NCBI GenBank assembly: GCA_031281585.1
Contig: JAITFE010000154.1
Coordinates: 1-34,275, forward strand
Reading direction: 5' to 3'
DNA: 34,275 nucleotides
From: Bifidobacteriaceae bacterium
GTDB lineage: Bacteria > Actinomycetota > Actinomycetes > Actinomycetales > WQXJ01
Shown here: piece after piece, positions 1 to 34,275 of the stretch
How positions within the stretch are numbered: the first letter of the stretch is position 1
Layout of the letters: each line of letters begins with the position of its first letter
Program-made: the position numbers and the translations under genes
The notes under the pieces: generated by a model
What the model was told of the DNA's origin: nothing
Database searches by the model: none
Seen by the model: the letters and a program-made list of their open reading frames with translations, nothing else

Positions 1-1
1 G

Positions 2-28
2 GCCGGGGCCGCCCAGGGTGTGGCGTGA
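2..28 (+). CDS. C-terminal end of a possible antitoxin (partial)
   Basis: An open frame enters from the left edge and stops with TGA at 26-28, overlapping the GTG start of the PIN toxin in a GTGA arrangement. Antitoxin genes normally precede vapC-type toxins with this kind of overlap, so this is probably the last eight codons of the partner antitoxin. The visible residues (AGAAQGVA) are too few to assign a family. Confidence 0.3.
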   Translation, partial: AGAAQGVA

Positions 29-417
29 TCGGGCTCGACACGAACATGATCGTCCGCATGGTGGTGCGCGACGACGAGCGCCAAACAGCCGTGGCGGACC
101 GCGTGTTCGACAGCCTTACCCCGCGCGACAAGGGCTATCTCACCCAGATGGTCCAGGTGGAGCTTTGGTGGGTCCTGCGCCGCCGCTACAGGCAGCCCGC
201 CGCCGAGGTGAGCAAGCTCATGGCTGAGCTGTTGGCCTCCGACAACCTGGAGTTTGAGAAGCCCCAGGACCTGGCCTGGGCCCTCGAACTCACGAATCAG
301 GGGGCGGACTTGGCCGACTTGCTGATCGCCCGGCAGGCCTCGCGACGCGGGGGCTGCACCCTCACCTTGGACGAGAAAGCCGCGGCGCTGGGTTTTGGCA
401 TGGAACTCGCAGACTGA
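25..417 (+). CDS. PIN-domain toxin, VapC-like
   Basis: A 130-aa single PIN domain, the usual VapC size. Family members are Mg2+-dependent ribonucleases that cut tRNA or rRNA when their antitoxin is lost. The four acidic positions are visible: D5 in the opening LDTN motif, E46 in QVELWW, D98 (or D95) in ADLADLLIA, and D116 in TLTLDE, so the site looks intact. The GTG at 25 is chosen because the PIN fold starts at once with MIGLDTN and because it overlaps an upstream stop codon. The antitoxin lies mostly off the window. Family call is firm; the RNA target is unknown. Confidence 0.85.
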   Translation: MIGLDTNMIVRMVVRDDERQTAVADRVFDSLTPRDKGYLTQMVQVELWWVLRRRYRQPAAEVSKLMAELLASDNLEFEKPQDLAWALELTNQGADLADLLIARQASRRGGCTLTLDEKAAALGFGMELAD

Positions 418-677
418 CCAACCCGTCGACGGCGCGGCCTGGGGCCACCGCCGATCGACCCCGGCTGTGGCGCGATCCGCAGCCGAAACCGGGTCCTGGT
501 GCTGGACAGGATGGCCCGCTGCTTGCGCGTCAGCCGCCATGATTATCTATGTGGGACCGTCATCGTCAAGGTGCGACTGCTCTGGGCCTGCGTGTCGACC
601 CGGCTCTGCCACGGCTTGGTGGTGATCGTCTGCGGAATGGAAGCCCGCCAATGGGTTCTTCGGGAATTGGGACTGCA

Positions 678-1382
678 ATGAGACCAGACGATCTGAATCG
701 GACCGCCGACGACTTGCGGGCCGCCGCCGAACTCCAAGCCCGACCGGCCACCGCCGGCCAAGCCCCATACGACCTCCGCCGCCTCGCCGTCCACGGCCTC
801 ATTGCGCGCTCGATGGCGTGCCTGGCGGCGCTGGTTTTGTCAATCGGTTGGCTCGGCGGCTGCACGCAGGACCGGCCGTACCCTCCAGTGGAAGGCGAGT
901 CGCTTGAGTTCACGGTGGTCAAGACGATGTCGACGGGCGCGCCCTACGGCGACCCCGACGCGCTTGAGACGTTGGTGTTAAAGGACGATGGCATGCTTGC
1001 GGCCTGTTGGGGAGAGCCGGGCGCCGCCGGCGGCATTCAACCCCGCGAGCACATCATCGACGGGGACGCGCCCGACATTCCCGGCGGCGTGACGGCCGTG
1101 TGGTTTGAGGTCGGCCTGGAGATGCCCACCGCAAGTGCCGAAGTGCAGGGTGTGTACGCGTCACATGACGAGTGGACCATTGCCGTCCGGATGATCGACC
1201 TTGGACCGGCTACCACCGTGGCGGTGGATTCTTTCCCTGCGGGAATCCTGTTTGTTGAGGCTCCGCCCCCGGGCAAAGTCAGGGTGCGGTTCGAGGATCA
1301 AACGGGTGGCAGCGTGGACGGCCAAGTCATCTGGGGCGAGCCCGCAACTGACGTCGCGGTCTGCCAGCCCACGGACTCGTAG
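678..1382 (+). CDS. Small putative lipoprotein, function unknown
   Basis: The frame encodes a hydrophobic stretch (MACLAALVLSIGWLGGC) ending in a lipobox-like LGGC, then about 170 residues of an exported acidic domain with no family I recognise. Two more Cys lie in the mature part (AACWGE and VAVCQ). The start is uncertain: ATG 678 gives 234 aa with a long basic N-region, while ATG 813 places the start right at the signal peptide; neither has a convincing Shine-Dalgarno sequence. The gene stands alone between toxin-antitoxin genes. The 260 bases upstream (418-677) show nothing I can support. Confidence 0.55.
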   Translation: MRPDDLNRTADDLRAAAELQARPATAGQAPYDLRRLAVHGLIARSMACLAALVLSIGWLGGCTQDRPYPPVEGESLEFTVVKTMSTGAPYGDPDALETLVLKDDGMLAACWGEPGAAGGIQPREHIIDGDAPDIPGGVTAVWFEVGLEMPTASAEVQGVYASHDEWTIAVRMIDLGPATTVAVDSFPAGILFVEAPPPGKVRVRFEDQTGGSVDGQVIWGEPATDVAVCQPTDS

Positions 1383-1586
1383 GCCGAATCCGAACCCGAA
1401 CCGACAGAGCCCCGGCCCTGGGCGCGGCGCGAAGCGGCCCGGCAGCGTGACGTCAGCCTGGCGCCGCCAAGCCTGACGGCACCGGGCGCCAGATGACGTG
1501 GCCCGCCAAAGCCCCCTCAATGCTGCTGAGCCACTCACCGCCGCCGCCAATTGCGACGCGTTCAGCGCTGGCTTTTGGCACTGCAT

Positions 1587-1609
1587 GCGTAATGACAATG
1601 GCGTTACGC
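1587..1609. promoter_or_regulatory. Inverted repeat, candidate TacA operator
   Basis: GCGTAA at 1587-1592 and its exact reverse complement TTACGC at 1604-1609 flank an 11-bp centre, ending 17 bp before the tacA start. Ribbon-helix-helix antitoxins of the TacA family repress their own operon by binding palindromes at this position. The repeat is seen; operator function is inferred. Confidence 0.45.
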
Positions 1610-1626
1610 TGCTGTAGAGTTCTGCC

Positions 1627-1917
1627 GTGTCCGAATCTGACCGCAGGCCCGCCACGCGAGAGGCGCTGAACCTCCGGTGGCGCCCCGAAGACCGAGCGCT
1701 GATCGACCGGGCCGCCGGGGCGGCCGGCCTGACCCGCACCGATTTCGTCTTGGGCGCCGCGAGAGACCGGGCAATTGAGACGCTCCTCGACCAGGTTTAC
1801 CTTGAACTGGCTCCGGACGCGTTCCTGGCCTTTTCGGAGCAGCTTGACCGAGCCCCCGAGCCGAATGCGCGCCTTGAGGAGACCCTGCGGGCCAAGGCGC
1901 CGTGGGAAGGGGCGTGA
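1627..1917 (+). CDS. tacA: TacA-family (DUF1778) ribbon-helix-helix antitoxin
   Basis: A 96-aa protein with the typical DUF1778 layout: an N-terminal RHH DNA-binding segment (LNLRWRPEDRALIDRAAGAA, then LTRTDFVLGAARDRA) and a C-terminal arm (AFLAFSEQLDRAPEPNARL) that in this family wraps the acetyltransferase toxin. It should neutralise the downstream GNAT protein and repress the operon with it. GTG 1627 is the first start after the inverted repeat. Its TGA overlaps the toxin's GTG (GTGA), indicating translational coupling. Confidence 0.88.
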   Translation: MSESDRRPATREALNLRWRPEDRALIDRAAGAAGLTRTDFVLGAARDRAIETLLDQVYLELAPDAFLAFSEQLDRAPEPNARLEETLRAKAPWEGA

Positions 1918-2414
1918 GCCTGAGGCCCCCGGAGCCAATCGCCGCCGCCCACGACACGAGCGGATTCCGCTCCGGGGTCGACACGCTCGACGCTTGGCTC
2001 CGGCGGCGGGCGCTGGCCAATGAACGGTCAGGCGCTTCACGCACTTTCGTGGTCGCCGATGGGCAAACCGTCGTGGCGTACTACTCGTTGGCGGCCGCCT
2101 GCGTTGCCGCCCGCGATGTCTCCGGTCGCATTCGGCGCAACATGCCCGACCCGATTCCCGCGGTGCTGCTGGCGCGCCTCGCCGTGGACTCCGGCTGGCA
2201 AGGCGGGGGCTTGGCGCGTTCCTTGGTGCGGGATGCCGTGCTTCGCGCCCTCGCGGCGTCAACGGCGGTGGGTGTCCGCTGCCTGGTCGTCAACGCGCTC
2301 TCGCCCAAAGCGGCGGAGTTCTGGGAGCACATCGGCTTCACACCGGCGCCGCGGGAACCCTTACTGTTGGCCATCGCCTTGAAAGACGCGGCCGCAGCCC
2401 TTGACCACAACTGA
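1914..2414 (+). CDS. tacT: TacT-like GNAT acetyltransferase toxin
   Basis: A 166-aa GNAT protein. TacT toxins acetylate the amino group of charged tRNAs and so block translation. Visible features are the family opening (GFRSGVDTLDAWL, residues 18-29), the TFVVADG/VVAYYSLAA strand pair, the acetyl-CoA loop near residues 88-103 with QGGGLA, and a C-terminal AAEFWEHIGFTPAP. GTG 1914 is preferred over GTG 1902 because it overlaps the tacA stop and has GGAAGG just upstream. The family's catalytic Tyr in the FY...GF motif appears replaced by Trp137, so activity may be reduced or altered. Confidence 0.87.
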   Translation: MSLRPPEPIAAAHDTSGFRSGVDTLDAWLRRRALANERSGASRTFVVADGQTVVAYYSLAAACVAARDVSGRIRRNMPDPIPAVLLARLAVDSGWQGGGLARSLVRDAVLRALAASTAVGVRCLVVNALSPKAAEFWEHIGFTPAPREPLLLAIALKDAAAALDHN

Positions 2415-2622
2415 CCACGCCCGACACACGAGCGGCACGGCAGCCCCAAGACGCCGGCACGGCCTCTCATTCGACTCTGCCCCGTTTGGCAGGCCTGGCT
2501 GATCTGGCCGTTGACTTGGCCGTCACCGGCGGGAAACGTGCCGACAACCCCACATCCATAGTCTGACCGGCAAGCTCGTCCCTATTCCGGGAGCCGCGCT
2601 ATACAAGGAGGCCCCGCCCCCC

Positions 2623-3375
2623 ATGGTCCGTCTGAACCGCCGCCACCACCGAGCCCGCGCCGTCCGCGACGCGATTCGGTTGGAAGTTCTGGATGGCGCC
2701 TGGGGTGATTCGATCCTCCCTTCGGAAGACGACCTGGCGAAAGACTTCGCGGTGGGCCGGAACGTGGTCCGCGAGGCCTTGAACGCGCTGGTCTTGGAGG
2801 GGATCCTGGAACGCCGCCAAGGGATTGGCACGCAACCCAAGAGCCGCATCATCCTCCACGCCGCAGACTCCCTGCGGGCGCTGCATGAAGACGACGAGCG
2901 GGCCCGCCGCGGCCGGCCTATCCGCCACCGGCTGATCGACTGGCGGATCGAGGAGGCGCCCGGCGGCTACGCCGCCGCCCTGGGCCTCCCGGTAGGCGCC
3001 CCGATCATTGTCTACGAGAGGCTGACGTGCTCCGACACGCCGCTGATCTTCTGGTCCACCCGCATCAGGGGCGACCTGGGGTTGGAGCCGCCGGGAGAGC
3101 GCGGGCAATGGGTGGACATCGGGTTTTACGAATACATTGAGCGGTCAGGCGCGCGCTTGGGGGAGGGCGTTGTGCGGACCAGCGCGGCCCCCGCCGACCA
3201 AGGCGTCGCCGAGGTCCTGGAGATCGCCCCCGGCGACCCGGTGCTGGTCCAGTCGCGGCGCGTGGCACTGGCCGACGGCCGCCCGCTCGAGGTCAGCACC
3301 GGCTACTACCGACCCAACCAGGTGGCCCTCCTCAACCGGTTCAGCCGCGCGGAGCCTTCGGCCAGAGCCGGATAG
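2623..3375 (+). CDS. GntR-family regulator with UTRA domain (HutC subfamily)
   Basis: A 250-aa protein with an N-terminal winged HTH at about residues 12-72 (LPSEDDLAKDFAVGRNVVRE, then LEGILERRQGIGTQ) and a UTRA ligand-binding domain from about 95 to 240, the usual length for the HutC group. Such proteins repress catabolic or transport genes until a small effector binds. ATG 2623 follows AAGGAGG at about 11 bp, with TATACA just before as a possible -10. It faces the transporter/hydrolase operon tail-to-tail and is the natural candidate regulator. Its last 231 bp are overlapped in antisense by the MFS gene. Confidence 0.88.
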   Translation: MVRLNRRHHRARAVRDAIRLEVLDGAWGDSILPSEDDLAKDFAVGRNVVREALNALVLEGILERRQGIGTQPKSRIILHAADSLRALHEDDERARRGRPIRHRLIDWRIEEAPGGYAAALGLPVGAPIIVYERLTCSDTPLIFWSTRIRGDLGLEPPGERGQWVDIGFYEYIERSGARLGEGVVRTSAAPADQGVAEVLEIAPGDPVLVQSRRVALADGRPLEVSTGYYRPNQVALLNRFSRAEPSARAG

Positions 3376-4518
3376 GCAAGCGGCCCCCGCGCCCAGGAGC
3401 AGCAGACCGCCGAGCAAGCAGGTCGCCACCTGGCCGCTGAACCTTTCCAAAGCCCAAGTCAGCGCGAGCGGGCCCAGGATTGTCCCAAGATCGCCAAAAG
3501 TGCGGTACACCCCGGTGGCCAATCCGAGGCGGGCGGGCGAGACGGCATCGGCCAAGCTGGCCAACGGCAGACCGCTGGCCAACGAGCTGAGAACGCCCAC
3601 CGCCACCATGACGGCGATGAAGGCGCCGGGGCTCCGGGCCAACTGATAGAGCGGGGCGCCCAACCCGGCGAGCGCCAGCGTTCCGGCCACCAGCCAACGT
3701 TTGTCCCAGCGATCAGCCACCAAGCCCAGAACCGGCAGCAGCGCCAAGCTGACAACGGTCACCCCGGCCATGCCGAACCCGAGTAGCCAGGGCGGGACGT
3801 GCGCGGAAGACTGTCCCAGCAGCGGCACCAACGACTGCTGGCCGCCGAACCGGGCGGCGAAGACCACAAACCCGACAACGCTGAGGGCCGCGACAGCCGC
3901 TCCCCCTGAGACCGGACGGGTTCGGCGAGGCGGGCTCTCCTGGGAGCGGTCCGCAGCCGCGCCGCCTTCTTCGGTCAGGCGCAGCGACCGGCTCACCGCC
4001 CGCCACCGGATGAGGCACCACGACACGAACCCGACCGCGCCGGCGGAAGCCGCCACGAACGCGGCCGGGGCGTTCGCCAGCGACAACGCCACCCCGCCTA
4101 TGGCCGGCCCGAGCGCGGCACCGGCAAGCTGGCACGCCTGGAGCAGCGATCCGACGCGCCCACGGGTGCGCGGCGCCGCGCCGCCCATCAACAACGACTG
4201 GCCAGCGGTGATCGCCGCTCCGGAGAAGACTCCGGCGACAGCCCGCAGCGCCAGGACAGCCGGAAGCGAGGTCATGAAACCCGTGACGACGGTGCAACCG
4301 GCCACGCCCACCACCGCGCACACTACGAACGGGAGGCGAGGCAGCCGCTGAGCCAGGATCCCGGCAGGAACGTTCGCCAGCAGCCGGCCCACTCCGAACG
4401 CTGAGATGATCGAGCCCAGCACCACCGCCCCAGCGCCCAACTGCGCGGAGTACGTGGGCAGCGCCGGTATGACGCTGCCCCAGCACATCTGGGTGGCCGC
4501 CACCAGTCCGCTGACCAC
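3145..4518 (-). CDS. MFS transporter with antisense-encoded C-terminal tail
   Basis: A 12-helix major facilitator protein in two six-helix halves split by a basic loop (SLRLTEEGGAAADRSQESPP). The first helices read GLVAATQMCWGSVIPALPTY, then SIISAFGVGRLLANVPAGIL; the A-loop and later DRWDKR signatures fit drug/metabolite efflux members. The frame is open back to ATG 4665, inside the preceding gene; GTG 4518 (457 aa) is preferred because GAAGG sits 7 bp upstream and helix 1 starts there. It is last in the amidohydrolase/ABC operon. The final ~65 residues after the last helix are soluble, composition-biased and wholly antisense to gntR, suggesting loss of the original stop. Substrate unknown. 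Confidence 0.8.
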   Translation of the reverse strand: MVSGLVAATQMCWGSVIPALPTYSAQLGAGAVVLGSIISAFGVGRLLANVPAGILAQRLPRLPFVVCAVVGVAGCTVVTGFMTSLPAVLALRAVAGVFSGAAITAGQSLLMGGAAPRTRGRVGSLLQACQLAGAALGPAIGGVALSLANAPAAFVAASAGAVGFVSWCLIRWRAVSRSLRLTEEGGAAADRSQESPPRRTRPVSGGAAVAALSVVGFVVFAARFGGQQSLVPLLGQSSAHVPPWLLGFGMAGVTVVSLALLPVLGLVADRWDKRWLVAGTLALAGLGAPLYQLARSPGAFIAVMVAVGVLSSLASGLPLASLADAVSPARLGLATGVYRTFGDLGTILGPLALTWALERFSGQVATCLLGGLLLLGAGAACLSGSGRRLRAAEPVEEGHLVGSVVAGADLERAAVGQCHAPRLDQHRVAGGDLQDLGDALVGGGRAGPHNALPQARA

Positions 4519-4630
4519 CAGGCGGCCTTCGGTTACCAGGCGTCCGCCAGGCGGCGCACCGCCGACTGAGCCGGTGCGCGCCGCCAGGGGCTGCCTGCGG
4601 GCCGAACGCCGCGCGGACCTAGTTTCCCGG

Positions 4631-5713
4631 CTAGAGCGCTTCGACAAATTGCAGGTCAACGACATCTTCGAACTCGGCCGGATCGGATTCGTCTTGCAGC
4701 GCGCCCGCGCCGCGGGCGACTTTCAGGGCCAGTTCCGTGGCTTCAAATGAGATCTCCGGCGTGGCCGGCCACAGGTCGTCCGCCAAGGCGCGGTCCAAGA
4801 TGGCGGAGATGAGCGCCGGGTCGAGGTTTGAGAACTCCTTTTGGGCTATGCCCTCCGCCTTGGCGCGGTCGCCGTGGATGATTTCCAGGGCTTCGGCGAT
4901 TCCCGCGACAAACGCCTGGGCGGTCTCCGGGTCTGCCGAATAGGTCGCCGTGGGCACGTTGATCGTGGAATAGGCGTAGTCGCCCAGAATGGTCGGGACA
5001 GACATGATCGGTTCGTCCCACACGCCTTCCGCCACGCCCTGCGCCACAATCGGGTCGGCGATCAGCGCGAAATCGGCCTGATTCTGCTGGACGATGGCGA
5101 TTGGCGCAGCCGCGTCCGCCGACTCGGTGAGTTTGACGTCTTCCGTGGAAAGGCCGCCGACCTCCAAGATGTAACGAAGGATCGAATTGGGTGTGCCGCC
5201 GTACGCGCCTGTCACAACGCTCTTGCCTTTGAGGACATTGGCGGCGTCCTCAATGGATTCGATGGGACCCTGGTCCAGGCCGGCGCGGGCCACCAAATAC
5301 ACGTTGCCGCGGTTGACCACGTTGGCGATGGCTTTGATCTCGGTGTCGCCGCTGGAATCCTGCGCCTTGACGAAGCCGTTGTGCTCCGGGCCGCCAATGA
5401 ATCCCCAAGCCTGTCCGGCCAGCACCGCGTTGACGTGCGCCCCGCCGCCGGTGTTCTGAGTGGTGACCGACACGTCCAGGCCCTTTTCAGCGAAGATGCC
5501 CTCATGGATGGCGATGTACAGGGGCAGGTAGCCCAAGTTGTGGGCGGGTTCCGACACGACGAGCGACGTCAGGTCACCGCCCCCGGTGTTTGACGCGTTG
5601 GCGGACCCATTTGCGGACCCGCCGCCGGCCGGAGAGTCAGGCGCGCAGCCGGCCAGGCTGACTGCGGCGGCGGCGAACAGCGCGACGCCGAGGAACGGCA
5701 TGGTGCGTCTCAT
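4631..5713 (-). CDS. ABC substrate-binding lipoprotein, SsuA/TauA/ThiY-like
   Basis: A 360-aa periplasmic-type binding protein. Residues 1-23 are a lipoprotein signal (MRRTMPFLGVALFAAAAVSL followed by AGC, Cys23). A Gly/Ser/Asn linker precedes the mature domain with the NMT1/SsuA pattern: LGYLPLYIAIHEGIFAEKGL, VNAVLAGQAWGFIGGPEH, then a second lobe with YGGTPNSILRYILEVGGL. This family binds sulfonates, nitrate, thiamine pyrimidines or related small molecules; the ligand cannot be read here. ATG 5713 is preceded by AAAGG at 10 bp and lies 23 bp after the permease gene. It probably delivers its ligand to the adjacent permease and ATPase. Confidence 0.88.
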   Translation of the reverse strand: MRRTMPFLGVALFAAAAVSLAGCAPDSPAGGGSANGSANASNTGGGDLTSLVVSEPAHNLGYLPLYIAIHEGIFAEKGLDVSVTTQNTGGGAHVNAVLAGQAWGFIGGPEHNGFVKAQDSSGDTEIKAIANVVNRGNVYLVARAGLDQGPIESIEDAANVLKGKSVVTGAYGGTPNSILRYILEVGGLSTEDVKLTESADAAAPIAIVQQNQADFALIADPIVAQGVAEGVWDEPIMSVPTILGDYAYSTINVPTATYSADPETAQAFVAGIAEALEIIHGDRAKAEGIAQKEFSNLDPALISAILDRALADDLWPATPEISFEATELALKVARGAGALQDESDPAEFEDVVDLQFVEAL

Positions 5714-5736
5714 GATGCGGTGGCCTTTCGTTGGAG

Positions 5737-6606
5737 TTAATTGGAAGCGAGGATGGTTGAGGCGAGGCGGCGTTCGGCGAAGCCGACAATCAGATACAGG
5801 GCGACGGACAGCAACGCCAGAACGAACACCCCGACCCAGATGAGGGCGATGTCGTAGACGCTGCCCGCGTAGACAATCAGTCGGCCCAAGCCCCGTTGGG
5901 AGCCGATGAACTCGCCGACAATGGCGCCCGCCAGCGCAAGGCCGATCGTGACGCGCAGCCCGGAGATGAGCCAAGGCAGCGTGGACGGGACCACGACGGA
6001 GCGGAAAATCTTGCCTCGGCGCGCGCCCAGCGAGGCCAGCATGCGCACCAGGTCCCGGTCGACCTGGCGGACACCGGCGGCGGCTCCCAGCGCCTGGACC
6101 GCCATGACCATGGCCGTGGCCATGGCGATCTTCGACGACATGCCGATCCCGAGCACCAAGACCACAATGGGGGCGAGGGCGAGTTTGGGAATCGCCTCGA
6201 ACATGACGATGAACGGCTCAGCGGTCTTGGCGTAGAGCCTTGACCACCAAAACGACAAGCCCAGGCAGGTGCCCGCCACCGTTCCGAGGAGGAACCCCGA
6301 CGCGGCGCTGGTCAGCGTGAAGGCGATGTCGCCCCAAAGCGTTCCGGAGGCGAACTGCTGGGCCGCTTTGGCGAGGATCCGGCTGGGCGAACTCCAGTAG
6401 AACGTGTTGACGGCGCCAAGCCGGGCACCCACCTCCCAACCTCCCACAATGGCCACGACCACGCAGGCGCGCCAGAAAGCGACCACCCAGGGGCGAATCG
6501 GGCGGTTGTCCGGCACATAGGTCCGGACCTTGGCGCGGGGCGCGCTCTTGGGACCCGCCGCCTCCAGTTCGAGCAGTAACTGGGTAGGCGCCTCGACTGC
6601 GGTCAT
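5737..6606 (-). CDS. ABC transporter permease, SsuC/TauC-like
   Basis: A 289-aa inner-membrane permease with a ~40-residue cytoplasmic N-terminus followed by about six helices. The BPD_transp_1 coupling region is clear: the helix EAIPKLALAPIVVLVLG and the EAA-type loop LVRMLASLGARRGKIFRSVV, then PSTLPWLISGLR. It forms the channel for the neighbouring binding protein and ATPase. Its ATG overlaps the ATPase stop (ATGA at 6603-6606), so the two are translationally coupled. Confidence 0.9.
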   Translation of the reverse strand: MTAVEAPTQLLLELEAAGPKSAPRAKVRTYVPDNRPIRPWVVAFWRACVVVAIVGGWEVGARLGAVNTFYWSSPSRILAKAAQQFASGTLWGDIAFTLTSAASGFLLGTVAGTCLGLSFWWSRLYAKTAEPFIVMFEAIPKLALAPIVVLVLGIGMSSKIAMATAMVMAVQALGAAAGVRQVDRDLVRMLASLGARRGKIFRSVVVPSTLPWLISGLRVTIGLALAGAIVGEFIGSQRGLGRLIVYAGSVYDIALIWVGVFVLALLSVALYLIVGFAERRLASTILASN

Positions 6607-7484
6607 GACGCCGCCTCCGGCGTGGCCATCAAGGTTGCCCGGACCCGCTCTTTGGCGGAGATGAACGCCGGGTCGGCCAGGCAGTCGACCTTCCGGGGGC
6701 GGGGCAGGTCAACCGTTACCTCGTCCGCGACGAATCCGGGCCGGCCGCTCATCACGTAGATCCGGTCGGAGCAGAGCACCGCCTCCTCCACGTCGTGGGT
6801 CACCAAAATGGTGGTCTTGTGAAACGACGCGTGCACGTCAAGCAGCCATAGCTGCATCTGCAGGCGCGTTTGGGCGTCGAGCGCCCCAAACGGCTCGTCC
6901 AAAAGCATGATCTGCCGGTTGAACAACAGCGTGCGCAGCAGCGCCGCCCGCCCGCGCATGCCGCCGGAAAGCTGGGCGGGTTTCGCTTTGCCGTAGCCGC
7001 CTAGGCCGTAGTGCTCCAAGAGCGGCCGCGCGGCCGCCATCGCCTGCCGGCGGCTGAAGCCGCGCACCTCCAGGCCTATGATCACGTTCCCCAGCACGGT
7101 GCGCCAGGGCATCAGCATGTCCTTTTGCAGCATGTAGCCCACCAGCCCGGTTTGCCCGGTGCGGTCCCGGCCGTCGATTTCGACAAAACCCTCCGTGGGG
7201 GTCTCCAGCCCGGCGATGATTGAGAACAGAGTCGATTTCCCGCAGCCGGACGGGCCGACAATCGACACGAACTCGCCGGGCCGGGCCACCAGGTCCACGG
7301 GCAGCAAAGCCGGGACCTTCTCGGCCTTCTCCGCCGACCGGCCGCGCTTTCCCGGGGCGGCGAAAGACTTGGCGACCCCACACACCTTGAGGGTCGAACC
7401 GGGCGGGTTGACGGCGGGCGGGCGGACGGCATCGGCGGAAAGCTCAGCCCGTGCTGGGGCTTCGCGGGTGAGGGAACTGGCCAT
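6603..7484 (-). CDS. ABC transporter ATP-binding protein, SsuB/TauB-like
   Basis: A 293-aa ATPase with Walker A GPSGCGKST (77-85), Q-loop at Q120, signature LSGGMRGRA (162-170), Walker B IMLLDEP (192-198) and H-loop H230 (VTHD). It powers import through the adjacent permease. The signature carries Gly where this subfamily nearly always has Gln (LSGGMRQRA). The first ~30 residues and the KRGRSAEKAEK insertion near 46-56 exceed the usual length; the extension contains ADAVRPP encoded by one copy of a dispersed 14-mer. ATG 7484 has AAAGGAG about 9 bp upstream. Confidence 0.92.
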   Translation of the reverse strand: MASSLTREAPARAELSADAVRPPAVNPPGSTLKVCGVAKSFAAPGKRGRSAEKAEKVPALLPVDLVARPGEFVSIVGPSGCGKSTLFSIIAGLETPTEGFVEIDGRDRTGQTGLVGYMLQKDMLMPWRTVLGNVIIGLEVRGFSRRQAMAAARPLLEHYGLGGYGKAKPAQLSGGMRGRAALLRTLLFNRQIMLLDEPFGALDAQTRLQMQLWLLDVHASFHKTTILVTHDVEEAVLCSDRIYVMSGRPGFVADEVTVDLPRPRKVDCLADPAFISAKERVRATLMATPEAAS

Positions 7485-7519
7485 GGCGGCGGCTCCTTTC
7501 GCTTGGCGTGCGGGTTGTT

Positions 7520-8275
7520 TCAGACGGCGGCGAGGACGCTGCCGGCGGAGGCGTTAGCGGGGGCGACGATGCCGTCGTAAAGGTTGTCCGGGAGGCCGTC
7601 GAAGTACGTCAGCACATGGTCGGTCGGCACCACGTCCGCGTACTTCGCGTTCATGTCGAACAACGCCATGGCGTGGGAGGCCTCGCCGCGGTCGAAGCAG
7701 CCCTCCTCCGCCAGGAGCACCCGGAGGTTGTAGGAGAACGCGTCCACCACCGTGGCGCGCACGCAACCCGAGGTGGTGGTGCCGCAGACGACCAACGTGT
7801 CGCAGCGCGCGGAGTTCAGGTCCGAGATCAGCGAGGTGCCGTGGAACACGCTGGGGGCCCGTTTCTTGATGACCACGTCGCGTGGCTCCGGCGCGATCTC
7901 CCGCACTATCTCCTGCGCGCCGAATCCCGCCGGCGGCGCGGCCTCCGCTCCGCGGGTGTTGCGCCACAGCCCCCGGCCGAACCCGTCCGGGCGGGGCTCG
8001 TAGCCGGTCGAGTAGAAGATCGGCAGGTTCCGGGCGCGGGCACCGTCCAGCAGCCTTTTGATGTGCGGAATGGCCTCCCAAGCGGTGGGCCCGCAGCTGT
8101 TGTGCCATTTCGCTATGGAGTCAAGCAACGGTTCGCTTTTGTCTCCGGTGAACGCATAGCTCACGTCGATCACCAGCAGCGCGGGCCGGGCCCCGGGGCC
8201 CAGGTATGCGCCGTAGCCGCTGGCCGGAAAGGTGGTCTTGTCCTGGTCTGATAGGAACTTGTCCCAAATTGCCAT
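7520..8275 (-). CDS. Isochorismatase-family cysteine amidohydrolase, N-carbamoylsarcosine amidase-like
   Basis: A 251-aa cysteine hydrolase. The catalytic triad of the family is visible: D37 in LLVIDVSYAF, K137 or K138 in DVVIKKRAPSVFHGT, and C171 in CGTTTSGCVRATVVDAF. The GTTTSGCVRAT segment resembles N-carbamoylsarcosine amidase and maleamate or ureidoacrylate amidohydrolases more than nicotinamidase. It would be a cytoplasmic C-N hydrolase acting on a small amide or carbamoyl compound. ATG 8275 has GGAG about 10 bp upstream. It is the first gene of the transporter operon and ends 35 bp before the ATPase gene, so its substrate is probably what the ABC system imports. The exact substrate is unresolved. 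Confidence 0.87.
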   Translation of the reverse strand: MAIWDKFLSDQDKTTFPASGYGAYLGPGARPALLVIDVSYAFTGDKSEPLLDSIAKWHNSCGPTAWEAIPHIKRLLDGARARNLPIFYSTGYEPRPDGFGRGLWRNTRGAEAAPPAGFGAQEIVREIAPEPRDVVIKKRAPSVFHGTSLISDLNSARCDTLVVCGTTTSGCVRATVVDAFSYNLRVLLAEEGCFDRGEASHAMALFDMNAKYADVVPTDHVLTYFDGLPDNLYDGIVAPANASAGSVLAAV

Positions 8276-8633
8276 GCGAGGTTCTCCTCTTGCCGTTCGT
8301 TCGGATTTCGGATCCCCTGGCGTGTGGCGCAGCGGCGCCGAACGCGCCTTCGATCCGCACGTGAAAACCTACGGACCGGTCCTTTCTGGGGCTTTTCGGC
8401 CCAGTTGCCGCCCAGTTAAGCCACCTCAGCGAGCGGGCGTCCCCCGCGCGACCAGCCCAAACACGCCTCCGGGCCAATGGAAACGCCACCAATTCGGGCG
8501 TTAGTCCGGCGCTCCCGGCCGCAGACAACGTCCCGGCGCGTCCGGACCGCGCCAACCCCACCGCCGATGCCGTCCGCCCAGGTTGGCGGCAGATCGCCAG
8601 AGTTCCCGCCGAACAGCCGCCATCGCCGCCGGT
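8276..8633. other. Upstream region of the amidohydrolase operon
   Basis: About 360 bases with no gene I can support. It should hold the promoter of the minus-strand operon and any operator of the GntR regulator, but I see no clear -35/-10 pair or palindrome. It contains one copy of a dispersed 14-mer (see the repeat at 8552-8586). Confidence 0.5.
8552..8586. repeat. Intergenic copy of dispersed 14-mer within a short hairpin
   Basis: CCGCCGATGCCGTC at 8561-8574 lies between CCAACC (8552-8557) and its reverse complement GGTTGG (8581-8586). The same exact 14-mer occurs at 29606-29619 and 29870-29883 on the plus strand and at 7425-7438 and 27456-27469 on the minus strand; one-mismatch copies lie at 22820-22833 (-), 29702-29715 (+) and 34042-34055 (-). 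This is the only exact copy outside a confident gene. Confidence 0.7.
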
Positions 8634-8894
8634 TTACGCGGTCAGGTCCGACAGCACCTCTGCCACGTCGTCCGTGAACGGAAGGCCGACCATTGCGTCG
8701 GACACGGACGCTGCCGCGCGCTCAAAATCCTCTTGGGAGAGCGGGTCGCCAAAACACTCAAGGCGGACGAACGGGCTGGTCGCAAAGGTCGAGCCGCCGT
8801 GCTCTTCGATCAAGCGCTCCACTTGGCCGCCCCACTGCGGGTCCGCCTCAACCGGGTGGACGACCAGGCAGGACTCGAGGTAGATCAGCTTCAA
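8634..8894 (-). pseudogene. Truncated PIN-domain toxin
   Basis: The frame gives LIYLESCLVVHPVEADPQWG, then TFATSPFVRLECFGDPLSQE and GLPFTDDVAEV, which matches the first half of a VapC-type PIN protein including the early acidic residues. It stops after about 86 residues; the second half (the DALHLA and TxD segments) is missing. The expected ATG is CTG (8888-8886) or TTG. The toxin is probably dead. It follows, and now reads in one frame with, a broken antitoxin gene. Confidence 0.65.
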
Positions 8895-9135
8895 GGCCTC
8901 GCGTTCGGCGTTGACCGCCGCCTCGTTTTCCGCACGGATCCGCTGTCGCGCACAGTTAGGATTCGCCGCCGCCAACACTGCGCGGCCGTGCCCGCGCCCC
9001 TCCGCCTTCACCGGCACCAATCGAACCTTGGGGAACACGAAGCGACTCGATGATGATCTCCTCGCCGGCCTTCGCCCGCCGGATCAACGAGGACAAGTTC
9101 TCACGGGCCGGATACACCCCCCAAACTCGCCGCAG
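8889..9135 (-). pseudogene. Frameshifted Phd/YefM-type antitoxin
   Basis: Two frames carry the halves of one antitoxin. The first reads GVYPARENLSSLIRRAKAGE then EIII (about 9115-9055), the classic Phd/YefM DNA-binding opening; the second, entered near 9040, reads RLVPVKAEGRGHGRAVLAAA and runs straight into the PIN remnant. The start codon also seems lost (CTG at 9135). A frameshift and a lost start together with a truncated toxin indicate a decayed module. Confidence 0.6.
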
Positions 9136-9230
9136 TCCCGTTATGCCTGATCCCGTCGTCAGCCACCACGGGGCACCCGAGGGGCTGGGGAGGAGGTTCG
9201 AAAACCTCACTAGCCCCAGCATAAAGCAAG

Positions 9231-9276
9231 CCCCCACCCGCCAATTCCTGCCTGCCAGGAACCGGTCGGGTGGGGG
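9231..9276 (-). terminator. Strong intrinsic terminator after the peptide gene
   Basis: CCCCCACCCG (9231-9240) pairs perfectly with CGGGTGGGGG (9267-9276), and the loop holds a second small stem (CCTG/CAGG). Read on the minus strand the hairpin is followed by TTGCTTT. It ends 13 bp past the 52-aa peptide gene and closes the ATP-grasp/peptide transcript. Confidence 0.75.
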
Positions 9277-9288
9277 ACTGCGCTGGGT

Positions 9289-9447
9289 CTATTTATGATC
9301 ATCTACACGGACGCCCCCCTGCTTACCAGGGTTTGCGCACATCGTCGGAGTGTTTCCCATGTCCACAATCGGATCACTCATCTCGCGCACTTCCCCACAG
9401 AGCGCGCCAAAAGTCTCAACAGGTTCCAATACCGCTGTCGCCATCAT
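9289..9447 (-). CDS. 52-aa candidate RiPP (graspetide-type) precursor peptide
   Basis: A small frame with an excellent ribosome-binding site: GGGAGGTG stands 4 bp before the tandem ATG-ATG start. The product opens MMATAVLEPVETFGALCGEV and ends GKQGGVRVDDHK; it has two Cys (17 and 37), and its C-terminal third contains Asp49, Asp50, Lys42 and Lys52, the residue types that ATP-grasp maturases join as ester or amide crosslinks. It overlaps the last 32 bases of the ATP-grasp gene in another frame, and a strong terminator follows at once. Size, coupling and position fit a precursor peptide. I do not recognise a known leader motif, so the role is inferred from context. Confidence 0.6.
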   Translation of the reverse strand: MMATAVLEPVETFGALCGEVREMSDPIVDMGNTPTMCANPGKQGGVRVDDHK

Positions 9448-10417
9448 ATTCACCTCCCTTCAACAGAGTCGCCGCAATTGCAGTAGCAATTTCTGAGTTC
9501 AGCTGGTCATCGCGCGAGAACCACTGCCCCACGGGGTTGACCTCGAGAAATACGGTGTCACCGGCGCTGCTTTCGACAAGATCTATGGCGCCATAGACCA
9601 ATCCTAGCGCCGACATAGTCGCCTTCAGCTTGGCAACAGTATCGGTGTCGAGTAGCACCCTTGCGGACTTTAGCGTACCTTGCACCGATCGGTGACGACA
9701 GTCGACTGCGTCTTCGAGGCCTTCACCCGTTAGGCGTATAGCGAAGTACCTGCCGCCTACCCATATCACTCGGCATTCCGCCACTTTGCGCACAAATCGT
9801 TGAAACTGGCACGGAGACCGGTCGACCAACTCAATGCGAGAGAGGAGTTCCGAGTCGACCAGGGTCGTTAACGTCTCGCGCCACACCTCCCCATAATCGT
9901 AGTAATACGATTCTATCGGTTTGTACACGGTTGGGCCAGAACAGAATTCCTTTGCCTTGTCACTCGAGTTTGTGACGAGCGTCTTGGGGACCGTTAGACC
10001 GCAGGAGGCGGCGACAACCTGTTGCAGCAACTTGTGCCGCGCGCTTGCGATCGCCTCCGGCCGGTCAACCCAATGCTTTCTGCCCAGCAAGAGCCAGGTT
10101 GACTCAAGAACGTGCCGCAGATCACTTTCGGCCGCCGCCCGCTGAATCTTGTCGGTTATGCGAAAGTCGAAAACGAACGGTCGTCGATACCACACGGAAA
10201 CCATGCTCATAAGATCATTGGTGCAGCCGTTTTCGACTAGCCAAATGCTCGGCCCGTCGTGCGACAGTTCTATTGTCAACCGCTGTTTGCCGTTGCACAG
10301 ATCGTCGGTATTCATTCTCACAGGCGTTCCACCGAGGGCCTGAATCGATGACTCTACTAGATCACTGGTCGGGTGGTCGAGAGAATTGGTCAGCATTAAG
10401 ACCTGCTCGTTCGTCAT
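9416..10417 (-). CDS. ATP-grasp peptide maturase, MvdD/TgmB-like
   Basis: A 333-aa ATP-grasp ligase. The N-terminus (VLMLTNSLDHPTSDLVESSI, then RMNTDD) and the VWYRRP motif are hallmarks of the graspetide maturases (microviridin MvdC/MvdD and actinobacterial Tgm-type enzymes), which use ATP to crosslink acidic side chains to Lys, Ser or Thr of a precursor peptide. Further matches are GLTVPKTLVTNS, VYKPIES in the ATP site and the C-terminal metal-binding DLVESSAGDTVFLEVNPVGQ. ATG 10417 is chosen because the family domain starts there; the Shine-Dalgarno is weak. The likely substrate is encoded immediately downstream. G+C is clearly lower than in flanking genes, suggesting transfer. Confidence 0.82.
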   Translation of the reverse strand: MTNEQVLMLTNSLDHPTSDLVESSIQALGGTPVRMNTDDLCNGKQRLTIELSHDGPSIWLVENGCTNDLMSMVSVWYRRPFVFDFRITDKIQRAAAESDLRHVLESTWLLLGRKHWVDRPEAIASARHKLLQQVVAASCGLTVPKTLVTNSSDKAKEFCSGPTVYKPIESYYYDYGEVWRETLTTLVDSELLSRIELVDRSPCQFQRFVRKVAECRVIWVGGRYFAIRLTGEGLEDAVDCRHRSVQGTLKSARVLLDTDTVAKLKATMSALGLVYGAIDLVESSAGDTVFLEVNPVGQWFSRDDQLNSEIATAIAATLLKGGEYDGDSGIGTC

Positions 10418-11736
10418 CGTAAGGCCGACCGACCGTCTTGCCCAGCGGTGACCACCTGGCGGCTTCTGCGTTGGCTGCTGCGTGTCCCTACGTGTCGCAT
10501 CTCCCATAGGTTCTTGCCCGTGTGCGCGGCATAGGCACTACTACCGCAAGTTCGCGGGTACTCCGGAATGGCTGTGACGCCACTCGTTGTCGGACGCGTG
10601 TGACGCCAACCCGAGAGGTGTTTGCGGCGCGAAGACCCGTCTTCGCGATGGCGCATAATAGGCATTCTGCGTACGGATCCAGCGATTCCTCCGCGTACTG
10701 ATGATTCGCGATAAGCCCAAAAGCGCGCTGCGAAGACCGCAGGCCATTCCCGACTCGCCGTTCCGGAAACCTGCTCATCGGCCTCTACAGCACCAAGGCG
10801 CAAGGGTAATGCCCCCTTGCCTGCGTATTGCCAGCGCCTGGCGTGTCGCCCTTTGGATGATTGCCGTGCCGGATTCGACGTTACCCGGCGCGAGGCTTTC
10901 AAATGCCCTCGATAGGGCCTACAGTCGCCCGAATCAAATATACGCATGAACTGATAGGGGGTCGCGTGCCGCCGTTGAGGCGCTGCGAGCACCCATTGCC
11001 TGCCCTTGTGAATCTCTAGATCATCCCCTCCCAATTCGAGCGCAACCGCCCTGCAACTAGACTCTCCCGCGCATAGGGCGTTTGACAGACCACGGTCCCA
11101 GCTGTTCGCATCGGTGGCGTCTTTGATGGCTCGGCACCAGCCACCGCCAACTTCCGCCCGGCCGCGCACCTGAGCACCGACCGCGTCTTGATCCACTGCT
11201 GCTATTCGAAAGCAGCTCTGCGAACCCGAACTTCTCGGAGAAGTCCGGAAGCGATCAACTTCAACCCTCGGATCGTGTACATCTTCCAGGAATACCTCGC
11301 TTGGGCACCCGGCCCACCGGCCCACCGTGTGCAAAGCTTGGTCGGGCCGCGCGTATTCCGTCCGCGCTTCGCAGATCTGGCCATTCACTTCGTTCATAGA
11401 GCCTCCGTTGGGTTCACTCGCGCCAGGCAGATCACGGAGACAGCCGCCTCGGACGAACCATTCGATTACGTCGCCGAACTCAACATTCTCGCCGACCAAA
11501 TCCGCTGCCGCACCAAGCGGGCGATCTACCAATTCCGAAGTCGGAATATGCTCTGCGCTAATTGCCACAGGCCCCGCCGGCGACCTTGATACAATCGCGC
11601 CCGCCACCGCGCCGCTGTTCCTCAAGCGATTTCCACGAGCCACCACCATACCACCTAACTGCACGGCGACTTGGCTTCTTCGAGCCACAACCAAAGGCTT
11701 TGACCAATTCCTCCAGGCAGAGAGCAGCATTTCGGC
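10418..11736. other. Lower-G+C region without an intact gene
   Basis: About 1.3 kb between the RHS gene and the ATP-grasp gene. A 438-codon open frame exists on the minus strand (10414-11730), but its product is compositionally odd and matches no family I know, and RHS-like sequence shows up in other frames within it. I read the stretch as decayed RHS tip or immunity cassettes rather than a gene. The 5' part of that frame (LVDRPLGAAADLVGENVEFG, then DVIEWF) looks most protein-like and could be a remnant of an immunity gene. Confidence 0.45.
10595..10730 (-). pseudogene. Frameshifted RHS core remnant
   Basis: In one minus-strand frame the sequence reads GLIANHQYAEESLDPYAE, and in another, slightly downstream, NAYYAPSRRRVFAPQTPLGL followed by AS. 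Joined across the shift they resemble the RHS-associated core (ANQYADEESG...RYYDPxxGRFxxPDPLGLA). Broken core-plus-tip copies downstream of a full rhs gene in the same orientation are typical of RHS loci, where old tips are displaced by new ones. Confidence 0.5.
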
Positions 11737-14700
11737 CTAATTGCACCCACTGAAGATGGTCTCCCAGTATGACTTGCGAGTCTTTTGGGTATCCAGATTC
11801 CAGGATTGTTTGAAGACGACCGCAGTATGACACTGAAGTTGCCAGATCAGTTGCTGAGTGCAGTATTGGTTGCCGACTTTCCCGCAGTACTCTGCAATCA
11901 GATCGCGGGGAGAGCCCGGACTGAAGAGGAACAGCGTCAAGCGCCCTTGAGTGGTCGGCGTGACCCGAATTGTCGTTCCACCTTCACCGTTGTCCTTGAT
12001 AATCTCGATCTTGTCGATCAGGTGGTACGGAGTCGTAGACCTTTGGCGCGGGGATTCCTGATTCTGGATCTTCTTTCCTGTTTCGATGCCAGCCCGATCG
12101 AATAGATCCGTGGGAATGATCGATATCAAGTACCCTAGAAAGTCCCTGAATGTCGAAGGATTGTCGCCCACGAATTCGTGCCTTTGAACCGTCACGGGCC
12201 GCTCAAGAGTTCCTCGATACAAGTCAGCCTGAACCCAAGTCGCAAGTGTTGGTTGGTAGGTGCGCGCGTAGTAGTGGACCACCTGGTTGTCTTCGGGGTC
12301 GGTGCGTTCGCCGCTGTAGCCGAACCGGAGGTTCAGGTCCTTGAGTTGGATTCCGTAGTCCGTGTAGTCGGTGTCCTTGGTTTGGAGTTTGCCCTTTTCG
12401 ACCGTGCCCACAATTGAGTAGAGGGCGTCCTGGATGTACCACTCGGGCGTGCCCTTCTTGCCGACCTGTTGGCCCAGCAGTTCGCCGTAGGCGTCCCGAA
12501 GGTAGATTTCCGGGGTTTTGCCGTCCATGGCGTAGACCGGGTCCAGGCCGTCATGGGTCCAGGTCACATGCTCGGTCTTGAGGTCTTGGTTGACCACGCG
12601 GCCCAGCGCGTCATAGGTGAAGGTGACGGCGTGCTTGACGGCCAGTTTGTACTCGAGGGCGGTCAGCGAGGGGCTCCGCTCCTCCAGTTCCAGGGTCAGG
12701 TCCTCGCCGTAGGCGGTCAGGTGGTTCGCCTCGTCGTACTGATAACCCATCAAATTCGGCTTGGCGGTGCCGGTCTTGGTGCTGGAAAGGATCAGGTTCC
12801 CGGCCAGGTCCCAAGTGTTCGTGGTGGTGGCGATCTTCGTCTTCTTGCCACAGTAGCGGCGGGTCTGGACGGACTGGGTGAGCTGCCCGGCGGCATCGTA
12901 GGCGTTGTCCTGAACAATCCAATCGTCCTTCTTGACGGTGCTCGGGTCGTTGGGGGCGGTCCACTGGACGCGGTTGCCGACCGCGTCGTAAACGTAGGTG
13001 GACGGCAGCGCGCCGCCCTCGTCCGCGACCAACCGGCCCAGCGGGTCGTAGGCGTACGTGGCCGTGACCGGCTTGTCCTTGTCGACTTGGCTGGTGCGGG
13101 ACGCGACCAGGCCGGTGTCCGTGTAGGTGTACGCGAAGGACGCCAGTTGCTTGGCTTTCGCGCCCACGGTGGTCAGGGACGCGATCTGGCCGGTTGGCGT
13201 GTACGAGGTCGTCACCACGCTGCCGTCGCCTCGCGTGACGGCGGTCGGCTGACCGGCCGCGTCGTAAGCCACCGTCACCTGCCCGAGTTGGCTGTCAATC
13301 GCCGTGGTCTGGCCGGCCGCGTCCAGGGTGTAGGCCAGTTTCTCCCCGCCGGGCAGGGTCAGGGAGGTCCGGTTGCCCGCCGGGTCGTATCCGTAAGCCA
13401 AGGTGTGCCCGCCGGCGTCCGTGGTCGTGGTGACCCGCCGCAGCAGGTCGTACGCGGTCGTCACCGTGCCGGTGGCGTTGACCGCCAGCGTTTGGTTGCC
13501 GACCTCGTCATACGCGAACGTCTCAGCCTTGCCCGTCGAATAGGCGCGCTTGGTCAGATTCCCGCTCAGGTCGTACGTGTAATTGGCGGTCACGCCGGTC
13601 GCGGCCGTCTCGCTCGCCAGCCGTCCCGCCAAGTCCCAGCCGTACACCGTCACCCGGCCAATCTGGTCGGTCTCCTTGGACACCTGGCCGTTCGCGCCGT
13701 ACTCGAACGCGGTCACCCCGCCGTTGGCGTCCGTGATGGTCGCCAGCAGATCGCGCGGATCGTAGCCGTACTTGGTCGTCACATTCTGCTGGTTCGTGCT
13801 CGGCCCGCCCTCAACCGCGTTTTCCACAACCGACGCCAGGTTTCCGTTCGCGTCATAGCCATACCGGGTCACGATGCCGTCCGCGTCCGTCGCCCCAACC
13901 AGGTTTCCGCCCAGGTCGTAGGCCAGTTTGGTTTTGTGCCCGCCCGCGTCGGTGACCGCCACCGCGCGTCCGGCCTGGTCGTATTCAGTCAAGGTCTTCC
14001 GGCCCAACGGGTCGGTCACCGCCGTCACAAGCCCGCCCGCGTCCAACGCGTACTGCGTGGTGCGGCCCAGGCCGTCGGTTTCCGCCGTGACCCGCCCCAG
14101 CGCGTCGTAGACGGCTTTGCTCGTGTTCCCGTTCGGATCGGTGACGGCGACCTGGTTGCCTGCCGCGTCATAGGCGAACGCCGTCACCCCGCCCAACGCG
14201 TCAGTCTCCGCAGTCACCCGCCCGGCACCGTCCAAGGTGTACGCGGTGGTCGCGCCCCGCTGGTCGGTTTCGGCGGTCAAGCGCCCAGCGGCGTCATAGG
14301 CGCGCGCCACCACGCCCCCATCCGGGTCGGTGACCGAAACGACCTGGTCACGCCAGTCGTAGCCGTAGCTGGTGACCGCGCCCAACGGGTCGGTCACGGC
14401 GGTGATGCGGCCGGCCGCGTCATATGCGGCCGTGGTGACGCCGCCGTCGGGATTGGTGACCTGGGTCGCCAAACCGCGGGCGTCGCGGGCGTAGGAGGTC
14501 GTGAACCCGGCGGCGTCCGTCTCGGCTGTGACCCGCCCGGCGGCATCGTAGGCCGTCTTCGTGGTGTTGCCCCGGCCGTCGGTGATGGCTTTCGGCCGGC
14601 CCAACGCGTCAAGGCTGTAACCGGTCGCGTGGCCGAGCGGATCGGTGATCTTGACCAGCCGGTTTTCTTTGTCGTACCCGTACTTGGTGACCCCGCCGTC

Positions 14701-16956
14701 CGGGGCAGTGGTGGCGAGCAGGTTCAACTCGGTGTCGTACTGGTAGGCGGTGACGGCGCCCCGCTGGTCCGTCCACTTGACCACCTGCGCGTTCGCGTCA
14801 TACTCCCAGGCTTCCCAGGTGGCGTCCGCATAGGTTGTCTTGGTCAGATTGTCGTCCGCGTCATAGGCGTAGCTGGTCACCGCGCCCAACGGGTCCTTAG
14901 CCGAGGTCAGCCGATTCGCCGTGTCGTAGGTGTAAGAGAAGGTCGCGCCAGTCGGGTCGGTCACCGCAGTGGTGTTGCCCCGGCTGTCATAGGCGATGGT
15001 CGTGGTCTGACCCAATTCGTCAGTCACCGAAGTCACATCGCCGTTGGCGTTGTAGACGCTGGTGACGGTGGTTCCGTCCGGATTGGTCACCTTGGTCGGC
15101 AGACCTTGGGCGTTGACCTCGAACGCGGTTGACCGGTCCGCGCCGTCCGGGCCGCCTTGGTCCGTGGCCTTCACCACGTCCCCGGAATTGTTGTACTCCA
15201 GCGTTTGGACCGCGCCGGACGGGTCGGTGACCTTGGTCGGCAAGCCCGCCTGGTTGTACACATAGCTCGTCTTCGCGCCGGTCGGCGTCACCTCCGCGGC
15301 GGTCAGCGCGGTGTTCGTGTACTCCGTCAACGTCACCCCGCCCAAGGCGTCGACAACCTTGGTGACCTGCTTCAAATCGTTCCAGTGGTAGACGGTGACC
15401 GCGCCCGTCGCGTCGGTGAACGTGGTCGTCTTGGCCGCGTCGTCAAACACCAGGGTCCGGGTGTAGCCCATGGAGGTGGTCTGCTTGACCACCCGCGACT
15501 GCTGGTCGTAGGTGTTGCGCAACCACACCACCCCGTCCGCCCCAGTCTCCGAGGTCATCCGGTGGGCGCTGTCGTAACCGAAGCCTTTGACCCGGCCGGC
15601 GGGGCTTTCAAGCCGCACCAGGTCGCCGTCGTTCGAGTAGCCCAGCTTCCACACGGCGCCGCCCGGCCTGGTGAACGCCGTGATCCGGCCCTGGCTGTTG
15701 GTTGCGACCGCGACCGTTTGCCCCGCCTGATCCGTGATGGCGGACAGCTTGGGGAACAAATCGCCGGTCCCGTTGTAGGCGAGGCGGATGGTGTTGCCCT
15801 GGCGGTCGCGCGTCCACGTCAATGCGGCCCGGCCGGTGTCCTCATCCAAGGCGAAGCCCATCGACTCGTCGCCGCTGGCCGAAGTCCAGACCAACGCCGT
15901 GGCTCCGTCATAGCGCAACGTGGCGTAGGCGTCGCTTGGCCCCACGAATCCTCCGGAGCCGTTCGACTCGAACAGGAACGACCTTCCGTCGGCCAGCGTC
16001 ACCCCCGCCGAATCGTCGTCGAAGAGCTGCACGTAGCTGCCGTAGGCGAAGGACCATCCCGTGCCCACCTGCGAATCCAGGCCCGACTGGGCGTTGTAGT
16101 GCAAGGTGGTGTCGACGACCTGGGAGCCCACGCCCGTTAGCTCAAAGAGGGCCTCTGAAGTCACAAAGTTGCCGGTCGACATGGACACCGGGTCCGCCCC
16201 GTAGCGCAAGAAGTTCTGGTACCCCAGGTTGCGCAACCGGGCCAACTCATCCGCCGAGGGACGGCTGGGGTACTTCGAGCAACTGAGCCCGCGCGCCACC
16301 AACTCGTCCTGAATCGCCGCCGTGACGCCGTCCGCGATGTACCCGAAGCCGCGCCCTTCCGGATCAAGAATGACCTCGTGGTCGTAATTGTGGTCAAGGA
16401 ACAGCGCCTCTATCTGCGCGTATGGGAAGGGCAGACCCGAGTAGCCCGGGTACCACGGAGAGAGCGGCGCCGTGCCGACCCCCAACGTGGACGGGCGGCC
16501 GGTGAAAGCCGACACCTGATTCAGGAACTTGGCGGCGAAGCCGGCGTATTCGGGCGGCGCGTACGCCCTGGGGCCGCCGTCGGTCTGCACACCCCACGGC
16601 GAGCCGGTGAGGGCGTTGAACGCCACCGTCACCATAAGGTCGGGGTTGGCAGCCTCCGCCACCGCGCGCCTTGTCGCCACCGGCACCGTCGGCACGTTCG
16701 GATTGTCCCGTGTCAGCACCACATTCGCCTTGCAGTTATCTTGCAGGCGGGTCTTCACCTCGTTGGCCAGCCGAATGTTGAGCGGCAACTCTGTCACCAG
16801 CCCATAAGCGGGCCAGGTCACATGGGCCACGTCGTTGTCGGGGTCCAGCACAACGGTCGCGCGGGCGGCCGCCTCCACCGGCGCTGAAAGCATGAGGGTT
16901 GACGCCGCGACCGCGACCGCCGTCGTCATTGCTACTAAGAAACCGTGACGTCGCAT
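11737..16956 (-). CDS. Secreted RHS/YD-repeat protein with DUF2599-like C-terminal tip
   Basis: A 1739-aa protein. A signal peptide (residues 1-30, ending PVEAAA) is followed at about 33-240 by an Amidase_3-like fold; about 255-340 is a DUF6531-like entry segment (DPVSMSTGNFVTSEALFELT); about 390-1440 holds dozens of YD repeats of the form YDxxGRxTxxTDxxG; the RHS-associated core is at about 1545-1608 (FGYSGERTDPEDNQVVHYYA); and the last ~131 residues are a variable tip. RHS repeats form a shell around a C-terminal toxin. The tip ends QCHTAVVFKQSWNLD...SGCN, matching the CH/WNL/CN pattern of DUF2599. In the amidase part the Zn ligands look lost (LDPDND for LDPGHG, VAFNA for SIHAN). AAGGAG lies upstream of ATG 16956. 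G+C falls sharply in the tip. Confidence 0.9.
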   Translation of the reverse strand: MRRHGFLVAMTTAVAVAASTLMLSAPVEAAARATVVLDPDNDVAHVTWPAYGLVTELPLNIRLANEVKTRLQDNCKANVVLTRDNPNVPTVPVATRRAVAEAANPDLMVTVAFNALTGSPWGVQTDGGPRAYAPPEYAGFAAKFLNQVSAFTGRPSTLGVGTAPLSPWYPGYSGLPFPYAQIEALFLDHNYDHEVILDPEGRGFGYIADGVTAAIQDELVARGLSCSKYPSRPSADELARLRNLGYQNFLRYGADPVSMSTGNFVTSEALFELTGVGSQVVDTTLHYNAQSGLDSQVGTGWSFAYGSYVQLFDDDSAGVTLADGRSFLFESNGSGGFVGPSDAYATLRYDGATALVWTSASGDESMGFALDEDTGRAALTWTRDRQGNTIRLAYNGTGDLFPKLSAITDQAGQTVAVATNSQGRITAFTRPGGAVWKLGYSNDGDLVRLESPAGRVKGFGYDSAHRMTSETGADGVVWLRNTYDQQSRVVKQTTSMGYTRTLVFDDAAKTTTFTDATGAVTVYHWNDLKQVTKVVDALGGVTLTEYTNTALTAAEVTPTGAKTSYVYNQAGLPTKVTDPSGAVQTLEYNNSGDVVKATDQGGPDGADRSTAFEVNAQGLPTKVTNPDGTTVTSVYNANGDVTSVTDELGQTTTIAYDSRGNTTAVTDPTGATFSYTYDTANRLTSAKDPLGAVTSYAYDADDNLTKTTYADATWEAWEYDANAQVVKWTDQRGAVTAYQYDTELNLLATTAPDGGVTKYGYDKENRLVKITDPLGHATGYSLDALGRPKAITDGRGNTTKTAYDAAGRVTAETDAAGFTTSYARDARGLATQVTNPDGGVTTAAYDAAGRITAVTDPLGAVTSYGYDWRDQVVSVTDPDGGVVARAYDAAGRLTAETDQRGATTAYTLDGAGRVTAETDALGGVTAFAYDAAGNQVAVTDPNGNTSKAVYDALGRVTAETDGLGRTTQYALDAGGLVTAVTDPLGRKTLTEYDQAGRAVAVTDAGGHKTKLAYDLGGNLVGATDADGIVTRYGYDANGNLASVVENAVEGGPSTNQQNVTTKYGYDPRDLLATITDANGGVTAFEYGANGQVSKETDQIGRVTVYGWDLAGRLASETAATGVTANYTYDLSGNLTKRAYSTGKAETFAYDEVGNQTLAVNATGTVTTAYDLLRRVTTTTDAGGHTLAYGYDPAGNRTSLTLPGGEKLAYTLDAAGQTTAIDSQLGQVTVAYDAAGQPTAVTRGDGSVVTTSYTPTGQIASLTTVGAKAKQLASFAYTYTDTGLVASRTSQVDKDKPVTATYAYDPLGRLVADEGGALPSTYVYDAVGNRVQWTAPNDPSTVKKDDWIVQDNAYDAAGQLTQSVQTRRYCGKKTKIATTTNTWDLAGNLILSSTKTGTAKPNLMGYQYDEANHLTAYGEDLTLELEERSPSLTALEYKLAVKHAVTFTYDALGRVVNQDLKTEHVTWTHDGLDPVYAMDGKTPEIYLRDAYGELLGQQVGKKGTPEWYIQDALYSIVGTVEKGKLQTKDTDYTDYGIQLKDLNLRFGYSGERTDPEDNQVVHYYARTYQPTLATWVQADLYRGTLERPVTVQRHEFVGDNPSTFRDFLGYLISIIPTDLFDRAGIETGKKIQNQESPRQRSTTPYHLIDKIEIIKDNGEGGTTIRVTPTTQGRLTLFLFSPGSPRDLIAEYCGKVGNQYCTQQLIWQLQCHTAVVFKQSWNLDTQKTRKSYWETIFSGCN

Positions 16957-17290
16957 GGCAACCTCACTCCTTCATGGTTGATTGTGGGCTTGTGGGCTTG
17001 TGGGCTTGTGGCTTGTGGCTTGTGGGTGTGCGGTTGCCATGCCTTGGCCGGCGGCGGGGACGGGCGAAATGCCCTGTCGGCCCGTGGACAGCCTGTGGAC
17101 GGCAGATGGAAAGGCTGAGGCCAGCCGAACTCCTGCGTGAAGGTAGGGGCGCACCGCATGTTCTGAACGGTATTTGGAATTCATTGCCGCCAGCCAGACC
17201 CGAGTTTGCTGCGACCGAAAAACAACCCCGCATTTGTGGGCGTAGTTTTCCAGGTAGCCGTGGCCGGGCAGGCTGAGCCAGGATGGAGGC
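16957..17290. other. Divergent intergenic region between RHS and kinase genes
   Basis: 334 bases that must carry promoters for both divergent genes. I see the Shine-Dalgarno of the RHS gene (AAGGAG on the minus strand near 16968-16973) and a short tandem repeat, but no promoter I would defend. Confidence 0.4.
16983..17028. repeat. Short tandem repeat, GGGCTTGTG type
   Basis: Three consecutive 9-bp units (TGTGGGCTT) pass into 7-bp units (GTGGCTT) and a final GTGGGTGTG, directly upstream of the RHS gene. The unit length change within the tract suggests slippage. It lies in the 5' leader of the RHS gene, where length changes could affect expression. Confidence 0.65.
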
Positions 17291-18523
17291 ATGGCCACGA
17301 CTGCAGCGTCACCGTGCCCCTCCCCGCCTCAACCGAAACCCTCCGAACGCGCAGTTGAACGGGCAGTTCTGGTCGGCTTGGCGGTGTTCAGGGCCGGATT
17401 GGTGGTCCAGATGACCGTCTCCGCGGTCGGTCTCATGGCGGCATCCGAAATGCGTTTGGCCTCGGGAATGATGTGCGCCGCCGCGGCGCTCTGGTCAGTC
17501 TGCCTGTTCGTCTGCGTCGCCCGTCGCGGGTCGTTCGCGCAATCCCCGTACTGGTGGTGCGTCGCGGACGTGGCCGTGGCCATGCTCGGCCTGGTGGTGA
17601 CCGGACGCAGCCTGCCTCCCGAGTTGTTGATCGGGACTTGGCACGCTTGGGCCTACGGCTACGTGGCGGTGGTCGCGCCGACCACCGCCGCATGGGAGCA
17701 GCCGCGGTGGCGCCCAATTGCCATATCCGTCCTGCTGGCCTCCACCTATGTCCTGACGGTGTCGCCAGCGGCCGCGGACAACCCGGCGCTTATTGTGACC
17801 GCCGTCGTCAACGCCCTGGCCTTGGTGATCTTCGCCACAGCGGCGGGCGTCTGCTTCACGGCGGTGCGCCGGCTTGGCCGCACCGCCGACCAAAGCCAAG
17901 CGCGGGCGGCTGAGCTGGCCGCTCGGCTGGAGCGCGACAAGTACCGGTTTTACGTTCACAACGCCACAGGATTGCTGGCCCACTTCGGCCTGGGCGACAT
18001 TCCCCCGGGAATCCTGCCGTCACTGCGCGAGCAAGCGTTGCGAGAATCCAACCGCCTCCGCGCCGACTTCTTGGCTCCCCCGGAACACGACTCAACCGCG
18101 CCTGAGGAATCCGTGACCCTGGACAAGGTTGTCTGGTCGTCTATCAAAGGCTTCGAGCATCTTCCCTTGGAGGTGCGCGCGGCCCTGGGGCGCGGCGTCC
18201 CGCTTCGCCAAGACGAGGCGTTGGTTCTTGAGACCGCGCTGGTCGCGTTGCTTTACAACGTCCAGTTCCACGCCGGGCCGGAGGTGACCGAGGTGGTGGT
18301 TCACGCCGACTATTCGAACGGGGACTGGGAGGTTTCCGTCTGCGACGACGGGGACGGGTTCGACACCGACCACACCGGCCGAGGCTTCGGGCTGCAGAAA
18401 CAAGTGATCGAGTCTGCCCAGACCAAAGGCATGACCGTCGAGGTCTCTTCGGCCCCCGGAGAGGGAACCTGCGTTTTCATCCGGGGCCGCGCGCGGGTTT
18501 CTCCCCCGAACCCCCAAACTTGA
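17291..18523 (+). CDS. Membrane sensor histidine kinase, NarL-type
   Basis: A 410-aa kinase with about six N-terminal helices (residues 25-200), a short linker helix, and a degenerate HisKA_3-like segment with H223 (YVHNATGLLAHFG), where the usual His-Asp pair is His-Asn. The HATPase_c domain follows: an N-box at 323 (LYNVQFHAG), G1 DDGDGFD (352-358) and a G2-type GRGFGLQKQ. It should autophosphorylate on a membrane or intracellular cue and pass phosphate to the regulator encoded 213 bp downstream. The substituted H-box and a YN rather than N-A-x-K-H N-box make it an unusual member. GGAGG sits almost against ATG 17291. Confidence 0.8.
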   Translation: MATTAASPCPSPPQPKPSERAVERAVLVGLAVFRAGLVVQMTVSAVGLMAASEMRLASGMMCAAAALWSVCLFVCVARRGSFAQSPYWWCVADVAVAMLGLVVTGRSLPPELLIGTWHAWAYGYVAVVAPTTAAWEQPRWRPIAISVLLASTYVLTVSPAAADNPALIVTAVVNALALVIFATAAGVCFTAVRRLGRTADQSQARAAELAARLERDKYRFYVHNATGLLAHFGLGDIPPGILPSLREQALRESNRLRADFLAPPEHDSTAPEESVTLDKVVWSSIKGFEHLPLEVRAALGRGVPLRQDEALVLETALVALLYNVQFHAGPEVTEVVVHADYSNGDWEVSVCDDGDGFDTDHTGRGFGLQKQVIESAQTKGMTVEVSSAPGEGTCVFIRGRARVSPPNPQT

Positions 18524-18736
18524 CCCTGGCGCTCATCTCGGTGCTGTCTTGATCGTGTTTCGGAGTCCGCCTGGGCCGTAGGCGGCCGCCACGCCCTGCA
18601 GCCCCGCCGCTACCCATCGGTCGCCGCTCCTGCTACGGTGGCGTTGATTTGCAATTCGCCACACCGCCCAACAGCCAACCCGTTGAAGGCCCCCGTCAAC
18701 GGACGCGGCTTGGAGCCCTACCCGAGAGAGGCCACA

Positions 18737-19435
18737 GTGCCCGCCGAGCACCCCGCCGGACGGCCCGAAGCGCGCCCGTCGGCGGCCGTTGTTGACGACG
18801 AGAGTTTGACGCGATCGACTTTCCGCGTCGCCTACCCAATGCTGGACGTGGTGGGCGAGTACGCGACAGTCGAGGCTCTACTGGCCGCCAAGCCCAGGGC
18901 GGACATAGTGGTGTTGGACCTGTTGCTCAGTCGGACCCTCGACGAGGACGCATTCCAAGGACCCCGCGCGATCAAGCGGCTCACGAACGAGGGCTACCGC
19001 GTGTGCATACACACTGACGAGCGGCGCAACCTGGTGCTGGCGCAGTGTTTCGCGGCGGGAGCAGTCGGCCTGGCGCGGAAGTCCGACAGCCTGGAGGACA
19101 ACGCGGCCGCGTTCCTCCGGGTGGCCGCCGGGCACCTGGTGGTTCCGTCCCAAATGCTGGAACTCGCGCAAATGCTGAATAGGCGCCGCCAACTGCCGGA
19201 GTTGACGCCGCGCCAGGCCGAAGTCTTGGGGGCGCGGGCGCGCGGCGAACCGTGGGGCGCGCTCGCGCGCCGACTCGGCATCTCGCGGGAGACCGCCGAG
19301 GGCCACCTGAGGGCGGTCAACGCGAAGATGGCCAAATTCCTGGTCGAAGCGGCCATCGACCCCGCTCTGGCCCCGGCTGACGTTGAACGCGCTCTCGGCC
19401 TGGCCCCCGGCGACCTCAACGGCCCAGGCCAGTAA
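18737..19435 (+). CDS. LuxR/NarL-family response regulator
   Basis: A 232-aa regulator. The receiver domain has the acidic pocket D20-D21-E22, phosphoacceptor D61 (VVLDLLL), T93 in CIHTDE and K115 (LARKSD). A LuxR-type HTH lies at about 154-203 (LTPRQAEVLGARARGEPWGA, then LGISRETAEGHL). A ~35-residue C-terminal tail follows. GTG 18737 is chosen over GTG 18638 because GAGAGG stands just before it and the receiver begins soon after. It is the evident partner of the upstream kinase. Targets are unknown. Confidence 0.87.
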   Translation: MPAEHPAGRPEARPSAAVVDDESLTRSTFRVAYPMLDVVGEYATVEALLAAKPRADIVVLDLLLSRTLDEDAFQGPRAIKRLTNEGYRVCIHTDERRNLVLAQCFAAGAVGLARKSDSLEDNAAAFLRVAAGHLVVPSQMLELAQMLNRRRQLPELTPRQAEVLGARARGEPWGALARRLGISRETAEGHLRAVNAKMAKFLVEAAIDPALAPADVERALGLAPGDLNGPGQ

Positions 19436-20108
19436 CGCCCTGCCGGATCCACCCCGGGCACGCGCCGCGCCCGCTGGGCGGCAAGCTGCGGGGAACAGCG
19501 ACTCCCCTCCCTTCCTTCGTCCGGCCCAATTCCGACACTTCTCCTCGGCCGCGAAGCGTTGAGGGCTGAAACGAGATAGCGGCGTAGCAAAATCCGCCTT
19601 TCGGCGGCGGAGGCGACCTATTTCCTTTTCCGGATTGCCCAATGCGGGACTTCGTTTGGCTTGAGCGTTTGGCTTGAGCGTCGGAGTGTAGGATTCTATC
19701 TGGTAACAGACGACGAGTGTAGGTTCGCATCTAGCATTGGCGAGTGAGTGTAGCTTTCTATCTGGTGCCAGCGGGTGAATGTAGGTTCCCATCTGGCATG
19801 AGCAAGCGAAAGTAGGATTTCATCTTGTCGGCACCAGGCTTCACCCGGCCGACCAGGCCATACGTGAATTACTCAACGATAGGAACTTACATTCGCCGGT
19901 CGCGCCCAGATAGAATCCCACATTCGGCGTCCCCGGCCAGATAGAAAAGTACGCTCAGCGGCGAGTGTAGGTCTTTGTCTTACATCGAAGAACGAGTGGG
20001 CAATTTCATCTTCACCCCGCCGGTCGAAAGCCCTGTTAGTCGGCCACTGCCGCCAGCGCCAGTGCCTGCCCCCGTCAAACTCTGCCAAGGGTTTGAGTAA
20101 GACGCATA
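19436..20108. other. Long intergenic region carrying a 31-bp-phased repeat array
   Basis: About 670 bases without a gene. From the left it holds a small GC hairpin (CCGCC/GGCGG at 19594-19607), which could end the response-regulator transcript, two tandem copies of CGTTTGGCTTGAG near 19653-19678, and then the repeat array listed separately. Confidence 0.6.
19684..20013. repeat. Array A: ten ~20-bp repeats with exact 31-bp spacing
   Basis: Five direct copies of a degenerate repeat (type GAGTGTAGGATTCTATCTGG) begin at 19684, 19715, 19746, 19777 and 19808; three inverted copies (type CCAGATAGAATCCCACATTC) begin at 19875, 19906 and 19937; two direct, more diverged copies begin at 19963 and 19994. 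Spacing is exactly 31 bp within every block. From the TGT-equivalent of the last direct copy (19811) to the end of the first inverted ACA (19891) is 80 bp, the same as in array B. Spacers of 11 bp are unrelated. It is not a CRISPR. It may be paired transposon ends without the transposase, or a protein-binding array. Confidence 0.85.
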
Positions 20109-20200
20109 TGGCGGAGAGTGTGGGGTTCGAACCCACGGATGCGCTTGCGCGCATCAACGGTTTTCAAGACCGTCCCGATCGGCCGCTCCGGCAACTCTCC
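20109..20200 (-). tRNA. tRNA-Ser(UGA)
   Basis: The minus strand folds as a long-variable-arm tRNA: acceptor GGAGAGT/ACTCTCC, anticodon arm CGGTC-TTGAAAA-CCG with anticodon TGA, variable stem GATGCGC/GCGCATC and T-arm GTGGG-TTCGAAC-CCCAC. Discriminator G and CCA are encoded (plus strand 20109-20112 reads TGGC). It reads UCN serine codons. Confidence 0.95.
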
Positions 20201-20243
20201 AGGGTTCCCAGGGTACAGGCTGCCCCGGCGGCGCACGATGCCG

Positions 20244-20654
20244 TCAGCGCATGTACCAGCCCGGGTCGCGACCCGGCGTGACGACCCGGAGCCCGTAGAG
20301 CCGCGCCGCTGAGGCCACTTCGGTGTTGTAGGTGATCACCACGGTGACGGCTTCCTCAGCCTGGGCCAGGCCCACATGCAACGCCGCATATGGCGAGACC
20401 GCGGAGACGGCGTACGAGCCGATCTCAAGGGCGCGGCCGGAGACCGGGATCTCCGGGATGCCGCCAATCTGGTCGTAAATGCGCATCCGCCGGTCGTGTT
20501 CCAACATGGCTAGCTGCTCGCCCGCCTCCCAGCGGGACAGGATCGACGTGACCAATTCTGATTCGTGGCCGTCGAGCCATTCGCGGAGGGCGTCCGATTC
20601 GGGCGAGTCGCCAACGGCGCAGACAATGGCGGTGCCGTCGAGGTAGTAGCGCAC
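20244..20654 (-). CDS. PIN-domain protein lacking two catalytic acidic residues
   Basis: A 136-aa VapC-like PIN fold: D6 in YYLDGTAIVCAV, E43 and E46 in SRWEAGEQ, the SPYAALHVGLAQ helix and VVITYNTEVASAARLYGLRV. In active relatives these last motifs read SPYDALHVA and VTYD; here position 90 is Ala and position 110 is Asn. With two of the four metal-binding acids gone, nuclease activity is doubtful. GTG 20654 starts the fold directly. There is no antitoxin gene beside it; the upstream neighbour is divergent by about 70 bp. Confidence 0.75.
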   Translation of the reverse strand: MRYYLDGTAIVCAVGDSPESDALREWLDGHESELVTSILSRWEAGEQLAMLEHDRRMRIYDQIGGIPEIPVSGRALEIGSYAVSAVSPYAALHVGLAQAEEAVTVVITYNTEVASAARLYGLRVVTPGRDPGWYMR

Positions 20655-20725
20655 GGACCAAGCCTACCGATCTCACGCCGCCTGCGCGGCCGTGCGGCCG
20701 ACGCGGGGAACTAGACTTAAGTCCT

Positions 20726-21703
20726 GTGCGCGGCATCGTCGTTGAGAATCCTGGACGTGACCACCAGCTAGTTGTCGGGGAGGTGCCGGCGCCCCGCCCG
20801 GGGGCGGGCGAGGTTCTTGTCAAAGTCGCGGCGGCGGGCGTCAACCGGGCGGACCTGCTGCAAGCTCGCGGCGCCTACCCGCCGCCGCCCGGCGCGTCTG
20901 AACTGCTGGGGCTGGAGTGCTCGGGCGTGATCGCCGAATTGGGGCCGCAAGTCGAAGGCTGGTCGGTGGGCGACAAGGTGGCGGCGCTGCTGCCCGGCGG
21001 CGGCTACGCGGAGTACGCGGTGGCCGATGCCGCCTGCTTGTTTCCCGTCACCGGCGCCCTTGCGCTGGCGGACGCCGGTGCGGCCCCGGAGTCGGTCTGC
21101 ACCGTCTGGTCGAACCTGAGGGAGGCGGGCTATCTGGCGGGCGCGCCGCTGCTGGTGCACGGGGGCGCTGGCGGGATTGGGACCATGGCGATCACGCTGG
21201 GCGCGGCGCTGGGCTCGCCGGTCTTCGCCACCGCGGGCGGGGCCGAGCGGGCGCGGGCGTGCGAAGAGCTGGGGGCGGCGCGGGGCATTGATTACAAGAA
21301 CGAGGACTTCGCCAAGGTGGTGCTTGAGGGCACGGAGTTTCGCGGCGTTGACTACATTCTGGACGTGGTTGGCGCTTCCTACCTGGAGAACAACCTGAAA
21401 GCGTTGGCGGCGGGCGGGACGCTGGCGATCATCGGGCTGATGGGCGGCGGCGCGGCCCAAGTCGACCTGGCGCGGATGCTGAGCCACCGGCACCGGATCA
21501 TGGCGACCAATCTGCGCGGGCGGGAGCGCGGCGACAAGGCCGCGATTGGGCGGGCGGTCAGGCGCGACGTTTGGCCGCTGGTCGTCTCGGGGCGCTCCGC
21601 GCCGGTGATTGGCGCGCGCCTGCCCATGTCGGAGGCCGGGGCCGCCCACTCCCTGATGAAGTCTGGGTCGGTGGTGGGCAAGATCCTGCTCCTCTGGGAC
21701 TAA
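20726..21703 (+). CDS. Zinc-free MDR quinone oxidoreductase, PIG3/QorA-like
   Basis: A 325-aa medium-chain reductase. The N-terminal GroES-like domain carries the PIG3/quinone reductase signature GVNRADLLQARGAYPPPPGA then LGLECSG, and lacks zinc-binding Cys ligands. The Rossmann loop HGGAGGIGT (about 146-154) binds NADPH. The expected reaction is NADPH-dependent reduction of quinones or enones. GTG 20726 starts MRGIVVENPG, the normal family beginning. It is divergent from the PIN gene and convergent with the alpha/beta hydrolase, with repeat elements between them. Confidence 0.9.
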   Translation: MRGIVVENPGRDHQLVVGEVPAPRPGAGEVLVKVAAAGVNRADLLQARGAYPPPPGASELLGLECSGVIAELGPQVEGWSVGDKVAALLPGGGYAEYAVADAACLFPVTGALALADAGAAPESVCTVWSNLREAGYLAGAPLLVHGGAGGIGTMAITLGAALGSPVFATAGGAERARACEELGAARGIDYKNEDFAKVVLEGTEFRGVDYILDVVGASYLENNLKALAAGGTLAIIGLMGGGAAQVDLARMLSHRHRIMATNLRGRERGDKAAIGRAVRRDVWPLVVSGRSAPVIGARLPMSEAGAAHSLMKSGSVVGKILLLWD

Positions 21704-21704
21704 G

Positions 21705-21944
21705 GAGTGTCCCCACCCTTCAACACGGGGACGGTGATTTCTTTGAACTGCGGGGACAGTCGTCGCTTGGTCAACCTTGGACCCGTGTTTGCGCTGGTCG
21801 CGGCCGGTGGGCCACCGCGATGAGTGTCCCCATCTTCGAAAGAAATGACCGTCCCCAATGTGGAGGAGTGTCCCCGTGTCGGGGGAAAGGCACGCGGGCG
21901 GAGCTTGACGAGTGTCCCGACCTTCGAAAGAAATCACCGTCCCC
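21705..21944. repeat. GGGGACGG-type intergenic repeat cluster
   Basis: A ~35-bp unit occurs at 21822-21856 and 21910-21944 (both starting GAGTGTCCC, with TTCGAAAGAAAT inside and ending ACCGTCCCC) and inverted at 21727-21761 (GGGGACGGTGATTTCTTTGA at its start). A further part-copy, GAGTGTCCCCACCCTTCAAC, starts at 21705. The block fills the gap between two convergent genes, where the inverted GGGGAC/GTCCCC pairs could act as bidirectional terminators. It resembles REP-like dispersed repeats. Confidence 0.75.
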
Positions 21945-21952
21945 GCGGTGTG

Positions 21953-23020
21953 TTAGGCCGCGCGGTCTAGCCAGTCCAGAGTTTCCGTCAGGAAGCGGGT
22001 GCGGGTTGGCTCCGGGCTGAGCGACAAATCGTGGGCGCCGCCCTCCAGCGCCCTGACCTCGACATCCGCGCCCAGTTTGGGCGCCAGGCGCCACATTTGG
22101 GCCGGGTTCAGGACCGAATCGGTGGTGACCAGCTCCGGATGGTGATGGACCGGGTCGCCCCGCCGCAGCGACGTCATGACCAGCACCGGGCACTCCAGGT
22201 CCAGGCCCTTGGCCACCCGCGCCTGCCAACGCCGAATCGAAGAAAACCAGACCGGGTAGGTGGGGAAGCCGTCATGCGGCTTCCAGCGCAGGTCGTAATC
22301 CCATTCGCCGCCGGTGTCGCAGTGCAGCGCGCGGCCGTAATGAATCTTGATGCCGGAAATGGGCAGCATGGGCGCCACCTTGGCGAGCAGCCGGAGCAAC
22401 TGGGTGAACGGCACGCGCATGAACCAGTTCGCGTTGAAGTCAAGCCAGGGCGAATTCAGCACCAGCGCCCGCAGCCGCCCCGGCCGCTTCGCGGCCCACA
22501 ACGGCATGATCAGGCCCCCGGTCGAATGACCCAGTCCGACCAACTCCGAGTGGCCCTCCTCTTCGGCGATGGCCCGCGCCGCGGCGTCAAGGTCCTCCGC
22601 GTACGCCGCGATCTCCGGCACGAAGTTCGGGCGCCCCGGGTCCAGCGACCGCTCGATCGAGCGGCCGTAACCCCGCAGCTCCACGGCGTAGAAACGGTAT
22701 CCCCGAGCCTCGAAGGCCTCCGCCAGGTGAACCTGGAAGAAATAGTCGACGAACCCGTGAAGATAAAGGACCGCGGGCCGGCGCTCCGCAGAACTGGCTG
22801 TTGGGAGGGCGGCGGGGGGCACGGCATCGGCGGATTGGTCCTGGCCGGTCAAGTCGGCGGGCTGGCCGGAACTGGACGGCTCGGATGGCTTGGCGGGCCT
22901 GGTGGCGGCCCGGCGGCGGACCAACGTAGCGGACTCGCCGCCCGGCAAATCCAGCGGGCGCTGCTCAAAGCCCGGCAACACATCGGGGATCCAAACGGAG
23001 GCGGGCTCAGTGTTTTCCAT
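21953..23020 (-). CDS. Alpha/beta hydrolase, serine S33/monoacylglycerol lipase type
   Basis: A 355-aa hydrolase: oxyanion-side LYLHGF (86-90 region), nucleophile elbow GLGHSTGG with S166, and catalytic H330 in EGGAHDLSLS; the acid is probably in the DPVHHHPELVTTDS segment. The cap contains WKPHDGFPTYPVWFSSIRRW. It likely cleaves an ester or peptide in the cytoplasm; there is no signal peptide. An unusual Pro/Ser-rich insertion of about 45 residues (36-80) separates strand 1 from LYLHGF and contains ADAVPP from a near copy of the dispersed 14-mer. ATG 23020 follows a weak ribosome-binding site. Confidence 0.85.
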   Translation of the reverse strand: MENTEPASVWIPDVLPGFEQRPLDLPGGESATLVRRRAATRPAKPSEPSSSGQPADLTGQDQSADAVPPAALPTASSAERRPAVLYLHGFVDYFFQVHLAEAFEARGYRFYAVELRGYGRSIERSLDPGRPNFVPEIAAYAEDLDAAARAIAEEEGHSELVGLGHSTGGLIMPLWAAKRPGRLRALVLNSPWLDFNANWFMRVPFTQLLRLLAKVAPMLPISGIKIHYGRALHCDTGGEWDYDLRWKPHDGFPTYPVWFSSIRRWQARVAKGLDLECPVLVMTSLRRGDPVHHHPELVTTDSVLNPAQMWRLAPKLGADVEVRALEGGAHDLSLSPEPTRTRFLTETLDWLDRAA

Positions 23021-23080
23021 TCACCTATCATCCCCCTTTTGCCGACCCACGCTCAGCCCTGTAACCTGGTCAAGCTGTCC

Positions 23081-23173
23081 GGAGGCGTCGCCTAGAGGCC
23101 TATGGCGCCCGCCTGCTAAGCGGGTTGGGGGTGTTGATCCCCCTCGGGGGTTCGAATCCCCCCGCCTCCGCCA
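23081..23173 (+). tRNA. tRNA-Ser(GCU)
   Basis: Acceptor GGAGGCG pairs with CGCCTCC, the anticodon arm CCCGC-CTGCTAA-GCGGG gives anticodon GCT, a long variable stem (GGGGGTG/GATCCCCCTC region) and T-arm CGGGGG-TTCGAAT-CCCCCC follow, and GCCA is encoded. It reads AGC/AGU serine codons. The 3' end of the convergent membrane-protein gene runs into it by 58 bp on the other strand. Confidence 0.95.
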
Positions 23174-24768
23174 GAAGTCGCACGGGATTTCCCGCTTCCC
23201 TGAGCTTTGCTGGAGGAATCTGGGACGGAGTCGACCCCGGCCCCAGCATTTCCACCGTCGTGCGCGGAAACCGCTTCGTCCGGAACGCCCGGCACGTCGT
23301 CCGCGTCCACCACGTCTGCCGCCTCTGCCTCATCAGAATTCGGCGCGGAGCCCCGGTCGACGGCCAGGCCGAACCCCGCCGCCGCGTCAACCTTGGAGCC
23401 GTCACCGTTGGCACCGCCAGCGTTGGCACCGTCAATGCTGGACCCGCCTGCGGCCGGGCTCCCGCCCGTCTCAAGGCGAGTGGACCGCCACAAGCGCACC
23501 AACTCGACCAGCGCGAAAACGAACACGCCGACCAGGAGCAGGTTGCGGACCACCCAAACCGCCAGCATCAACCGGTCGCCGCCCAAGAACGGAATGTAGC
23601 CCCACGGGTAGAGCCATCCGGTCAACGCGGCCGTGACCAGCAACGCGATGCCCACAGGCAGCCAGAACCGCAGCCGCCGCTCAAAGCACAGGGCCACCAC
23701 GGCGGCCGGGGCCAGCCATGCCACGAACTGAGGCGAACCCACTTTGTGAGTCACGATCAGCCCGCTCATCATGGCCAGAGTGCCGGTCAGCAGCGCCGCC
23801 GTGGGCCGGTGCCGGGCCAGCCACACCAGAACGCCCACGGCGAGCGCCATCAGGGGCATGGCGACGTCGCTGATCTTGACCGCCAATTCGGCGCCGGGTC
23901 CCCAGGTTTCCGAGGTGGAAAGCACGTCGTTCCAAGCCCACAGTTGCTCGCCTTTGAAAGCGTGGCCCAGCACCACAGGGGTCGCCAGGACGGCCTCGAT
24001 CTGCAGCCCGCGATCGGTTTCAGTCTCAACGAAGCTGGTCAAGAAACGCCATTGGCCTCCGGCCGCCTGCTGCAGCCCGACCACCGCGACGCAGGTCAGG
24101 CCGGCCGGCGCGACCACGCGCAGAAGCTGCTCCCGCCAGGGTCTGACCACCGCGACCAGGGGAATCAACACCGCCCCGGCGGACACCTTGATCCACGCGC
24201 CGCAGGTCAGCAACACGCTGGCCAAAGCCGGCCGAGCCGACGCGACCACCAGCGCCATCAGCACCAACGGCATCATGACGGCGTCCAGCCGGGCTATCCC
24301 GCAGGGGCCCAGGAGCATCAGGAACACAAACCATCCGACCAGCGGCCCGGCCGCCCGCGCGACCCCAAAATGGCGCACCACCACCACGGCCGTCCCCAGG
24401 TTGATCAGCGCCACCATTGCGCACCAGACGGCCAGGTAGGCGGTGCCCGTGCCCAACACCGAGGACAACAGGAGCGGCACCAGGGCTCCGACCGGGTAAA
24501 CCCAGGACGAGTCGATTCCCAGCCAGCCGCCCGTCAGCTCGCCTTGCTGCATCCACCAGGCGTACAGCCGCACGTCGTTGGCGCCGGTGGTGCCCGGACC
24601 AAGCGACTGGTAAATCAGGACCACGCTGGTGATCAGGTACGCGCCGGCCAACCAGACGGTCATCCACCAGTCTCCCCGCACGCGGGCCGGGGCAGACGGC
24701 GTGTCCGCGCCGGTCAGGCCCGGCGGGGTGGTTGGCACGGGCGGGGCGGGCGGGGCGGCCGAAGTCAT
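23116..24768 (-). CDS. Polytopic membrane protein, DUF2029/GT87-like
   Basis: A 550-aa protein. After a Pro-rich start, residues 35-425 form about ten helices with the GT87-like early motif YQSLGPGTTGANDVRLYAWW and HKVGSPQFVAWLAPA late in the core. DUF2029 proteins are polyprenyl-phosphate-mannose-dependent mannosyltransferases of actinobacterial envelopes; here the assignment is probable, the acceptor unknown. The last ~125 residues are an acidic low-complexity tail. The final stretch (GGGGGIRTPEGDQHPQPA) is simply the antisense of tRNA-Ser(GCU), so the stop lies inside the tRNA. Its ATG overlaps the stop of the preceding gene (ATGA). Confidence 0.72.
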   Translation of the reverse strand: MTSAAPPAPPVPTTPPGLTGADTPSAPARVRGDWWMTVWLAGAYLITSVVLIYQSLGPGTTGANDVRLYAWWMQQGELTGGWLGIDSSWVYPVGALVPLLLSSVLGTGTAYLAVWCAMVALINLGTAVVVVRHFGVARAAGPLVGWFVFLMLLGPCGIARLDAVMMPLVLMALVVASARPALASVLLTCGAWIKVSAGAVLIPLVAVVRPWREQLLRVVAPAGLTCVAVVGLQQAAGGQWRFLTSFVETETDRGLQIEAVLATPVVLGHAFKGEQLWAWNDVLSTSETWGPGAELAVKISDVAMPLMALAVGVLVWLARHRPTAALLTGTLAMMSGLIVTHKVGSPQFVAWLAPAAVVALCFERRLRFWLPVGIALLVTAALTGWLYPWGYIPFLGGDRLMLAVWVVRNLLLVGVFVFALVELVRLWRSTRLETGGSPAAGGSSIDGANAGGANGDGSKVDAAAGFGLAVDRGSAPNSDEAEAADVVDADDVPGVPDEAVSAHDGGNAGAGVDSVPDSSSKAQGSGKSRATSGGGGGIRTPEGDQHPQPA

Positions 24769-27575
24769 CCCAGTGGCACCGTGATGGGCGGTTCGCCGAT
24801 CCGCCCAATGAACCTCAACGCCACCGGCCGGTCTTCCAGCGGGATGTCAAAGGCCAGGAACCCGGTCTGGGAGCCGCCCGGCTTGATCGCGTTGACGCCC
24901 AGGATGAACTCCGCGTGCTTCAGCGCCGAGAGCGGCTCGTTCGGGTATTCCTTCCCTTTGTCCGTGATCAGGAACTGCTGTTCCGGCAGAAATGTGCCGT
25001 CTTCGGTGCCGGCGTTCTTGACGGTGATCCCGACCAGGACCCATTGGCCGTTCTCGGCCACTTCGGAGCCCGGGTCGGCCAGTTCGGCCAGCCCGTCCTC
25101 ATAAGAATCGAGGACCAGCACAAAGTCGCCGGCCCGGAAGTTCTGCTCCAACGACCACTTTGTGGCGCCCGGAGAGCCCGGTTCCGGCTGGGCGGGCGGG
25201 AGTTGGACCGTTGGCGTGGGCGACGGTGGGGCCGCCTGGCGCCCGCCGGGCAGGTTGCCGGTCAGCGCCAACACCGCCACGGCTATCCCAACCAGCAGCA
25301 ATACCACCAGCACCACCACCCCGGCGGTTTCCCGTTTCGTAAGGTGGTGTTTCGACCGGTGGAAGCCCAGCGCCGAGGACGCCTTATGGTGCCATTGGTC
25401 TTCGCGTCCGGCGTCTTCGCCCGGCCCCAGCGCGGCGGTTTCCACCCCCGTGCCCGATGCCGTCCAGTCGCCACCCTCTTCCCCCCCAGTTGGGTGGCCC
25501 GCGCCGGGCGCCTCCGGGATGGTACCGGGCTGGGCTGGCGCCTCCGTCGCCGGTGGGGCGTCGGGGCCGGCCAACTGCCGGTTGCGGTACCGGACGGTCT
25601 GCACCATTGGCGAATGGGCGGGGATCGCGGCCGGGTCCACCTGCGGCGGGGTCGCGGGCGTCAGCCCTTCCCAGTCGGGGATGACCTGGCCGGGTTCTGA
25701 TTCGCGGGTCGCTGGCGCGGCCGCCGCCTGGCCTGCCTGAGGCTCTTCCCATGCGGGCGAACCCGGAACGGCACCGCCCACAACCTCTTCCCAGGCCGGA
25801 ATTGGCCCGGCTGGTTGCGGCTCGACCGGCTGGCCGCTTGGCGAACCGGGCGGGAGCGTCCCGCCTGGTGTTCCGGCCACCGCGGGTTCGTGCTGACCGC
25901 CGCCCGGTTCGCCGGGAAGCCCAGCGGCGATCGGCTCGGCCCAGGGCGTTGACCCGTGTGGTTGGGCGGTTCCGGGTTCCGCCCAGCCATGCTCTGCGGG
26001 GGCCGGCCCGCCGGCCGCTGGGCCAAGGCCGGCTGCGGCAGGTTCGACCCAAGGCGTCGGCTCGGGTGGTCGGGCGGTCCCGGGTTCCCCCCAGCCATGC
26101 TCTGCCGGGACCGGCCCGCCGGCTGCGGCAGGTTCGGCCCAGGCGGTCGCTGTCGGCCGGTAGGCCGAGCCAGAGTCCTCCCAACCAGGTTCGTTCGGCG
26201 CGACCGCTGCGAGTTGCTCCCAGGAAGGCGCCGGTGGCACCGACCATGGTGTGGCGGTGCTGAGGGAGGCGGCCGCCAGCGAGTCGCCCGGCCCGCCGAA
26301 CGGCGTTGGCTCCGGGCGGGAAGGCGCTGGCTCCGGGCGAGACGGTGTTGGCTTAGGCCGAGACGGCAGCGGCCCGGAGTGCTGGTCCGGGCCGACTTGG
26401 CCTTCCGAAGGAGGCGGCGCGGGCAACTCGACAATCGGCTCAATGGGTTCGATCCGCGCGGTCTCCGCGGCGACGGCGTCTTGGAAGCCGGCCGACTCCA
26501 CCGGTCCCAGCTGAGGCGGGCGGGGCGGCAGATCCGGAACCCAGTGTTCGGGCACGCGCGGCCCTGTGGAGAGCCGGGGCAGCTTGCTCGGCTGGGGCGC
26601 ACGAGGCAGCGGACGCGGCTGGATCGCCAGCGGTTTTAGGTCCGCGAAAGATGTGACGTGCTCCGGCCTGCTGGACGGATAGGCCGGCGGCGCCAATGCC
26701 GTCGGCGGGGATTCGGGCGCTGCGGCCACCCCGGATGGGCCGGAGGCCGCAGGCGCGCCGGTTGCCGAAACGCCCCGCCGCCGCTGCGGCAGAGGAGGCG
26801 GCTCGGCGCGGGCTGACTCGTCGGTTGGCTCGCCAGTGGCCGCAAAGGCCCCACCGGCCGGCGGGCCTGGCGGCGGTGCCGGGACCGTCGCCTCGGACGA
26901 CGAGGACATGGGCGCTGCCCAACCACTTGCGGGCTGGTCCGGCTCAGGCAAATCACGGGGCGGCCGCGCCCGAACGGGCAGAGGAGATGCGGGAACCGCC
27001 GGGGCCGCCAAACCGCCTGCGGGCTGGACCGGCGCGGGCACATCGCGGGGCCATTGGGCCGGACCGGGCAGGGCGGAGTCGGGAACCGCCGGAGCCGCCG
27101 GACTTCCTGCGGGCCGAGCTGGCGCGGGCAGATCGCGGGGCGATTGGGCCGGACTGTACTCGGGAGCCTCCGGGGCCGTCAGGCCCCCTGCAGGTTGGGT
27201 CGGCAAGGGCGAATCGCCGGGTAGATGGGCCGAGCCGGGCTGCTCGGGCTCCTGTTGGCTCGCGGCCGGACGCAGCGCTCCCCATGAGCCGCCGGGGCGA
27301 ACCACCGGGCGGCTGCGCTGCGGCGCCGGCTCCGCCAACTCTGCGCGAATCGGTTCTATGGGTCCGGTGGCGGCTGCCTCCGGGCCCCGTTGACGCCGTA
27401 GCTGGGCTCTGGTCAACGACCCGGTGTCGGCGGGGGTTGGTGCTGGGGGTGGGGGGACGGCATCGGCGGGGGGCAAAGCGGCCTCCCCAACCTGCGTGGT
27501 GTGGGAAGGCTCGCGCTGGGCCGCCTCGCGCAAGGCTTTGCGCGTGAGTGGAGCATCGCTTGGCACACCTGGCAC
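24765..27575 (-). CDS. Proline-rich membrane protein with DUF4352-like C-terminal domain
   Basis: A 936-aa protein in three parts. Residues 1 to ~760 are disordered and Pro/Ala-rich, opening with the actinobacterial-type LTRKALREAAQRE and LTRAQLRRQRG motifs, with two families of internal repeats (RDLPAPxxPAGGLAAPAVP, about 31 residues, and PAEHGWxEPGTAxP...TPWxEP). One helix follows (AGVVVLVVLLLVGIAVAVLA) after a basic HLTKRE stop-transfer. The C-terminal ~140 residues resemble DUF4352, an exported Ig-like domain (NGQWVLVGITVKNAG, then FLPEQQFLITDKGKEYP). The disordered part should be cytoplasmic. GTG 27575 is chosen because AAGG lies 8 bp upstream. It overlaps the GT87-like gene and is probably coexpressed. 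Confidence 0.7.
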   Translation of the reverse strand: MPGVPSDAPLTRKALREAAQREPSHTTQVGEAALPPADAVPPPPAPTPADTGSLTRAQLRRQRGPEAAATGPIEPIRAELAEPAPQRSRPVVRPGGSWGALRPAASQQEPEQPGSAHLPGDSPLPTQPAGGLTAPEAPEYSPAQSPRDLPAPARPAGSPAAPAVPDSALPGPAQWPRDVPAPVQPAGGLAAPAVPASPLPVRARPPRDLPEPDQPASGWAAPMSSSSEATVPAPPPGPPAGGAFAATGEPTDESARAEPPPLPQRRRGVSATGAPAASGPSGVAAAPESPPTALAPPAYPSSRPEHVTSFADLKPLAIQPRPLPRAPQPSKLPRLSTGPRVPEHWVPDLPPRPPQLGPVESAGFQDAVAAETARIEPIEPIVELPAPPPSEGQVGPDQHSGPLPSRPKPTPSRPEPAPSRPEPTPFGGPGDSLAAASLSTATPWSVPPAPSWEQLAAVAPNEPGWEDSGSAYRPTATAWAEPAAAGGPVPAEHGWGEPGTARPPEPTPWVEPAAAGLGPAAGGPAPAEHGWAEPGTAQPHGSTPWAEPIAAGLPGEPGGGQHEPAVAGTPGGTLPPGSPSGQPVEPQPAGPIPAWEEVVGGAVPGSPAWEEPQAGQAAAAPATRESEPGQVIPDWEGLTPATPPQVDPAAIPAHSPMVQTVRYRNRQLAGPDAPPATEAPAQPGTIPEAPGAGHPTGGEEGGDWTASGTGVETAALGPGEDAGREDQWHHKASSALGFHRSKHHLTKRETAGVVVLVVLLLVGIAVAVLALTGNLPGGRQAAPPSPTPTVQLPPAQPEPGSPGATKWSLEQNFRAGDFVLVLDSYEDGLAELADPGSEVAENGQWVLVGITVKNAGTEDGTFLPEQQFLITDKGKEYPNEPLSALKHAEFILGVNAIKPGGSQTGFLAFDIPLEDRPVALRFIGRIGEPPITVPLG

Positions 27576-28019
27576 GCAGTTGACCTTAGCCCATGCCCGG
27601 CCTGGAGCGAAGCCGCGAGCCGCCCCCGCCACGTTCTGATTGTCGGACGCCCACCAGCGGCTGTCACAGCGGGTGCGGGGCACGGATTGGCGGCGCTCCG
27701 TCTTGCCGCCAATGTCGCTTTCTATCCACCGATGCGCGCCGATTGTCGTTCCGTATCCACTGGAGCGCGGTCATTGTCGTTTCCTATCCATGCTCCCGCG
27801 ACCCGCACCGCTGTGACCAGCCACTACGGAGAACCCCCGAGGATAGGAAACGACACTGGGCACCGCAAAGTGGATGAGAAGCGACACTGGGCACCGCAGG
27901 GTGGATGAGAAACGACACCGGGCGCTGCGGGGCGGACGGGGGATGACGCCGGCTGCCGCCCCGTGGAGGGGAAACGGCATTGGCCGCGGCGCGGGCGAAG
28001 AGGGCCCTGACCGGTGGGA
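27576..28019. other. Divergent intergenic region with array B
   Basis: About 440 bases between the proline-rich gene and the cobalamin riboswitch. It contains the second 31-bp-phased repeat array (27711-27919); promoters for both directions must lie here, but I cannot place them. The 100 bases after the array (27920-28019) are the likely site of the B12 operon promoter. Confidence 0.5.
27711..27919. repeat. Array B: six ~20-bp repeats, 31-bp spacing, 3 direct + 3 inverted
   Basis: Direct copies have their TGT at 27713, 27744 and 27775 (type TGTCGTTTCCTATCCA); inverted copies end their CGACA at 27855, 27886 and 27917 (type GGATAGGAAACGACA). Spacing is 31 bp throughout, and the TGT-to-ACA distance across the centre is 80 bp, identical to array A. 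The outermost copies form an imperfect terminal inverted repeat (13 of 17 positions) beginning TG and ending CA. The shared degenerate core with array A is TGT(A/C)GnTT...ATC. No target-site duplication is clear. Confidence 0.85.
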
Positions 28020-28150
28020 CGCGGTAACCTGGTGCGGTCTGCTGCTCGGGTTTTGGGGGCAAGCCGGTGGGATTCCGGCGCTGACCCGCAACCGTGAAAG
28101 GGCGCCTGGCCAAGCCGGGCGCCGCAAGCCGGAAAACCCCGCCGGGCAAA
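28020..28150 (+). ncRNA. Cobalamin (B12) riboswitch
   Basis: The leader shows the conserved cobalamin core in order: AACCTGGTGCGG near the 5' end, GCCGGTGGGATTCCGG, then GCGCTGACCCGCAACCGTGA, a GC-rich variable stem (GGCGCC...GGGCGCC) and the B12 box AAGCCGGAAAACCCCGCC (28126-28143). It lies about 120 bp before the first gene of the ECF cluster. In known cases cobalamin binding shuts off expression of B12 uptake or synthesis genes, so these genes should be off when B12 is plentiful. Boundaries are approximate. Confidence 0.88.
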
Positions 28151-28273
28151 TGGCTCCGTTAACCGTTGTCGAGGTTTGCCGGTCGGGGCGTCGCTGGGCG
28201 GGCAGGCCCGGGCGGCGGTCCGCCGCACCGTTACACCCGAAGGGTCAAAAGCTTGCCGACTCTCCTAGAACCC

Positions 28274-29485
28274 ATGTCATCTCAGCATGTCGAGACAACT
28301 CCCGCGCCCACGCAAGTCGGCGGGGACGGGGAGCGAAATAGGTACCGTCCCCGTTTTCGGGCGGGCGGGGACGGCCCCGGAAATAGGTACCGTCCCCATT
28401 TTGCTGGGGGTGACCCGCGCCGCCGCCTTGCCGGCCGAACGGCCGCCGCCCTGCTGGCCGCCCTGACCGCGATCAGCCTCGCGGGGTGCTCCGGCGACGC
28501 GCCGGAGGCGCAAGGGTCCGGCACTCCCCCGCCCGCGACCAAGGCCGCCACCTCGACGCCTTCCGCCGGCGGGGACGCCACCGGGGAATCGGCGGGCGCG
28601 GCCGCCGAGTGGCTGGCCCAGAACCTTGTTGACGGCTCGCACGCGGAGGTTGAATACGACGGCGACAAGTTCACCGACGCCGGGTTGACCATTGACGTCA
28701 TGTGGGCGCTGGTCGCAGTCGGGGACTTGGACGCAGCGCGCCGCGTGGCGGACTGGCTGGCTTTGCGGGATACCGCGATCGATTACGCCGGCGACGGCGA
28801 ACAGGCCGCCTACCCCTCGGCCATGGGCAAGCTGGCGCTCGCCTACCTGACGCCCGGCGTCCAGAGCACCCCCGAATACAAGTCGGCGCAGGAACTCGCC
28901 GCGTCAGTCGCCGGACGCCTCAAGCCCGAGGGCCGCTTCCGCGACATTTCCGAATGGGGCGACAACTCGACGCCGGCGGGTCAGGCCTTCGGCATAATGC
29001 TGCTGGTCAAACTCGGCATGCTGGACGGGCTCAGCGCGGATCCGGTGGCGGGATTGGTGGGCGTGGCCTGCGAGGACGGCTCCTACCCGTCCATGTTCGA
29101 CACCGACCCGCCCTGCACAGGCGACGTCGACACCACCGCGATTGTGCTCCAAGCTCTCCTCGCCGCCGGCCAGCCCGAAGCCGCCGACCGCGCCGTCGCC
29201 TACCTGCTCGCCGCCCAGACCGAAAGCGGCCGCTGGCAGAGCTTCGGCGCGGATTCGGTCAACTCGACCGCCTTGGCCGTCAGCGCGTTGAGCCTGGTGG
29301 ACACCCCCGAGGCCAAGGACGCCGCGGCGCTGGGCTTGGAAACTCTGCGCGGTTGGCAACTGCCGAAGACGGCCGCCCTCCCCGCCGCAGACGGCGCCGA
29401 AGGCGACCTCCGAGCCACCGCCCAAGGCGTCCTGGGCCTGACTCAAACCAGTTACCTGGACCTTCTCGACATCCCGCCCAAGTGA
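28274..29485 (+). CDS. Alpha/alpha-barrel lipoprotein, prenyltransferase/transcobalamin-like
   Basis: A 403-aa lipoprotein. The lipobox is at residues 69-72 (SLAGC, Cys72) after the helix GRTAAALLAALTA; a Pro/Thr-rich linker leads to repeated helical pairs with the squalene-cyclase/prenyltransferase pattern: LTIDVMWALVAVGDLDAARR, then YPSAMGKLALAYL, DGSYPSMFD...CTGDVDTTAIV and QTESGRWQSFGADSVNSTA. The same alpha6/alpha6 fold forms the cobalamin-binding domain of intrinsic factor and transcobalamin. It probably displays a B12-binding domain outside the cell. Residues 17-47 are encoded by a GGGGACGG/AAATAGGTACC repeat pair, giving an odd N-terminus. No good Shine-Dalgarno is seen before ATG 28274. 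The next gene overlaps by GTGA. Confidence 0.82.
   Translation: MSSQHVETTPAPTQVGGDGERNRYRPRFRAGGDGPGNRYRPHFAGGDPRRRLAGRTAAALLAALTAISLAGCSGDAPEAQGSGTPPPATKAATSTPSAGGDATGESAGAAAEWLAQNLVDGSHAEVEYDGDKFTDAGLTIDVMWALVAVGDLDAARRVADWLALRDTAIDYAGDGEQAAYPSAMGKLALAYLTPGVQSTPEYKSAQELAASVAGRLKPEGRFRDISEWGDNSTPAGQAFGIMLLVKLGMLDGLSADPVAGLVGVACEDGSYPSMFDTDPPCTGDVDTTAIVLQALLAAGQPEAADRAVAYLLAAQTESGRWQSFGADSVNSTALAVSALSLVDTPEAKDAAALGLETLRGWQLPKTAALPAADGAEGDLRATAQGVLGLTQTSYLDLLDIPPK
28323..28402. repeat. Two-copy GGTACCGTCCCC repeat inside a coding 5' end
   Basis: The 23-bp unit (GAAATAGGTACCGTCCCC plus a T-tract) occurs at 28335-28357 and 28380-28402, a period of 45 bp. Each is preceded by GGGGACGG, which pairs with its CCGTCCCC. 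It is related in style to the 21.7-21.9 kb cluster. In the reading frame the copies become RNRYRPRF and GNRYRPHF, upstream of the signal peptide of the B12 lipoprotein. Confidence 0.75.
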
Positions 29486-30861
29486 CCCCGTTCGCGCTTC
29501 TCCGCTGGCCAGCCGCCCTAGGCTTGGCCCTGCTGACGCTGCCTGCGTCAGCCCAGCCGCCCACTACCCAGGTCCCCGACCGTTCGGCCACCGTCCAGCA
29601 ACAGCCCGCCGATGCCGTCCGCCCACCCGCCACAACCGCCCACGTCAGTCGGTGGGCCGAGGGGCGGACGGAGGGCGCGACCTGGACGCCGCCGGGCCTC
29701 GCCGCCGATGCCGCCGCTTCACCAGCTCGGCTTGCGTGGGTCGGCGGGCGGCTCAATGGCACCACTCGGGTGCCGCCGGGCCTCGCCGCCGACGCCGCCC
29801 CGTCGCGCTCTCAGCCCGCGTGGGTCGGCGGGCGGCTCAACGGCGCCGCTCGGGTGCCGCCGGGCCTGGCCGCCGATGCCGTCCGCTTGCCCACCCGACC
29901 GGCGACCGTCGGGGGGTGGGCTGGGGGGCGGTTGGACGGCATCGTGCGGGTTGGGGAAAGCGGCGGCCGACGTGACGGCGCTTGTCGGGTCGGGGAGGGC
30001 GTCACCGTGGTGGTGGCGGGCGGGGCGTTTGCGCAACCGGCGGTGCGGTGTGTCACGGACACGGTGGGGTCGGCGTTGGCGGCGACGGCGGCGGCGGGCT
30101 TCACCTACGAATTCGTGCCCCGGCAGATCGGTTTTGTCTGCCAAATCGACGGCTATCCGGACCCGTGCAACGGGGCGCCGGCGGACGCCTACTGGTCGTT
30201 GTGGACGGGTAGGGGCGGCGGATGGGTGTATTCGACCACGGGTGCGGCGACCTTGCGGACCCCGGTTGACACGATTGTGGCCTGGTCTTTCGGGGACGGC
30301 GACCCGCCGCCGTTGGCGGTGCCGGAGTTGGCGGCGGCTGGCGGCTCGGGTGGTGGGAACGGCTCGGACGGTGGGAACGGCTCGGGTGGTGGGAACGGCT
30401 CGGACGGGGGTCAAGGATCAGGCGGCGGCAGCGGGAACGGCTCCGGAGATGGCGGCTCAGGCGGGGGTAATAACGGGGACGGAACTGGTTTGAACGGAGG
30501 CGCTACCGGCACGGGCGGCGGGCAAGCCGACAACGGCGGAACCGGCGGCGGCGGGGTTGGTGCGGAGACTGAATCCGGCGGCGGCGCGGGCGAAGACGGC
30601 GGCGCGACGGCCAGCGGGCTGGCCGAGAGCGCCAGCAGCGTGCCGAGCGGCGCCGAAGAAGTGGCCGGGGACGAACGCGCGACCGGGACCGGGGTGACCG
30701 CGAGCGGTGGGATTGGCGAGAGCGGCGCGTCGAGCGGCCGGAACGATGAGGCGGCGGGTTCGGGTGCGGACGGGCCGGCGGGGACGATCGTGGCGGCTTT
30801 GTTGGTGGCGTTGGCGGGTGTGGGGACGTGGGCGGCGGCGTCCCGCCGGGGACGTGGGTGA
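29482..30861 (+). CDS. Surface protein with DUF4430/SCO2322-like (transcobalamin C-domain-like) domain
   Basis: A 459-aa protein. A signal peptide (residues ~1-25, cleavage after PASA) precedes a repetitive stretch (~40-165), then a domain at ~186-273 with CVTDTV, FVCQIDGYPDPCNGAPADAY, WSLWTGRGGGWVYST and IVAWSFGDG. These match the DUF4430-type beta domain found at the C-terminus of transcobalamin and intrinsic factor and in SCO2322-like proteins beside ECF transporters. Two Cys (FVC and DPC) may pair. A Gly/Ser/Asn-rich spacer of about 150 residues leads to one C-terminal helix (GTIVAALLVALAGVGTWAAA) with RRGRG, anchoring it in the membrane. GTG 29482 overlaps the preceding stop. It is a likely partner of the alpha/alpha-barrel lipoprotein. 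Confidence 0.8.
   Translation: MTPFALLRWPAALGLALLTLPASAQPPTTQVPDRSATVQQQPADAVRPPATTAHVSRWAEGRTEGATWTPPGLAADAAASPARLAWVGGRLNGTTRVPPGLAADAAPSRSQPAWVGGRLNGAARVPPGLAADAVRLPTRPATVGGWAGGRLDGIVRVGESGGRRDGACRVGEGVTVVVAGGAFAQPAVRCVTDTVGSALAATAAAGFTYEFVPRQIGFVCQIDGYPDPCNGAPADAYWSLWTGRGGGWVYSTTGAATLRTPVDTIVAWSFGDGDPPPLAVPELAAAGGSGGGNGSDGGNGSGGGNGSDGGQGSGGGSGNGSGDGGSGGGNNGDGTGLNGGATGTGGGQADNGGTGGGGVGAETESGGGAGEDGGATASGLAESASSVPSGAEEVAGDERATGTGVTASGGIGESGASSGRNDEAAGSGADGPAGTIVAALLVALAGVGTWAAASRRGRG
29650..29901 (+). repeat. 84-bp coding tandem repeat (three units)
   Basis: Units begin at about 29650, 29734 and 29818, each 84 bp (28 codons), encoding WVGGRLNGTTRVPPGLAADA or a close variant. The last two units are nearly identical over 50 bp. 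Each unit ends in or near the dispersed 14-mer or a one- to two-mismatch copy (29702, 29786, 29870). Confidence 0.75.
30346..30480 (+). repeat. Gly/Ser/Asn codon tandem repeat
   Basis: Near-tandem copies of GGTGGGAACGGCTCG(G/T) encode GGNGSDGGNGSG-type spacer sequence in the DUF4430 protein. It acts as a flexible stalk between the folded domain and the membrane helix. Confidence 0.6.
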
Positions 30862-32362
30862 GGCGGGCCCGGTGCATCCGGGCGCTTGGTGGCTGTGGGC
30901 GTTGACGTTGGCGGGGTGCGCATCGTTGACCACCAACCCGTTGATTCTGGCTTTGGTCGCGGCGGCGGCTTTGGCGGTGGCGGTGTTGCGGCGGGTGCCG
31001 GCCGCCTGGGCGTTGACGCTGCGTTTGTATGTTTGGCTGGCCGCGGCGGTGGTCGTGGTCCGCGTCGGGTTCCGGGTGGTGTTCGGCGCGGCGGGAGGCG
31101 GTTTGGGGCCGGTCGCGCTGGCGTTGCCGGCGTGGCATTTGCCGGTGTGGCCGGTTCCGGGCGGCGCGGGGTTGGTGTTGTTCGGCCCGGTCACCTGGGA
31201 CGGGTTGTACCTGGGGTTCTGCGACGGCTTGCGGCTCGCCTGCCTGATCTTGGCAGTCGGGGCGGCGAATGTGCTGGCCAGCCCGAAGCGCGTGTTGGCG
31301 GCGTTGCCGGGCGCGCTGAGGCAGGTCGGCACGGCGGTGGTGGTGGCGTTGACGGTGTTCCCGTCGTTGGCGTTGTCGGTGAGCCGAGTCCGCCGGGCGG
31401 CGCGGCTGCGCGGGCCGGCGGCGTCTAGGCGCCAGGCGGTCCACCGGGTCGTGTTCCCGGTTTTGGCGGATTCGCTGGACCGATCGTTGGAGTTGGCGGC
31501 CTCGTTGGAGTCGCGCGGCTATGGCGCGGCCGGGCGGCGGGTCGGGCGGGCTGTTCGGGGCGCGCGGGCGCTGGCCAGCGCCGTGGTCCTGGCGGGCATG
31601 GCCGGCGGGGCGTTGGGCGTGACCAGCGGCCGGGGCGCGGCGGGCTGGCCGGTGTTGGCCGCCTCGGTGGTGGCGGCGGGGTTCTTGCTGCGCTGGCTTG
31701 GCGCGGACGTGGGCGCGACACGGCTGCGCCGCGAGGGTTGGAGCGCCCGTGATTGGCTGATCGCGGGCGGGGCGGCGGCGTGCGCCCTGGGGTTGGCGTT
31801 GTCCCCGGCCTTGACCGGCTCGCGCGCGCTGCATCCTGGTTCGCTGGGGTGGCCGCCGCTGCCGTGGCCGGCCCTTGCGGGGTTGGCGGCGTGCGTCTTC
31901 ATGCCGCTGTGGGCCGTCCCCGCGTCGGCCGGCCGCGCGGCGCGGCCAACTTCCTCTGGCGCCGGGCCAACTGAGCTCGGGCCCGGCCCCTTACACGGGC
32001 GCGGAACCCCGCCCCAGCAGCCGGACCAGACCCCCGTGCCTGCCGACCGAGTCGTCCCGGCGGGGCCAACTTCCTCTGGCACCGGGCCAACTGGGCTCGG
32101 GCCCGGCCCCGGACACGCCGGGCCGTCCCAGGGCACTCCCGGCCTCGGGCACGCCGGGCCAACTCATATCCCGCACGGACACGGGCACGAAACCCCGCCC
32201 CAGCACCCAGACCAGACCCCCGCCGCAGACCCGGCCGACCGTGAGACGGCGGGACGCGCGGCCGCCGGCCAGGTTGCGGGCAGTCCCGTCCGCCGAGCGG
32301 GCTTTCGCCTGGCCGGCCGGGTTGTCCCGGCGGGGCCGGGGGAGGGGGCGGACCAGTCGTGA
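30854..32362 (+). CDS. ecfT: ECF transporter T component (EcfT) with repetitive C-terminal tail
   Basis: A 502-aa membrane protein, far longer than the usual ~260. The first ~355 residues hold six or more helices and the two coupling-helix motifs of EcfT: RRAARLRG and LESRGYG (the ARG motifs), which contact the ATPases. The last ~140 residues are Pro/Gly-rich with repeats (PTSSGxGPTxLGPGP, TPPQxPDQTP). EcfT links substrate-binding S components to EcfA ATPases. GTG 30854 overlaps the previous stop by 8 bp; GTG 30872 is an alternative. Its TGA overlaps the GTG of ecfA. Confidence 0.83.
   Translation: MGEAGPVHPGAWWLWALTLAGCASLTTNPLILALVAAAALAVAVLRRVPAAWALTLRLYVWLAAAVVVVRVGFRVVFGAAGGGLGPVALALPAWHLPVWPVPGGAGLVLFGPVTWDGLYLGFCDGLRLACLILAVGAANVLASPKRVLAALPGALRQVGTAVVVALTVFPSLALSVSRVRRAARLRGPAASRRQAVHRVVFPVLADSLDRSLELAASLESRGYGAAGRRVGRAVRGARALASAVVLAGMAGGALGVTSGRGAAGWPVLAASVVAAGFLLRWLGADVGATRLRREGWSARDWLIAGGAAACALGLALSPALTGSRALHPGSLGWPPLPWPALAGLAACVFMPLWAVPASAGRAARPTSSGAGPTELGPGPLHGRGTPPQQPDQTPVPADRVVPAGPTSSGTGPTGLGPGPGHAGPSQGTPGLGHAGPTHIPHGHGHETPPQHPDQTPAADPADRETAGRAAAGQVAGSPVRRAGFRLAGRVVPAGPGEGADQS
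31944..32110 (+). repeat. Direct repeats in the EcfT tail
   Basis: A 47-bp unit at 31944-31990 recurs at 32064-32110 with two mismatches (period 120 bp, 40 codons). Further repeats in the same tail are CCCGCCCCAGCA(G/C)CC near 32008 and 32192. They account for the extended low-complexity C-terminus. Confidence 0.75.
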
Positions 32363-33936
32363 TCCGGTTCGAGGGCGTGGGTTTCAGCTATCCGGGGGCC
32401 GGGCGGCCGGTGCTGCGGGACGTCGACTTGGCGTTGGAGCGGGGCGAGTTGGCGTTGGTGGTCGGCCCGACGGGGGCGGGCAAGTCGACCCTGCTGAAGG
32501 CCGTCAACGGGTTGGTCCCGCATTTCACCGGGGGCAGGTTGACGGGCCGGGTGGTGGTGGGCGGGCGTTCCACCGAGGCCAACCCGCCGCGGATGATGGC
32601 CGGCCTGGTGGGGTATGTGGGCCAGGACCCGGCGGCGGGGTTCGTCACGGACCGGGTCGAGGACGAACTCGCCTACACCATGGAGCAGCAGGGCGTCCCG
32701 CCAACGGCCATGCGGGCCAGGGTCGAGGAGATCCTGGACCTGTTGGGGTTGGCGGGGTTGCGGGGCCGCGACCCGGGGTCCCTGTCGGCCGGGCAGGCCC
32801 AGCGGGTCGCCATGGGCGCGGCGCTCACAGCCCACCCGAAGATTTTGGTCTTGGACGAGCCGACGTCCGCCCTGGACCCGGCCGCCGCCGAGGACGCGAT
32901 GGCGGCGATCGGCCGCCTGGTCCACGACTTGGACCTGACGGTCTTGATGGCCGAGCACCGCCTGGAGCGCGTCATCCAGTTCGCCGACCGGATTGTGCGC
33001 GTGGACGGAGACGGGTCGGTCACCGCCGGGCCTCCCCGCGACCAGTTGGCGACCAGCCCGGTCGCGCCGCCGCTGGTCCGATTGGCCCGCGCCCTGGGCT
33101 GGCCCGAGTTGCCCCTGACCGTCCGCGAAGCCCGCCGCGCCGCCCGCGCGGCCGCGCCCTTGCCCGTTTCGGCCAGCCCGGCCAAGGACGACGCGCCCGC
33201 CCCGGCGTCCGATGCCGTGTGGCCGGTCCGCGATGTGCGGGTCACCCATCCCGGCGGCGTCCAGGCCGTCAGGGGGGTCGGCTTCGACCTGGCCTTCGGC
33301 CGGATCGCCGGGCTGATGGGGCGCAACGGCGCCGGCAAGACGTCCCTGCTGTGGGCTTTGGTCCGGGACCCCAAGGGGCGGCCACGACCGGACGTGATGT
33401 TGGTGCCCGCCCAGCCGACCGACCTTTTCTGGGCGGACTCTGTCGCGCGGGAGCTTCCCTCGCCCGCCGCCGGCGCGTTGTTGGACCAATTGGCGCCCGG
33501 GATCGACCGGGCCGCCCACCCCCGCGACCTGTCCGAGGGCCAGCGCCTCGCCCTGGCCCTGGCCATCCAGCTGAGCGCCGAAACCCGGGTCGTCTTGTTG
33601 GACGAGCCCACCCGCGGGCTGGACTACGCCGCCAAGGACCGCCTGGCCACGATCTTGAAGTCCCTTGCCGCCAAGGGCGCGGCCGTCTTGGTGGCCAGCC
33701 ACGACGTGGAGTTCCTGGCCGTCGCCGCGGACACCATCATGTGGCTGTCCGAGGGCCGCCTGGTCAGCGCGGGCCCGGCTGCCGAAGTCCTGCTGGAGGT
33801 CCCCGCGCACGCCCCCCAAATCGCCAAGGTCATGTCCCCCGCGCCCATCCTGACCCTCGAACAGGCGCTGGCCGCGCAGGCCCTCACCGCCCCGCCCGCC
33901 GACCCGCCGGAAGTCCCCGATGAGCCGGGCGGCTGA
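32359..33936 (+). CDS. ecfA: Fused two-domain ECF ATPase (EcfA-EcfA')
   Basis: A 525-aa protein containing both ATPases of an ECF module. Domain 1: Walker A GPTGAGKST (36-44), Q89, signature LSAGQ (142-146), Walker B KILVLDEP (161-168), H200. Domain 2: Walker A GRNGAGKTS (321-329), signature LSEGQ (391-395), Walker B VVLLDEP (411-417), H448. Both sites look complete, though domain 2 is short in its helical part. A ~35-residue Ala/Pro linker joins them. Single-chain EcfAA' proteins occur in actinobacteria. It energises transport with EcfT and the S component encoded on either side. Confidence 0.93.
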   Translation: MIRFEGVGFSYPGAGRPVLRDVDLALERGELALVVGPTGAGKSTLLKAVNGLVPHFTGGRLTGRVVVGGRSTEANPPRMMAGLVGYVGQDPAAGFVTDRVEDELAYTMEQQGVPPTAMRARVEEILDLLGLAGLRGRDPGSLSAGQAQRVAMGAALTAHPKILVLDEPTSALDPAAAEDAMAAIGRLVHDLDLTVLMAEHRLERVIQFADRIVRVDGDGSVTAGPPRDQLATSPVAPPLVRLARALGWPELPLTVREARRAARAAAPLPVSASPAKDDAPAPASDAVWPVRDVRVTHPGGVQAVRGVGFDLAFGRIAGLMGRNGAGKTSLLWALVRDPKGRPRPDVMLVPAQPTDLFWADSVARELPSPAAGALLDQLAPGIDRAAHPRDLSEGQRLALALAIQLSAETRVVLLDEPTRGLDYAAKDRLATILKSLAAKGAAVLVASHDVEFLAVAADTIMWLSEGRLVSAGPAAEVLLEVPAHAPQIAKVMSPAPILTLEQALAAQALTAPPADPPEVPDEPGG

Positions 33937-34275
33937 CGCGCGGGCGGCGAGTCCGGATTCAGGTCCGGGCTCGGGCACGGGCGGGTTTGGGGACGCCCGG
34001 CCCGGCCGGGGCCGGACGGTGGCTTTGCGGCTGAGGTGGGGGACGGCATCGTCGGTGGCGGTGGCCTCACTGGCGGCGTTGGGGTTGGGGTTTTGGCCGT
34101 TCTTCGGCGGGAGCGGCGCGGACCCGTTCGCCTCTTCGGCGCTGCTGATGGTGCTACTGCCGGCCATGATGCTGCTGATCCTGGCGCAGGTGCTGGAGGG
34201 CGGCATGGACGCGAAGACCCTGGCGCTGCTGGGCGTGCTGTCCGCCGCGATCGCGGCGGTCCGGCCGCTCGGCTC
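33920..34275 (+). CDS. ECF transporter S component (partial, runs off the window)
   Basis: The first ~118 codons are present. After a Gly/Arg-rich cytoplasmic start come helices reading ASLAALGLGFWPFF, then LLMVLLPAMMLLILAQVLEG and DAKTLALLGVLSAAIAAVRP, which is the pattern of the actinobacterial S components encoded next to SCO2322-like and prenyltransferase-like proteins. S components bind the vitamin; the riboswitch suggests cobalamin. ATG 33920 overlaps the end of ecfA by 17 bp. Confidence 0.72.
   Translation, partial: MSRAADARAASPDSGPGSGTGGFGDARPGRGRTVALRLRWGTASSVAVASLAALGLGFWPFFGGSGADPFASSALLMVLLPAMMLLILAQVLEGGMDAKTLALLGVLSAAIAAVRPLG

Follow-up and report, generated by a model that had tools for sequence, protein, structure and literature searches.

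The window, by which we mean the whole analysed stretch of 34,275 nucleotides of DNA from a Bifidobacteriaceae bacterium, ends in an operon comprised of a cobalamin riboswitch followed by genes for a lipoprotein, a protein anchored at its C-terminus, EcfT, an EcfA with two ABC domains and an S component, in this order. A preliminary description had proposed this gene set, with overlapping stops and starts, downstream of the riboswitch; the open reading frames bear it out, with overlaps at all four gene junctions. The features are as follows.

28005-28160, forward strand: cobalamin riboswitch aptamer (RF00174, 34.0 bits); the same element immediately precedes 67 of 70 operons of this kind
28274-29485, forward strand: predicted exported lipoprotein with an alpha/alpha toroid, SCO2321-like (ORF and lipobox; SQHop_cyclase_C, E = 0.0008; SCO2321_fam, E = 1.7e-12, below cut-off)
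28487-28489, forward strand: codon of the lipobox Cys, in the LAGC motif of the lipoprotein (sequence motif)
28583-29482, forward strand: predicted toroid domain of the lipoprotein (alignment A4; the toroid of a relative, L068, was modelled)
29482-30861, forward strand: predicted exported protein with a transcobalamin-like beta domain, a Gly/Ser-rich linker and a C-terminal membrane helix (ORF, signal peptide, membrane helix; SCO2322_fam below cut-off)
29980-30336, forward strand: predicted transcobalamin-like beta domain (pLDDT 89.9; the model is matched best by transcobalamin, intrinsic factor and haptocorrin, in each case by the beta domain)
about 30766-30822, forward strand: C-terminal membrane helix of the beta-domain protein, residues 429-447 (predicted from sequence)
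30854-32362, forward strand: EcfT, the transmembrane coupling subunit (CbiQ, PF02361, 31.7 bits, cut-off 25)
32359-33936, forward strand: EcfA, two ABC ATPase domains in a single chain (ABC_tran, E = 5.3e-38; ECF_ATPase_1, E = 2.3e-63)
33920-34275, forward strand: putative S component, first 118 residues (homologous to the full S components of L018 and others)

The riboswitch call is based on covariance models. RF00174 matches the element above its gathering score of 31.5 bits (E = 3.3e-5, whole window against all families), in agreement with the preliminary description. A model built from the riboswitches of relatives gives 74.1 bits, although this value is not independent, as the window element was among the 12 sequences used to train it. 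The 276-nt leader folds no better than its shuffles (z = -1.27).

The link of the operon to B12 is well supported. The host genome encodes the B12-dependent enzymes MetH and NrdJ, and cobalamin riboswitches are also found before metE and other ribonucleotide reductases. Moreover, this genome has another riboswitch-led locus (C86), in which the two domains are fused in one chain, with the beta domain preceding the toroid.

The genes for EcfT and EcfA are those expected of an ECF system. The earlier assignment of EcfT and a double EcfA holds, as CbiQ scores above its cut-off in the former and the latter contains two ABC domains; its best model is ECF_ATPase_1, yet the score is below the equivalog cut-off of that model. 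The S component is incomplete because the contig ends at position 34275; its full-length relatives have six to seven hydrophobic segments. A profile of nine S relatives matched no S component in PDB, the solved CbrT included, and the sole family hint is a weak, sub-threshold match to the folate-type S family in three of the nine. Instead of cobalamin itself, the cargo could be a compound akin to it: cobinamide or a different corrinoid, a precursor of the corrin ring, cobalt, or a molecule resembling folate. In addition to the folate-type match, this is suggested by the uptake of cobinamide by CbrT (PMC5997447) and by the fact that cobalamin riboswitches also govern non-importer genes, in particular, metE and the nrd loci. 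Still, we consider it improbable, as the beta fold described below is common to cobalamin carriers. Moreover, CbiC was not found in 18 genomes, including the host of the window, and because of its absence the uptake of cobalt or of an early precursor would not lead to B12. Import of cobalt was given a low rank.

The transcobalamin-like fold of the small domain is well supported by structure prediction. AlphaFold2 folded the domain of the window protein confidently, and in a Foldseek search of PDB the first 19 hits were all either animal carriers (transcobalamin, intrinsic factor or haptocorrin) or 3u7z, a protein of bacterial origin. The model superposes on the beta domains of the three animal carriers with structural Z-scores of 10.2-11.5, compared to 6.8 for the first unrelated fold, and so agrees with the fold expected in the preliminary description. 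The family named there, DUF4430, fared less well: Pfam DUF4430 (PF14478) does not match the window protein and is reached by 3 of 72 relatives, with the best E = 0.0067, so the identification of the domain rests on the predicted fold. A profile comparison with DUF4430 yields E = 2.8e-4 at a probability of 41%. Sequence searches of PDB with the beta profile did not find the animal carriers, nor did those with the profile of bacterial DUF4430, and the hhalign comparison of the beta profile with the transcobalamin beta domain was not significant. SCO2322_fam matches the window protein with a significant E-value at 22.4 bits, against a cut-off of 85.

The lipoprotein had been described as prenyltransferase-type, which is correct as a fold class, that is, an alpha/alpha toroid. 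The toroid fold was seen in the model of the relative L068, a natural fusion from Actinomadura hibisca. This model was built from alignment A6, in which the single-toroid rows are known to be slightly misplaced, by about 14 residues. The folds nearest to the L068 toroid are terpene cyclases; transcobalamin comes 37th in the Foldseek ranking (E = 1.7e-3). SCO2321_fam hits the window lipoprotein with a significant E-value at 47 bits, against a cut-off of 300. Cobalamin_bind (PF01122), suggested earlier as a check, does not match the window protein and is found in 7 of 64 relatives, with E = 0.006 at best; the hhalign comparison of the toroid with human transcobalamin gives only P = 0.0036. Direct sequence kinship with human transcobalamin was considered and rejected: BLAST with the window toroid yields E = 0.014, but only one of 64 relatives scores above the 99th percentile of shuffled sequences, and the similarity was set aside because it does not exceed the shuffled controls. 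A 39-nt repeat occurs twice in the N-terminal leader of the lipoprotein.

The best sequence and structure matches of the lipoprotein are class II terpene cyclases, and it could act as a terpene cyclase or a prenyltransferase-like enzyme and adjoin the importer by chance. This seems very unlikely, as the lipoprotein is predicted to be exported, toroids of this type are often fused to the beta domain and are under B12 control in many actinobacterial families, and the window protein has DVDTTA in place of the DVDDTA motif of squalene-hopene cyclase. A point against the trap reading given below is that close relatives of the lipoprotein in three genomes (G001, G005 and G007) are encoded by solitary genes without a riboswitch, and no B12-dependent enzyme was seen in one of them, G005.

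Relatives of the operon were gathered by the S component alone, yielding 80 actinobacterial loci with 70 testable operons. Almost all of the latter (67 of 70) start directly at the riboswitch, and 65 contain a beta-type domain. The toroid is encoded within 46 operons and anywhere in the locus in 55 cases; 19 of the 70 operons have the beta domain but no toroid, and five have neither. The preliminary description had pointed to related sets of the SCO2322 type in Streptomyces, and a Streptomyces plasmid (L026) indeed carries the riboswitch followed by the toroid, beta domain, EcfT, EcfA and S component genes, as in the window. The pairing of the toroid with the beta domain is supported by many one-chain fusions, which occur in both orders (alpha then beta in L054), and by copy numbers of the two domains that increase together. 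In addition, some relatives have stand-alone toroid genes with their own riboswitches.

The greater frequency of the beta domain and the weak specific kinship of the toroid to transcobalamin would also fit a B12 importer in which the beta-domain protein is the only catcher and the toroid has another role in the regulon, for example a structural one or the binding of other corrinoids. We regard this as unlikely, though the least so of the alternatives, given the repeated fusions in both orders, the matched copy numbers and the solitary, riboswitch-controlled toroid genes.

The most likely reading is that the operon, itself controlled by cobalamin, encodes a split, surface-anchored, transcobalamin-like B12 trap that feeds an ECF importer. 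Export and anchoring signals in the sequences support a surface location of both outer proteins. The lipoprotein toroid, comparable to the transcobalamin alpha domain, would then lie at the outer face of the membrane together with the beta domain of the C-terminally anchored protein on its flexible linker. In animal carriers, the beta domain binds cobalamin first, and the domains associate only in its presence (PMC11107200). By analogy, we infer that cobalamin would bind to the beta domain, the toroid would close over it as in transcobalamin and intrinsic factor, and the loaded pair would hand it over to the S component. Together with EcfT and the double EcfA, this component would carry it across the membrane. 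Plentiful intracellular B12 would shut the operon via the riboswitch. The split-carrier interpretation of the preliminary description thus stands with respect to both folds (for the toroid, as modelled in L068), the predicted surface location, the B12 link and the domain pairing, while the toroid is nearer to terpene cyclases than it implied.

Similar to the window proteins as proposed here, intrinsic factor, transcobalamin and haptocorrin act outside the cell and combine the same beta-domain fold with an alpha/alpha toroid. They have both domains in one chain, as do some bacterial relatives, in the same order in L054. Unlike these single secreted chains, which are taken up by endocytosis, the window encodes two chains predicted to be membrane-anchored, with putative cobalamin binding, a distantly similar toroid and proposed delivery to an ECF transporter. 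ECF-CbrT of Lactobacillus delbrueckii is likewise an ECF-type importer proposed for cobalamin, with a B12-dependent ribonucleotide reductase in the gene neighbourhood (in the window's host, in the regulon), but it imports B12 without outer capture proteins, and its S component uses the common ECF module (PMC5997447). The S family of the window has no PDB match by sequence. BtuG and BtuH of Bacteroides also capture B12 at the surface for an importer, although they are a beta-propeller and a domain described as having no structural homologues, and the route is via BtuB and BtuCD (PMC8941943). The Streptomyces SCO2321/SCO2322 set (NCBIfam NF053823, NF040672) has an identical gene order and riboswitch, as seen in L026; these families are named without a function, and the window proteins score well under their curated cut-offs. 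We found no description of a riboswitch, toroid, beta-domain and ECF system in the open-access literature.

It is possible, at somewhat less than even chances, that the toroid-plus-beta carrier is of old bacterial origin, has undergone repeated splits and fusions and is truly related to the animal carriers, and that the animal intrinsic factor family derives from its kind. In the current understanding of ECF transporters, the vitamin is captured by the membrane-embedded S component alone; if our reading is true, an outer transcobalamin-like trap would be an extra layer on these transporters. It would also give the animal B12 carriers a counterpart in bacteria, from which they may even have come; this could be tested with the small soluble domains and the natural fusions. 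Actinobacteria with the operon probably catch B12 extracellularly, much like animals do, and this would account for the way in which many B12-dependent members of the group obtain a cofactor that is scarce.

The window, one complete contig of 34275 bases in a draft genome of 169 contigs, carries from position 28005 to its end a cobalamin riboswitch and five plus-strand genes, with every neighbouring gene pair overlapping, as the preliminary description had it:

From 28005, plus strand: cobalamin riboswitch, passing the Rfam threshold
Plus strand: gene 1, lipoprotein of 403 aa
Plus strand: gene 2, exported protein of 459 aa with a membrane helix at the C-terminus
Plus strand: gene 3, EcfT
Plus strand: gene 4, double EcfA of 525 aa
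Plus strand: gene 5, S component, first 118 residues present

The riboswitch described ahead of the ECF genes was recovered with 34.0 bits against the Rfam threshold of 31.5 (E 3.3e-5, window searched against the entire library). The S gene is incomplete because the contig end cuts it; full-length S components in relatives have about 270-325 aa. In the gap 5' of the riboswitch there are four 31-nt imperfect direct repeats of the GGATAGGAAACGACACTGGGCACCGCAAAGT type (27841-27995). A 39-nt repeat (GGCGGGGACG...GAAATAGGTACCGTCCCC.TTTT) occurs twice at 28319-28402, in frame within the N-terminal leader of the lipoprotein; both copies are partial inverted repeats, and the motif is absent from the other fetched loci, save copies of the same stretch.

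We read the operon as that of an ECF importer whose substrate is very probably B12 and whose outer pair is transcobalamin-like. The database names of the parts (SCO2321 family membrane protein, SCO2322 family protein, ECF transporter S component) carry no function, and we found no description of the assembled system in the open-access literature. By sequence, the S component matches no solved S component and gives only a weak hint of the folate family.

For an unbiased test of the association, we used the S component alone (as an alignment) to query genome contigs and then inspected the upstream content. This yielded 80 loci, all actinobacterial according to the titles of their records, 70 of which had more than 700 bases ahead of the first recognised gene and were counted. 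A riboswitch lies directly upstream in 67 of these 70 operons; since three of the 12 training sequences of our riboswitch model came from the 80 loci (L054, L095, L104), 64 of the 67 matches are independent of the training set. A domain of the beta type, found in the gene 2 protein, is encoded inside the operon in 65/70, and the alpha/alpha toroid of the lipoprotein in 46/70 (55/70 anywhere in the fetched locus). Beyond the operon lie 25 toroid or beta domains, 12 of them with their own riboswitch in front. Two groups of operons do not fit: 19/70 have a beta domain and no toroid inside the operon, and five of the 70 have neither.

The fold of the beta domain is clearly transcobalamin-like in the AlphaFold2 model (72 aligned sequences, pLDDT 89.9). 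In a Foldseek search of the whole PDB, the first 19 matches were transcobalamin, intrinsic factor, haptocorrin and the bacterial protein 3u7z of Ruminococcus gnavus; VIA-align gave this group Z scores of 10.2-11.5 over 93-98 residues, the next being 6.8, so the predicted superposition on transcobalamin was borne out by the model. Six positions (two Cys, two Trp and two Gly) are invariant across all 72 sequences. A DUF4430 domain at the end of transcobalamins is already known (PMC4350170). The label "DUF4430-type" held for the predicted fold and failed at the profile level: the Pfam model does not reach the window's protein, its matches in relatives (3/72) are below threshold, and a comparison of profiles against genuine DUF4430 domains (E 2.8e-4, probability 41%) suggests a weak sequence link.

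The toroid appears to have the right architecture. The model, made for L068, a natural relative in Actinomadura hibisca with both domains in a single chain, rather than for the window's own protein, is an alpha/alpha toroid (pLDDT 92.4) with class II terpene cyclases nearest (Z 26) and transcobalamin lower in the Foldseek list (E 1.7e-3). The window's lipoprotein matches Pfam toroid families, always below cut-offs, and SCO2321_fam with E 1.7e-12 (47 bits, where the cut-off is 300). The proposed Pfam check drew Cobalamin_bind matches in 7/64 relatives, all below threshold (best E 0.006), and BLAST similarity to human transcobalamin was not above that of shuffled sequences. Thus, the toroid by itself would not single out transcobalamin.

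What ties the toroid to the beta domain is genetics. Relatives have many one-chain fusions of the two, such as L054 from a Nocardioidaceae MAG, where toroid, beta domain and membrane anchor form a single chain with the domain order of intrinsic factor. The reverse order, beta then toroid, is found in L068, L049, L059, L080, L079, L123 and L026 (Streptomyces plasmid). An 820-aa frame (L074:3561-6020) can be read as a toroid, an apparent membrane anchor, a second signal-peptide-like stretch, a beta domain and a second anchor, and seems to be two genes joined without a stop. In Micromonospora the arrangement is toroid-beta-toroid-beta; in Amycolatopsis two beta genes come after a double toroid. 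Copy numbers of both domains rise together (Spearman 0.60; as the species are related, the p-value does not test independence). The genome under study has a further locus led by a riboswitch, on contig C86 (L156:720-2600), where a single frame of 627 aa encodes both the beta domain and the toroid; related loci, fused or paired, are present in G001, G006, G007, G009 and G011.

CbiC is required for de novo corrin synthesis, and none was found in the 18 genomes examined from the genus and the family. The studied genome encodes the B12-dependent enzymes MetH and NrdJ, the latter a class II ribonucleotide reductase, and also the B12-independent MetE. Its five cobalamin riboswitches precede the window's operon, the C86 fusion, metE, a locus that combines class I ribonucleotide reductase genes with glutaredoxin-like ones, and nrdD; those before the class I reductase genes and nrdD (L157 and L158, contigs C45 and C50) are consistent with the B12-dependent NrdJ. 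A B12-dependent enzyme is present in 13/18 genomes, all 13 having either the ECF operon or a toroid/beta locus behind a riboswitch; in G002-G005 we saw neither such enzyme nor operon nor locus. Taken by itself, the ECF operon is modestly associated with such enzymes (enzyme in 10/11 genomes with it vs 3/7 without, Fisher p 0.047), G010 (67% complete) having the operon and no B12-dependent enzyme seen. Some genomes do not fit. The drafts G001, G007 and G011 have B12-dependent enzymes and a riboswitch-led pair, but EcfA of the window's kind was not found in them; FecCD-type importers, present in 17/18 genomes, could serve instead. A further misfit is that G001 (L004), G007 (L016) and G005 (L017) have solitary, intact toroid lipoproteins, 71-74% identical to that of the window, with neither riboswitch nor ECF genes; in G005 no B12-dependent enzyme was seen. 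The gene lying upstream of the window's operon is also found at L004, so the locus is either older than the transporter or has lost it.

Elsewhere in the window, a minus-strand Rfam match to selenocysteine tRNA (20112-20201, 47.5 bits, threshold 47) is doubtful, as its anticodon loop resembles ordinary tRNA-Ser. The minus strand also encodes a 1739-aa RHS-repeat protein (11740-16956) and, at 9419-10507, a protein whose pre-ATP-grasp domain is of the MvdD type, as occurs in ribosomal-peptide (microviridin-type) modification; no Pfam family matches the neighbour of this protein (438 aa, 10417-11730).

The sequences of both outer proteins show export signals and membrane anchors. In the animal carriers, cobalamin can be bound by the domains in isolation; the beta domain takes it first, after which the alpha domain shuts over it, and cobalamin is needed for their association (PMC11107200). 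By analogy, a split carrier of two tethered chains is mechanically plausible. We infer that the beta domain, tethered by a long linker rich in Gly/Ser, would catch B12, the lipid-anchored toroid would close over it, and the S component beneath the pair would receive it. The known transporter ECF-CbrT imports cobalamin without any such outer protein (PMC5997447), and the outer pair would therefore be an addition for scavenging B12 at low concentration.
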